Shown: in pieces, positions 1 to 64,000 of the stretch | Layout of the letters: each line of letters starts with the position of its first letter | How positions within the stretch are numbered: the first letter of the stretch is position 1 | From: Arabidopsis thaliana | Taxonomy: Eukaryota; Streptophyta; Magnoliopsida; Brassicales; Brassicaceae | DNA: 64,000 nucleotides | Assembly: GCF_000001735.4 (NCBI RefSeq) | Contig: NC_003071.7 | Coordinates: 12,703,151 to 12,767,150 of the forward strand | Direction of reading: 5' to 3' | Made by a program: the position numbers and the translations under genes | Notes under the pieces: model-generated | The model's input: only the letters and a program-made list of their open reading frames with translations | Database searches by the model: none | Told to the model about the DNA's origin: nothing

Positions 1-501
1 AATTAATGTAATTGAGTTATGATAATTCAAATGGATCTCCTTCATTCCATAGTTGCATTTGACATTTTTATATAAAACTTGCTGATTATCTAAGTCACAA
101 TTTGAGTCCTTGGTAATATTCAGTTTCAATCATCAGGAGATGTCTAATAGATTAAAAATTAAAGATAGAAATGTCTAATGGATTGAAATATATAAAGTGA
201 CTCAGCCAAAAACATGTTAACTGAAAATCTTGTATAAAATGGAGATTCTCTGATAACATGTTCAAATAACTCTCTAATAAATAATTAGAAGCTTTCTTTG
301 GTTGTGGATCCCACTCTACCATCTTTATCTGCCGGCCATTATCTTCCCTCTCGTGCTTGCTAAGGGCCACCTCAACATTAGGTAGAAGCAACACATCAGT
401 AATCATCACATGTGACAAAAGTCAACATTAAGGTAGCTAATTCTCTTCTTTGAATGTAGATTGAGGAAGAGAAAATCAAAAGCTATCTCTTGTTGTTAGA
501 G
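1..501. other. Left edge and UGT71D1 upstream region; no clear gene
   Basis: No recognisable gene. An 88-codon minus-strand open frame at 152-418 matches no family I know and lies in AT-rich sequence. The last ~100 bases before position 502 should hold the UGT71D1 promoter and leader. A TTG-initiated extension from 490 is open in the UGT frame but has no ATG, so it is not used here. Confidence 0.5.
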
Positions 502-1905
502 ATGCGGAATGTAGAGCTCATCTTCATCCCCACACCAACCGTTGGTCATCTTGTTCCGTTTCTTGAATTTGCTAGGCGTCTCATTGAGCAAGATGATAGG
601 ATCCGTATCACAATCCTCTTGATGAAACTACAAGGTCAGTCTCATCTAGACACTTATGTTAAATCAATTGCCTCCTCTCAACCGTTTGTTAGATTCATTG
701 ATGTCCCTGAGTTAGAGGAGAAACCTACACTTGGTAGTACACAATCTGTGGAAGCTTATGTGTATGATGTTATTGAGAGAAATATCCCTCTTGTGAGGAA
801 TATAGTCATGGATATTTTAACTTCTCTTGCATTGGATGGAGTTAAGGTCAAGGGATTAGTTGTTGACTTTTTCTGTCTCCCTATGATTGACGTTGCTAAA
901 GATATAAGTCTCCCTTTCTATGTGTTCTTGACTACAAATTCCGGGTTCTTAGCTATGATGCAGTATCTAGCAGATCGACATAGTAGAGATACATCGGTTT
1001 TTGTAAGAAACTCGGAAGAAATGTTGTCGATACCTGGATTTGTAAACCCTGTCCCAGCCAATGTTCTGCCGTCAGCTCTGTTTGTTGAAGATGGTTATGA
1101 TGCTTACGTTAAGCTGGCCATATTGTTTACAAAGGCCAATGGAATCCTAGTGAATAGCTCCTTTGATATTGAGCCTTACTCTGTGAATCATTTTCTTCAA
1201 GAACAGAATTATCCTTCTGTTTATGCTGTTGGCCCCATATTTGACTTGAAAGCCCAGCCTCATCCAGAGCAGGACCTAACCCGTCGTGACGAGTTGATGA
1301 AATGGCTTGATGATCAACCCGAGGCATCGGTTGTATTCCTTTGTTTTGGGAGTATGGCAAGGTTAAGAGGTTCTCTAGTGAAGGAAATAGCTCATGGACT
1401 TGAGCTATGTCAATATAGATTCCTCTGGTCACTCCGTAAAGAAGAGGTGACAAAGGATGATTTGCCAGAGGGGTTCCTTGACCGTGTCGATGGACGTGGA
1501 ATGATATGTGGTTGGTCTCCTCAGGTAGAAATACTGGCCCATAAGGCAGTGGGAGGCTTTGTTTCTCACTGTGGATGGAACTCAATAGTAGAGAGTTTGT
1601 GGTTTGGCGTGCCAATTGTGACATGGCCAATGTATGCAGAGCAACAACTCAATGCGTTTCTGATGGTGAAGGAACTGAAGCTAGCTGTGGAGCTGAAGCT
1701 TGATTACAGGGTACATAGTGATGAGATAGTAAACGCAAACGAGATAGAGACCGCTATTCGTTATGTAATGGACACGGATAATAATGTTGTGAGGAAACGA
1801 GTGATGGATATCTCGCAGATGATCCAGAGAGCTACGAAGAATGGTGGATCTTCGTTTGCCGCAATTGAGAAATTCATATATGACGTGATAGGAATTAAGC
1901 CCTAG
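502..1905 (+). CDS. UGT71D1: UDP-glycosyltransferase 71D1
   Basis: Family-1 plant glycosyltransferase of 467 residues with no intron. The ATG at 502 begins MRNVEL, as family members begin, and no upstream in-frame ATG exists. His16 in the PTPTVGH segment fits the catalytic base. The PSPG sugar-donor box spans about residues 338-381, starting WSPQVEILAHKAVGGF and containing HCGWNS; its closing Gln in the YAEQQ segment is typical of UDP-glucose users. UGT71 enzymes are cytosolic and glucosylate flavonols and other small phenolics; UGT71D1 is known for in vitro activity on quercetin. It is the most divergent of the three UGTs here, so the D and C lineages separated before the UGT71C1/C2 duplication. 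Identification is from direct recognition; the physiological substrate is not shown by sequence. Confidence 0.96.
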   Translation: MRNVELIFIPTPTVGHLVPFLEFARRLIEQDDRIRITILLMKLQGQSHLDTYVKSIASSQPFVRFIDVPELEEKPTLGSTQSVEAYVYDVIERNIPLVRNIVMDILTSLALDGVKVKGLVVDFFCLPMIDVAKDISLPFYVFLTTNSGFLAMMQYLADRHSRDTSVFVRNSEEMLSIPGFVNPVPANVLPSALFVEDGYDAYVKLAILFTKANGILVNSSFDIEPYSVNHFLQEQNYPSVYAVGPIFDLKAQPHPEQDLTRRDELMKWLDDQPEASVVFLCFGSMARLRGSLVKEIAHGLELCQYRFLWSLRKEEVTKDDLPEGFLDRVDGRGMICGWSPQVEILAHKAVGGFVSHCGWNSIVESLWFGVPIVTWPMYAEQQLNAFLMVKELKLAVELKLDYRVHSDEIVNANEIETAIRYVMDTDNNVVRKRVMDISQMIQRATKNGGSSFAAIEKFIYDVIGIKP

Positions 1906-2195
1906 CCTTTTCTTGTCCAATAAGCTATAACCTTGTTACTTTGTACTAAAACTTGTTTTTGAAAGAGCTACGAATGAATTTTGCTGAGATTTGATTTTTA
2001 TTATTATTGAATCAATCTTTGTTTTTATTGTAATATCTTAGAACAACACACCAAAGGAACACTTTATCAATTAAAAAAACATCGCAAAGAAAATCTGAAG
2101 TTTGGGTAAGTAACTATAGATAGGCAAAACATAGCAGAAAAAAAGAAACATATATCGTATTTATTCATCCTAGCACGTCGTATTCCACGGATGAC

Positions 2196-2549
2196 CTATT
2201 TATAGATACACAGATTGTAACTAGGATCTTCGGAAGTGAGCATGGCACTATTTGGGAAAAAGAAAAAGCATGAATTGTTGGTTCGGCCATGTTGTGCGTA
2301 ATAAGAATTCATCAAGTATGAAGCATGGCTTATTGTAGTATTGGGCTTAAAACATGCTCCACTTGGTAGGATTGGTCTACAATCAACTCCATTAGCGCAC
2401 GCAAACCCGAGATTATCTTCTAGCTGCTCATACGTCGCTGTCGGCATTGATACACACCATTGTTTTGAGTTTGCTACGGGAAGGTGGTTGATCATTATGG
2501 ATGATAGGAGGATTCCGATGAACATCAAAAACGGCGACATGTTTGCCAT
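2196..2549 (-). CDS. Small secreted X8-domain (carbohydrate-binding) protein
   Basis: Open frame of 117 residues. Residues 1-28 form a signal peptide (hydrophobic core around FLMFIGILLSS, likely cut after VANS). The rest is a single X8 domain: WCVSMPTATYEQLEDNLGFA, then ACANGVDC, the conserved HASY motif followed by MNSYY, and a C-terminal CIYK. Six cysteines are present, as X8 domains require for three disulphides. X8 domains bind beta-1,3-glucan and occur in callose-associated plasmodesmal proteins and some glucanases; stand-alone X8 proteins like this are usually pollen or cell-wall proteins. There is no GPI-anchor-like hydrophobic C-terminus, so it is probably soluble in the wall. It lies antisense between UGT71D1 and UGT71C2. 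No intron is needed, but a 5'-UTR intron cannot be excluded. Confidence 0.82.
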   Translation of the reverse strand: MANMSPFLMFIGILLSSIMINHLPVANSKQWCVSMPTATYEQLEDNLGFACANGVDCRPILPSGACFKPNTTISHASYLMNSYYAQHGRTNNSCFFFFPNSAMLTSEDPSYNLCIYK

Positions 2550-2639
2550 CTTTAAAAAAAGTGAACAATTCTATGAGATTTTTAGTATAATGACGTGATG
2601 ATGGTTTGTTACTAAGAGAGGTGATTATACGTACTTTAT

Positions 2640-2850
2640 AGAAGAGTAATGTACGAAGGAAAGGAAAGATGAATGTGTGAAATAACATTTTGTACATAAT
2701 AAATGAGGAAAATTTACAAAAATAGTAATGTTCCTACGAAGAAAAGTAAAGATGAAAAAATAAGGAAATGATTAAATAAATAGTAATGTCTACAAAGAAA
2801 AGGAAATATGAATATATGAGGTGATACATTTATACATAAATGAGGAAGAT
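2640..2850. repeat. Degenerate short tandem repeat upstream of the X8 gene
   Basis: Three imperfect copies of a segment reading about AGTAATGTNCNACGAAGAAA followed by GGAAAGATGAA begin near 2646, 2726 and 2784. The first and third also share TACATAATAAATGAGGAA-like tails. They lie just upstream of the X8 gene start, in its likely promoter. Confidence 0.5.
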
Positions 2851-3596
2851 GTTTAGGAGATGTCAGTCTACCAAATCTTCTCTTTACATATACGAATACT
2901 CTAATATATTCGAATGATATTCAAAGAATTTTATTTTATATTTATGTGAGTATGTTGTAAATTATGAATGTTCTTTTTTTTTTTTGGGGTCAAATATATC
3001 TTCCCTTTACTTATATGAATGAAGACTCTAATAAATTCAAAGAGTTATATATGTTAGATATATACAAGAGAATTTTAAATTGTAAATATTCCTTTTTTCT
3101 GGTCATATAAAATTTCCCTTGACATATATGACTATATGAGATCAAACAAATGGTTGGTTCAATCTCAGTTAATATTAATGCATTGTTTACCTTCCTTGTT
3201 TTGGAGATGAAGAAAATTTCAGAGCTCCTAAAGTGTAGTTGGCTACAACTACAAAGTTCCTATGGTCACTCCCAACACAAGAGGGGATTGATGATCTTAT
3301 CTTATACCTTAAGTTATTCTCAACAGCTCAACATCATAGATGACTGTGTTGTGTTTAATTCCTTACCTTCTATAATAATACAATTATATTGGTACTATAA
3401 TCACCACTTGCTTAGTTATCACAAGCTAGTGGTATTTAAATATAATTACTTGCTCAATGTCTCTCCACCACGTTGGCACGTATACCCTCGACCATTTCTT
3501 ATGCTTATTTTTTTTTATTTTGTTGAGATAAGACAAAACCTTTAGCTTCGTCTTCTTTTGACTACTAAGTTGATCTAGAAAAAAATCGCCGGAAGA
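2850..3596. other. AT-rich intergenic region before UGT71C2
   Basis: AT-rich sequence. A plus-strand 131-codon open frame at 3150-3545 has no recognisable domain, signal peptide or compositional support, and I treat it as chance. The UGT71C2 promoter and leader should lie in the last few hundred bases. Confidence 0.5.
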
Positions 3597-5021
3597 ATGG
3601 CGAAGCAGCAAGAAGCAGAGCTCATCTTCATCCCATTTCCAATCCCCGGACACATTCTCGCCACAATCGAACTCGCGAAACGTCTCATCAGTCACCAACC
3701 TAGTCGGATCCACACCATCACCATCCTCCATTGGAGCTTACCTTTTCTTCCTCAATCTGACACTATCGCCTTCCTCAAATCCCTAATCGAAACAGAGTCT
3801 CGTATCCGTCTCATTACCTTACCCGATGTCCAAAACCCTCCACCAATGGAGCTATTTGTGAAAGCTTCCGAATCTTACATTCTTGAATACGTCAAGAAAA
3901 TGGTTCCTTTGGTCAGAAACGCTCTCTCCACTCTCTTGTCTTCTCGTGATGAATCGGATTCAGTTCATGTCGCCGGATTAGTTCTTGATTTCTTCTGTGT
4001 CCCTTTGATCGATGTCGGAAACGAGTTTAATCTCCCTTCTTACATCTTCTTGACGTGTAGCGCAAGTTTCTTGGGTATGATGAAGTATCTTCTGGAGAGA
4101 AACCGCGAAACCAAACCGGAACTTAACCGGAGCTCTGACGAGGAAACAATATCAGTTCCTGGTTTTGTTAACTCCGTTCCGGTTAAAGTTTTGCCACCGG
4201 GTTTGTTCACGACTGAGTCTTACGAAGCTTGGGTCGAAATGGCGGAAAGGTTCCCTGAAGCCAAGGGTATTTTGGTCAATTCATTTGAATCTCTAGAACG
4301 TAACGCTTTTGATTATTTCGATCGTCGTCCGGATAATTACCCACCCGTTTACCCAATCGGGCCAATTCTATGCTCCAACGATCGTCCGAATTTGGATTTA
4401 TCGGAACGAGACCGGATCTTGAAATGGCTCGATGACCAACCCGAGTCATCTGTTGTGTTTCTCTGCTTCGGGAGCTTGAAGAGTCTCGCTGCGTCTCAGA
4501 TTAAAGAGATCGCTCAAGCCTTAGAGCTCGTCGGAATCAGATTCCTCTGGTCGATTCGAACGGACCCGAAGGAGTACGCGAGCCCGAACGAGATTTTACC
4601 GGACGGGTTTATGAACCGAGTCATGGGTTTGGGCCTTGTTTGTGGTTGGGCTCCTCAAGTTGAAATTCTGGCCCATAAAGCAATTGGAGGGTTCGTGTCA
4701 CACTGCGGTTGGAACTCGATATTGGAGAGTTTGCGTTTCGGAGTTCCAATTGCCACGTGGCCAATGTACGCGGAACAACAACTAAACGCGTTCACGATTG
4801 TGAAGGAGCTTGGTTTGGCGTTGGAGATGCGGTTGGATTACGTGTCGGAATATGGAGAAATCGTGAAAGCTGATGAAATCGCAGGAGCCGTACGATCTTT
4901 GATGGACGGTGAGGATGTGCCGAGGAGGAAACTGAAGGAGATTGCGGAGGCGGGAAAAGAGGCTGTGATGGACGGTGGATCTTCGTTTGTTGCGGTTAAA
5001 AGATTCATAGATGGGCTTTGA
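3597..5021 (+). CDS. UGT71C2: UDP-glycosyltransferase 71C2
   Basis: Intronless UGT of 474 residues starting MAKQQEAELIFIPFP. His19 in PIPGH fits the catalytic base. The PSPG box lies at about residues 351-394 (WAPQVEILAHKAIGGF, HCGWNS, ending in the YAEQQ segment). It is very close to UGT71C1 about 1.7 kb downstream and clearly a tandem duplicate. UGT71C enzymes glucosylate hydroxycinnamates and flavonols such as caffeate and quercetin. The coding region is more GC-rich than the flanks, as in UGT71C1. The C-terminus stops at RFIDGL and lacks the short tail seen in UGT71C1. Confidence 0.96.
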   Translation: MAKQQEAELIFIPFPIPGHILATIELAKRLISHQPSRIHTITILHWSLPFLPQSDTIAFLKSLIETESRIRLITLPDVQNPPPMELFVKASESYILEYVKKMVPLVRNALSTLLSSRDESDSVHVAGLVLDFFCVPLIDVGNEFNLPSYIFLTCSASFLGMMKYLLERNRETKPELNRSSDEETISVPGFVNSVPVKVLPPGLFTTESYEAWVEMAERFPEAKGILVNSFESLERNAFDYFDRRPDNYPPVYPIGPILCSNDRPNLDLSERDRILKWLDDQPESSVVFLCFGSLKSLAASQIKEIAQALELVGIRFLWSIRTDPKEYASPNEILPDGFMNRVMGLGLVCGWAPQVEILAHKAIGGFVSHCGWNSILESLRFGVPIATWPMYAEQQLNAFTIVKELGLALEMRLDYVSEYGEIVKADEIAGAVRSLMDGEDVPRRKLKEIAEAGKEAVMDGGSSFVAVKRFIDGL

Positions 5022-5599
5022 TCGGTGATGGGTTTTAAAGTTTTTACACCATGCAAACGTTGTCGTTTTATGTAATTTAAGCTTGCTTTGAGTGAGTCTC
5101 TAATGGCTTTGAGCTTTATCCAACTCTATAAAAGTCCTCCTTTTGATAGTATGCATGATCTTTTGTGTTTACTCATTTGTTATATATCTAAATAGCTCAT
5201 TTTGCATTTTGTTTTATATATAACTTGTGGAAATATGAAATAACCAAAATACAAATGAATTCTAAAAGACATCAAAACAGTATAATTGAGCATTACAAAA
5301 ATGTAAAATCGAGATAAATTAGTTATTAGGGTTACTATCCTGCTATTGAGATGCCCAAATTAATCAATAAAATGAAAACAAAACAACTATCTTACTATAT
5401 GTATGGTTAAATCTCTACTCCCCTAACATTGTGTATTACTAGGAAGCATGCTTTGATGAATTGAAATATGAAGTGAGTGCGACACAACACACAATATCAA
5501 CTCGTAGACACTGACTAATGAAGAGATGTGATGCAAAGAGATCATTATGTTTATCTCTTCGTAAAAAAAAAACAAAAAAATGGCTAAAGTTATTCGTTT
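5022..5599. other. UGT71C2 3' flank shared with UGT71C1 and a relic copy
   Basis: AT-rich non-coding sequence. The stretch around 5460-5550 (GCGACACAACAC, then GAAGAGATGTGATGCAA) is shared with 9385-9440 behind the UGT71C relic. This shows that the 3' flanks were duplicated together with the UGT genes. Confidence 0.55.
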
Positions 5600-5979
5600 A
5601 TGATTTCAAAAGAGTTTTAGTGATTTAAATTGTCATGTAAAATCTGTTGTTACTCAATCAAGACTTTTTTAAAGTATGTTAAAGTTTTGTGTTATTCAAT
5701 TAAAACAAAAGAATATTTGATTGTTAATGATTTAAATTATTGTGTTATTGGTTCATGACTTTCTACATTTTTCTTTACAAAATGAAGTCATGGAAAGTCA
5801 TGTAAAGTATTATCAAAATAAAAAGATTGTTTGAGAAACTTTACAAGATTATGAAAAACTAATCAACAAGATTATAAAAAACTCTCTAACAATTATTTAA
5901 AATCTTTCATTTCTTTACTTTCAAGGATTTAATTGAAATCATCAAAATTCTTTGTAAATTAGGAACCAATAACACCCCC
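5600..5979. mobile_element. MITE remnant, probably Harbinger/Tourist-like
   Basis: AT-rich non-coding stretch ending ACCAATAACACCCCC directly followed by TTA. In the other orientation this is GGGGGTGTTATTGGT, a terminal inverted repeat type common in Brassicaceae genomes beside a TTA target site. Internal motifs such as GTGTTATTCAA recur in the similar element near 37.53 kb. A left terminus is not visible, so the left boundary is approximate and the element is probably truncated. Confidence 0.4.
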
Positions 5980-6361
5980 TTAAACTACACTACAAAATTT
6001 TATTTGCTTCTAATGATTCTACACATTAAGAACATTTCAATTTATATAAAACATTTTCATAACAACCAATCCTTGTGGTAGTTGAGTTCGCATAACTCTG
6101 CTTTATAATTTGTAGAAGAAAAGAAATTGTTTTGTTTTTGTGTGTTTCCCCTTCATCCTTATAATAAAAACATAGAAACGATTTACAAAGTCAAGTGTTG
6201 TTTTTATACACTTCTCTGTTGTTTCACCCAATGTGTTTTAAATCCACTCGAATGGCCTACAAAAGTCGCTAGGTCTTGTAGTTTAGCCAATAGAACAAAT
6301 GACACATGTTGTAGTGATCTGTTTAACGAAGTCACATATGCATTGATATCGATGTACACTA

Positions 6362-6701
6362 ATTTTATTTTATTTTTAAGTTGTCTGCATGTACAGTAAT
6401 AATAATGCATGTTGTATTTAAACTTAACTATTTTCCCTGTCTCTTACTAATATTTGAATAAAGTAGTCAATAATGATCAATACATACAAAACAAACCTTT
6501 CGATCAACAACTGCGTTGCACAATCTCTGTTTCATTTTTATTTATTTTTGTCTGCATGTACGACTATAATAATACAAGTTGTGTTTAAATTTAACTAATT
6601 CGCTGCCTCTTACTAATAGTTGTATAAATTATCCAACAATCATCAACACATACAAAACAAAACTTTCTCAACAACTCTTGCACAATCTCTGTTTCATTTT
6701 T
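6362..6701. repeat. Tandem duplication (~170 bp x2) in the UGT71C1 promoter
   Basis: Two direct copies (about 6362-6539 and 6540-6701) share, in order, GTCTGCATGTAC, TTAAACTTAACTA or TTAAATTTAACTA, CTCTTACTAAT, ACATACAAAACAAA, and CACAATCTCTGTTTCATTTT. The second copy ends about 50 bases before the UGT71C1 ATG, so promoter and leader elements are present twice. The copies have diverged by small indels and substitutions. Confidence 0.8.
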
Positions 6702-6751
6702 ATTTTTGTCTTCTCCTATTGACTTTTTGAGTTTCTCAGAAAATCCCTAGT

Positions 6752-8197
6752 ATGGGGAAGCAAGAAGATGCAGAGCTCGTCATCATACCTTTCCCTTTCT
6801 CCGGACACATTCTCGCAACAATCGAACTCGCCAAACGTCTCATAAGTCAAGACAATCCTCGGATCCACACCATCACCATCCTCTATTGGGGATTACCTTT
6901 TATTCCTCAAGCTGACACAATCGCTTTCCTCCGATCCCTAGTCAAAAATGAGCCTCGTATCCGTCTCGTTACGTTGCCCGAAGTCCAAGACCCTCCACCA
7001 ATGGAACTCTTTGTGGAATTTGCCGAATCTTACATTCTTGAATACGTCAAGAAAATGGTTCCCATCATCAGAGAAGCTCTCTCCACTCTCTTGTCTTCCC
7101 GCGATGAATCGGGTTCAGTTCGTGTGGCTGGATTGGTTCTTGACTTCTTCTGCGTCCCTATGATCGATGTAGGAAACGAGTTTAATCTCCCTTCTTACAT
7201 TTTCTTGACGTGTAGCGCAGGGTTCTTGGGTATGATGAAGTATCTTCCAGAGAGACACCGCGAAATCAAATCGGAATTCAACCGGAGCTTCAACGAGGAG
7301 TTGAATCTCATTCCTGGTTATGTCAACTCTGTTCCTACTAAGGTTTTGCCGTCAGGTCTATTCATGAAAGAGACCTACGAGCCTTGGGTCGAACTAGCAG
7401 AGAGGTTTCCTGAAGCTAAGGGTATTTTGGTTAATTCATACACAGCTCTCGAGCCAAACGGTTTTAAATATTTCGATCGTTGTCCGGATAACTACCCAAC
7501 CATTTACCCAATCGGGCCGATATTATGCTCCAACGACCGTCCGAATTTGGACTCATCGGAACGAGATCGGATCATAACTTGGCTAGATGACCAACCCGAG
7601 TCATCGGTCGTGTTCCTCTGTTTCGGGAGCTTGAAGAATCTCAGCGCTACTCAGATCAACGAGATAGCTCAAGCCTTAGAGATCGTTGACTGCAAATTCA
7701 TCTGGTCGTTTCGAACCAACCCGAAGGAGTACGCGAGCCCTTACGAGGCTCTACCACACGGGTTCATGGACCGGGTCATGGATCAAGGCATTGTTTGTGG
7801 TTGGGCTCCTCAAGTTGAAATCCTAGCCCATAAAGCTGTGGGAGGATTCGTATCTCATTGTGGTTGGAACTCGATATTGGAGAGTTTGGGTTTCGGCGTT
7901 CCAATCGCCACGTGGCCGATGTACGCGGAACAACAACTAAACGCGTTCACGATGGTGAAGGAGCTTGGTTTAGCCTTGGAGATGCGGTTGGATTACGTGT
8001 CGGAAGATGGAGATATAGTGAAAGCTGATGAGATCGCAGGAACCGTTAGATCTTTAATGGACGGTGTGGATGTGCCGAAGAGTAAAGTGAAGGAGATTGC
8101 TGAGGCGGGAAAAGAAGCTGTGGACGGTGGATCTTCGTTTCTTGCGGTTAAAAGATTCATCGGTGACTTGATCGACGGCGTTTCTATAAGTAAGTAG
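6752..8197 (+). CDS. UGT71C1: UDP-glycosyltransferase 71C1
   Basis: Intronless UGT of 481 residues starting MGKQEDAELVIIPFP, the length expected for UGT71C1. His19 in PFSGH fits the catalytic base. The PSPG box is at about residues 351-394 (WAPQVEILAHKAVGGF, HCGWNS, YAEQQ), with the Gln typical of UDP-glucose preference. UGT71C1 is known to glucosylate caffeic acid at the 3-hydroxyl and several flavonols in vitro. The tail after RFIGDL adds IDGVSISK relative to UGT71C2. Upstream is a duplicated promoter block; downstream is a decayed copy of its own 3' end. Confidence 0.96.
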   Translation: MGKQEDAELVIIPFPFSGHILATIELAKRLISQDNPRIHTITILYWGLPFIPQADTIAFLRSLVKNEPRIRLVTLPEVQDPPPMELFVEFAESYILEYVKKMVPIIREALSTLLSSRDESGSVRVAGLVLDFFCVPMIDVGNEFNLPSYIFLTCSAGFLGMMKYLPERHREIKSEFNRSFNEELNLIPGYVNSVPTKVLPSGLFMKETYEPWVELAERFPEAKGILVNSYTALEPNGFKYFDRCPDNYPTIYPIGPILCSNDRPNLDSSERDRIITWLDDQPESSVVFLCFGSLKNLSATQINEIAQALEIVDCKFIWSFRTNPKEYASPYEALPHGFMDRVMDQGIVCGWAPQVEILAHKAVGGFVSHCGWNSILESLGFGVPIATWPMYAEQQLNAFTMVKELGLALEMRLDYVSEDGDIVKADEIAGTVRSLMDGVDVPKSKVKEIAEAGKEAVDGGSSFLAVKRFIGDLIDGVSISK

Positions 8198-8868
8198 AAA
8201 TGCGTCGTTTTCATGTAATTGGGCATGTGGCGACCATGTTTCTGTTCAGATTCCTTTTTCCTTTGTTTCTTTTTTTTTAAATCGTAATTACCATTTTATT
8301 TTAATAAAAGAAGACTAAGTCTTCTTCTCAGAAGTTTGAACTTTCGCAATTCCATGTGTTTGTAACTTTGTAGGAATCCATGATTCCATATTTGCTTCCA
8401 TGTTGTTGTATTTCTAATGTAATTTAAGGATAAAAAAGAAATAGTCTGCTTTTAAAAGTGTATCAAACAAAAATCTATTAAGGTTCGAGAGATGTGATTA
8501 AAAAATACGATAATGTACAATCGAAATATATTAGTCTTTGTGGCTCAAGTTGATTGATAGAAAATGAAAACATACGTTTAGAAGGAAACCGAAAATTGCG
8601 TTTTCATTATGGTTTTACAAAATGTCAATTATTTTAATATGTGCATATCAATCTGTTATTCAACCATCACAATCTGTTAACCATTAACATTTTAGTTAAT
8701 GGTCGTATAGTTGATATACTAAGTGTGTTCATAGTTAACAAATTGGGGATGAATAAAACTCTAGAACTTTGGGGATGAACATATTTAAATCTAGAACTTT
8801 GGTTCAAAACTTCTTGATTCCTGCCTCTAGGAATTGTCAAACCATATGACTCTTCACACATTTCAATA

Positions 8869-9450
8869 TGACGGATGGTGGATATTCGTTTGTCGCGGTG
8901 GATATTTCATAGGTGACTTGATAGAAACATTGTCGTTCCATGTAATTGGGTGTGTGGCGACCATGGTTCGGCTAGGATTGCTTTACCTGTTTTTCTTTTT
9001 TAGTCGTGGACTCGTAGTTAATTACAGTTCCACATTAATAATAGAAGACTGAGTCTTCATAAAACTCTCCAAATTCCATGTTTTGTAGGAAACCATGATC
9101 CCAATTCCCATAGTTGCTTCCATCTTGTATATCTTCACCTATTTTAAGGATCAAAAATAAAAACAGAAAAGTATCCAGCAATTAAAAGTGTCACATACTA
9201 AAATTTAATTAGGTTTGAGAGATATGATAAGTAAAACACGATAATAAAGATTCTAAACACCTATAAATATACGATCGAAATATATTAGTCTTTGTGGTTA
9301 CCAAGGTTGATGGATCCCCCAAGTTGACCAATTGCAATATAATGAAAACACAACAAAAATCGAATAATTGATACATAATATGATTGCGACACAACACCAA
9401 CTCGTTGATTCTAATTATGAAGAGATGTGATGCAATTATATATGTTTTCC
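8869..9450 (+). pseudogene. Relic of a UGT71C 3' end
   Basis: From 8869 the sequence follows the UGT71C1 C-terminal codons and 3' flank: GGTGGATATTCGTTTGTCGC parallels the GGSSF-coding segment, then GGTGACTTGAT, CATGTAATTGGG and GTGGCGACCATG recur in order. Further shared flank includes GAAGACTGAGTCTTC, and CGAAATATATTAGTCTTTGT near 9275 (matching about 8523-8542). Everything upstream of the last ~20 codons is missing. It is the stump of a lost or partially duplicated gene of the host UGT cluster. Confidence 0.75.
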
Positions 9451-9733
9451 TACTTTTAAAAGATTTGATTGAAAGCAAAAGGATATGTATAAAAGTGTGT
9501 CTACCGTTGAATTAACGCTACAAATTAAACAAAGTTTGCCTCTAAATCATAGCAAAATTATGAGTTAGTGAATTCCATTTATTTTGAAATTTAGATGAAC
9601 TTTAATGAGAATTTTTTTTTATTGTGCAACTATTTTAGTGAGATTTTGTCATATAATAATTTATTCATAAGAATATTACTATATAGTTTTGTAGGAAAAA
9701 AAAGTAGGAAGACAGAGTCGCAAAAAAACTCAT

Positions 9734-11950
9734 ATGGCTATCTTCTCCACAGCACAACCTCTCTCTCTGCCACGTCATCCAAACTTCTCCAATCCGAATC
9801 AACCAACTACCAATAACGAACGCTCCCGCCACATTTCTCTCATCGAACGATGTGTGTCTCTCCGACAACTAAAGCAAACCCATGGTCACATGATCCGTAC
9901 CGGTACGTTTTCCGATCCTTACTCAGCTAGCAAGCTATTCGCAATGGCTGCGCTCTCTTCCTTCGCTAGTCTCGAGTATGCACGCAAGGTGTTTGATGAA
10001 ATTCCTAAACCAAATTCTTTCGCTTGGAATACTCTTATCCGTGCTTACGCTTCTGGACCAGACCCTGTTCTTAGCATCTGGGCTTTCTTGGATATGGTTT
10101 CGGAGAGTCAGTGTTATCCAAATAAGTACACTTTCCCTTTCCTCATTAAGGCAGCTGCAGAAGTTTCATCTTTGTCTTTGGGTCAATCTCTTCATGGGAT
10201 GGCTGTTAAGTCAGCAGTTGGAAGTGATGTTTTCGTTGCTAATTCTTTGATACATTGTTATTTCTCTTGTGGGGATTTAGATTCAGCTTGTAAAGTGTTT
10301 ACTACGATCAAAGAAAAGGATGTTGTTTCATGGAATTCGATGATTAATGGGTTTGTGCAAAAGGGTTCTCCAGATAAAGCTTTGGAGCTTTTTAAGAAGA
10401 TGGAGTCAGAGGACGTTAAGGCAAGTCATGTGACAATGGTTGGTGTCTTGTCTGCTTGTGCAAAGATACGGAATTTAGAGTTTGGGAGGCAGGTTTGTTC
10501 TTATATCGAAGAAAACAGGGTTAACGTGAACTTGACATTGGCTAATGCGATGCTTGATATGTACACAAAGTGTGGAAGCATAGAAGATGCTAAAAGACTG
10601 TTTGATGCAATGGAGGAGAAAGATAACGTTACATGGACAACAATGCTTGATGGGTATGCAATTTCAGAAGACTACGAAGCAGCTAGAGAGGTTCTTAATT
10701 CTATGCCTCAGAAAGATATTGTTGCTTGGAATGCTCTTATATCTGCTTATGAGCAGAATGGTAAACCTAATGAGGCATTAATAGTGTTCCATGAGCTGCA
10801 ACTTCAGAAGAACATGAAGCTGAACCAGATCACACTGGTAAGTACTTTATCAGCTTGTGCTCAGGTAGGGGCACTGGAATTAGGTAGATGGATCCATAGC
10901 TACATCAAAAAGCACGGTATTAGGATGAATTTTCATGTTACAAGCGCACTGATTCATATGTATTCGAAATGCGGAGATCTTGAAAAGTCCCGTGAAGTGT
11001 TTAATTCTGTAGAGAAGAGAGATGTGTTTGTGTGGAGTGCAATGATTGGTGGCTTGGCAATGCACGGATGTGGAAATGAAGCTGTTGATATGTTTTATAA
11101 AATGCAAGAGGCTAATGTAAAGCCTAATGGTGTGACCTTCACCAATGTCTTCTGTGCTTGTAGCCATACCGGTTTGGTGGATGAAGCTGAGTCTTTATTC
11201 CACCAGATGGAATCGAATTATGGTATTGTCCCTGAGGAAAAGCATTATGCTTGCATAGTTGATGTTCTCGGCCGCTCGGGTTATTTGGAAAAAGCAGTGA
11301 AGTTCATAGAGGCGATGCCGATTCCTCCAAGCACTTCTGTCTGGGGAGCGCTTCTAGGAGCTTGTAAGATCCATGCCAATCTGAATCTTGCTGAAATGGC
11401 TTGTACCCGTTTGCTTGAACTGGAACCTAGGAATGATGGCGCGCATGTGCTCCTATCAAACATATATGCTAAATTGGGTAAGTGGGAAAACGTTTCTGAG
11501 CTGAGAAAGCATATGAGAGTCACTGGACTTAAGAAAGAACCAGGATGCAGCTCAATTGAAATCGATGGCATGATTCATGAGTTTCTCTCTGGAGATAACG
11601 CTCATCCTATGTCTGAGAAGGTTTACGGGAAGTTACACGAGGTTATGGAGAAACTGAAATCAAATGGTTATGAGCCAGAGATATCTCAGGTTCTGCAGAT
11701 CATCGAGGAAGAAGAAATGAAGGAACAATCTCTAAATCTCCACAGCGAGAAGCTGGCTATTTGTTATGGACTGATATCAACAGAGGCTCCAAAGGTGATC
11801 CGAGTTATTAAGAATCTAAGGGTGTGTGGAGATTGTCATTCAGTGGCTAAACTAATATCTCAGCTTTATGATAGAGAGATTATAGTGAGGGACCGGTATA
11901 GGTTTCATCATTTCAGAAATGGGCAGTGTTCCTGTAACGATTTCTGGTGA
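9734..11950 (+). CDS. OTP81: Chloroplast DYW-type pentatricopeptide repeat RNA-editing factor
   Basis: Intronless, 738 residues. The N-terminus ([20 protein letters not shown]) is Ser/Pro-rich and acid-poor, as for plastid import. A series of P, L and S PPR motifs runs from about residue 40 to 540 (for example the [13 protein letters not shown] and [13 protein letters not shown] repeats), followed by E/E+ regions ([24 protein letters not shown]) and a C-terminal DYW deaminase-like domain. That domain shows the zinc-site HSE near residue 670 and CGDC near 698, and ends CSCNDFW rather than DYW. The order and sequence match AT2G29760, known as OTP81/QED1 and required for C-to-U editing at several plastid sites including the rps12 intron. 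Pieces of its 3' end are copied further along the window. Confidence 0.92.
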
Positions 11951-12559
11951 TATTTCAGATTTACTAAAGGTAACTCAGTCAATTTTGTATTTGTTCCACC
12001 TTTTTTTGTGTATTACAATCATATCAAGACCAATCAGCTTAGTGATTTGGACCCTTCTCTCTACCATTAAGTGCACATGTTTTTCTATTCACTATCAATA
12101 ACCACCTATTAGAGTAAACCAGTTTGTTATTGTTCATATGGTAGAAGCAGATTAGGTTTCGTTAAATCTGATTGTGATTACTTACTGAAGAATTATATAT
12201 CTCAGAACAAAAAGAACTTGAGACCATGTTGGCGCAATAGCACCAAAAACCCAGAAGATGGCTAAACCAAATATGCATTTCAACAAGTCTCCTAAGAATT
12301 TAGTACAAGAAAAGGCTAACTCTGTAAGAGTATTCACATTTTTGCACAAAGGTAAGATATAACAGCTTCTGCAGCACCACTTTTGCTTCATATCAACAAG
12401 CTGCTAAAACAGTAGATATAATAAAAGATCCTTCACCTGCAAATTCATGAAAGCTTAACTAAGACTTGAGGCTCAAGAAACCATCTCAACATAATAATAT
12501 CATCATCAACAGTCAATCCACATCAAAGATTAACATACCTTGCAACTGCAAACGAATCA
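11951..12559. repeat. PPR 3' flank merging into the KFB 3' flank repeat family
   Basis: About 11960-12105 (GTCAATTTTGTATTTGTTCC and following) recurs at about 14300-14440. About 12125-12440 (GGTAGAAGCAGATTAGGTTT and following) is the first copy of a flank present left of nearly every F-box/Kelch gene: about 14535-14885, 19785-20095, 22525-22820, 24705-25080, 27055-27160 (short), 28670-28945 (gene missing) and 33665-34040. On the minus strand this flank is the F-box gene's 3'-UTR and downstream DNA. It holds a likely 3'-UTR intron, 12437-12538 in this copy. Confidence 0.75.
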
Positions 12560-13723
12560 TCAAAACGTAACAGAGCGAAACAGATCAATGGAAGGCGACT
12601 TCACTGATCTAAGCACAATCGCCAATGAATCGACCTTCCCCCAAATCTCACCACTTTGACGATTTTCCAACTCAATCTCTACGAACCAAACATCTTTCAA
12701 ACCACGCTGGCTGGAATTAGAACATCCCAAAATTGCCAACTTCCCACCAAAATTCGCCATTTTACACTGATAATAACAAAACTTAGGCAAAATATATGCC
12801 CCCTTCACACGTCTCCAAATCAACTCATTCGGATCATAAACAACTATTGCATGTCCAAGAACACACATAGGATCAATACAATACAACAAACCCTCAATCA
12901 CACAACACGGGTCGCGCCAAAGAAACATGAACTGAGTTTCAAATCCTAATGACTGCAATGTACCGTGTCTTGGTTCGTAAGCAAAACCAAACAGAGAATC
13001 CAAAATGTAAATCTTGTTTTGCATCACCACTGATGTCACAAACCCTTCTCCTCTCAAACTAGAACCGTTACAGTATCGATGATGAGGCACACTACTCCAA
13101 ATCCGATTCTCTATATCGAACACTTCGATCCAATGATCATTTCGCTTCACGCAACCTCCGATCACATAAATCCTTCCGTCAATTACTCCTGCAGCTGCGT
13201 AGACGCGAGTTCTCTGCATTCTCGGGAGCGAGCAAGACGTATGAAATCTCAAATCGATGATAGACACATTCGATGTGGGTTGATGTAGGCGGTTGTGTCC
13301 ACCGATTACATACATATGGTATCCGATTGTGACCACCGCAGATCCATGATTCAGAGGAGGAAGTGATTTGATTTCTCTCAAGTGTAAAGAGATGTTTCTT
13401 GGAATGTTACAATTGAGAATGTACAAGTTTGTGGTATTATAAGGAGAGAATCCGATCAAGGCGTAAAGAACTGAGTCGGTGAGGTTGAGGATGAAGCGGC
13501 TTTTGTAGAGTTCCGAAGAAGAGATAACGCGACGAAAGGTTTTGGAGAGGAGAGATAGCGTCGGGTAATGACATCTCCGGATTAGTAAGACGGTACTTTC
13601 GATGAGTTCGTCTGGGATTCCTTGAGGAATCGGAGGAAGATTCTCTTCTTCTTCTTCTTGCGGATTCTTGGTTGGATCGCCGCCATTGGAGCCGTCGTCG
13701 GAAGTTTCAGAGATGAAAACCAT
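12560..13723 (-). CDS. F-box/Kelch-repeat protein (KFB array copy 1)
   Basis: Single-exon coding region of 387 residues, probably AT2G29770. An acidic N-terminal segment (about residues 8-33) precedes an F-box at about 34-78 (IPDELIESTVLLIRRCHYP, LSLLSKTFRRVISSSEL). Kelch motifs follow at about 127-173 (GSAVVTIGYHMYVIGG) and 174-220 (GVIDGRIYVIGG), with weaker blades up to [13 protein letters not shown]-box/Kelch proteins act as substrate receptors of SCF ubiquitin ligases; the partner is unknown. The start ATG is shared with its paralogues and sits 7 nt from a TGACGTCA element. Downstream of the stop, AG|GTATGT at 12538 and TTGCAG at 12437 (minus strand) outline a 102-nt 3'-UTR intron, about 21 nt after the stop. 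Confidence 0.9.
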   Translation of the reverse strand: MVFISETSDDGSNGGDPTKNPQEEEEENLPPIPQGIPDELIESTVLLIRRCHYPTLSLLSKTFRRVISSSELYKSRFILNLTDSVLYALIGFSPYNTTNLYILNCNIPRNISLHLREIKSLPPLNHGSAVVTIGYHMYVIGGHNRLHQPTSNVSIIDLRFHTSCSLPRMQRTRVYAAAGVIDGRIYVIGGCVKRNDHWIEVFDIENRIWSSVPHHRYCNGSSLRGEGFVTSVVMQNKIYILDSLFGFAYEPRHGTLQSLGFETQFMFLWRDPCCVIEGLLYCIDPMCVLGHAIVVYDPNELIWRRVKGAYILPKFCYYQCKMANFGGKLAILGCSNSSQRGLKDVWFVEIELENRQSGEIWGKVDSLAIVLRSVKSPSIDLFRSVTF

Positions 13724-13807
13724 CGCCGTGTGACGTCAGCAGCAACGAATTAACTGTAACTGAAAGTGAGCCTGAATTTGATATTTGAAAAAATGCTCGT
13801 ATTTATT
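13724..13807 (-). promoter_or_regulatory. KFB copy 1 leader with palindromic TGACGTCA
   Basis: TGACGTCA at 13731-13738 is a perfect bZIP-type C-box/CRE palindrome close to the ATG, followed upstream by the family-conserved GTTAATTCGTTGCTGC leader (minus strand). A TATTTATTA stretch at 13800-13808 is the weakened equivalent of the TATAAATA box in the paralogues. Confidence 0.5.
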
Positions 13808-13887
13808 ATAATAACGAAGACACTAACGACGTCGTATAGACGATTGTAAAATGGGGCCTAATACGTTGTATAAGCGAGTGTAAAATG

Positions 13888-14135
13888 GGGCCTTAGAGCA
13901 AATCCCTAAGCAAAGTTTCTAACCTATAATAATAATAATAAAATAATAAATAATATTATTTAATTAAGATAGTTTCTAAAGAAATGTGAGAAAATTTCTA
14001 ATTCAAGAGATTTTGAAGACTCTTCTAACTATTTTAAGAAACTTTTTAAATTAAATAATATTATTTCTTATTTTATTATTACTTTAATAGATTAGAAATT
14101 ATGGTTAGAAACCACCATTGGACATGCTCTAAGGC
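13888..14135. mobile_element. Fold-back MITE upstream of KFB copy 1
   Basis: The ends mirror each other: GGGCCTTAGAGCA on the left and TGCTCTAAGGCCC on the right. Internally, TAATAATATTATTTAATT-like sequence on the left pairs with AAATTAAATAATATTATT on the right, so the ~245-bp unit can fold into a long hairpin. No open frame is present. It is a non-autonomous DNA element; the superfamily is not certain from the termini alone. Confidence 0.6.
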
Positions 14136-14299
14136 CCACAATATTATATAAGTTTTACTTGTTACAATTAAGAAGCTATCTTATTCAGATTTACTTGTTA
14201 CATTGTGGTGCCTGACCAGACCATACTCTGTGATGCAGGTGTTTCCTTTGTGATCGAGAACTTCTCCTTTGGAGAAAAAGCATTAGTGTGGCAATTCTT

Positions 14300-14440
14300 T
14301 ACTAGAATAAAGTCAGTCAATTTTGTATGTGTTCCACCTTTTGTGTATTATAATCATATGAAGATCAATCGGTTTAGTGATTTGGACCTCCTCTCTACCG
14401 TTAAGTGCACAAGTTTTTTTAATTACTATCAATAAGTAAA
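14300..14440 (+). repeat. Copy of the PPR gene 3' flank
   Basis: GTCAGTCAATTTTGTATG, GTTCCACCTTTTGTGTATTA, TCATATGAAGATCAATCGG, and TTTAGTGATTTGGACC followed by a CTCTCTACC.TTAAGTGCAC block follow 11965-12105 in the same order. The parent sequence starts at the stop codon of the PPR gene. This shows that F-box/Kelch duplication units carried PPR-derived DNA. Confidence 0.8.
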
Positions 14441-14981
14441 TCTTCACACATCTCTGAACCAAGATTTCATACTAAACTACCGGTTAACTAAGTCACTTTG
14501 TTTTGGTTCATCTCCAATCCAAACCAAGTACTATTGATATTGCTCATATAGTAGAAGCAGATTAGGTTTCGTTAAAATCGGTTTGTGATTACTTGTTGAA
14601 GAATTATACATCTCACAACAGAAAGAACCAGAAGATAGCTAAACCAAAGATGCATTTCAACAAGTCTCGTAAGAATATTAGTACAAAAGAGTGGCCAACT
14701 CTACACAAACACAAGGCCAGTTCTGTTAAGAGTATTCACATTTTTGCACAAAGGTTAAGAAAGACGAGTTACTCTATAAAGGTGTCAGATATAACAGCTT
14801 CTGAACACACTTTTTCTTCTTCATATTTGCTCTGAAATCAATAAGCTGCTCAAAACAGTAGATGTAATAAAAGATCCTTGACCTGCAAGTTAAAGTAAGC
14901 CTCATTAAGACTCGAGTCTAAAGAAACTGTCTCAACAGAGCATCAAAAAGTAATATACCTGAAACACCATCCCACAGATCA

Positions 14982-16178
14982 TCAAAATGTAACAGAGCGA
15001 CAAAGATCAATGTAAGGCGAGTACACGGATCTAAGCACAGGCACCATTGAATCGATCATCCCCAAAATCGGACCTGTTTCACCTTTTATCAACGCCATCT
15101 CTATGCACCAAGTATCTGTAACCGGGTTGTTATAAGTAGCACCAAAAACCATCAACTTCCCACCAAAATTCGCCATTTTACACTCAAAGTAATCGAGATC
15201 AGGAAAAGCACGTATACCCGTACCCATCATAGGAGTCCAAACCATGACATTTGGATCATACACATTTATCGGAGAACCTTGAAGACAGTATGGATCAAAA
15301 CTATACAACAAATCCTCAATCACACAACACGGCTTGTACCAGTAAGACTTCAACGTAGTTCCAAGCTCCCCTGACTCCCATGTACCATCAATGGGATCAT
15401 AAACCAAACCACACGTAGCATCCAAAATGTAAATCTTGTTTTGCATCACCACAGATGTCACAAACCCTCCTCCTGGCAAACTAGACATGAAATGGGATCG
15501 ATCAGGGACAGTACTCCAAATTCCAGTCACTACATCGAACACTTCGATCCAATCGTCGTACCGCTTCTCGCAACCTCCGATGACATAAATCTTTCCGTTG
15601 ATTACTTCTGCGACTGCACGGTAACGAGCCCTATGCATAGTTGGGAGATAGTTACACGTATGGACTCTACAGTCGATGACAAACACAGTCTTTACAGGGT
15701 TATTTGGCCCTATCAGTCCACCGATCACATACATCTTGTAGCCGATTGTGACCACAGCAGAGCCAGGATTCATAGGAGGAAGTGAACCGATAGCGCTCAA
15801 TCGTAATGGGATGTTTCTTGTAATGTTGTGGTTGAGAATGAACCAGTTCGGGAAACTATGAGGAGGGAATCCGATCAAAGCGTAAAGAACCGGTTCGGTT
15901 AGGTTTAGGCTCGAGCGTGTTTGGTGGAGTTCCGGCGAAGAGATTACGATACGAAAGGCTTTAGAGAGGAGAGATAGCGACGGGTAATGACATCTCTTGA
16001 TGAGTGCGACGGTTCTTCTGATGAGTGCTTGTGGGATTTGTCGAGGAATCGGAGGATGATTCTCTACTTCTTCTTCTTGATGATCGTCTTCTTTAGGGTT
16101 CTTGTGGAGTTCTTCGGGTTTCTTGTTTGGTACGCCACCGTGAGAGCCGTCGTCGGAAGTTTCAGAGATTATAGCCAT
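14982..16178 (-). CDS. F-box/Kelch-repeat protein (KFB array copy 2)
   Basis: Single-exon coding region of 398 residues, probably AT2G29780. The acidic N-terminal segment is longer than in copy 1 (it adds EELHKNPKEDDHQEEEVEN). The F-box is IPQALIRRTVALIKRCHYP with LSLLSKAFRIVISSPEL. Kelch motifs include GSAVVTIGYKMYVIGG and [16 protein letters not shown], then [12 protein letters not shown] near the end. It ends in SVTF like copy 1. A conserved 3'-UTR intron is visible at 14883-14958. Predicted role: SCF substrate receptor; target unknown. Same orientation as the rest of the array. Confidence 0.9.
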   Translation of the reverse strand: MAIISETSDDGSHGGVPNKKPEELHKNPKEDDHQEEEVENHPPIPRQIPQALIRRTVALIKRCHYPSLSLLSKAFRIVISSPELHQTRSSLNLTEPVLYALIGFPPHSFPNWFILNHNITRNIPLRLSAIGSLPPMNPGSAVVTIGYKMYVIGGLIGPNNPVKTVFVIDCRVHTCNYLPTMHRARYRAVAEVINGKIYVIGGCEKRYDDWIEVFDVVTGIWSTVPDRSHFMSSLPGGGFVTSVVMQNKIYILDATCGLVYDPIDGTWESGELGTTLKSYWYKPCCVIEDLLYSFDPYCLQGSPINVYDPNVMVWTPMMGTGIRAFPDLDYFECKMANFGGKLMVFGATYNNPVTDTWCIEMALIKGETGPILGMIDSMVPVLRSVYSPYIDLCRSVTF

Positions 16179-16265
16179 CGCCGTGTGACGTCAGCAGCAA
16201 CGAATTAACGGAAAGTGAGAGACTAATCAGAGTTTTGAGAAGAGCTGTTACGTTGTGTATTTATA
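16179..16265 (-). promoter_or_regulatory. KFB copy 2 core promoter and leader
   Basis: TGACGTCA at 16186-16193 lies 7 nt upstream of the ATG. TATAAATA (minus strand) at 16258-16265 lies about 80 nt upstream of the ATG, a spacing kept in several paralogues. Confidence 0.6.
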
Positions 16266-17640
16266 ATGAAACCATAATGAGTAAATAAATACTCTGCTGC
16301 TTCGTTTAAATGTATTAAATATGTTTTCTTCTTCTCAAATCTTGCATATATTATCATTTATTTATTTTTTCTTTCACTTACACTTTTATTATAAAAAGGC
16401 ACTAATACTAACGGAAACATTATATATTATCTAGTTTAATTTCTCCAAAAAATAATGGGTATTAATAGAAATTCAGTCTAAGAACTGCATGTGTTTTTTA
16501 TTTCTTTTTCTTCGTAAACTATATCACCAAACTTTTCTTTTTTTTTTCTTTCTTAGAATAACACTGGTTTCTGACCTTAAATAAAAGTTAACCAATGGAC
16601 GAAGAATTTACAAAAATTGAGTCAAATGTCTCTCAACGTGACACACAAGTCTCAGCTTTGTTCTCTTTACTTTGAAAACCTAATTTGTCTTTCAAAGGGC
16701 GTACACAAATGTTGAATTCAATAGCTTTTTTCGCCGTAGGTACTGAAAAAAAAAAAACTATATTGAGATAGCATTTTCCCGATTGTAGTTTATGAACAAA
16801 ACTGTAACAGTAAATTGTATGGTCTAGTGAATTGACTAAAGGTTTGCCTTAGTTATAGAGTTTGATTTTTAGAAAAAAATGTTTTTTGCTGATTAATAAA
16901 AGCAAATTCATTGTAATTATTTAACGTGATATATGTATCCCATATTCCCATATGTCAAAAATTTAGTTGCCAATCATAAATACGGTGTATGTAAAGTGTT
17001 TATTATAGACTTTTGTAGTACGGTTAGTACTAGACGTTTTGGAATTATATGTTGCTAATTAAATATTTTATTTATTTTTGATTTTTGTAAAATGAAAAAT
17101 TTGTTATATATAATTCTTTGATTAATAATTTTTGACAAGATCATGTACAGTTTTTAAGTTTACGATATTAATACGTTTTTTTTTTTAGAATTTGATCTAT
17201 AATATAATACATGATAATATTTTATTTTTTATTCACAATTTTTGGTATTAAAATTATATAATTTAAAATTTTAGTGTTTTTAGATTTAACCTGTAGAATG
17301 TGGTTGAAGACCCAAAAACACATGTCAAAGTCCCAAGGCAATCTTTTATCTTTTCTTAATTACAACGAGATATTAGCGAAAGCAACTGTTAAAAAATATA
17401 TGTTCAGTTGTTATCCTAAATATTAAAATTTACTTTTAAATATTACTATAATACAACTATACAAGTATGATCTATCATTAGTTGGTACAAAATCATCATT
17501 AACTAATTAATTTATAAATTCTTATTACACAACATATTATTCAAAATAAATTAATATTTTTTAAGAAAACTTAATAGAAAAATAAAATTACTTAAACTTT
17601 CAATGGCACTAAACAAAATTACGATAAGCATAATTATATT
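16266..17640. other. KFB 5' flank copy followed by AT-rich intergenic DNA
   Basis: About 16560-16700 (ACCAATGGACGAAG, AATTGAGTCAAATGTC, ACACACAAGTCTC) is a copy of the distal upstream flank also seen near 21.95, 24.5, 26.65 and 37.3 kb. From about 16740 to 17640 the sequence is extremely AT-rich, with no open frame, repeat or element I can name. Confidence 0.5.
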
Positions 17641-17700
17641 GTATATATATGTTTACTTTAGGTAAACTTGTAGCTGTATTGTTTGTATAAGGTCGTTAAT

Positions 17701-19282
17701 TTAATGAACAAGCCGGTTGCAGACAGCCACACACTTATATAAACTACGATAACACCTGCTACGATCATTGAAACAGCAATAACACACTTCTTCTCTGTGT
17801 TTTGGACATTTGCCAAGATGGCACACTGATGAACCTAACTTGTTCGCGTCAAAACCTTGCCCGTTTGCATCTATAAGAAAAAGATTAGAAGTTCAAAAAA
17901 AAAAAAAAAAAAAATTAAAAAAAAAATTAAAAAGAAGAATTTTATTTATAACAATACGATTACAATGGTGATGATTGTAAACGATGAATAAGCGATTCCT
18001 TATTTATATATATACGCATAATTTCAAAAACATATATTTTTGTAGAGGAACAAGAGAAATTACGATGATGCAAATTAAAGGATCATAACAAAATGTGATG
18101 ATGATATTCTTTTTATATTCGTATTTTTTTTTCTTTTTGTTAATTCTTTGTTTGCTATATGATGGTTGAAATATTCCGAACCTGATTTGGTCGCGTCAAC
18201 AGCTTGTGCGTTTGCAGCTATAAGAAAAAAAATTAGAATTAAGAAAATGAAGAGTTAAAAAAGCGAATAATTTTATTTCTAACAACATATTTTACAATGG
18301 TGATGAATGTAAACGAAGAAAAAGCCTTTAATTTCATAAATTCTTGTAGAGGAACGAGAAAATTACGATGATGCAAATTATAACAAAATCTGATGATGAC
18401 GTTGTTGTGATATTCTTTCTTTTTTAAAACACAAATATTTGTTTGGTTATTTGGTAGTTGAAATCCGAATTACCTGCCTTGTTGGCGTCAAAACTGTGTG
18501 TCTTGTCTCCAGCTATTAAAAAAATATAAGTTAATATTTATTTTTTACCAAAAAAATATAAAAATAAATATTTATAAGTATATGATTATAATGGTGATGA
18601 CTGATTGTAAACAATGAAAAGGCAATTATTTGTATATATGCATAAATTTATGAACATACATCCATGAGGAACGAGAGAAACTACGATCAAGCAAAGGATA
18701 ACAAAATGTGATGATGACATTGTTGTTTTTTTGGTTTTTTTTTTGTTTATGTTTGATGGTTGAAATCCGAACCTGATTTGCTTGCGTCAACAGCTTGTGC
18801 GTTTGGAGCTATAAGAAAAAAAAAATAGTTAAAAGAAAATGAATTTTTATTAATAACAATATGATTTCTTAATGGTTATGACTATAATTGTAAAAGATGA
18901 AAACGATTATATTTCATATAAATACATTCTTGTAGAGGAATGAGAAAATCAGTATGATGCAAATGATACCAAAATTTGACGATGACATTGTTTGTGATAT
19001 TCGGTTTTTTGTTTTTTCGTTTATTTGTTTGTTATTAGATAGAGTTAAAATCCACACCTGGCTTGTTCGCGTTATGATGTTGTGTGTTTCCAGCTATAAG
19101 GAAAAAAAATAGAAGTTAATAATTGATCTGGAGAATTATATATAACAATATGGTGATGACTGATTGTAAACAATGACAAAGCGATTATGTATATATATGC
19201 ATAAACTCATAGACGTACATCCATGTAGAGGAACCAGAGAAATTACGATGATGAAAAGGATAGCAAAATGTGATGGTGACAT
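17701..19282 (-). CDS. Secreted eight-cysteine peptide of the MEG/ESF1-like family with tandem micro-exons
   Basis: Six exons read by hand: 19219-19282, 19058-19093, 18773-18808, 18474-18512, 18182-18217, 17701-17870 (total 381 nt, 126 residues). All internal exons are 36 or 39 nt, phase 1 at both ends, with TATAG acceptors and CAG|GT donors or close variants. Exon 1 encodes a signal peptide (MSPSHFAILFIIVISLVPLH). Each internal exon adds one module (SGNTQHHNANKP, APNAQAVDASKS, AGDKTHSFDANKA, AANAQAVDATKS), and the last exon opens with a fifth (DANGQGFDANKL). The C-terminal domain has eight cysteines spaced C-x4-C-x7-C-x-CC-x6-C-x6-C-x3-C, as in maternally expressed/EMBRYO SURROUNDING FACTOR peptides. 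Gene order suggests AT2G29790. Exon choice is inferred; shorter isoforms using an internal signal exon are possible. Confidence 0.72.
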
Positions 19283-19402
19283 TCTTCTAAAAATCAGAAA
19301 CTTTTTTTTTTTTTTTTGGTTTTTGGTTTTCTGTTTTTTTTTTTTTTTTGGGTTATTTGATGGTTGAAAACCTGAACTCCTTGCATACAGTTTGTTTTTA
19401 TA
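17836..19402 (-). repeat. ~290-bp tandem units, each with a micro-exon and signal-exon copy
   Basis: Micro-exon copies start about 285-350 bp apart, at 17836, 18182, 18474, 18773 and 19058, with a degenerate copy at 19373-19402. Between them, five copies of a signal-peptide-exon sequence recur near 18048, 18355, 18660, 18930 and 19219, recognisable by GTAGAGGAAC, then AGAGAAATTACGATGATG and AAAATGTGATGATGA on the plus strand. Only the 19219-19282 and 18660-18720 copies keep both ATG and a donor in the right phase. Confidence 0.85.
18660..18720 (-). other. Intact alternative signal-peptide exon inside the peptide gene
   Basis: Reads MSSSHFVILCLIVVSLVPHG plus one base and then a GTATGT donor, the same phase as exon 1. 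Splicing to 18474-18512 or 18182-18217 would give a secreted peptide with fewer modules. Whether it has its own promoter cannot be seen. Confidence 0.55.
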
Positions 19403-20207
19403 GATAAGTTGTTTGTAATTATTAGTGCATGTCTCTTATGGTGATCCGTAAAAAACTGTTAAATTAATTGTTTTTACTAGTCTTAGTTCTTCCGTATTCC
19501 TTAGTAATTTAGTGATATTGTTGTTGTTTAACATGACAAATAAATACTTTGCAAAAATTGTTGGAAACTGTTACAAATAAATACTTTGCAAAAAATGAGT
19601 GAGTCTAGAGAAAATGTTACAAATTAAATGACATATATCTTCTCTATGCATATTTAGATATATAGCTTCACTTTGATATCGTACGTTGACTGATTGTTGC
19701 CACTCATAAAGTCAAAATCACCGGTCAACTAAATCACATTTTTTTTTGCTTCATCTCTAAACCAAATTAAATTTCATATTTGCTCATATGGTAGAAGCAG
19801 ATTAGGTTTCGTTAAATCTGATTGTATATGATCATTACTTACAGAAGAATTAAATATCTAAAAGGAACTTGAGATCATGTTAGTGCAACTGCACAAAAAC
19901 CCCATAAGATGCATTTCAACAAGTTTCCTTCAAAGTTTTTGCATAAAGGCAGCTAAAAGAGTACTAAAGGTTAAGAAGCATCGGACGAGTTACGCTTCAA
20001 GGTGTAAGATGTAACAGCTTCTGAGTTACTTTTCTCTGATACCAACTAGCTGCTCAAATAGTATAGATGTAATAAAAGATCCTTCACCTGCAAGTTTATG
20101 AAAACATAAATAAGACTTGAGGCTCAAGAAACCTTCTGAAAGATCATAATTCGTCATCAATCCATACTCATCAAAGATTAACATACCTTGCAACTGCAAA
20201 CGAGTCA

Positions 20208-21452
20208 TCAAATCGTAACAGTTCGAGAAAGCTCAAAGAAAGGCGACATAGGGAATGCATTCACAAGCGAGAGTGATTCGACCTTCCCCCAAATTTGACC
20301 ATCTTCATGTTTCTCCAAAGCCACCTCAACGCACCAAACGTCTTTTCTGTAATAATCAAAACTACTCCGATAACATCCCAAAATCACCAACTTCCCACCA
20401 AAATTCGCCATTTTAGACTCGAAATAAACGAGATTAGGCCAAAACTCTAAACCCATGACAGGTCTCCAAGCTATTCCCCTTGGATCATAAACGACAATCG
20501 AAGCTCCAAAAATCTCCCGAGGAACAATCGCGTACAACAAATCATCAACCACACAAGACGACAAGTGCCAATAACTCCTCTGTGCACTTTCAGGTCCCCA
20601 AGTCTCCCATCTACGTCGCCTTGGATCGTACGCAAAACAATAGTCACCATCCATAATGTAAATCTTATTATCCAAAACCACATGTACAATAAACTTTCCA
20701 CTAGAACTAGCAAAGGAAGAGAATGGACCAGGCACAAGTTCCCATCTCTCAGTCTCTACATCGAACACTTCGACCCAATCATCAAATCGTCTCTGGCGTC
20801 CGGCGACTACGTAAATCCTTCCGTCGATCACTCCAGCGACTGCGGAGCAACGATCCCTCTTCATATTCCGGAGATGTCGACACGTATTGAATCTACAATC
20901 TATCTCAAGCACAGTACTTATGGTTTTATTGTAGCGGAAGTTATAACCACCCACTACATAAATCTTGTGACCTATTGTGACGGCAGTGCATCCAAGAAAC
21001 ATGGGAGGAAGAGATGTTACACAGTTCAATTTTAAAGAGGTATTGTTTCTCCGTTGGAGAATGAACCATCTTCCTTCTTCAAATGTTGGGTACTTGAACG
21101 TGATCAAGGTATAAAGAACCGGTTCCGTTGAGCCGATGAGCGAGCGAACTTGGAAGAGATCCTCTGAAGAGATTACTTGACGAAAGGCGTTAGAGAGGAG
21201 AGATAGCTTCGGGTAATGACATCTCCGGAGGGGTGCGATAGTGTTTTCGATTAGTACTGGTGGGATTTTTCGAGGAATCGGAGGAACATTCTCTACTTCT
21301 TCGTCTTGATGATCGTCTTCTTCATCTGCTTCATTCGGGTTCTCGTTTTGATTCTCTTTTTCTTCTTGTGGGTTCTTGTGGGGTTCTTCGGGTTTCTGGT
21401 TTGGAACGCCGCCGTTAGAGCCGTCGTCGGAAGTTTCAGAGATACTAGCCAT
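20208..21452 (-). CDS. F-box/Kelch-repeat protein (KFB array copy 3)
   Basis: Single-exon coding region of 414 residues, probably AT2G29800. The N-terminal acidic, Asn/Glu-rich region is the longest in the array (it includes NQNENPNEADEEDDHQDEEV). The F-box reads IPPVLIENTIAPLRRCHYP with LSLLSNAFRQVISSEDL. Kelch motifs include GCTAVTIGHKIYVVGG and GVIDGRIYVVAGRQRR, and a later [12 protein letters not shown]. The second Kelch motif has VAG in place of the usual IGG. A 3'-UTR intron is outlined at 20088-20186, about 21 nt after the stop. Predicted SCF receptor; target unknown. Confidence 0.9.
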   Translation of the reverse strand: MASISETSDDGSNGGVPNQKPEEPHKNPQEEKENQNENPNEADEEDDHQDEEVENVPPIPRKIPPVLIENTIAPLRRCHYPKLSLLSNAFRQVISSEDLFQVRSLIGSTEPVLYTLITFKYPTFEEGRWFILQRRNNTSLKLNCVTSLPPMFLGCTAVTIGHKIYVVGGYNFRYNKTISTVLEIDCRFNTCRHLRNMKRDRCSAVAGVIDGRIYVVAGRQRRFDDWVEVFDVETERWELVPGPFSSFASSSGKFIVHVVLDNKIYIMDGDYCFAYDPRRRRWETWGPESAQRSYWHLSSCVVDDLLYAIVPREIFGASIVVYDPRGIAWRPVMGLEFWPNLVYFESKMANFGGKLVILGCYRSSFDYYRKDVWCVEVALEKHEDGQIWGKVESLSLVNAFPMSPFFELSRTVTI

Positions 21453-21552
21453 CGCCGTGTGACGTCAGCAGCAACGAATTAACGGAAAGCGAGACTAATA
21501 AATTTGGTTTTTGAAAGAAGCTGTTACGTTGTATGTTTTTTGTGTATTTATA
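21453..21552 (-). promoter_or_regulatory. KFB copy 3 core promoter and leader
   Basis: TGACGTCA at 21460-21467, 7 nt from the ATG, and TATAAATA (minus strand) at 21545-21552, about 93 nt upstream of the ATG. Confidence 0.6.
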
Positions 21553-21899
21553 AGGAACCATATTGAGTAAATAAATACTCTCTTAAGTAACCCACGGATT
21601 TTCAGAAAAAATTGTTTAAAAAAAATGTTTAATCAGAAATAAAAATCCAAAATGATAATCTGTAATATTTTTGTTCTTCTTAAATATCTTTTTAATTCAT
21701 TAATGTATTAAATATTTAAATATCATTATCATTTAATGTTTTTTTCTTTACTTACTCATATTTTCAATATTATCTGAAATATATAAAGTTTCTTCGGAAA
21801 AAAACAAAAGAACAATTGGTAAAAAAAATTCACTTTGACGTAAAAAAAGAAATCCACTTTGAAATTTGGATGTTTTTTTCATTTTGGGGAAACTATATT

Positions 21900-22148
21900 A
21901 GCAAGTTTATTATTTTAAACAGTATTTTTTTTGTTGTAAAGCTTTTTATACGTTAATAACAATTCACCATTGGAAAAATCTTTTAAAATTGATTTAAATG
22001 TCTATTAACGTGATTACTTGACTCACAAGTCTCTGTGTTTTCTCTACTTAGAAATTCCTCGTTTGTAATTCAAGTGCTTTGTTCTCGTCGTCTTGACTGG
22101 GACACTGATGAAAAGGATACTGAGAGAGCCATTTTCTGGATATATCAA
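21900..22148. repeat. KFB distal 5' flank repeat
   Basis: Matches 26620-26848 in order (AACAATTCACCATTGGA, TTAACGTGATTACTTGACTC, then a nearly identical 88-bp stretch at 22061-22148 versus 26761-26848). More diverged copies lie near 16.6, 24.5 and 37.3 kb. Being far upstream of the genes, it marks the right-hand part of the duplication unit. Confidence 0.8.
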
Positions 22149-22156
22149 GAATCTAA

Positions 22157-22419
22157 GAGCATCTCTATCGGCAAAAGTGGTAGAGAGTATCTTAAAAAAT
22201 AAATAAATTAATATTTTAATCAAATTAATATATTTTAATTAGTTTAAAGTAAATGAACCATTAGTTTAATGACAACTCTCAATAAATGCTGAGAATCGTC
22301 TCTCCTGCCAGAAACGTTTCTCCACTTTTCTCTCCTTCTTCCTTCTCTCCTACTTTTTCTCTTTTTAATTATTATTTAATTGATGAGTATCTCAATCAGA
22401 TATTCCGATGGAGATGGTC
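22157..22419. mobile_element. PIF/Harbinger-like MITE, 263 bp, with TAA target duplication
   Basis: Left end GAGCATCTCTATCGG and right end CCGATGGAGATGGTC are inverted repeats with few mismatches, flanked on both sides by TAA (22154-22156 and 22420-22422). The surrounding sequence is a copy of the PPR coding region, whose parent reads AAGAATCTAAGGGTGTGTGG at about 11810-11829. The empty site can therefore be inferred, and the TAA is confirmed as a target-site duplication. No coding capacity. Confidence 0.85.
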
Positions 22420-22480
22420 TAAGTGTGTGTATAGATTGTCATTCAGTTGGCAAGCTAAAACCTCAGCTGTATGATAATGT
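22420..22480 (+). pseudogene. Fragment of the PPR DYW domain
   Basis: GTGTGTATAGATTGTCATTC, AGTTGGCAAGCTAAAACCTC and AGCTGTATGATA follow the parent at about 11823-11875, which encodes the [17 protein letters not shown] segment. The copy begins before the MITE (AAGAATCTAAG, 22147-22157), continues after it, then jumps to the KFB 3' flank near 22480. It is a non-functional host gene fragment. Confidence 0.85.
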
Positions 22481-22951
22481 TAACAAAATCACTCTGTTTT
22501 GCTTAATCTCTAAACCAAAATTTCATATTGCTCATATAGTAAAACCAGATCAAACAGGTTTTCGTCAAATCTGATTGTGATTACTTACAGAAGAATGTTA
22601 GTGAAACTACACAAAAAATCAGAAGATAGCTAAGTAAAGCTGCATTTCAACAAGTTTCATAAGAATTTTTGTAGAAAGGCTAAAAACAATAATGGTCTAT
22701 TGTGCACAAAAGTACTCTATAAGGAGGTGTCAGATATAAAAGCTTCTGAACCACTTTTGCTCTCATATCAACAAAGCTGCTAAAACAATAGATGTAATAA
22801 AAGATCTTCCACCTGCAAGTTCATGAAACCCTAACTAAGACTTGAGACTCAAGAAAATGTCTCAACATCATTATTATCATTATGAATAGGTCAAACTCGT
22901 CATAGAAACATACCTGGAAGTAATGCACGAAACCATCCCACGATCGAATCA

Positions 22952-24103
22952 TCAAACCGTAACAGATCGACTAAGCGCAATCAAAGGCCACTTGCTGGAT
23001 GACAGCACAACCGATCTTGATTCGACATGACCCCAAATATCACCATCTTCACGTTTTTCCAGTGCAATCTCTATGCACCAAATGTCTTTTTCCAAGTAAC
23101 TATCCTTACGATCCCGGCTCTGATTACCGCCCAAAATCACCAACTTACCACCAAAATTCGCCATTCTAGACTCATAGTAAACGAGATTAGGCAAATCAGA
23201 ACTTTGTACACCCTTCACAGGTCTCCAAACCATACCCTTTGGATCATACACGACAATCGGATATCCATGAGAACACGTAGAATCAACGGTACACAACATA
23301 TCATTAACCACACAACACGACTCGTACCTCCTCTGTTGACTTCTACGTCCCCATGCCTCAAATCTACGTTTTCTTGGTTCGTAAGTCAAACAAAACAGAG
23401 GATCCAAAATGTAAATCTTCTGTTCCATTACCGCATATTGACTAAACTCTACACTCTCACTTGCAACGTTAGGGTATGGACCAGGCACAGTTTCCCAACT
23501 CTCATTCTCTACATCGAACACTTCAACCCAATCATTATATCGTTTCTTGCAACCTCCGATTACGTAAATCTTTCCATCAATCACTCCCGCGGCTGCGCCA
23601 CCGCGATCCCTTTGCATACTAGGGAGCTCACGATACGTATGGAATCTACAATCGATGACAATCATAGTCGATACAGGTTGATTCAAGCCGATGAATCCAC
23701 CGAGTACATACATCTTGTAATCGATTGTGACAACAGCAGATCCAGGAAGCATTGAAGGAAGTGAAGTGATTTGTTTGAACTGTAATGAGATTCGATGGAG
23801 AATGTACCAGCTTGGGAGATCAAAAGGTGGGAATCCGATTGAGGTATAAAGAACCGGTTCGGTGAAGCCTAGGCGCGAGCGTGTTTGGAAGAGTTCCGGT
23901 GAAGAGATTAGGTCACGATAGGCTTTGGAGATGAGAGATAGCTTCGGGTAGTGATATCTCCGGACGAGTGCGACGATGATTACGATGAGTTCTTCTGGAA
24001 GTTCTTTAGGAATCGGAGGAATATTCTCTTCTTCTTCTTGAGGTTTCTTGTTTGCAGCGCCGCCATTAGAGCCCTCGTCGGAAGTTTCAGAGATTACAGC
24101 CAT
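22952..24103 (-). CDS. F-box/Kelch-repeat protein (KFB array copy 4)
   Basis: Single-exon coding region of 383 residues, probably AT2G29810. Short acidic N-terminus; F-box [19 protein letters not shown] with [17 protein letters not shown]; Kelch motifs [16 protein letters not shown] and [16 protein letters not shown], and later [16 protein letters not shown]. The third Kelch-like segment contains [19 protein letters not shown]. Ends in SVTV. A 3'-UTR intron is outlined at 22813-22913. Predicted SCF receptor. The TATA-containing upstream part of the promoter seen in the other copies is missing here. Confidence 0.9.
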
Positions 24104-24118
24104 CGCCGTGTGACGTCA
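24104..24118 (-). promoter_or_regulatory. KFB copy 4 leader with TGACGTCA
   Basis: TGACGTCA at 24111-24118 is conserved 7 nt upstream of the ATG. The TATAAATA box found 70-95 nt upstream in other copies is not visible at the matching place. Confidence 0.5.
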
Positions 24119-25211
24119 GCAGCGAATTAACGTAAAGCGAGAGCCTAATCCGAGTTTTGAATAAAAGAAACAATAATATGATAACTGAGAGTATTAAATC
24201 AGTTTTTATACAATAATGTATTTCTATAAGTACTTCTCATATTTTCAATGTTTTAGGAATCAATAAACAATTAACGAGTTTCTTCAAAAATGCAATTGGT
24301 AAAAGATAATCAGTTTTTGCATGTGATTTTTTTATTCGGAAAATATTTTTTTAACGGTGGTTTGTAAAATTTAGTTTTCTTTTAAGTTTTGTGCAAACAA
24401 AAATCATTAATGGAAGAATTTATAAAATAAAAAAATGTGTCAAATGTATCTCACAAGTCTCTTTGTTCTCTCTTTAACATTGGTTTCAATTTTTAATTTT
24501 CTTTTAAGCTTTTTTTACCTATGAAAATTGAGTCAAACGTCTATGAACGTGACTCACAAGTCTCTTTGTTCTCTACGTATAAGCCCTAATCTGCCTTCAG
24601 GACTTTGTATTTCCACACTTTTATATTGTAGTTACTCATAAAATAAATAACACCGGTTAACTAAATCACTATGTTTTGCTTCATATCTAAACCCACATTT
24701 TCATTTTGCTCATATAGTAAAAGCAGATTAGGTTTCATTAGTGTAAATTAAACTAATCTGCTTACTTAGACAAAAGTTATATATCTAAAAAGCAAACAGA
24801 AAGAAGTTGAGACCATGTTAGAGCAAAAAAAACCAAAAGAGTAAAGATGCATTTCAACAAGTCTCAAGAAATTTGTGTATAAAAGGCTAAAAGAGTGGCC
24901 AAACTCTACATAAAGCTAATTTTGTCACAAGAAGTATTCACATCGTGCACAAATGTTAAGAAGAACGAGTTATTCTTCAATGTGTCAGATAAGAGTTTCT
25001 GCATCACTTTTGCTTCATATCAACAAGCTGCTAAAACAGTAGATGTAATAAAAGATGAGTAAAGATCCTTCACCTGCAAATTCATGAAAGTCTAACTAAG
25101 TCTTGAGGCTAAAATAAACATCATAATTTAACATCAATAGTACTCCAAACTCATCACAGAAACATATATACCTGCTGCTACTGCAAGAAACCACCAACCA
25201 CGATCGAATTA

Positions 25212-26378
25212 TCAAAAAGTAACAGTTTGACAAAGCCGAATGTAAGGCAACATCATATCGTCCCTAAACACGCGCGAGTTTGATTCAACCACCCCCCAAA
25301 TATGACCTCCTTGACGTGCTTCCAACGCAATCACTATGCACAAAATATGCTTAAACGTCCCAAGACAGGTGCAGAAAATCACCAACTTCCCACCAAAATT
25401 CGCTATCTTGGACCAACATTGACTGAGAATAGGCAAATGAAAACCCATCACAGGTCTCCAAACCGATTCATTCGGATAATATACCACTATCGGATGTCCA
25501 AGAGAACACGTAAGATCAACTGTATACAACAACTCTCCAATCACAGTAAACGACGACAACGGGTGCCAAAATCTCGTCAACTCACTTGCAACACCCCATG
25601 ACTGCCATAAACCTTGTACTGGTTTGTAAGCAAAACAACCCCAACGATCCAAAGCGAAAATCCTCCCCTGCATCACCACATATGTAGAAAATACTCCATT
25701 CGCACTAGCATCGTTAGGGCATACACTAGACACAGTTTCCCAACTCTCAGTCGTCGCATTGAACACTTCAACCCAATCAGCATCTTGTTTCTTGCGTCCT
25801 CCGATCACATAAATCCTTCCGCCAATTTCTCCGGCGGCTGCACGGTAACGAGCCCTTTTCATATCCGGGAGATAGTTCCACGTATGGTTTCTGCAGTCGA
25901 TGACAATCACAGTCGATACATGATGATTCAAGCCGATGGTACCTCCCATTACATACATCTTGTATCCGATTGTGACCACAGCTGCTCCAAGTAACACTGT
26001 AGGAAGTGAACGGATTCTGTGTAATTCTAATGGGAAGTTGCTCCAACGAAGAAAGAACCAGCTTAGGGGAGTCTGTGTGGATCCGATTAAGGCATAAAGA
26101 ACCGGTTCGTTGAAGCCGAGGAGCGAGCGCGTTCGGAATAGTTTATCCGAAGTGATTACTTGACGAAAGTCTCTGGAGACGAGAGATATATACGGGTAAT
26201 AACATCTTGGGATGTGTGCGATGAGTCTTTCGATGAGTTCTTCTGGAAGTTCTAGAAGATTCCGAAGATTCTCTACTTCTTCTTGAGGATTCTCGTTTTG
26301 ATTATCTTCTCCTTCTTGAGGATTATTGTTTGGATCGTCGCCGTTAGGGCCATCGAGAATTTCATGGAGTACAACCAT
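25212..26378 (-). CDS. F-box/Kelch-repeat protein (KFB array copy 5)
   Basis: Single-exon coding region of 388 residues, probably AT2G29820. It belongs to a second subgroup with copies 6 and 7: N-terminus MVVLHEILDGPNGDDPNNN, F-box LPEELIERLIAHIPRCYYP with ISLVSRDFRQVITSDKL, Kelch motifs GAAVVTIGYKMYVMGG and GEIGGRIYVIGGRKKQ. The C-terminal MANFGGKL element is [12 protein letters not shown] here. Ends QTVTF. A 3'-UTR intron is outlined at 25074-25171. Predicted SCF receptor; target unknown. Confidence 0.9.
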   Translation of the reverse strand: MVVLHEILDGPNGDDPNNNPQEGEDNQNENPQEEVENLRNLLELPEELIERLIAHIPRCYYPYISLVSRDFRQVITSDKLFRTRSLLGFNEPVLYALIGSTQTPLSWFFLRWSNFPLELHRIRSLPTVLLGAAVVTIGYKMYVMGGTIGLNHHVSTVIVIDCRNHTWNYLPDMKRARYRAAAGEIGGRIYVIGGRKKQDADWVEVFNATTESWETVSSVCPNDASANGVFSTYVVMQGRIFALDRWGCFAYKPVQGLWQSWGVASELTRFWHPLSSFTVIGELLYTVDLTCSLGHPIVVYYPNESVWRPVMGFHLPILSQCWSKIANFGGKLVIFCTCLGTFKHILCIVIALEARQGGHIWGVVESNSRVFRDDMMLPYIRLCQTVTF

Positions 26379-26465
26379 CGCCGCCGTGTGACGTTAGCAG
26401 CAACGAATTAACTGAAAGAGAGACTAATTCGGTATTTGTGAAAAAAGTGTTGTTGTGTATTTATA
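26379..26465 (-). promoter_or_regulatory. KFB copy 5 core promoter and leader
   Basis: The palindrome has decayed to TGACGTTA (plus strand) at 26389-26396, a change shared with copies 6 and 7. TATAAATA (minus strand) at 26458-26465 is intact, about 80 nt upstream of the ATG. Confidence 0.55.
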
Positions 26466-26599
26466 AAGGAAACCAAAATTTCATTTCACTATTCCATCTC
26501 AGAAAAAATTGCAAATAAAGAATTTGTATTAAATCATTTTTCTTCTTCTTAATTAGGGTCTCGTTATACATCATCATTTTTTTTGTTATGTGTTTTTCT

Positions 26600-26850
26600 T
26601 GGGAAACTAGAAAAGTTTATTATTTTAAACAGTTATATTATTTTATACGATAATAACAATTCACCATTGGATAAATCTACAAAAATTGATTCAAATGTAT
26701 ATTAACGTGATTACTTGACTCACAAGTCTCTCTGTTCTCTCTCTCTACGTTGGTATCCTCGTTTGTAATTCAAGTGCTTTGTTCTCGTCGTCTTGACTGG
26801 GACACTGATGAAAAGGATACTGAGAGAGCCATTTTGCTAGATATATCAAC
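26600..26850. repeat. KFB distal 5' flank repeat, second close copy
   Basis: Partner of 21900-22148; the 88-bp segment 26761-26848 is almost identical. It contains a short open stretch reading about LDWDTDEKDTERAILLDIS on the plus strand, conserved in most of the other copy, which looks coding-like but has no recognisable parent in this window. Confidence 0.7.
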
Positions 26851-27260
26851 CGGTTAACTAAATCCCTCTATTTTGCTTAAGCACATTGAGTCTTTTAAAA
26901 ATGAGAACAGAGTTTCATACAAATAACATAACCTTCTCTTTATGTATGTTGTACATAGATAACTTCACCTTTCATCAGGACTTTGTAATCCCACACTTTC
27001 ATATTGTAGTTACCCATAAAACCATCTGTTAACTAAATCACTCTGTTTTGCTTCATAATCAAACCAAAATTTTATATTGCTCATAGATTAGAAGCAGATT
27101 AGGTTTCATTAGTGTAAACTGATCTGCTTAATTACACAAGGCTAAGTTCCTGAAACCCTAACTAAGACTTGAGGCTAAAGAAACTATCTGAAACACCAGA
27201 ATTCATCATCAATAGTCCAAAGTCCAAACTCATCACAGAAACATACCTGCAAGCGTAACA

Positions 27261-28412
27261 TCAAACCATAACAGTTCGACAAAGCTCAATGACATGCCTC
27301 ATCGGCAAGTCCCTTGACACAATCGAGACTGATTTAACCACCCCCCAAATCTGATCTCCTTGACGTGTTTCCAACGCAATCTCTACGCACCAAATTTCGG
27401 AAGAAGACTCAGAACAGTCGCCCCCGCCCAAAATCACCAACTTCCCATCAAAATTCGCCAACGTAGACGTATATTCAGTGAGAATAGGCAAATGAGCAGT
27501 ATCTACACCCATCACAGGTCTCCAAACCAATTCATTCGGATAATATACCACTATTGGATGTTCAAGAGCACACGTAAGATCAAGTGCATACAACAAATCT
27601 CCAACCACACAAGACGACGACGAGTGCCAAAATCTCATCAACTCACTTCCATCATCCCATGACTCCCATAAACCTTGTACTGGTTCGTAAGAAAAACAAC
27701 ACTCAAGATCCAAAATGAAAAGCCTCCCCTGCATCACCACATACGTAATAAACTCTCCATTCTCATTAGCATCGTTAGGGCATTCGCTAGGCACAGTTTC
27801 CCAACTCTGAGTCGTCACATCAAACACTTCAACCCAATCAGCATCTTGTTTCTTGCAGCCTCCGATCACATAAATCCTTCCGTCAATTATTCCGGTGGCT
27901 GCACGGCAACGAGCCCTTTTCATATCCGGGAGATACTTCCAAGTATGGAATCTGCAGTCGATGACAATTACATTCGATGATGCAGGATGATTATAGCCGA
28001 TGCAACCACCCATTACATACATCTTGTAGTCTATTGTGACCACAGCTGCACCAGATAACATTGGAGGAAGTGAACGGATTCTGTGTAATTGTAATGGGAA
28101 GTTGCTCCGACGAAGAAAGAACCAGCTTGGGCGAGTATACGCTTGGAATCCGATTAAGGCATAAAGAACCGGTTCGGTGAAGCCGAGGTTCGAGCGTGCT
28201 ACGTAGAGCTCCTGCGAAGTGATTAAGTGACGAAAGGCTCTGGAGACGAGGGATAGCGATGGGTAATGACATCTTGGGATGAGTGCGACGATGCTTGCGA
28301 TGAGTTCTTCTGGAAGTTGTAGAAGAATCGGAAGATTCTCTACTTCTTCTTGAGGATTCTCGTTTTGATTATCTTCATTAGGATCGCCGGGAATTTCAGA
28401 GAGTACAACCAT
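27261..28412 (-). CDS. F-box/Kelch-repeat protein (KFB array copy 6)
   Basis: Single-exon coding region of 383 residues, probably AT2G29830. F-box LPEELIASIVALIPRCHYP with LSLVSRAFRHLITSQEL; Kelch motifs [16 protein letters not shown] and [17 protein letters not shown]-terminal [16 protein letters not shown] replaces the usual MANFGGKL. The 3'-UTR donor (AG|GTATGT at about 27247) is present, but the matching acceptor and much of the 3' flank were lost in a deletion, so this transcript must end or splice differently from its paralogues. Predicted SCF receptor. Confidence 0.9.
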   Translation of the reverse strand: MVVLSEIPGDPNEDNQNENPQEEVENLPILLQLPEELIASIVALIPRCHYPSLSLVSRAFRHLITSQELYVARSNLGFTEPVLYALIGFQAYTRPSWFFLRRSNFPLQLHRIRSLPPMLSGAAVVTIDYKMYVMGGCIGYNHPASSNVIVIDCRFHTWKYLPDMKRARCRAATGIIDGRIYVIGGCKKQDADWVEVFDVTTQSWETVPSECPNDANENGEFITYVVMQGRLFILDLECCFSYEPVQGLWESWDDGSELMRFWHSSSSCVVGDLLYALDLTCALEHPIVVYYPNELVWRPVMGVDTAHLPILTEYTSTLANFDGKLVILGGGDCSESSSEIWCVEIALETRQGDQIWGVVKSVSIVSRDLPMRHVIELCRTVMV

Positions 28413-28497
28413 CGCCGCCGTGTGACGTTAGTAGGAGCAACGAATTAACTGATCAAAGAGAGACTAATTGTGAAAAAATGTTGTTTGTGTATTTATA
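28413..28497 (-). promoter_or_regulatory. KFB copy 6 core promoter and leader
   Basis: TGACGTTA at 28423-28430 (variant of the family palindrome) and TATAAATA (minus strand) at 28490-28497, about 80 nt upstream of the ATG. Confidence 0.55.
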
Positions 28498-28669
28498 AGG
28501 AAACCAAAATGTCATTTCACTAGGTATCTCTCATTGCACTCATCGCATTCAGAAACTTCGTTTCAAGAAAAGGTTTATTTCCTTTTAAAATAAAATTCCG
28601 AATATATAAGTTGTATTAAATCATGTTTCTTGTTCTTTAGTCTCGTTCGTTATACATTATCATTTTGCT

Positions 28670-28945
28670 TCATTTCTAAATCAAGATTTTATTTTGCTCA
28701 TAGATTAAAAGCAGATTCGGTTTCATTAGTGTAAACTGATCTGCTTAATTACACAAAAGTCATATGTATCTAAAAGCAAACAAGAAGAATTTGGGACCCA
28801 AAAGCTAACGATGCATTTCAACAAGTCTCATAAGAATTTTTGTATAAAAGGATAAAAGAGTGGCCAACTCCACACAAGGCTAATTCTCTCAGAGTAATCA
28901 CATTGTGCACAAAGATTAAGAAGAACGAAGTACTCTTTAAGGTAC
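28670..28945. repeat. Orphan KFB 3' flank (no F-box gene attached)
   Basis: TTGCTCATAGATTAAAAGCA, GATGCATTTCAACAAGTCTC, AAAAGAGTGGCCAACTCCAC and AAGATTAAGAAGAACGAAGT reproduce the flank found left of each F-box/Kelch gene. To its right is the RING gene instead of an F-box gene. The matching upstream flank resumes at 30455. Confidence 0.8.
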
Positions 28946-29236
28946 ATGTTTTTGTATGTATGAGCTTGTGTCGTATACTCAGGAGAGAGTTTAGGCATTT
29001 TGTGTATAAGAGATGTTGTCTAGGAACCATATACATGAATGATACCAATATATATTTAACGTTTTTATAGATCTTCTTAATTGTAGCTTTTCAAAACTCT
29101 TTTGATTAATATCAATCTTATCATGATAGTAATTACTAGCTTGTTGACAAAAACAAAACCCAAAAGGGCGTTACGAACGAGATTACATGGGTACAAAACG
29201 GAAAAAGACTCCGGTGACAGAACCAAACTAGCTAGT

Positions 29237-30051
29237 TCATTGATCTTCACATGGCAACTTGAAACGACATAGAGGACAATCGTGATTGGTCTCAAACCAC
29301 TTCAGGGCACACTCATCGTCAAACTCGTGTCCACATGGTAGAGCCACAATGCTTCTTCCGTCGTCAAACTCTTCTAGACAAATACTACACATTTCATTCT
29401 CACCTACGACATCACTAGCCTTCTTGTATGTTTTCCTATTTAAAGACTCAACAGCGAGCTTGCTCGCAGGTTTTAACCTGGCAGTATTGGTCTCATTGAA
29501 TGAAGCTTGCAAAACTTGTTCAAACTGAGGATGAAACGCTTCCTCAGTTTGATGATCGAAGTCGTGCTCATAGCGTGGCAACCAGTGGAATAGAACTTCT
29601 TGAGGCTGATATGGAGATGATTGTCCGTAAAAAACGTTAGGATCCTGCTCATAGCCTAAGTATGGCAATCCGTGAAATGGAACAAATCCTCCCAGCTGAG
29701 ACGAAGATGCTTCTCCATAAGAAAAGTTAACATCGTGCTCATACCTTAAGTGTGGAAGCTCGTAGAATGGAACACCTCGGCCAGGCTGAGATGAAGATGA
29801 TTCTCCATAGAAAAAGTTGGCATCGTTCTCAACCTCCAAACCTAGATCCTCATTGAGCGAGACTTGATCAACTTCTTCAGCGTGATCAGATGGAGCTGCT
29901 TCTTCAGTTTGTTCTGGAGGAATAACGGTGGTAAGAGTCATCGACACTCTTAAAGCACAAGCTGGAGTATAATCATCAGAGGAAGTTAATTCATCGACGA
30001 ATCGATACAACTCTAGTAACACATGGAAAACATCAGTGGGAGCGATTTTTC
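29237..30051 (-). CDS. RING-finger protein (putative E3 ubiquitin ligase), 5' end uncertain
   Basis: Probably AT2G29840. The C-terminus carries a RING: CSICLEEFDDGRSIVALPCG, then HEFDDECALKWF and CPLC. The metal-ligand order is C, C, C, H, then Asp where RING-H2 has His, then C, C, C, so it fits the RING-D class of plant RING proteins. RING proteins recruit E2 enzymes for ubiquitin transfer. The middle holds degenerate repeats of about 30 residues (for example NFFYGESSSSQ, NFSYGEASSSQ and NVFYGQSSPYQ). The frame is open upstream of 30022 to 30118 without any ATG; the first in-frame ATG is at 29941 (MTLTTVIPP). GKIAPTDVFHVLLELYRFVD looks coding, so an upstream exon joined at an acceptor near 30052 is the better model. 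Confidence 0.7.
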
Positions 30052-30068
30052 CTGATCTATTGGGGATA

Positions 30069-30272
30069 TGTGTAATCCGATTAGGATTAGTACAATATCT
30101 TTGGTGATAGAGTTTCTAACCTATATTTTAGGGATTTATGTTTGTCTCTTAATAGAGATCATTGTGTATAAATACGATAGTTAGTGAATCAATAAAAAGC
30201 AAGTCAGTTGAATACCTAATCCTATTATATAGGGTTCTCTTGAATTAAATCATTCATATAATTATAACAGAG
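30069..30272. mobile_element. Possible solo LTR (Copia-like), old and broken
   Basis: About 200 bp beginning TGTGTAATCC and ending TATAACA. It contains TGTATAAATA followed at short distance by AATAAAA, an arrangement typical of the promoter/poly(A) region of plant LTRs. No internal element or clear flanking duplication is seen. The assignment rests on composition and layout only. Confidence 0.25.
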
Positions 30273-30454
30273 AGGCTAGATCGAGGGTATATATAACTTT
30301 AGTAGAAAATCTAATACTATTGGGATTTGATATCAGTTTCCATTTTTATAATTTTGTTTTCCTAATCTTTTTAGTTTCTACTTTCCTTTTTGTTTGTTAT
30401 TTTGTTAGAGATTTAGCTTTCAATTAATGTTGTGATTAGGAATACATGATAATT

Positions 30455-30690
30455 TCAACAGAAATAAAAATCCAAAATGATAATTTGTAATAAATCATTT
30501 TTTTTTTCTTAAATCTCTTTCTAATACATTAATGTATTAAATCTCTTTAGCATCTAATGTGTTTTTCTTCATCACTTACTCATATTTTCAATATTATCGA
30601 AAATATTATATATATTTTTTCTTCCAAAAAAATAATTGGTAAAAGAAATTCACTTTGATTAAATAAAGAAACTCACTTTGAAAATCCCAG
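30455..30690. repeat. Orphan KFB 5' flank right of the RING gene
   Basis: CAGAAATAAAAATCCAAAAT, ACATTAATGTATTAAAT, TTACTCATATTTTCAATATT and AATTGGTAAAAGAAATTCAC follow 21630-21850, the upstream flank of KFB copy 3, in the same order. Together with 28670-28945 it frames the site of a missing F-box/Kelch gene. Confidence 0.75.
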
Positions 30691-31259
30691 TTCCAATTTA
30701 GGGATTTGAATCCCTTTGCTTCTTCTTCTCTGGAATCGCCTCTCTTCCTTACGCGAATCCCTTCTACGTCATTAGCACAGCTCACTGTAAGCTTGCTTTC
30801 TTCATCTCCCTCTTGCTTTGAATCTCCACGCATCGAACCACTTCTTCTCAATCAAGGATACAATTCCAACAGTTTTGTCTTTTTTCTTTTTTCTCTCTCC
30901 GTCATCTCAAACGACGACGTTTCAATATTTTTGTTTTGATATTTTCCCTAGAATTTCGCACATTCCTAACTTCCCATACGACATACAACAAAATTCTCGC
31001 AAGTGAATATTCAATCTTGTATATTTATAACCTTTCGTTCCTGAAAGAGATCATATCTTATTTTTTTGTGAGGTTCCCTCCAAAGTTATGAGCGAACCAT
31101 GTCGTCTCAATCTTCTCTACAGTTGTAGTCGTCGTAACGTTTCAGAGACCATAGACACTGTATTGATGCTTTCTACACAAATCTCTAAAACATTCTTTAT
31201 GAGTTATTGTTATCTACTCTGTCTCATATGGTACGATTATTGTTATTCTTCTGTGTCAG

Positions 31260-33457
31260 ATAAAGAACATAATCGAGACATGTATCCGCAAGTACATGAG
31301 TCTGGAAGAAACAGTGGATTATCTGCAGGAAAATCACAAGATTAGTCACCATCTCACCAAACCAAGTATAAGTTATATAATCTCTTTTTCTGTTTTGAAT
31401 TGATTCTGTGCTTATTTATAAAAAATTCAGTTTTGTTTCTTTTATTAGTATGAGAGCAGCTTCAGAAAGAGAATGCAGATTTTTTCAACAAGTACCACTT
31501 AAAACGTGAATTAGCGCGTCAAATAAAATTGTTTAACAGTTTTCTTGGAAAGCAAGTTTCTCTGATGCTCGAGAATGGAGATCTTGATATTAGTACTGCA
31601 ACATGTACGTATAACACAAGGACTAAAATCTCTAAATAAAGTTCATTAGTTTTTTGAAAATTGGGTTTGTTCTGCTTTGTTTGATAACTCTTTGCATTAT
31701 GCAGCTGATAGGTCAGAGTTGAGCACTTTAAACATGCAATGTCGGAATTGGATGATACAAATGGTCTAACAGGTAAAGTCGAAAACTCGATTTCTTGCAC
31801 TTTTGACATGTAAGAATTCCCTTATGTTTCTCTCTTTTGTAGTAAACCAGTCGCAGAATCCTAATGATCAGCAATATCAATTTCATTCTTGTCGGTGGTC
31901 AACTACAACTAATCATATACCTTGTAAGAAAAGACTCAAACCTTTCTCTCCTTCTGAATATTGAGTTTGTAGGTCATGATTGCAGCTGGGCAAAAACTCG
32001 ATTATATCTTTCACTTTTGATTTCTAAAGCTTCCTTTGGTTTCTCTGTCTTGTAGTAAACCAGTTGCCGATTCCTAATGGTCAGCAAAATCATCTATGGT
32101 CTACACCAAATAATCATGCTTGTAAAGAAGAGACTCAATCTTTCTCTCTTAATCTATCATTTGTTTAACACTTCTAGTACTTGACAATTTTTTTATGAAT
32201 AACTCAACTTTCTTTCTCCATAGGTACCAATCTTGGAGCTTCTACCATTCCACCAGCAGCTAACGATCAATGGTTTCCTTATAAGGATCCTGCGTGTAAA
32301 GAAAACACTCAACCTTTCTCTCTTACTCTCTCATATGTTTATCACTTGTACTTCAGCACTATTATGAATGACTCAACTTTATTTCTCCATAGGTTCCAGT
32401 CTTGGAGCTCCTACCGTTCCACCAGAAGCTTATGGTCAATTGTTGCCATATACTGATCCTGCGTGTAAAGAAAACACTCAACCTTTATCGCTCATAGTTT
32501 AAACCCTTTTCACATCAAAGATTTTGAATGAATCACTCTTTCTTTTTTGCTCCATAGATTACTATCCAGTACTATATTCAACCGCTGCACCAGCAGCTAC
32601 TATTCAATGGCCGACATCTACTGATTTTGCTTGTAAATAATATACTTTATTAATCTTCCTTTCTCATTATATTGTTTTGTAACTCTTCTACTTAAGCATT
32701 TGTATGATTCATTCTCCTTTCTCTTTCCCTTAGATACTGGAGGTCCAACTCTTTCAAAAGCACCTACTGCGGCATTTGATCATTTTAGAGATGGTTTCGG
32801 AGAAGATATTGACAATAGCAGCCCAAATTTCCAGATCCTTTAGCAGCCGCACTACAAACGCTACCCGATGACATGCTACAAGAGCTATATCAACAATGCC
32901 AACGGCAATCGCAGCTTCAACAGAACTTCTCACTAGAAGAGCAGCAAAGACTTCAAAGTAAAGTAAACAACAACGGGCTTCAAGGAGTAGTAAGGCCACC
33001 CGAAAAGCCGCCACAAGACCTATATGGACAATGTCAACCGCAATCGCAGCTGCAACAGAACCTCTCAGTAGAAGAGCTGCAAAGACTTGAAGTTAAATAT
33101 CGAGCAAACAGCAACGAGCTGCAAGGAGTAATACCGCAGCAACAGCATCATCAGGAACAAGAAGCAATGCAGACACAAGGAGATCCACTGAATCGAATAC
33201 CTGTTCAATCTGAAGCTTCAAACCATTCAGATAGTGGTAAGTAGCAACACCCCTTTCCAACACTACAAATTTCTTTTGTCATCTCTTATCTTACTTGTTC
33301 TCTCTTTTCACTTATGTGTTAGCACACTAACAATGGCTCAAAACCAGCATGGTCTCCAAAAGGCAACATGAATGACGTGGTCTCTGAAAGAGAGGAGCAA
33401 TATCAGAGAGAGGAGCAAATCATTAACAGAGTTTTTATATATCGTAGACAGTTTTAA
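31260..33457 (+). CDS. Unrecognised multi-exon gene with tandem symmetric exons and a Gln-rich end; possibly decayed
   Basis: I do not recognise the family. An exon near 31260-31364 reads IETCIRKYMSLEETVDYLQE and onward; one near 31452-31603 reads EQLQKENADFFNKYHLKREL and continues FLGKQVSLMLENGDLDIS; a third near 31714 reads VRVEHFKHAMSELDD. The charged heptad-like pattern suggests a coiled coil, as in the K-like region of MADS proteins, but I see no MADS domain. Five similar exons of 66-81 nt follow, all phase 1 (see the repeat entry), then an exon at 32735 whose frame closes at FQIL. A Gln-rich segment (about 32840-33243, reading PDDMLQELYQQ and on) continues in a shifted frame, and a last stretch ends YRRQF at 33457. 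The frame conflict near 32830 suggests either an unrecognised splice or decay. Roughly the AT2G29850 position. Confidence 0.4.
31843..32640 (+). repeat. Five tandem phase-1 exons with similar introns
   Basis: Exons begin after AG at about 31843, 32056, 32223, 32394 and 32558, with lengths 81, 66, 72, 72 and 75 nt. Each ends in a T before GTAA(A/G). Translations include NQLPIPNGQQNHLWSTP, NLGASTIPPAANDQWF, SSLGAPTVPPEAYGQLL and YYPVLYSTAAPAATIQW. Introns share ACTCAACCTTTCTCTCTTA and a TTTCTCCATAG acceptor. Because all are phase 1 at both ends, any number can be joined without breaking frame. Confidence 0.75.
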
Positions 33458-33479
33458 TCACTAACAGAGTTTTTAAAGT

Positions 33480-34040
33480 GAGTCTTTTAAAAATGAGAAC
33501 AGAGTTTTCTTTTTTGGTATACGTTACGTTCTATATAGATAACTTCAGCCTTGATCAGGACTTTGTATTTCCACACTTTCATATCATATATCGTAGACAG
33601 TTACCCACAAAATCAAAACCATCTGTTAAGTTAATCACTCTATTTACTTCATATCTAAACCAATATTTCATAATGTTGCTCATATAGTAGAGGCAGGTTA
33701 GGTTCATTAGTTAGTATAAAGTGTAGATTAATCAGCTTACTTACACAAGAGTTATATATCTAAAAGCACAATGGAAGAAGTTGAGACCATATACGTAGTG
33801 CAAGAAAACCCAAAAGACTAAAGATGCATTTCAACAAGTCTCGTAAGCATTTTTGTATAAAAGGGTAAAAGAGTGGCCAACTCCACACAAGGCTAATTCT
33901 GTTAAGAGTATTCACATTTTTGCATAAAGATTAAGAAGAACGAATTACTCTTTAAGGTGTCAGATATAACAACTTCTGCACCACTTTTACTTCATATCAA
34001 CAAGCTGCTAAAACAGTAGATAAAAGATCCTTCACCTGCA
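33480..34040. repeat. KFB inter-gene and 3' flank repeat
   Basis: 33480-33650 (GAGTCTTTTAAAAATGAGAA, ATCAGGACTTTGTA, TTCCACACTTTCATAT) repeats 26888-27060. 33665-34040 is the 3' flank copy belonging to KFB copy 7, including a 3'-UTR intron outline at 34036-34137. Confidence 0.75.
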
Positions 34041-34151
34041 AGATCGTGAAAGTCTAACTAAGACTTGAGGCTAAAGAAAATATACGAAACATCATAATAA
34101 TTCACATCAATAGTCCAAACTCATCAAAAAAACATACCTGCAAGCGTGTCA

Positions 34152-35238
34152 TCAAACCATAACAGTTCGACAAAGCTTAATGGAAGGCAACATGATCACG
34201 TTTCTAAACACACGCGAGACTGATTCAACCACCCCCCAAATATGACCTCCGGGACGTGTCTCCAACGCAATCTCTATGCACCAAATAACCACCAAGAAGA
34301 ATAGCCGCTCAAAATCACCAACTTCCCACCAAAATTCGCCATCTTAGATCCATAAAAACTGAGAACGGGCAAATCAATCATAAATATACCAAACACAGGT
34401 CTCCAAACCAATTCATTCGGATTATATACCACTATCGGATGTCCAAAAGAACACGTAGGATCAAGTGTATACAACAAATCTCCGACCACACAAGAAGACG
34501 AGCCCCAAAATCTCATCAACTGACATATAACTCCCAATGACTGCCATAAACCTTGTCTTGGTTCGTAAGCAAAAACACGCCCAAGATCCTGCCCTGCATC
34601 ACCGCATATGTAACAAACAATCCATTCTCACTAGCCTCGTTAGGGCATTGAGTAGGCACAGTTTCCCAGCTCTCAGTTGTCACATCAAACACTTCAACCC
34701 AATCAGCATCTTGTTTCTTGCGTCCTCCGATCACATAAATCCTTCCGTCAATTACTCCGGGGGTTGCATGGTAACGAGCTCTTTGCATATCCTGGAGATA
34801 GTGCCACGTATGGAATCTGCAGTCGATGATAATCACAGTAGATACGGGTTGATAATTGTAACCACCCATTACGTAGATCTTGTATCCGATTGTGACAACA
34901 GCTGCTCCAGGAAACATATGAGGAAGTGAATTGAGTCTGCGTAATTGTAATGGGATGTTGCTCCGACGAAGAATGAACCACCTTGGGGTAGTATACGGTG
35001 TGCATCCGATGAAGGCATAAAGAACCGGTTCCTTAAAACCGAGGCCCGAGCGAGTTACGAAGAGTTGCTGCGAAGTGATTACGTGACGAAAGGCTCTGGA
35101 GAGGAGAGATAGCGACGGGTAATAACATCTTGGGATGGGTGCAACAATGCTTTCGATGAGTTCTTCTGGAAGTTCTTGAGGATTCATGTTTGGATCGTCG
35201 CCATTAGAGCCGCCGGGAATTTCAGAGAGTAGAACCAT
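34152..35238 (-). pseudogene. Decayed F-box/Kelch gene (KFB array copy 7)
   Basis: Probably AT2G29860. The ATG at 35238 opens MVLLSEIPGGSNGDDPNMNP. An intact F-box (LPEELIESIVAPIPRCYYP, LSLLSRAFRHVITSQQL) and two Kelch motifs (GAAVVTIGYKIYVMGG, GVIDGRIYVIGGRKKQ) follow. After TYAVMQGRI (about 34590) the frame is lost: compared with copies 5 and 6 about 11-14 bases are missing there. The Kelch frame resumes in another register (about 34274-34540, with [15 protein letters not shown]), then shifts again after GYSS. The original stop equivalent is at 34152. As it stands it can encode only the F-box plus two Kelch motifs (about 240 residues), possibly still expressed as a truncated protein. Confidence 0.8.
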
Positions 35239-35314
35239 CGCAGCGTGTGACGTTAGTAGCAGCGAATTAACTGAAAAAGAGACTAATTCGATATTTGTGA
35301 ACAATGTATTTATA
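35239..35314 (-). promoter_or_regulatory. KFB copy 7 core promoter and leader
   Basis: TGACGTTA at 35248-35255 and TATAAATA (minus strand) at 35307-35314 remain intact upstream of a decayed coding region, so transcription may persist. Confidence 0.5.
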
Positions 35315-35531
35315 AGGAAACCAATATGTCATTTCACTAGCTAGGTCTCTTTCATTGCACGCAACGCATTCAGAAACTTCATTTCAAAAAAAGGTTTATT
35401 ATTAATTTTTTATTCCAAAGATAATTTGTATTAAATCATTTTTCTTCTTCTTAAGTCTCATTATACATTATTTTTTCTTTCTGTAAAGTGCTTTTCTTAC
35501 TTTTTTTTTCACGTTTTAAGAAGAAGTGTCC

Positions 35532-37134
35532 AGGGAAATATATATAGTAAGATTTGCTTAGATTGACTCAACTCTTAACATAAATAATTTAAATGACACA
35601 CGTTTGGTTTCAAAAACTGTAGTAACCCATATCTTTGGTAAAAAGACGAAATAACCTTAATGATTAATTGTAATCAAATTAAAACAAAAAATAAAAAATA
35701 AAACAAATCTTTTATATTTTAAAGCACAAGTCACTCCACCAATAAAATTTTGACAAATCAGCAAAACCAAATTATTTTTCAACAGAATTATAAAATCAAA
35801 AAAGAAATCTTGGATAAAAAAGAAAACCAAAACTTATATTACATAATTAAAACAAAAACGAAAATCCAGTTATCGTGAGAACAAACTTTTTTTAAAATAA
35901 TAATTTTGAACAAAATTTAGATAAAGAAGAATCTTCTTCACATATTTCGTTTTTGATTTTAAAAATACTAAAGAAAAACAATTTAATTTTGATATTGCAT
36001 ATTATAAATTGACTTGTTTTAGCTTACCAATAATATTTTGACATGTATCAATTCACAAATAATTGATTTGATGGTAGGAATAGAAGAAGAAAAAAAACGG
36101 TTATGAAAACCCTTGGAGAATTTATCATGACTAATAAAATTCATTAAAATTCAAATATGACAATATTATGTAAAAATCTGCCGACATTAATAAAAGTCTG
36201 TCGTGACGTTATGAAAATTTCTTTTTCAAAAAAAAAAAAAATCCAGTCAAACCGGATTTAACATACAATCAGACCGGAAATAATTTAATTGAGGGCTAGC
36301 TAATAAATCTCATATAACAAAAAATTTCGAAATTTTAAAAATAAATCTGCCAAAAAAAGTCTGTTATTACTAAAAAGGTTATTCTAGTCATAAACAAATC
36401 GGCCATAACATTGACATGAGTAAATCTGTTATGCTTTGACACTGAAAAACAAAACTGTCATCACTAAAAACAAATCTGTTATCACTATGTGACTGTGTAG
36501 TAATTTTATTTTTTAACAAAAATCTGTTGTAAAACACCAGATTTGTTAACAAGTTAATTAAATCTGTGATTACACAAAACAACTCTGTCATGCCTATATA
36601 ACATTTTTCGAGGTTAACAAATCTGTTATAACACAACAGATTTTTGGGTGCAAATAGAAAATCTGTTGCCACCATAAAGAAAAATCTGTGGTCCGGAAAA
36701 CAAATCAGTGACAGATTTGGTTTCAACATTCTTACTTTTGAAATTTAAATAAAATCTGTGGAGATTATATGAAACAAATCAGTCATAGTTAAAAAATCTG
36801 CGAAAAAAAAAAAATCTGGCGTAACATAACACAGTAAAGTCTGTGGTACAAAACAAGTCTGTTGTAAAAAATCTGTGGTTGACCAACAAATCTGTGATCG
36901 ATAACAAATCCGTCGCAACAAGAGCCACAGATTTACCAAAAACGACGATGGCATTTTCGTAAATAAATGTGGTTTTATTGCCTTGCTGGAATTAAATAGT
37001 AATGGCATTTCTGTAATATTGTTTTTCTCTGCAAAGGAAAACAAGGATAATTTAGGTATAATTATTACTCAAATAACTCATATTTTTAGCATCCCTTTGG
37101 GGTCATTATGTATAAAATATGGGTTACTCTAATA
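35532..37134. mobile_element. Probable non-autonomous Mutator-like element
   Basis: The outer parts mirror each other: GGGAAATATATATAGTAA near 35537 and (in reverse) GGGAAATTTATTAGAGTAAC near 37130. Further in are AACCCATATCTTTGG near 35626 and, reversed, AACCCATATTTTATACAT near 37124. Inner ends include GGCATTTTCGTAAATAA near 36951, a pattern common in Arabidopsis MULE termini. There is no transposase frame. The element splits the KFB upstream flank, which resumes around 37110-37470. No clean 9-bp target duplication is visible, so boundaries and superfamily are tentative. Confidence 0.45.
36170..36935. repeat. ~28 copies of a degenerate AAATCTGT-type motif, both orientations
   Basis: The motif reads about AAATCTGTNRTNAC, with variants such as AAATCAGT and AGTCTGT, every 15-50 bases. 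Examples are near 36422, 36472, 36523, 36560, 36618, 36659, 36682, 36750, 36870 and 36887. Inverted copies (ACAGATTT-like) lie near 36537, 36634, 36709 and 36926. It is not an ordered tandem array: unit spacing varies, as in transposon subterminal regions. The minus-strand open frames here (36388-36729 and 36745-37044) are by-products of the repeat (recurring VITDL-like translations). Confidence 0.75.
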
Positions 37135-37529
37135 AATTTCCCATATATATATAATTTCTCCAAAACAAGGTGGTCAAAGAAATTTACTCTAACATTTGCA
37201 TATATATATATATATATTTTTTATTTTTTTGCTTAAACAATATCAGCAAAAACATTTTTCTTTTCTCTTTTATGTAACATTGGTTTCTAATTTTTCTTTT
37301 CTTGTCTTTTACGTTTTCTCACAAAAAAAAAATCACCGATATATATATATTGAGTCAGACGACGTCTCTACTCAAGTGTTATTAACAAATCTTTTTCTTG
37401 TTCTACTCAGAAACCAAAACTATCTTTTATCTGCAATTGGAAGTGCTTTGTTAAATTTATGACTTTGAGAGAACGTTTAACCCTTTTTTTCTTTCCAACT
37501 CAGTTCGTTAACCAAAATATGTATACTTA

Positions 37530-37815
37530 GGGGGGGGGGGTATTGGATGAAGGAAATTAATAGAATCAAACAGAATTTCAATTCTAGTGTTATTCATTTT
37601 GACGTTTTGTAGATTCTATTAAATTCTTGTGTTATTGAAATAAGTATTTGTAACCATTCTCTTAAAATACTTTTAATTCTAGTGTTATTCAACTTGTTGA
37701 ATTCTTAATTCTATTAAATTCAAGTGTTATTCAATGTTATGTAAAATTTTATGACATTATTATTTGACAAGAATTTAATAGAAAAACTAGTGTAAAATCT
37801 ATAGAACCAATTATG
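37530..37815. mobile_element. MITE remnant with a G-run terminus
   Basis: Starts with eleven G followed by TATTGGATG directly after TTA (37527-37529), resembling the GGGGGTGTTATTGGT terminus at 5979. Internal AATTCTAGTGTTATTCA and TCAAGTGTTATTCAATG recur. The right end fades near GAACCAATTATGAG. Probably the same MITE family as at 5.6-5.98 kb. The G-run may be slippage-prone. Confidence 0.4.
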
Positions 37816-38041
37816 AGCTTTTATGTTATGATTTCGATGGAAAACAAATAGGACGTACGAACTTCAAAAAGTTCTTCTTCTCATTAGCCGAGTCTCTCTT
37901 TCCATCTGACGGGATTGATCGAGAATCAACCACAGTGTTGTCATGACTTTCACGTCTCCTGACAGAGAAGGAACATAACTGTTCAAGTCATCGGATCAAC
38001 CTTGGCATATGCGACTCTGCGTCTTCTGTTTAATCTGAACA

Positions 38042-38641
38042 ATGATGTGTGCAGCAAGAAACACGATGTCTTCCTCGGGGTCATCTCCTTCTGGGTCTGA
38101 TCTTCAAGCATTCGTGATGGAGTTCATCATTACCGGCTTCCTCATGTTAGTCGTCTGTGCCGTCACAACCACCAAGAGAACTGTTGGCGATCAACAACCA
38201 AAAACACTTCATGATCAGAGGATATATAAATTTCAATCTTAACATTTATCAATCTTGCAGACAGAGGAACTAGAGGGGCTAATCATTGGGGCAACCGTCA
38301 CACTGAATGTTATCTTTGTTGGGTAAGTTTCGCATTTCCCCCTCAATCTCTGCAAGTTAAAATTCTTCAATGGTAAGAATCTTTGTGGCTAACCAATGGG
38401 ACAATCCAAACTTTCATTTTACAGAGAGGTATCAGGAGCATCGATGAATCCAGCAAGAAGCATAGGACCTGCACTTGTGTGGGGATGTTACAAAGGGATT
38501 TGGATATACTTGCTGGCTCCAACACTTGGTGCCGTCTCTCGGGCCTTGATTCATAAAATGTTACCGTCAATACCAAACGCAGAGCCTAAGTTCTCCAAGA
38601 CAGGATCTTCTCATAAACGAGTTTCCGATCTTCCTCTGTGA
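38042..38641 (+). CDS. Truncated NIP-type aquaporin gene (C-terminal half only)
   Basis: Three exons (38042-38182, 38261-38322, 38425-38641) give 139 residues, probably AT2G29870. The sequence is the C-terminal part of a nodulin-26-like intrinsic protein close to NIP2;1: [40 protein letters not shown], then [20 protein letters not shown] with the second NPA motif, and a tail ending [10 protein letters not shown]. Helices 1-3 and the first NPA are absent. Upstream, 37979-38068 still reads VQVIGSTLAYATLRLL and [11 protein letters not shown] in a different frame, so one frameshift separates the relic from the open frame and the ATG at 38042 is an opportunistic start. A working channel is not possible from this piece alone. 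Confidence 0.75.
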
Positions 38642-39385
38642 TGACGTAGATCAATCTTTAAGGTCAATCCTCCTTGCATCTTCAAATCTGTTCGTTGCTC
38701 TCATTGTAATGCCACGCAAAGGCCTTTCCTGAAATTACACGATCCATTTCCTTTTCTAAATGGATACGAAGAGTGTTTACACGATCACCTGAGACATTGC
38801 TTCCACTTCTTAACCATTCTTCAAGGAGGAAACTATCGTTAGCTTTTCTCGCCATCTTTAATACAACTAATTCAGTAATTTCTCATCAATGTATAATTGC
38901 ACGACAGATTATTCCACGTCTGGTTGGTCTTGGAATAAAATTAACTATGGGTTTTATTTATGAAACGTATCACTTGCTCAAAATAGGGGACCTCAAAATT
39001 TTATTTTGCACGTATCCGTGCTCTAATTTTATTCCACTTCTAATTTCACGACAGATTATTCTTTGTGGATATGCTCCTATTTTGTTAGAAAAAAATGTTG
39101 TTGCTAGATTTTAGATACTTTTGAAATGTTGTTAGATAAATTATTGTCTATCGTAAAATCCCAAAAAAGTAGTATTATATACTTACTTCTCCTATATAAT
39201 ATTTGTGATCATTTCACTTCTCAAAAAGAAAAACAAAGATCATCTCCTAAAACCAGTTTGAAGAAAAACCATAATCATCCTTCGTAAGTTTCTCGTATGC
39301 ATTTTTATATAATAATCTACACTACAATTTCTCTTGATCCATATGAAAGATTTCTTTATGTTTTTATTTTCTTTTTTTCTTTAGA
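38642..39385. other. Intergenic region between NIP relic and Myb/SANT-like gene
   Basis: AT-rich non-coding DNA. GCACGACAGATTATTC near 38902 recurs as CACGACAGATTATTC near 39048, a small direct repeat. No gene seen; the 113-codon open frame at 38773-39114 lacks any recognisable feature. Confidence 0.5.
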
Positions 39386-40395
39386 ATGGAATCAGGAGAC
39401 CAGGCAGGAGAGACGTCAAAAAAGAAAAAGAAAGGCCCATATATGTCATGGTCAGATCAAGAATGTTATGAGTTAACGGCTATATTAGTTGATGCTATCA
39501 AACGAGGCTGGCGTGACAAAAATGGTACCATAAGCAAAACTACGGTAGAGAGAAAAATACTACCTCTTCTAAATAAAAAGTTTAAATGTAATAAGACTTA
39601 CACAAATTATTTAAGTCGAATGAAGTCTATGAAAAAGGAGTATTCTGTGTATGCTGCACTTTTTTGGTTTAGTTCTGGTTTTGGATGGGATCCCATCACA
39701 AAACAATTTACAGCTCCAGATGATGTGTGGGCAGCCTATTTGATGGTAACTCTCTTTTGGTTAACTTCACCAAATTTAGATATTTTCTGTCATTATTGAT
39801 AACTAATAAATATATAATATTTTCTCAGGGGCATCCAAATCATCATCACATGCGAACCAGCACTTTCGAAGATTTTGAGGATTTGCAACTGATTTTCGAA
39901 AGTGCTATAGCAAAGGGAAACAACGCGTTTGGACTTGGTGGTGATTCAAATGCTGAAACTTTTGAAGAAGAAGATGATCTTCAAGCAGGGGATAATGTGA
40001 ACCATATGGAGATTAATGACGACGAGGTAAATGAAACACTTCCTAAAGAAAAGCTGCCTACTAGGAAAAGATCTAAAACTAATCGTAACGGAGATCGGTC
40101 AGATTCAATAAATCATGGTGAGTCTTCAGAGAAGGTGCTATCTGAAATGATTGGAGTTGGCACTAACATCATAAATCTTATTCAACAAAGAGAAGAAAGA
40201 CATCAAAGAGAAGTTGAGTTTAGGGAAACTGAGAAAAAAAAGAACAATGTTTGGGATGCTATCAAGGAGATCCCGGATCTGGAAGATCACATCCGCTATG
40301 ATGCAGTGACCAAGATCCACACATTGAATTTGAAAGACGTATTTGTGAGCATGTCTGTTGAAGAACGCTTGGGTTGGATTCGTCGTAACACTTAA
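39386..40395 (+). CDS. Myb/SANT-like DNA-binding domain protein
   Basis: Two exons, 39386-39745 and 39829-40395, joined in frame (GT at 39746, AG at 39828), giving 308 residues; probably AT2G29880. Residues about 15-110 form a Myb/SANT-like domain of the type paired with PIF/Harbinger transposases (MSWSDQECYELTAILVDAIK, ERKILPLLNKKFKCNKTYTN, VWAAYLM then GHPNHHHMRTSTFEDFEDLQ). Then come an acidic stretch, a basic nuclear-signal-like segment (PTRKRSKTNRN), a charged helix (IINLIQQREERHQREVEFRE) and a conserved end (LEDHIRYDAVTKIHTL). The 39-residue read-through of the intron ends in a stop, so splicing is required. Likely a nuclear protein of the domesticated-Harbinger Myb group; specific role unknown. 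Confidence 0.85.
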
Positions 40396-41446
40396 TTAGC
40401 TTTTTATTTTCGATGCCCTTAATAAAACAATACTTAATTTAGCATGAAAGACTAGTTACCAGTTATTTTTACCAATGTCCTAAAGATAGTCACATGCCAC
40501 TATCATTTTGCCGTGTGGGACTAATAAAAAAAATGTAGTGTTATAGAATACACATACATGTGTCTTCACTTTACATTATATACATTAAATTTTGATTGAT
40601 TTTTTTTCTTTTCTTTTCTAAATCAATTATGAATTTCTTTGAATGCAATTATAGATATAAACTTTTACTTTCTCAATAAAACTTTAGAGAAGACATTAAT
40701 AGAAGAAGTTTTATCTTAGCCAAATAAGAAAACATATATGTACATTTAGATATAAATCTATATAATATAAGATAAAATGATGAAACAAAGAAATGATGAG
40801 ATTGTGATTATATATGAACATGACATTGACCTTCTGTCACGGCGTCGTTTAAAGCTGAAAGTTAAAGAAGCAAATCCAACAAAAATTCTGACAAAAAGGC
40901 GCCCTTTTGTTTCTTTGAAATTTGGTGGGACCCACATGCTTTTGCAGACTAATAATAATTATTTTCTTCATCCGTTTGGCACACACACTCTCTTCCTTTA
41001 TTGCTTTTTGCGAAACTCCTCCTCTCTCTCACAATTGAATCAGGACGATCCAATTGAATCGCTATTTTTCTTCTCCTTCGTATGCCTGATCCCTGTGAGT
41101 ATTCTGCATTTAACATTCATCTTCACAATTGATTCTAATTCCTCTTTTGTTGTTTTCGATTGTTTGGAGATTTTAACTGATTTGAGTTTTTTTTTTTCTC
41201 TTTCTGGGGGTTGAATTGTGGTTGGGATTGGGAAAGTTGTTTTCTCGGTGAAAAATTAATTGAAAATCTGAGAAGATTGATTGCATATGCAGCAACTTAA
41301 GAAAACGTAAATGCAAATTTATCTCTGGTAACAACATTGTTTGTTGGTGATTTAATGTTTGCTCTCTACTCTTTGGTTTATGAAATTGCAGGATTGGTTT
41401 ATTAAGCGTCACTGTTGTTGGATTTTGAGGAAGATGAAAGCAAACA
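40396..41446. other. VLN1 upstream region with a 5'-UTR intron
   Basis: AT-rich to about 40880, then a pyrimidine-rich leader. A donor CCCT|GTGAGT at 41095 and an acceptor TTGCAG ending at 41391 outline a 297-nt 5'-UTR intron upstream of the villin ATG at 41447. The 145-codon frame from 40777 has no recognisable domain. Confidence 0.5.
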
Positions 41447-44400
41447 ATGTCTAGGCTAAGTAAAGACATTGATTCAGCGTTTCAAGGTGTTGGAACCAAA
41501 AGGTATATACTTGTTTATTAGAATCCATGGACATTTTTTTTGTTGTTTCTCATTATGTGTTTAAACCATTTTTGTTTGGGTATAGTGGCTTGGAGATTTG
41601 GTGCGTTTATAATAAACAGCTTATTTCTATCCCTAAGTCTTCTTTTGGAAAATTTCACTCTGGAAATGCATACCTTGTTCTTAGAGTAAGCTGTTTCTCT
41701 CACTTCATTTTTCTACTTGGGACAAATTAGTGTTCCTAATGATACTTAGTTTCTCATGGATATGTAGACGTTTTTGCGGAAGATCGAATCTCCCCAGTAT
41801 GACATTCACTATTGGCTAGGAATTGATGCAAATGAGGTTTGTATGATCACTAATGTACATTTTATACGATGGTTATGAAAATCTGGTGTTTTGAGATCGT
41901 TATGCCCATTTTACATGAAGGTGGATTCAATTTTGGCATCAGACAAAGCATTAGATTTAGATGCCGCACTTGGATGTTGTACGGTGCAATACCGTGAAGT
42001 TCAAGGTCAAGAGACTGAGAAGTTTCTCTCTTACTTCAAACCTTGTATTATACCTGTTGAAGGCAAGTATTCCCCAAAAACTGGAATTGCTGGCGAGACA
42101 TACCAAGTCACCTTGCTAAGGTGCAAGGGAGATCATGTTGTTCGTGTTAAAGAGGTAATATGTGTTTGCATTAGGATTCTTTGAAGCAAAAAGATAAAGT
42201 TGCAGTTTATTTACATTCTTCAAGCTGACTTTGATTGGTCAATCTATGCAAGGTGCCTTTTCTTCGGTCATCACTGAACCATGACGATGTCTTCATTCTG
42301 GATACTGCGTCAAAGGTTTTTCTTTTTGCTGGTTGTAACTCAAGCACTCAGGAAAAAGCTAAAGCGATGGAGGTTGTGGAATATATAAAGGATAACAAGC
42401 ATGACGGAAGATGTGAGGTCGCGACTATCGGTTAGATATTTTTCATGTTGAGCTCCTCTTTTTAGACTAAATGACTGAAAGAAAAGCGACAGCTGATCAT
42501 TTCGGTTTTTTTGTAGAGGATGGAAAATTTTCAGGTGATTCAGATGCTGGGGAATTCTGGTCTTTCTTTGGTGGTTATGCTCCCATTCCCAAGCTTTCAT
42601 CTTCTACCACCCAAGAACAAACTCAGACTCCATGTGCAGAATTGTTCTGGTGAGAATTGGCTTTATATACTCACAATGGTTTTGTTCTTTTCAACATTTA
42701 GCAGTAAAAGCCGAAATTCCTGTGCTTTGAGGACCTGCTGTTAATCCATTATTAATCATCTAAAGATCTTTGATTAACAGGATAGATACTAAGGGAAATC
42801 TACATCCAACTGGAACAAGTTCTTTGGACAAGGACATGCTTGAGAAGAACAAATGCTACATGCTGGACTGTCACAGTGAAGTATTTGTTTGGATGGGAAG
42901 AAACACATCACTTACAGAAAGGAAGACATCCATTTCTTCCTCAGAAGTAAGTAAATATTGGTAATATAACATTTTTACATGACTTTGGTGTCTTAATTTG
43001 TCGTTTCGCATGTGTTTCATTTAGTTTCTGCCAGAGCATCTGAGAGGCCATTCTTAATATATGATATGATGTTGCTTTGCTCTAGGAATTTCTACGAAAG
43101 GAGGGACGCTCGACGACCACAAGTTTAGTACTTCTAACAGAAGGACTAGAAAATGCCAGATTCAGGTCATTTTTTAACAAATGGCCTCAGACCGTGGAGT
43201 CTAGCCTCTACAATGAAGGTCGAGAAAAAGTGGCTGGTCTGTTTCATATTTCTCTGGTTCTGTAAAGAAGATAAAAAAATTTGCTTAAGAAACAAAAAGA
43301 TACTAAAGTAAAAATCTGAATACTTTTGTGCAGCGTTGTTCAAACAAAAAGGATATGACGTTGAGGAGCTTCCTGATGAAGAAGATGACCCTCTCTACAC
43401 AAACTGCCGAGACAACCTCAAGGTACCTCATACCAAACTGTCACATATCTGAGCATAAGCCTGAATAATGGGATTCTTTAACTAATTTCAGGTTTGGCGT
43501 GTAGATGGTGATGACGTCTCGCTTCTCTCTATTCCTGACCAGACAAAGCTATTCACCGGCGATTGCTATCTTGTGCAGTATAAATATACTTATAAAGAAA
43601 GAACCGAACATCTTTTATATGTATGGATCGGTTGTGAAAGCATACAGGTACGCAGGCTATATAGGCTTTGACATTTTTTTGTTTTCATATTTTTCTTTGT
43701 TCCACTATGAACTTCATTCTGTTTTTTGACTTCATTGCAGCAAGATAGAGCTGATGCCATAACCAATGCTAGTGCCATTGTTGGTACAACCAAGGGTGAA
43801 TCTGTACTGGTTAGTTCCTAGCCAGGGCCGAAAAAATAAATCACACGTTTTCTTTTCTTTTCTTTTTGGTTCAAGACTGTAAACCTACTGACCTGTTTCA
43901 TTCAACATTCTTTATCCAGTGTCATATATATCAGGGAAACGAACCTTCTCGGTTTTTTCCAATGTTCCAGTCACTGGTTGTTTTTAAGGGCGGTTTGAGT
44001 AGACGGTACAAAGTGCTTCTAGCAGAGAAGGAAAAGATAGGGGAAGAATATAATGAGAACAAGGCTTCTCTTTTCCGTGTTGTAGGAACAAGCCCAAGAA
44101 ACATGCAAGCAATCCAAGTGAATCTAGTGGGTTCTTTAGTACTTTCACTACTCTTACATACCTTTCACTATTTGTTAAGCAAATGAAAATCGTCCCCCCG
44201 CAGGTTGCAACCTCCTTGAACTCATCCTACTCTTACATTTTACAATATGGAGCTTCTGCCTTCACTTGGATTGGGAAACTTTCATCAGACTCTGATCATG
44301 AAGTTCTTGACAGAATGCTATATTTCCTTGATGTAAGTAACTTTTAGCTCTCAGCTGCTGTTTACTAAGTTCATGCCATACATTGATTCTGGTTTATTAA

Positions 44401-46324
44401 GGGTTATGTTCAGTATTACTAGTAACAAAATCTATTTCTTCGTTTCCGTCTGCAGACATCTTGTCAACCTATATACATCAGGGAAGGAAATGAAACAGAC
44501 ACATTTTGGAATTTGCTTGGTGGTAAGTCAGAGTACCCAAAAGAAAAGGAAATGAGAAAACAAATAGAAGAACCACATTTATTTACATGTTCATGCAGTT
44601 CAGGTAATGGTAAATATCTTTCAATTTCTTTTTATCATCTTACATTATTGTTTAGTTCTGCCTTGGTTCAGCTATAAATTAACGAAATAGTGGTCCACGA
44701 CTTTGGCTCTTCTGTTCAGATGTACTCAAGGTACTATTCATGTGTGTATTGATGCTATTATTTAAAGTGATTAGAGATCATCTGGGAATGAATACTCTTA
44801 TCTGATAGCCACTTTGTGCATGATTTTCAGGTGAAAGAAATATACAATTTTGTGCAAGATGATTTAACTACTGAAGATGTATTTCTATTGGACTGCCAAA
44901 GTGAAGTATATGTCTGGATTGGATCAAACTCAAACATAAAGTCGAAGGAAGAAGCTCTTACTCTTGGTCTGGTAATTTTCATCTTTGTTTGGCCTTCCAA
45001 GTGCTTTTTTTGCTGTTTACGGGTGGAACTTCAGTAAAAATGGGATCAAAACATCATATGGCATAAATAAATTTTAAGAATGGCGAACTCGGGGTTACCG
45101 AATATGGCTTCCTTTTTCAGTGTTTCTTAGTCCATTGTACTTATGAGATTGCAGAAATTCCTAGAGATGGATATACTGGAAGAAGGTCTAACCATGAGGA
45201 CTCCTGTATATGTTGTCACAGAAGGCCACGAGCCACCATTTTTCACCCGTTTCTTTGAGTGGGTTCCTGAAAAGGCAAACGTAAGAAATCTTTTCCCATC
45301 TTGAAGTCACCTCAAACCGAACGTTAGGAAATTCCAAAATGTTTTGATAGTAGTCTACTTAGTTTCAAGTTTTGGGTTTGTGTATACTTTCACTAATAAT
45401 ATGCGTGGAAACATTGCAGATGCATGGTAATTCATTTGAAAGGAAGCTTGCTAGTTTGAAAGGAAAGAAGACAAGCACTAAGGTCAGTCACAGCCAAATA
45501 TAAGAATGATCATTGTGTTTTTAAGTAGCTAAACATTTGTGCTTTCAGAGATCTAGTGGAAGCCAGTATAGATCACAGTCAAAGGATAATGCATCACGTG
45601 ATTTACAAAGTCGATCTGTGAGCTCAAACGGATCGGAGCGAGGAGTATCACCTTGCTCCAGCGAAAAGCTTTTGAGTTTGAGCTCTGCAGAAGACATGAC
45701 AAACAGCAGTAACTCAACTCCAGTTGTCAAAAAGCTTTTCTCAGAATCTCTTTTAGTGGATCCTAATGATGGTAAGGTTTCATATGTCAACCTTTTCACT
45801 GAGCGTCTTGGTTATATGACTCACAAGTATCAGAAAAGTATAACACAGTTTCAAGTTAACTCATTGATGAAAGCATTGTAGAAACAACAAACTATGTCAA
45901 TTTTCTTCTTTACTATTGGATCCTTCAAATCCTTATATCAAAGCACTGTTTTTTTATGCAGGAGTGGCGAGACAAGAGTCGAGTTCCAAGTCGGACATTT
46001 CTAAACAGAAGCCACGCGTTGGAATCAATAGCGATCTTAGTAGTCTAGAGTCACTTGCATATTCATATGAACAGCTCAGAGTTGATTCTCAGAAGCCAGT
46101 GACGGATATAGATGCAACAAGAAGAGAGGTAAAACCCTGCAATTTCATATAGAAATTTAGCTCTCTTATATACACCACATGAATACTTCAATGCAATTTT
46201 ATCTCTTCAGGCGTACTTAACAGAGAAAGAGTTTGAAGAGAGATTTGGAATGGCGAAATCTGAGTTCTATGCACTTCCAAAGTGGAAACAGAATAAACTC
46301 AAAATATCTCTTCATCTTTTCTAA
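41447..46324 (+). CDS. VLN1: Villin 1 (actin-filament bundling protein)
   Basis: About 20 exons from ATG 41447 (MSRLSKDIDSAFQGVGTKSG) to TAA at 46322-46324, about 900 residues; matches AT2G29890. First exons: 41447-41502, 41586-41685, 41768-41836, 41921-42154, 42253-42430. Six gelsolin-type repeats are recognisable, for example IESPQYDIHYWLGIDANE, HDDVFILDTASKVFLFAG, KCYMLDCHSEVFVWMGRN, GDCYLVQYKYTYKERTEH, SYSYILQYGASAFTWIGK and EDVFLLDCQSEVYVWIGS. A Ser-rich linker (exons near 45.5-46.1 kb) leads to a C-terminal villin headpiece (EAYLTEKEFEERFGM ... KLKISLHLF). VLN1 is known to bundle actin filaments independently of calcium. It acts on the cytosolic cytoskeleton. Confidence 0.93.
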
Positions 46325-46686
46325 AAACCTAGAGTAAGATCTTTGCAACAAAGCTATTTTTTTGGGTCTTACCAAATGTAAAAACTGTAATGTTTTTGTT
46401 TATTGCAATGACCTCCTGATATATAAGTTTGAGGCTAGCCTGTTACAAAATCACAACACCAAACAAAAAGACACCTAAATATGGACCACATGCCTTCATG
46501 GGTCATAGTTTCATACTGCAACCAAACGACGTCGTATTTGGGGAATGACTTGAATAAAACTCACAAAATTCAGTTCTTAATAAAAGAAATCTGAAAAAGG
46601 TACGACCTTTAGCTTCTTCTGATCCTTCATCATCTTCATCGAATTTGTCAATTTGACTTGCCAAAGCTGAAATCTTTGAGTACCCA

Positions 46687-47880
46687 ATGGATCGAAATCA
46701 AAGACCCAGAAGCATTTTGGATTCATTAGGTGAAGAACTCATCGCAATCCTCACACCTGTCTCGATTTGTATGTTCACCGTTGTTCTTCTGGTCTGTATC
46801 CTAAACTCCGACCCTTCTTCTTCCTCCGCTTCTTTCTCCTCTATAGCCACCGCAGCTTACTCTGAGAGCGATTCAGATTCCTCATGGGACAAATTCGTAG
46901 GTGCCCTTTTGAATTCTGTCGTCTTCGTCGCTGCAATCACTGTTGCAACATTTGTTCTCGTCCTTCTCTTTTATCTCCGATGTGTTAAATTCTTGAAATT
47001 CTACATGGGTTTCTCAGCTTTTATCGTTTTAGGGAACTTAGGTGGAGAAATCTTAGTTTTATTGATAGATCGATTTAGATTCCCGATTGATTCTATCACG
47101 TTTTTGATACTTCTCTTCAATTTCTCCGTCGTTGGTGTTTTCGCTGTGTTCATGTCGAAGTTTTCGATTTTGATCACTCAAGGTTACTTGGTTTGGATTG
47201 GTGTTTTAGTTGCTTACTTCTTCACGTTGTTACCTGAATGGACTACTTGGGTTCTTCTCGTAGCTTTGGCACTTTATGACATTGCTGCTGTTCTTTTACC
47301 TGTTGGTCCATTACGTCTTCTTGTTGAAATGGCTATATCTAGAGACGAAGACATCCCGGCTTTGGTTTACGAAGCACGGCCTGTGATCCGAAATGATTCC
47401 CGTTCGGTTCAGAGAAGAGTTTGGAGAGAACAAAGATCTAGCCAGAACAACGCTAATCGAAATGAAGTAAGGGTGGTTGAATCAGCAGAAGTAGAAGAAG
47501 AACATGTTGGTTCAAGTGAAAGAGCAGAGATATCTGTGCCGTTGATTGATAGAAGACCTGAGCAAGCTGAGAATTCAGAGACTTTTCTTGAAGGAATTGG
47601 GTTGGGATCATCAGGTGCTATCAAGTTAGGGCTTGGGGATTTCATCTTCTATAGTGTTTTGGTTGGAAGAGCTGCAATGTATGATCTGATGACGGTTTAC
47701 GCTTGTTACTTGGCGATCATAGCTGGTTTAGGGATCACATTGATGCTATTGTCTGTGTATCAGAAGGCTTTACCAGCTCTTCCTGTATCGATCATGTTAG
47801 GTGTTGTGTTTTACTTTTTGGCGCGGTTGTTGCTTGAAGTTTTCGTTGTGCAATGTTCTTCTAACCTTGTGATGTTCTAA
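46687..47880 (+). CDS. PS2: Presenilin, catalytic subunit of gamma-secretase
   Basis: Single-exon gene of 397 residues; matches AT2G29900 (presenilin-2). A multi-pass membrane aspartyl protease of ER/Golgi/endosomal membranes. Catalytic Asp198 lies in LYDIAAVLLP (TM6) and Asp318 in GLGDFIFYS (TM7, the GxGD motif). The PAL motif is at 363-365 (ALPALPVSIMLG, TM9). A hydrophilic loop of about 100 residues (about 217-310) separates TM6 and TM7, as expected; it is Glu/Arg-rich and shorter than in animals. All catalytic motifs are intact. Absence of introns contrasts with the neighbouring villin gene. It is transcribed convergently with the F-box gene downstream; the coding ends are 219 nt apart. 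Confidence 0.95.
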   Translation: MDRNQRPRSILDSLGEELIAILTPVSICMFTVVLLVCILNSDPSSSSASFSSIATAAYSESDSDSSWDKFVGALLNSVVFVAAITVATFVLVLLFYLRCVKFLKFYMGFSAFIVLGNLGGEILVLLIDRFRFPIDSITFLILLFNFSVVGVFAVFMSKFSILITQGYLVWIGVLVAYFFTLLPEWTTWVLLVALALYDIAAVLLPVGPLRLLVEMAISRDEDIPALVYEARPVIRNDSRSVQRRVWREQRSSQNNANRNEVRVVESAEVEEEHVGSSERAEISVPLIDRRPEQAENSETFLEGIGLGSSGAIKLGLGDFIFYSVLVGRAAMYDLMTVYACYLAIIAGLGITLMLLSVYQKALPALPVSIMLGVVFYFLARLLLEVFVVQCSSNLVMF

Positions 47881-48099
47881 CTGTATGGAATGTGAAAGGG
47901 TGGTTTTGAGTACAGTTTCATTTGTTTCGTCAAAACAATTTTGTTGGTTTGATTGATGTATCATTTGTATAGTGTGCTCGTCCTAGACTTTGAGTTCAAA
48001 TCAAGTTTTTTTATAAATTAAAATTAGAATTTGATACACATGTTTTGCATCACGTAAATAAACAAAGTCTAACAAGTAAATAGATGAGGAGAAGATAAA

Positions 48100-49680
48100 T
48101 CAGAAGAAATGGATTCTACAGTTTGATGAAACTCTGGGAAGCTTCATAAGAGCATCAGTGATTCTGAGGTATTTGTTGTCAACATCGTTGTCTTCTCGGT
48201 GATTCATTTCAACACCAACATTGACAGTTTCAAGACATTTCAAATTTCCCAAGAAATGCCTCATCTGTTTCAGCTCTCTACATGTACCTTGATACCCTGA
48301 AATATGTAGCACCTTCACTTGACAAGTCGATAAACAGCATATTCCCAATTCCTTCTTCTTCTTCTTCATCCTCTTAGGTATACAAGGGCAGGCGTCCCCG
48401 CATCTACGTGTAACTTGGTGCACAAGACCCTGATACCAAAAAGGAATATTGATGTACAATAATAGATAGCCTAGGAAAGAAATAGAACTGTGTTGATCGG
48501 ACGAGAATAATGATATACCTTGATGACTAAAGTCTCTAGGTTAGGAGACTTATTGATGAGAAGTGGCAACACTGGCCAGCCTCTTTTTTGGCACTCTCAA
48601 AAGATAAAGTAAGGAGGTTGTGAAACACCGGCATTGATTTACAACAAAAGTAGAACACCTGGATTTTAAATATCACACAATAAGAAGACTTTGCAAGCTA
48701 GAATGCACTTCAAATTGAAACAATAACAAGTAGGGGAAACTAACCTCGAGAGAATCAGGAGACAAGTGAAGGGTTTTAATGTTGCTTAGTCCTGTAACCA
48801 GATTGGTAACATCACCCAAAATAGGATCATCTGGATATTCCTCATCATCATAAACACTATCACAGTCACCATAACCACCAGCCTTCTCATCTCTAAGGCG
48901 CTCCCATGATCGAAGATCGAGTCTAGCTTCTACAAGGGAACCTAAATCAACCTCATACCAATCCGGGACATAGCTAGAATAGTCAAGGTACACGAGATTT
49001 GGTGTCCGGAACCAACAACCATCGTGTGCCTCACGGTAATTGGGAAAATGGTGAACGATGGTTAGTCGTTTGATGGAAGGACTCGAAACTAGCGCATTCC
49101 AAACCGGGGGAATTTCAATTTCATCATTACGTAGTAAGAATTCCTCAAGCAAAGGGCAGCCAGAGATGAAAAGTTCATACATATCAGAATCTACAAACGT
49201 CATTAGAACGAGAGAGAGTGTTTTAAGCTTTGGGAAAAACACGCCACCAGGAGGAAGAAGACCATCAGGAGAAAACCCACCGGTTATAGTGAGCTCAACA
49301 AGTGTGTTGCTCGTGAAGAACTCAGTGTCTATAGTATACAAACTTTGAGCGTTCAAGTAAAGTTGCAAGCAGCCGCGCTCGAGGAAACTGCGAATCCAAG
49401 TGTTCACTTGAGACTCGCCATACTGAAATTCATTATTCAGAGAGGTTCTCTTAATGGTGGTAGAATTTGTTAAGAGGGCAAGTGTTTTATCTATGAATTC
49501 AGGGAAGCCTCCAGGACCACCAATTGCGTCATTGATATCAAGCTTGTCTACAAGAGCAGGCAGATTGTTCCACCTTTTAGACAGAACAGCTGTGGAAGCA
49601 GCACGTTTTGTCGGAAGCAAAGACAGGACTTTGCCAAGAATTTCATCTGGCAGACTGCTAATTAAATCTCTGGAACCCAT
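48100..49680 (-). CDS. F-box/RNI (LRR-type) protein with a 1-nt deletion in exon 2
   Basis: Probably AT2G29910. Exon 1 48745-49680 starts [20 protein letters not shown] (F-box at about residues 7-50), then LRR-like repeats ([52 protein letters not shown]). Exon 2 48519-48658 is 140 nt, while the matching exon of the neighbouring paralogue (53781-53921) is 141 nt. The missing base falls in the ES.KK/GW region and throws exon 2 out of frame before the [12 protein letters not shown]-coding part. Exon 3 48100-48429 ([16 protein letters not shown] ... SSNCRIHFF) is open in its original frame. Thus the full-length F-box/RNI protein cannot be made by the paralogue's splicing; a truncated protein or different splicing is implied. 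Confidence 0.75.
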
Positions 49681-50065
49681 ATATAGAACCTATACAAGGA
49701 GAATCAAAAAAAAAATCGATTATTAGAACCCAAATTAAGTTCAGACAGGTAAAATCAACAGATCTAATTGATCAAATTGGTGATGATTTGAGATTTTAAT
49801 AAGAAAATTAAACGTTAACTTACGACTGGAAACGAAACGCAAAAGAAGGGATGTGAAAGAAGAAGCTTGCTTTTGGGTGAACAGGAAGATCAAAGAAACA
49901 GCTTACTTTTTGGGTGACGACGACAATGGATTTCTCAAGAGAGAGAGAGTCGGACAACGAGAACTCCATTTTTTTTTTTTTTTCCTCTCTTATATATAAT
50001 AATAAGATAGCGATGTCACCTTTTTTTGTTTTTCTCAACAATCGATAATCCCTGGATTCTAACAT

Positions 50066-51100
50066 GGTTTATAGTTTTTGATTTTCCAAAAAAACCATTT
50101 TAATATATTTTTTTCCTTTTCCAATTTAATAGTTGTGGTGGTGGGTTCTTTTCCATGAATGGGTGGATGCTGTTTTGTAAGTCAGTCTTTGGAATTGGTT
50201 TCTAGTTTTTCGATTTTAGATTTTGATTTTTGAGAAAAAATAATATAAATAAGGTCAAATTTTGAATTTTAAATAATGCAAACGTATTTTCCTAAATTTT
50301 AGGGACACCAAATTTTATAAACTTGACTGGTTCGACATATTAATAGTTTTTGAAAAAACAAAAACCAAAAACTCTTCTAAAACCTATAGTTTTTAGTTAT
50401 TGGATTTTACAAAATAAAGAAATAAAAAATATACAATTGTCAAGTTAAGAATTTTGTTTAGGAAAAGTGAAAAGTCAAATAAAATGGAATTTAGATTGTC
50501 AATGAAGATTGTTAAAATCTTCCCAAAACTAGAACCAACTTTTCCAAAATCTTGAATGAGTAAAAAATGAGTTTTTTAAAAACAAAAACTAGTAAAACAT
50601 TCAAGGCCAATCAAGGATCCTAAAAAAATAGAAAACTCAGTTTTTGATGGCTTTTACAAATTTTTAAACAAAATCCAAAATCTATTTCCAAAAGATTTTG
50701 AGAATGTGATGCAACTTCTTTTTGTTTTTCACTTTTTTTTTTACTTTGATCAATTTCCTAAATCTTTTAGTGCTCAATCTTTTGTTCTAGGCAAAAATTA
50801 GTGGGCCAAGCGAGAATGGCTACCAGGTCATTTCGGTCTATTGTTATAATGGCCGAAATGTTGATAATGTGTAATCAACGAGGGTTAAAAAGAAGCAAGA
50901 TAATTTGGTCGCCGGTTGAGCATAACATGTTATCATTCATGCTATAACCAACCAAACTGTATTATACCTAAACGAAGCCTCTTATAAAATTGGCATGTAG
51001 AGTGAAGTGAGCCACTCAAACCAAAATATGTACAAAATTAGCAATGGAAGCAGCAAAAAGAATCACACTACAAGTTTCAGCTCACAACATGTAATGTAGC
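50066..51100. other. AT-rich intergenic DNA
   Basis: Low-complexity, rich in TTTTTGATTTT and AAAACCAAAAACT motifs on both strands, so locally self-complementary. No open frame or transposon terminus identified. Confidence 0.4.
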
Positions 51101-51122
51101 TTATCTAAACACCCTAGAAAAG

Positions 51123-51257
51123 AAGCTATAATATTTGCCACTAAAAATACGCTATAATATTTGCCACTAGACAATCGCTATAATATTCACCACCAAACAC
51201 CAGTCACATAGTCTGTGATAAGGCACTAAACACCAGTCCTATAGTCTGTGATAAGAT
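51123..51257. repeat. Two short tandem repeats
   Basis: GCTATAATATTTGCCACTA occurs three times with slight change (about 51125, 51151, 51177). It is followed by two copies of AACACCAGTC.(A/C)ATAGTCTGTGATAAG (about 51198-51224 and 51231-51257). Adjacent but unrelated units. Confidence 0.8.
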
Positions 51258-51889
51258 TTTGTCCCAGTTGATTCTTCTCTACAGACTTTGAACCATACTT
51301 TTCTCTATAGAAAGGAGACCTTGCAGTCTTCATTGCTCCTGTTATGGCAAAGCCAAAAAACAAAAACAAAAGTGCGAATCAACAACACAGTAATTATCTA
51401 CAAATTCTCTGTTTTTGAAGCAACGACTTAATCCTGTTTCTTTTTCCCAGGCCATTACATCGTCTGTGATAACAGTTCCTTCCATTGGTTTCTTCTTGTG
51501 AGAAAATTAAACCAGCAAATAGGACTTTATATAGTTACCGGGGTGAGAGATGATATAACTTTTATGTCAAAAAAATGAACCTTCTTGGTGTTATCTTATC
51601 TACGTATGTATGATGAGACTCTTATGTCTGATTTGTTGTGTAGGAAATCACATGGCAACAACTTGATTATCTTCGGACAACAAGTGATGCAGATATATGT
51701 CTAAAATCGTACATGGTTTGCACCTTTTGTGTTGTGAGTAATATTTTTTATATATCATCCACATATAAATTGGGCAATTTCCATTATTTGTGCATAACAA
51801 TATAATTTATCAAATAGAAATTTATCTTATTTCATTGTTTCTCGAATCTTGATACTATTTATCTATAGTACGGTAAGACTCTAATGTTA

Positions 51890-52215
51890 TTACTGCAGCA
51901 CTCGGACCCAGATTCTGATCTTGACTTTGAGCTCCTGCTACTTCACCAAGATCATGATCTTGAACTGCTGCTCACAGATTCTGATCTTGACCTTGAGCTG
52001 CTGCTACTTCACCAAGATCATGATCTTGAACTGCTGCTCACGGATTCTGATTTTGACCTTGAGCTGCTGCCACTTCACCAAGATCATGACCTTGAACTGC
52101 TGCTCCCGGATTCTGAGTTTGACTTTGAACTGCTGCCACTTCACCAAAGTTATGACTTTGAGCTGCTGCTTCCAGATTCTGAGTTTGACCTTGATCTGCT
52201 GTGCTTGGTGATCTT
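51890..52215 (+). repeat. 66-bp (2 x 33-bp) coding-like minisatellite
   Basis: About 4.8 units of 66 bp. Each unit holds two related 33-bp halves: CTTGAACTGCTGCTC.. and CTTGAGCTGCTGC.ACTTCA. In frame from 51884 it translates as alternating 11-residue modules LELLLTDSDLD and LELLLLHQDHD with variants (LELLLPDSEFD, FELLPLHQSYD); the second plus-strand frame is also open. Units have diverged mostly without breaking either frame. Whether it is expressed (for example as AT2G29920) cannot be told from sequence. Confidence 0.85.
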
Positions 52216-52235
52216 TTTGGTAATAAATTTTTAAT

Positions 52236-53306
52236 GCAAAGTATTATTATATAACTTTTTTTTATCTTTTTTTAACAGAAATGTTCTTTTATTTTTATTT
52301 TTAGTTTAGTTGAAATTATTAAAAATAATCTATAATGCAAAAGTACTACTATATAATTATTTTTATTTTTAGTAATGTAAAAGTACTAATGTATCACTTT
52401 TTCATTTACATCATTTTTTATATTTTGGTAAAAAAAATTATATGTTTGATGATAGTTATTAAATATTATCATATGAAATTTTAATGTTGTGGTTTCTAAA
52501 ACTTTTAAATTACAACGAAAGTAATATTTTTTATTTCAAATATACAATTTGAAAAATTAGAACGTCAATATTTAATTGAAAGTGTTTGTTAGAGAGAGAG
52601 CTTAACCATTTAGCTTAAGAAAATAAGTTAATTTTGTTTAGAAAATCTATCTGAAGTCCATTTTGGCTCTCTCATTTATGCATTAATCTTCCACCAATGA
52701 AATCAGGTTTGAAAGTTGTTTTTCTCTTACTTCTCTTTATTTGAGTACTTTGCGTAGAATTTGGTTCATAGCTTCAACCACAATAATCTGACTTTTAGGT
52801 TTTGTATCTTAAGTAATTAAGAACTTGCTGTTTAATTCAGTAGAAAAGACAAAACTGAACAACATATGTTTCAGCAACAGCAATACAGATCTAATTAATT
52901 ATATAAATGAAGTGGGAACTCTATCAAATGGAGCGTAAAGAGGAGATTAAGCTTAAAATGAACAAAAACAAACTGTTTTATGACAAAATTCTCTCTGCCT
53001 TTGTTCATTTGCCTTTACTAGTTTATATAGACAACAAAGAAGAAGGAAACAGCAATTAAAATGGCAGTGCTCTTCAAACTAGGAGGACAACTTTCTCCTT
53101 ATTCTCATAATAACAAAGACTTTAATAAGCAAAAAAAATAACACAAAGAGTTGATCACTAGATGAGAATTCTCATTAGTGACCACTTTCTCTTTATGCTT
53201 TCCCTAAATAAATAGCAAAATATTGATTACCTTCGTAGAGAAAAAAAGTTTATCTTCTAAAAGATTTAGTTTTGGCATGTTAATGATTCAGTTTTCAAAT
53301 GAGAAA
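52236..53306. other. Intergenic DNA downstream of the second F-box/RNI gene
   Basis: AT-rich; no open frame over ~60 codons with a recognisable feature. About 53000-53306 should hold that gene's 3'-UTR and terminator. Confidence 0.4.
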
Positions 53307-54937
53307 TCAGAAGAATTGGATCTGACAGTTTGATGAAAATCTAGGAAGCTCCATAACAGCATTGGTGATCCTCTGGTACTTGTTATTACCATTCTTATAT
53401 TCTCTGCGCTTCACATCAACACCCACATTGACAGTTTCAAGACATTTCAAATTCTCCAAGAAATGCCTCATTTGTTTCAGCTCTTTACAAGTACCTCGAT
53501 ACCCTGAAATATTTAGCACTTTGACTTGACATGTAGATAAACAACATTCGTCATCCTCCGTCGTCTTCTTCTTTTTCTTCCTCCTCTTAGAGATGCAAGC
53601 GCAGGCGTTCCCGCACATATCTGTTACTTGGTGCACAAGACTCTGAAAGCAAAAGGAATTCAATTAAAAACATTAAAGCTAGGCAAAGAAGATAATACGT
53701 ACGGCACAAGCAAATTCATTTACAATAGTAATCTAGGAAAAGCGAATTGTGTGGTGTTGATCGAACGAAATTGATGATACCTTGATGACTAAAGTTTCTA
53801 GGTTTGGAGATTTGTTGAGGAGAAGTGGCACCACTTGCCAGCCTATTTCTTCGTCACTCTCAAAAGATAAAGTAAGGAGGTTATGAAACACCGGCATTGT
53901 ATCACAGCACAAGTGAAACACCTGGATTTGTAGTCATAACCAAAACAGACATATAATACAAAATGAGACCTTGCTAGCTAGCATACACTTCAAATTGAAA
54001 CAATCATAGAAGAAGAATAGGTAGCAAAACTGACCTCAAGAGAATCAGAAGATAAATGAAGGGTTTTAACATTGCTTATCCCTTTAAGCAAATCCGTAAC
54101 ATCACCAAAAATATCCTCATTCTGATCTACAAGTCTCTCCGGATATCGGATATTGAGTCTAGCTTCTTCAAGGGAAACCAGATCAACCGCATACTGTTTC
54201 GCCACATAACTAGAATAGTCAAGGTACACAAGGCTGGGTATCTGAAAGCAACATTTGTAAGCCTCATAACGTAACTCGGAAGGATTGTCATAGATGTTCA
54301 GCCGTTTGATGGAAGGACTCGATACGAGCCCTTTCCAAGCCGGGCATTGTGTCTCATTATCATAATGTAGGAATAATTCCTCAAGCACAGGGCAGCCAGA
54401 GATGAAATTCTGATACATCAAAGTATCTGTAAACTCCACTGAAACTAGAGAGAGTGATTTAAGCGCTGGAAAAAACACTCTCCCAGGAGGAAGACGACCC
54501 TCAGCATAAAACCCACCGCATATTGTGAGCTCAAGAAGTGTATTGCTCGTGAAGAACTCAGTGTCTATACGATGCATATGTGCGGTCTCCAAGTGAAGAT
54601 CCAAGAAGCCGCGATCGAAGACAGTGCGTATCCAACTGTTCACCCGAGAAGCGTCATTGTGAAATGCACAATTTAGGGAGAATCTCTTGACGGTGGTAGA
54701 ATTGCTTAAGAGAGCAAGTGTTCTGTCCACAAAATCACAGAAGTATTGATGATTACCATATGCGTCATTCAAATCAAGGTTGTCTACAAGCTCGAGCAGA
54801 TTCCTCCACCTTTTGGACAGAACTGATGTGCAAGCAGCACGATTTGTGCAAAACAATGATAAGATTTTGCCAAGAATCTCATCTGGTAGACTGCTAATAT
54901 AATCTCTAGAACCCATATCTACTCTTTTGGTAGACAT
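53307..54937 (-). CDS. F-box/RNI (LRR-type) protein, intact paralogue
   Basis: Probably AT2G29930. Exons 54035-54937, 53781-53921 and 53307-53642 join in frame to 459 residues. The start used is [12 protein letters not shown]; the internal MGSRD at 54916 is where the neighbouring paralogue starts and may be the true one. F-box [20 protein letters not shown] at about residues 13-55; LRR-like segments [33 protein letters not shown] and [13 protein letters not shown]; then [20 protein letters not shown] (exon 2); C-terminus [11 protein letters not shown]-like ([12 protein letters not shown]) to SSNCQIQFF. Such proteins are SCF receptors with unknown targets. It is a tandem duplicate of the gene at 48.1-49.7 kb, same strand and exon structure. 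Confidence 0.88.
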
Positions 54938-55299
54938 ATATAGGTTAGGATTATAAAGAATCTATCAACAACAAAATCCGATCTAGGGTTAGGGTTACAA
55001 GTTCAGATAGTTTAAATCAAAAGGAGAAACCTAGACAGTGAAATCAACAGAATTGAACGAAAACATCAAAGAAAAATCCTCTAAAGCTAGGAGCCTAGGA
55101 CATGCAAGATTACTTCAAGTTCAAGACGATGTAGATTGTGGTCGAAGATAAAGATGTAGACATGTAGTAGAAGTAAACTTACGATCGGAAAGGAAACCAA
55201 AGGAGGAATCCGCAAGCACGACGAGTCTGACAGGAGAATCGAAGAAGAAGCTTGATGAGCAAGGAATTTGAGAGAGTGGAAGAGCGAGAACGCAGCTAT

Positions 55300-56988
55300 T
55301 TATAAGTTGACAGTTTCCTTTTTTTACACGGCAAAACCCTAAAAAGGATCCAAATCTCTCGTCGATTTTCTACGGCCAACTGTTTCCGTCGAATATCCAT
55401 CATTGTCCTCAACTGCAGCTTGGGGTTTTGCTAAATGCTAAGCTTAATATAGAGTCTTGATTAATTTTTCTATAAAACTATTGTTTTTTGATAATGGGTT
55501 TTTAATATAAAAAGCATGAGACCAAAGATATTACAAGCCCACCAAGATCCACTTTTGCTAAACTAGAAATTAAACTATGAAACTACAATGAACAAACCAA
55601 AAAAAAAAAAGTACTAATTCGAATAAGTGTTTGTACATTCACGTTGTTAGGATAACTTCAAGCGATATAGAATTTATTACATCAAAGCGTGAAGTTTTTA
55701 TATTATATTTTAAGACAATATATTTTAACGAGATTATTCCAGAAAATATTGCCGAATTTATCAGTAAACGATAATGTTACGATTACGTACGAATGAATGT
55801 AAACCTCTTCAATTTCGTGTCTATCTCGACTAAAAAAAAAAAGAAATAACAATTTCGTGTCTATCTATAATATGAGTTGGATAGCAATTATAAAAGTAAT
55901 TGGTATGGTTATATAAAGGCAATGGACATCTACTAATGGAAAAATCATGAAAAATAAACTAATTCACACAAACCATACCAAACAACATGCAATAATAATT
56001 TTCCCAAATTTTAACAAGAAAAACAAACCACGTAATCTACCTATTTATACCTTCATCGGAAAAATGCGAATAATACAGCCCAACACGAATACTATTTCTA
56101 GACACTAAAACAATCCTATCTTTGGAAATTACAGGTCACAGAAACATTTGCTTCCAGAAGATTTTTCCAGTTCTACAAGCCATCACCGTTTTATAGTCAA
56201 GTTCCTTTTCGTTTTTTTTTTTATTGGTTTACAAATTAAATTTTAACAGTAATAAAACGCACTAGTGGAATATGAACAACACATTTGTTAAATCTCTTTA
56301 GAAGCTTTGCTGTTTTTTCTTTCACCTTTGTCCTCAAGTAATTTCAAGTTCAACATTTCGTTAAATCTTTTTTGAGTATCAATTTGGTATCAATTTCCCA
56401 AAAACACTCCACAAGCTTTGTTTTTCTTCTTTCCCTTATTTGTCCTAAAGTAATATCAAAACACTAAATAGAAAAAAAAATATTTAAGTTGACTGCATTA
56501 AATAAAAATCATCAACTACTTAAATAAGTATCTTATTATCACCAGAATTCAAATACAAATTCGATTAAAAATAGTAAAATTACTACCAAATTATCTTTCA
56601 AGGTAAAAAAAAAAACCTTCTAGAAGAAAACAAACTTAGAGTAAGAACAGGACAAAACGAACTCAAACTCAAACTCCTTTTATACCCTCACTCACCAAAA
56701 CCATAACACAAAACAATAAGGATACTATAGTCCTTTCAGTAGCAAAAAAATCAGGGGTAATATAGTCATTTACATTACCTTCAAATATGCCCGGGATATA
56801 TGCACGCTTTTATATGCAGCGTAGACACCTAAACTGAATCAGTCTAACAGAGAGCCCAAAAAATAAAATTCCCCTTCTCTGATTTTTCGGAGCAGAGGAA
56901 AAAAAAACTCAAAATCGGAGAGATAAGAACAAATCTCAAATCTGAAAATTCTCGATTTCGATTTCGATCTTCTCGTCGTGGTTAAACA
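55300..56988. other. Divergent intergenic region between F-box gene and ABCG31
   Basis: About 1.7 kb of AT-rich DNA between two divergently transcribed genes, so it should contain both promoters. A small TTTCGTGTCTATCT repeat occurs twice near 55815-55865. The last 150 bases are the purine/pyrimidine-rich ABCG31 leader. No gene seen. Confidence 0.45.
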
Positions 56989-59900
56989 ATGGCGGCGGCT
57001 TCGAATGGGAGTGAGTATTTCGAATTCGATGTAGAAACAGGAAGAGAATCGTTCGCGCGGCCGTCTAACGCCGAGACAGTGGAGCAAGATGAGGAAGATC
57101 TACGGTGGGCGGCGATCGGAAGATTACCGTCGCAGAGACAAGGGACTCATAATGCGATTCTGCGTCGGTCGCAAACGCAAACGCAGACTTCTGGTTACGC
57201 TGATGGAAACGTGGTTCAAACGATTGATGTGAAGAAATTGGATCGTGCGGATCGTGAGATGTTGGTTCGTCAAGCTCTTGCTACTAGTGATCAAGATAAT
57301 TTCAAGCTTCTCTCTGCTATTAAAGAACGTCTTGATCGGTTTGTTACGACTCTTCGAATTCTCTCTGTTTCTAATTTTAGGGAGAAAAAGTAAATTTTAT
57401 ATATATATATATGGCTCGTTTGAATTTGATACAAATTTTGTTCGTAGAGTTGGTATGGAGGTTCCGAAAATCGAAGTGCGGTTCGAGAATTTGAATATTG
57501 AAGCTGATGTTCAAGCTGGTACAAGAGCTTTGCCTACTTTGGTTAATGTCTCTCGTGATTTCTTTGAGGTTTGTCTTCTTTGTTTTATCTTGTGAGTATT
57601 CTAACACAATCTTTTTTTGATGATTGTATCTAATCTCTGTTTGTTGCAGCGTTGCTTAAGCAGCTTGAGGATAATCAAGCCTAGGAAACACAAGCTTAAT
57701 ATTTTGAAAGATATTAGTGGGATTATCAAACCAGGAAGGTGAATTAAAAGACTGTTTTTAGATTATCGCTATGTCATATGTATGATCACAAGTACTAATG
57801 TTTTTTGCTACTTTTGAAGGATGACTTTGTTGTTAGGACCACCGGGTTCCGGAAAATCGACGTTGCTTCTTGCTCTTGCAGGGAAGCTTGATAAGAGTTT
57901 AAAGGTTAGTTGATCCGTGAAGTTATTAACTATGTTCATCTATATCACATGTAACTTATGTTTGTTATCTCATTTCGTTTTAAAAGTCACGTACTCACAT
58001 GCATGTGTCCTTTTTGTTTTTTGCATCTATGACAGAAAACGGGTAACATTACCTATAATGGAGAGAATCTTAACAAGTTTCATGTTAAAAGAACTTCAGC
58101 ATATATAAGTCAAACAGATAATCACATTGCTGAACTCACTGTTCGTGAAACTCTTGATTTCGCTGCGAGATGTCAAGGCGCAAGCGAAGGATTTGCAGGT
58201 TTTTTCTTATTTGATGTTACTACTCACTATGTAAACTTCTTCATCAAGTCATAGATTCTCAAATATTTTCTGTTTTGATGTTGTGTAATTGTAGGTTACA
58301 TGAAAGATCTAACCCGATTAGAGAAAGAGAGGGGTATACGTCCTTCTTCTGAGATTGATGCGTTTATGAAGGTTAGTATCATATAGCTCAATAATCTCTC
58401 ATGTTTCTTGATCACACAACAAAGTTTTGACACATGCTCTCTGTTATTAGGCTGCTTCTGTCAAAGGCGAAAAGCATAGTGTTTCGACAGATTATGTGCT
58501 TAAAGTACTTGGTCTTGATGTATGTTCTGATACAATGGTTGGTAATGATATGATGAGAGGTGTTTCAGGAGGTCAAAGGAAAAGAGTTACAACAGGTCTT
58601 TTCTCACTCTGTTTACTTATCTATCTCACTTAGAATTATACACCAGCTCTGTTTTGCTAATTGATAAATTTGACACAATGCAGGAGAAATGACTGTTGGG
58701 CCAAGAAAAACGTTGTTTATGGATGAAATATCTACTGGTCTTGATAGTTCAACAACTTTCCAGATTGTCAAATGTATCAGAAACTTCGTTCATCTAATGG
58801 ATGCAACTGTTCTTATGGCACTTCTTCAGCCTGCACCAGAAACATTTGACTTGTTTGATGACTTAATTCTTCTATCAGAAGGTTACATGGTATATCAAGG
58901 TCCTCGAGAAGATGTGATAGCCTTTTTTGAGTCTCTAGGATTCCGTCTCCCACCGCGTAAAGGTGTGGCAGATTTTCTCCAAGAGGTATATATCTAAACT
59001 CTGTTCTTTAATTTGAGTTTTAGTATACTCAAACTCAATCTATTATAATGTTGGTATGCAGGTGACCTCTAAAAAGGATCAAGCTCAATACTGGGCAGAT
59101 CCTTCGAAGCCATATCAGTTCATTCCTGTCTCAGACATAGCGGCTGCATTCCGTAACTCGAAATACGGGCATGCTGCGGATTCCAAGCTGGCTGCACCAT
59201 TTGACAAGAAATCTGCGGATCCTTCAGCTTTATGCAGAACAAAATTTGCCATTTCAGGATGGGAAAACCTTAAAGTTTGCTTTGTACGAGAATTATTATT
59301 GATCAAACGGCACAAATTTCTTTACACTTTTAGGACATGCCAGGTAAATATCTACATCTTTTTGCTGCATTTGTAAATTTGGCATCATCTAGAGTATTGA
59401 CACTTAGGTTTGTTTCCATGACATTGGTTTTGTGTGGCTTTTGAATCAAGTAACCAATAAATTTTGTCTATACCATAAGCCTAGGTCTTCATTTGCGCTT
59501 GCTTCAATTCTGCTTTTCTAAAATTAGTCTTATTCTTATATATATGCACCATTATGTGATACAATTTGCATCACTATAGTGACATCTTGACGTAGATATT
59601 ATTCAAATGTCCTTAGATAAAATTCTAAGATTCTGATCTAAAACATTTTGTGTTCCATAAAGGTTGGATTTGTGGGACTTGTCACAGCGACAGTGTTCTT
59701 GAAAACTAGATTACACCCAACAAGCGAACAATTTGGCAATGAGTATCTATCTTGCCTTTTCTTCGGGCTAGTCCACATGATGTTCAACGGTTTCTCTGAA
59801 CTACCTCTCATGATATCGCGTCTCCCGGTTTTTTACAAGCAAAGGGATAACTCCTTTCATCCTGCTTGGTCATGGTCTATTGCCAGCTGGCTCTTGCGTG

Positions 59901-62900
59901 TGCCTTACTCTGTCCTTGAAGCTGTTGTCTGGAGTGGTGTAGTATACTTCACTGTGGGACTTGCTCCCTCAGCAGGCAGGTTGGTTATTTATCTTGATAT
60001 TATTATTTCTAAACTTCTTGTTGATTTTTAGTTTTGTAGTCTTACAATAAATCTCTTTTTGTTCTCCTAGATTTTTCCGATACATGTTACTTCTCTTCTC
60101 GGTGCATCAAATGGCTCTCGGTTTATTTCGTATGATGGCTTCTCTAGCAAGGGACATGGTCATTGCCAATACATTCGGATCTGCAGCAATCTTAATAGTG
60201 TTCTTGCTTGGTGGATTCGTTATTCCAAAAGGTTAGTTATTACTACTACTTCACTATTTCTTGTATAAAAGAAATTTATTTGTTGGTTAGTGTTGCTAAA
60301 ATAAAACCTTATCATTTCTTACAGCTGATATTAAACCTTGGTGGGTTTGGGGTTTTTGGGTGTCGCCGTTATCCTATGGACAACGTGCCATTGCGGTCAA
60401 TGAATTCACAGCCACACGGTGGATGACGGTGTGTTCATTAATCTTTTTGTTGAGTTAATATTACTTTGTTAGAATATGCATGCAATGCTTAACTATATAC
60501 TTTTAAACATCATGCAGCCATCAGCTATATCTGATACTACAATTGGACTCAACCTTCTAAAGCTACGTAGCTTTCCAACGAATGACTATTGGTATTGGAT
60601 TGGAATCGCGGTTCTCATTGGTTATGCAATTCTATTCAATAACGTAGTAACTCTCGCCTTGGCTTATCTTAACCGTGAGAGTCTCTATTGCTAATGGTTC
60701 TTTCGTCTAGATATCTGTAGTATAATATTGTGAAGCTTAGCTCTTTTGTTTTTTCTCTTGCAGCTCTAAGAAAAGCTCGAGCAGTTGTTTTAGACGATCC
60801 CAATGAAGAAACTGCTTTAGTAGCAGATGCAAATCAAGTAATAAGTGAGAAAAAGGGAATGATCCTTCCATTCAAACCATTAACAATGACTTTCCACAAT
60901 GTCAACTATTATGTTGACATGCCAAAGGTTAATTTCACTTCTCTGTTTTGCTTTGGTAGTATCAGCCTTTATCTATGGTTGCATTAAAGTTTGTTTGTTC
61001 GGGAAATCTCAGGAAATGCGTTCTCAAGGTGTACCAGAGACAAGACTACAACTGTTATCAAACGTGAGTGGAGTGTTCTCACCTGGAGTTCTTACAGCTT
61101 TAGTTGGATCAAGCGGTGCGGGAAAAACTACGTTGATGGATGTTCTTGCGGGTCGAAAGACAGGTGGATATACCGAGGGAGATATTAGAATCTCTGGTCA
61201 CCCAAAAGAACAACAAACGTTTGCTAGGATCTCTGGATATGTTGAGCAGAACGATATACACTCTCCTCAAGTCACAGTTGAAGAGTCCTTATGGTTTTCG
61301 GCTAGCCTTCGTCTTCCTAAGGAGATCACCAAAGAACAGAAAAAGGTCAGTATGAATGAGTTTTACCTCATTTGGTTCCGAATATGGATTGTTTCACTAA
61401 CATATATTTTCTTGTTTTGTTAGGAATTTGTGGAACAAGTCATGAGACTTGTAGAGCTTGACACTCTGAGATATGCTTTAGTAGGTTTACCTGGTACCAC
61501 GGGTCTTTCTACTGAGCAGAGGAAACGTCTAACAATTGCGGTTGAGTTAGTAGCAAATCCATCAATTATTTTCATGGATGAACCAACATCTGGACTTGAT
61601 GCAAGAGCAGCAGCAATTGTGATGAGAACTGTTAGAAACACTGTTGATACTGGAAGAACAGTGGTTTGCACCATTCATCAACCTAGCATTGACATTTTTG
61701 AGGCCTTTGACGAGGTTTGACCTAATTTTGCTTGGATTACAAGAATAGTTATGAATTGTTATCAGTCGATGATCTTAATAACGTCTGTACCTTTTTTTTT
61801 TTGCTTAACCTTAAAAATACAGCTGCTTCTAATGAAACGAGGAGGACAGGTTATATATGGTGGGAAATTGGGTACACACTCGCAGGTTCTGGTAGATTAC
61901 TTTCAGGTACTTACTTGTCCCTGCCTTTTCCTATTCTGTTTTGATCTTCGCACTTACATACTTGTGCACCACGTTAAATATGACAAACCCTAAACCCTCT
62001 ACAGGGGATTAACGGAGTACCTCCAATCTCAAGTGGTTACAATCCAGCAACTTGGATGCTTGAAGTAACTACACCTGCTTTGGAAGAGAAATATAACATG
62101 GAGTTTGCAGATTTATACAAGAAATCTGACCAGTTTAGGTAACTATCACAATCCTTAAAGCTACATTTTCAAAAACATAAATCAAACCATATACTGTGTA
62201 TTTTAAACAGAGAAGTAGAGGCAAACATCAAGCAACTCAGTGTTCCACCAGAAGGCTCAGAACCAATAAGCTTTACATCAAGATACTCACAAAACCAACT
62301 ATCTCAATTTCTACTCTGTCTCTGGAAACAGAACCTTGTCTACTGGAGAAGTCCAGAATACAATCTCGTGAGATTAGTCTTCACAACGATCGCTGCGTTT
62401 ATACTGGGAACAGTTTTCTGGGACATTGGTTCCAAGAGGACTTCCTCACAGGATTTGATCACCGTAATGGGAGCTCTCTACTCGGCTTGTCTGTTTCTTG
62501 GAGTTAGTAACGCTTCATCAGTACAACCAATCGTTTCAATCGAAAGAACAGTTTTCTACAGAGAGAAAGCCGCTGGTATGTATGCTCCAATTCCATATGC
62601 AGCAGCTCAGGGTCTTGTGGAGATACCTTACATTCTGACCCAAACCATTCTCTACGGTGTCATCACATACTTCACCATTGGCTTTGAAAGAACGTTCAGT
62701 AAGTTTGTACTGTATTTGGTGTTCATGTTCCTCACATTCACCTACTTCACCTTCTATGGCATGATGGCGGTTGGTCTCACCCCGAATCAGCATTTAGCCG
62801 CTGTGATCTCCTCTGCGTTTTACTCTCTCTGGAATCTCCTATCCGGTTTCCTCGTCCAAAAGCCTGTAAGTATTTAATATCACTCTATGAGAGGTAGCTA

Positions 62901-63305
62901 ATATAGTTATGCATTCGAACAATCGAGAACTAAGTATTGATGGATTATTGTTACTAAATTTGATTCTTGACTAATCAGCCTTACCACATTTTGAACCCTT
63001 ATAATCTTTAACCCTTTGTGTTTGTTTTGGTAATTCAGTTGATTCCAGTGTGGTGGATATGGTTCTATTACATATGTCCAGTGGCGTGGACACTACAAGG
63101 AGTAATCCTTTCGCAGCTTGGTGACGTGGAAAGCATGATCAACGAGCCATTGTTTCATGGCACGGTGAAGGAGTTTATTGAATATTACTTCGGCTACAAG
63201 CCAAACATGATTGGTGTATCTGCTGCTGTTCTTGTCGGTTTTTGTGCTCTCTTCTTCTCAGCATTTGCACTTTCAGTCAAATACCTCAACTTCCAGAGAA
63301 GATAA
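56989..63305 (+). CDS. ABCG31: ABC transporter ABCG31 (pleiotropic drug resistance type)
   Basis: About 20 exons from ATG 56989 ([20 protein letters not shown]) to the stop ending at 63305; matches AT2G29940 (PDR3). Early exons: 56989-57338, 57448-57568, 57650-57738, 57820-57904, 58036-58198, 58295-58371, 58451-58595, 58684-58985, 59062-59343, 59663-59979. Full-size (NBD-TMD)x2 layout: NBD1 Walker [10 protein letters not shown] (exon 4), signature VSGGQRKR, Walker [11 protein letters not shown]1 from about 59.66 kb; NBD2 Walker [10 protein letters not shown], the degenerate PDR signature [16 protein letters not shown], Walker [16 protein letters not shown]2 from 62.2 kb ([20 protein letters not shown]). 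Ends [10 protein letters not shown] plasma-membrane exporter; the family member is reported to export abscisic acid in seeds and to help deposit pollen-coat steryl glycosides. Confidence 0.95.
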
Positions 63306-63800
63306 AAAAAGTCCTGTGGGACTAACTTTGATATTTTTGGCCTTTTTCACTGGTGTTCCGTTTTAAGAGTAGTTATGATTCTTTTTAAAGTTAGTTTTTG
63401 TGGACATTGACGAAAAAAACAAACCTAAAATATAAGATTCTGTTTTGCTCTAATTAGGGTTTTATAGTTTTGTACACTGGATGTGTGGTTGATTCTGTTT
63501 TTTCCGTGTTTAGGGTTTATAGATCAATTGCTGTCGTTCGATATTGTTGGGGTTTTTTGTTCGTAACCTTTCTTTCATAAAGATTAATTTCTCATGTAAA
63601 ATAAAATAATGTTTTGTGGTTTAATTGGTTGTGTATTTTGGAACAGTTTTTGTGGATGTACCAAAGTGAACACACTCTCCTAAACGACGACCTAACACCG
63701 ATTCACGCAAATCAAATGAGAGAAAAAAACTCTCTGATAAGTAAAAAATAAAATGTTACCTAAAATCTTTCTTCAACTAACCCATTTTGTTCCTTGAATA

Positions 63801-63808
63801 TATATAAA
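63801..63808 (+). promoter_or_regulatory. TATA box near the right edge
   Basis: TATATAAA lies 40 nt before an ATG at 63848 and about 30 nt before a CACACACACAC stretch that could hold the start site. It may serve a small transcript or a gene beyond the window. Confidence 0.35.
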
Positions 63809-63890
63809 GAGAGACCCATCGAAGATCTCTTCACACACACACACTCCATGGAAACACTTTTTCTTGTTTCACTTATGCATTTTCATTTTA

Positions 63891-63967
63891 GTTTTCGGCT
63901 AGGCTTCGTCTTCCTAAAGAGATCAGAAAAGAACAGAAAAAGGTCAGTATGAATAAGTTTGACCTCA
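63891..63967 (+). pseudogene. Displaced fragment of an ABCG31 exon-intron junction
   Basis: GTTTTCGGCTAGGCTTCGTC, CCTAAAGAGATCA and GAACAGAAAAAGGTCAGTAT follow 61294-61370: the 3' end of the NBD2 exon that ends KEQKK, plus the first ~23 bases of its intron, with few mismatches. It sits in the same orientation 2.6 kb downstream of the parent, directly after TTTCATTTTAG, which looks like a splice acceptor. A 34-codon open frame (63848-63952, METLFLVSLMHFHFSFRLGF and on) runs through it in a non-ABCG31 frame; I cannot support it as a gene. Confidence 0.8.
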
Positions 63968-64000
63968 AGAGAGCAAACCAAGAAAATATATCTTTAATGA

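Follow-up and report, generated by a model that had tools for sequence, protein, structure and literature searches.

The gene at positions 17701-19282 on the minus strand of the window (the whole stretch of 64,000 nucleotides of Arabidopsis thaliana DNA that was analysed) is, judging by position and kinship, most likely AtPCP-Bβ (At2g29790), a pollen-coat ligand gene. Its 5' region would have been tandemly duplicated to five units, the resulting mini-exons being spliced into the messenger as a tolerated, flexible tail; a probability of about 0.6 is given to this reading as a whole. On the sequence, the product is best read as a normal ligand of the PCP-B type whose N-terminal tail is unusually extended.

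Gene anatomy and the repeat unit

A frame of 126 amino acids is read on the minus strand from an ATG at 19282 to a stop codon ending at 17701, so that the span named in the preliminary description is exactly that of the coding coordinates. The layout of five modules described there was also recovered: four separate phase-1 exons and a fifth module at the start of the last exon join a signal peptide to an eight-cysteine domain. The statement that each module is flanked by AG and GT holds for AG, which precedes all five, but GT is a possible donor for the first four only, the AG|GT of the fifth being coding.

19219..19282, minus strand: signal-peptide exon 1, coding part, 64 nt, MSPSHFAILFIIVISLVPLHG, ending in phase 1 before GTACGT
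19058..19093, minus strand: module 1 mini-exon, 36 nt, SGNTQHHNANKP
18773..18808, minus strand: module 2 mini-exon, 36 nt, APNAQAVDASKS
18474..18512, minus strand: module 3 mini-exon, 39 nt, with one extra codon, AGDKTHSFDANKA
18182..18217, minus strand: module 4 mini-exon, 36 nt, AANAQAVDATKS
17701..17870, minus strand: last exon, with module 5 (17870-17835, 36 nt, DANGQGFDANKL) followed by the eight-cysteine domain and the stop codon

The predicted introns measure 125, 249, 260, 256 and 311 nt, and the GC content is 0.42-0.53 in the five module-bearing exons versus 0.22-0.26 in the introns. As all junctions are in phase 1, skipping of the mini-exons is frame-neutral, as had been proposed; a product lacking all four is predicted to have 77 instead of 126 amino acids. 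The N-terminal tail before the first cysteine has 65 residues, compared with 15-17 in PCP-Bα, γ, and δ. It contains no dibasic site, and the modules of this secreted-type precursor have a loose common pattern around DA.K.

The module is only the 3' end of each unit of about 300 bp, a point that the preliminary description had not recognised. The repeat unit, 285-347 bp long, opens with a 5' leader and a copied signal-peptide exon; next come an intron that ends in a T-rich tract plus AG, and then the initial 36-39 nt of exon 2. The five units can be aligned along their length, although leader and intron contain numerous gaps; each includes the source intron and exon, and the cysteine domain is present only after unit 5.

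19058..19371, minus strand: unit 1, 314 bp (leader, signal-peptide exon, intron, module 1)
18773..19057, minus strand: unit 2, 285 bp
18474..18772, minus strand: unit 3, 299 bp
18182..18473, minus strand: unit 4, 292 bp
17835..18181, minus strand: unit 5, 347 bp, ending within the last exon

Chance repetition is ruled out by a 249-base stretch of unit 5 (17908-18156) that matches unit 1 at 72% (E 1.2e-25; query 18100-19400), together with three repeat families of five copies each across the array. In the unit tree, units 1 and 3 and units 2 and 4 are grouped, with FastTree supports of 0.943 and 0.862, and IQ-TREE values of 93 (1+3 split from the rest) and 72 (2+4). Alignment columns that divide the units two against three number 4 for 1+3 and 3 for 2+4, the other splits having 5 columns. 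This grouping suggests, as a hint, a two-unit duplication in the history of the array. The 40 nt directly 5' of unit 1 (19372-19411) bear a weak likeness to module 2, with 112 out of 5000 shuffles attaining the best local score. This signal is too weak for a firm reading; it may reflect gene conversion or a sixth, degraded unit.

Since the repeat unit includes the first exon, each new intron holds a stranded copy of it, and only one of the four such copies, that of unit 3, is intact.

18926..18988, minus strand: signal-peptide exon copy of unit 2, 63 nt, ATG and GT kept, phase broken
18660..18720, minus strand: signal-peptide exon copy of unit 3, MSSSHFVILCLIVVSLVPHG, start, frame, phase and donor intact; possible alternative first exon
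18340..18402, minus strand: signal-peptide exon relic of unit 4, start changed to ACG, donor GT lost
18036..18107, minus strand: signal-peptide exon relic of unit 5, start changed to ATA, 8-nt insertion, stop codons, donor GT lost

Could transcription also begin at unit 3? An alternative start there would give a product of 101 amino acids with modules 3-5, and its first exon is the sole one among the four downstream copies in which start, frame, phase and donor all persist. Nevertheless, such a start is considered very unlikely in view of the promoter elements, which lie 5' of unit 1.

19437..19455, minus strand: promoter block common to the α, γ, and δ paralogues, present once in the window at <=3 mismatches
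19397..19402, minus strand: TATA box, 31 nt upstream of unit 1, aligned with a TATA in all three paralogues

In a search of the window at <=3 mismatches, the paralogue-type block was found in front of unit 1 only. Lying 31 nt downstream of the TATA box, the start of unit 1 would be near the expected transcription start. As the units begin 3' of the TATA box, the duplicated segment seems to extend from roughly where transcription begins as far as the AG|GT that has remained coding in the last copy (17835/17834), with the promoter excluded. Neither a TATA-like word nor the shared block occurs in the 421 nt upstream of the first exon of unit 3. The notion that unit 1 alone possesses a TATA-like word was refuted, TATA[AT]A[AT] having 12 matches between 19460 and 17701, of which the promoter TATA at 19402 is one; such words inside the AT-rich array leave room for internal starts. 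The signal peptide of unit 3 agrees with those of α, δ, and γ at 12, 12, and 12 of 20 columns, and that of exon 1 at 12, 13, and 13, which refutes the idea that the former is nearer to the paralogues. Moreover, units 1 and 3 group together, so that the unit 3 copy may simply be later and not yet decayed.

Identity of the gene and its cysteine domain

In its genome, the window occupies C2:12703151-12767150. When the genome was searched with the cysteine exon, four places were found besides its own: one on C5, one on C1, and a pair on C2 separated by 8.7 kb. PCP-Bγ and PCP-Bδ (At2g16535 and At2g16505) are reported to lie c. 9 kb apart, with PCP-Bα being At5g61605 (PMC5215366). The C5 match and the C2 pair thus fit α and γ/δ, which leaves PCP-Bβ for the gene studied here. 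The C1 match (C1:19999668, locus L017) was rejected as a family member, having no frame with the cysteine pattern, and another locus (L019) was also rejected by its cysteine pattern. Ten open reading frames of the window were scanned, three of which encode UDP-glycosyltransferases and four Kelch proteins; these are presumably the neighbours to be expected in the At2g29790 stretch of chromosome 2.

The paralogues α, δ, and γ read as two-exon genes of 82, 77, and 76 amino acids with a phase-1 intron at the equivalent place, their splice sites having been chosen by hand. The length of 76 agrees with a synthetic γ peptide reported as residues 23-76, which begins at the exon 2 spacer (PMC9908550). 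The hydrophobic N-terminal leader of the present gene, a putative signal peptide, is aligned with those of α, γ, and δ. No comparable array was found in the 1.6-1.7-kb stretches of these three genes, α and γ being without repeats and δ having two repeats 5' of the gene. Elsewhere in the same genome, locus L018 harbors five repeat families, two of them between two frames with the cysteine pattern, which by their position we take to belong to the ESF1 cluster.

All eight cysteine columns (8/8), in the spacing of the family, are invariant in six sequences, namely that of the studied gene and those of five relatives encoded in this genome. A profile of the six members matches 2RU1, which we take to be ESF1.3, at 3.8e-9 and MEG14 (7DAB) at 0.011; a search with the single sequence gave no match to 2RU1 and reached 7DAB only at 0.46. 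With the Pfam model Meg (PF24153), scores of 17.5 and 15.4 bits were obtained, below the curated cut-off of 27, and the model was also silent on the genome and the controls in six frames, which makes this a test of little power. The best single-sequence fold of the domain with one module shows three strands and a helix at a mean pLDDT of 75.0 (43.1-75.0 in the five models). A search among solved structures with this single-sequence model gave no match at E <=0.001, 7DAB appearing at E 5.4. Within the folded spacer module, confidence falls below 50 in residues 1-5 and 9-11, which is consistent with disorder. What the preliminary description had said of the family stands insofar as the domain is of a MEG/ESF1-like, eight-cysteine, secreted type, but a seed ESF1 gives way to PCP-Bβ, which is more likely by position and kinship.

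PCP-Bβ is reported to be expressed in pollen, and the hydration of pcp-bβ pollen to be reduced (PMC5215366). On these published data and the intact frame, the reading as a pseudogene is rejected.

Other duplications are found in the window. Four minus-strand Kelch frames lie in 12560-24103, two on each side of the PCP-Bβ gene, a layout that suggests repeated local duplication around it. Separate tandem duplications occur at 6381-6705 (period 166 bp), just before a glycosyltransferase frame, and at 32113-32486 (169 bp). A 90-bp repeat in 2.5 copies (29615-29835) is located within the N-terminal part of a RING-finger frame (29237-30022, minus strand). On the plus strand, a frame of 116 amino acids (51884-52234), for which no Pfam match was obtained at E 0.001, contains 4.4 copies of a 66-bp unit (51911-52201, 91% match) that can also be read as a 33-bp unit.

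Use of the modules and role of the tail

After removal of the extra codon of module 3 for the unit comparison and for pN/pS, gapless columns gave mean pairwise differences of 0.272 (modules), 0.273 (introns), 0.242 (leaders), and 0.162 (signal-peptide copies). In gapped pairwise alignments, modules had seemed to evolve faster than introns, but this difference is gone in the multiple alignment. Variable columns make up 18/36 in modules and 81/174 in the rest of the unit (Fisher p 0.72), and the pooled pN and pS of modules are 0.301 and 0.221 (10 non-independent pairs); neither purifying nor strong positive selection on the module letters is supported by these values. As modules differ to the same extent as introns, amino-acid constraint on them is not detected.

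This lack of constraint would be expected if the modules were dead, exon 1 being spliced straight to the last exon to give a normal PCP-B of 77 amino acids, with the array as intronic debris. Such a length also lies within the range of the four A. thaliana family members detected in the pollen coat (74-82 aa; PMC9856046) and beside those of α, δ, and γ. However, dead modules are judged unlikely, since all four mini-exons have retained their frame, codons free of stops, and their AG and GT. No frameshift or stop is present in any of the five modules (0/5), and all required AG and GT are retained. When neutral decay was simulated along the unit tree, modules 1-4 were all intact in 0.0005-0.0735 of the runs, and in less than 0.05 in 9 of 10 settings, with root, ancestor and indel model being our own choices. 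The splice sites of the modules are moreover among the best at the locus. With a simple consensus score, the donors of modules 3 and 1 are the top two of 83 GT sites, and the acceptors of modules 2, 1, 4, and 5 are the top four of 59 AG sites, module 3 ranking 11th; the acceptor score is ad hoc. The donors of modules 2 and 4, like the three signal-peptide exon ends that bear GT, fit 6 of 9 consensus positions. Direct splicing would finally require an intron of about 1.35 kb, to be compared with the 125-311 nt of those predicted. It is hence probable, from these features of the gene, that the modules are included in the functional mRNA, with their letters of little importance; once they are included, any break of frame would destroy the cysteine domain.

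Inclusion need not be uniform. Programmed or noisy skipping would generate a series of isoforms that carry between one and five modules, in 16 in-frame combinations. Every junction being in phase 1, any subset stays in frame; donor scores are unequal among the modules, and the micro-exon genes of schistosomes are reported to act in this manner (PMC4350168). Small symmetric exons by themselves are, however, no proof of regulated skipping, and this alternative is regarded as quite improbable. Still more doubtful is an extension of it in which graded ligands, with tails of 1-5 fast-changing modules and possibly the unit 3 start as well, would tune the contact with stigma receptors through the length or sequence of the tail. 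If this were true, the number of modules could differ among accessions or between species, and pollen preference could in part depend on it.

The preliminary description had left open whether the modules are linkers, processed peptides or binding repeats. A role as linker or tail is best supported. Release of the modules as small peptides, or their action as receptor-binding repeats, might be read from the loose DA.K pattern in a secreted-type precursor but is extremely unlikely, given the dibasic-free 65-residue tail, letters that drift at the intron rate, and the low confidence of the spacer in the model.

PCP-Bb/r peptides are reported as competitors of RALF23/33 at the receptor complex ANJ-FER (PMC11435202). 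In the pollen-coat proteome of A. thaliana, α, γ, δ, and a new ε were detected and β was not; sites in γ and δ are listed as positively selected in a table of the same study (PMC9856046). As these sites seem to include spacer positions, an adaptive role of the tail is possible. The published pollen-hydration phenotype makes the choice between a neutral and a useful added tail directly testable, and both the gene models and the synthetic peptides of PCP-Bβ hinge on which of the modules are truly included.

Proposed origin and comparison with known systems

Since α, γ, and δ read as plain two-exon genes, the array points to a tandem duplication of the gene start at PCP-Bβ, and the single parental intron of the three paralogues fits a gain of introns there. 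One end of the duplication would lie close to the site of transcription initiation and the other just past the AG|GT of exon 2, the event being repeated until five units were present. The AG|GT of exon 2 would thereby be set upstream of a duplicate of intron 1, so that at each internal junction a coding AG|GT would turn into a donor, with the copied intron supplying the next acceptor. Each duplication would add one in-frame mini-exon and one intron with a stranded first exon, for a total of four new introns. The added mini-exons preserve the frame, given a spacer length divisible by three and a parental intron in phase 1. Transcription would start 5' of unit 1, and most mRNAs would contain the mini-exons. 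After cleavage of the signal peptide near the exon 1 boundary, the mature ligand would begin with a flexible tail, about 65 residues in length, and continue into the PCP-B cysteine domain. This tail would be mainly a tolerated spacer of which only the reading frame must persist. A short tandem duplication over the start of a gene can thus yield several in-frame mini-exons and introns with fossil first exons.

The exon structure of PCP-Bβ may already be annotated in TAIR or UniProt. The words "exon" and "intron" are absent from the main text of PMC5215366. In the literature on tandem exon duplication in plants, on micro-exons of secreted cysteine-rich proteins and on internal duplication in pollen-coat genes, the structure did not appear among the matches listed (titles and beginnings of abstracts).

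Compared with the rest of the AtPCP-B family, PCP-Bβ has the same putative signal-peptide exon, phase-1 intron, spacer and eight cysteines. Unlike α, γ, and δ, which have a single spacer of 15-17 residues, it alone of the four harbors five 5' units and four extra mini-exons, its modules being copies of this N-terminal spacer. Outside the family, the closest parallels are duplications that involve introns. In a potato gene, a cryptic exonic donor is reported to have been activated, the remaining splice signals coming from the parental intron (PMC4974935). The duplication across an intron-exon boundary and the activated exonic donor are common to both cases, but the copied segment in PCP-Bβ also includes the leader and the whole first exon, and four new introns result. 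TOUCH3 of Arabidopsis, as described in the same report (PMC4974935), likewise carries a tandem internal duplication with a whole intron. There, an existing intron with exon on both sides was multiplied, whereas PCP-Bβ gains a donor and stranded first exons. The micro-exon genes of Schistosoma resemble it in architecture, with a signal peptide, runs of tiny symmetric exons and a fast-evolving mature part (PMC4350168). They are unrelated, and variable splicing is reported for them, whereas PCP-Bβ is known here from its genomic sequence.
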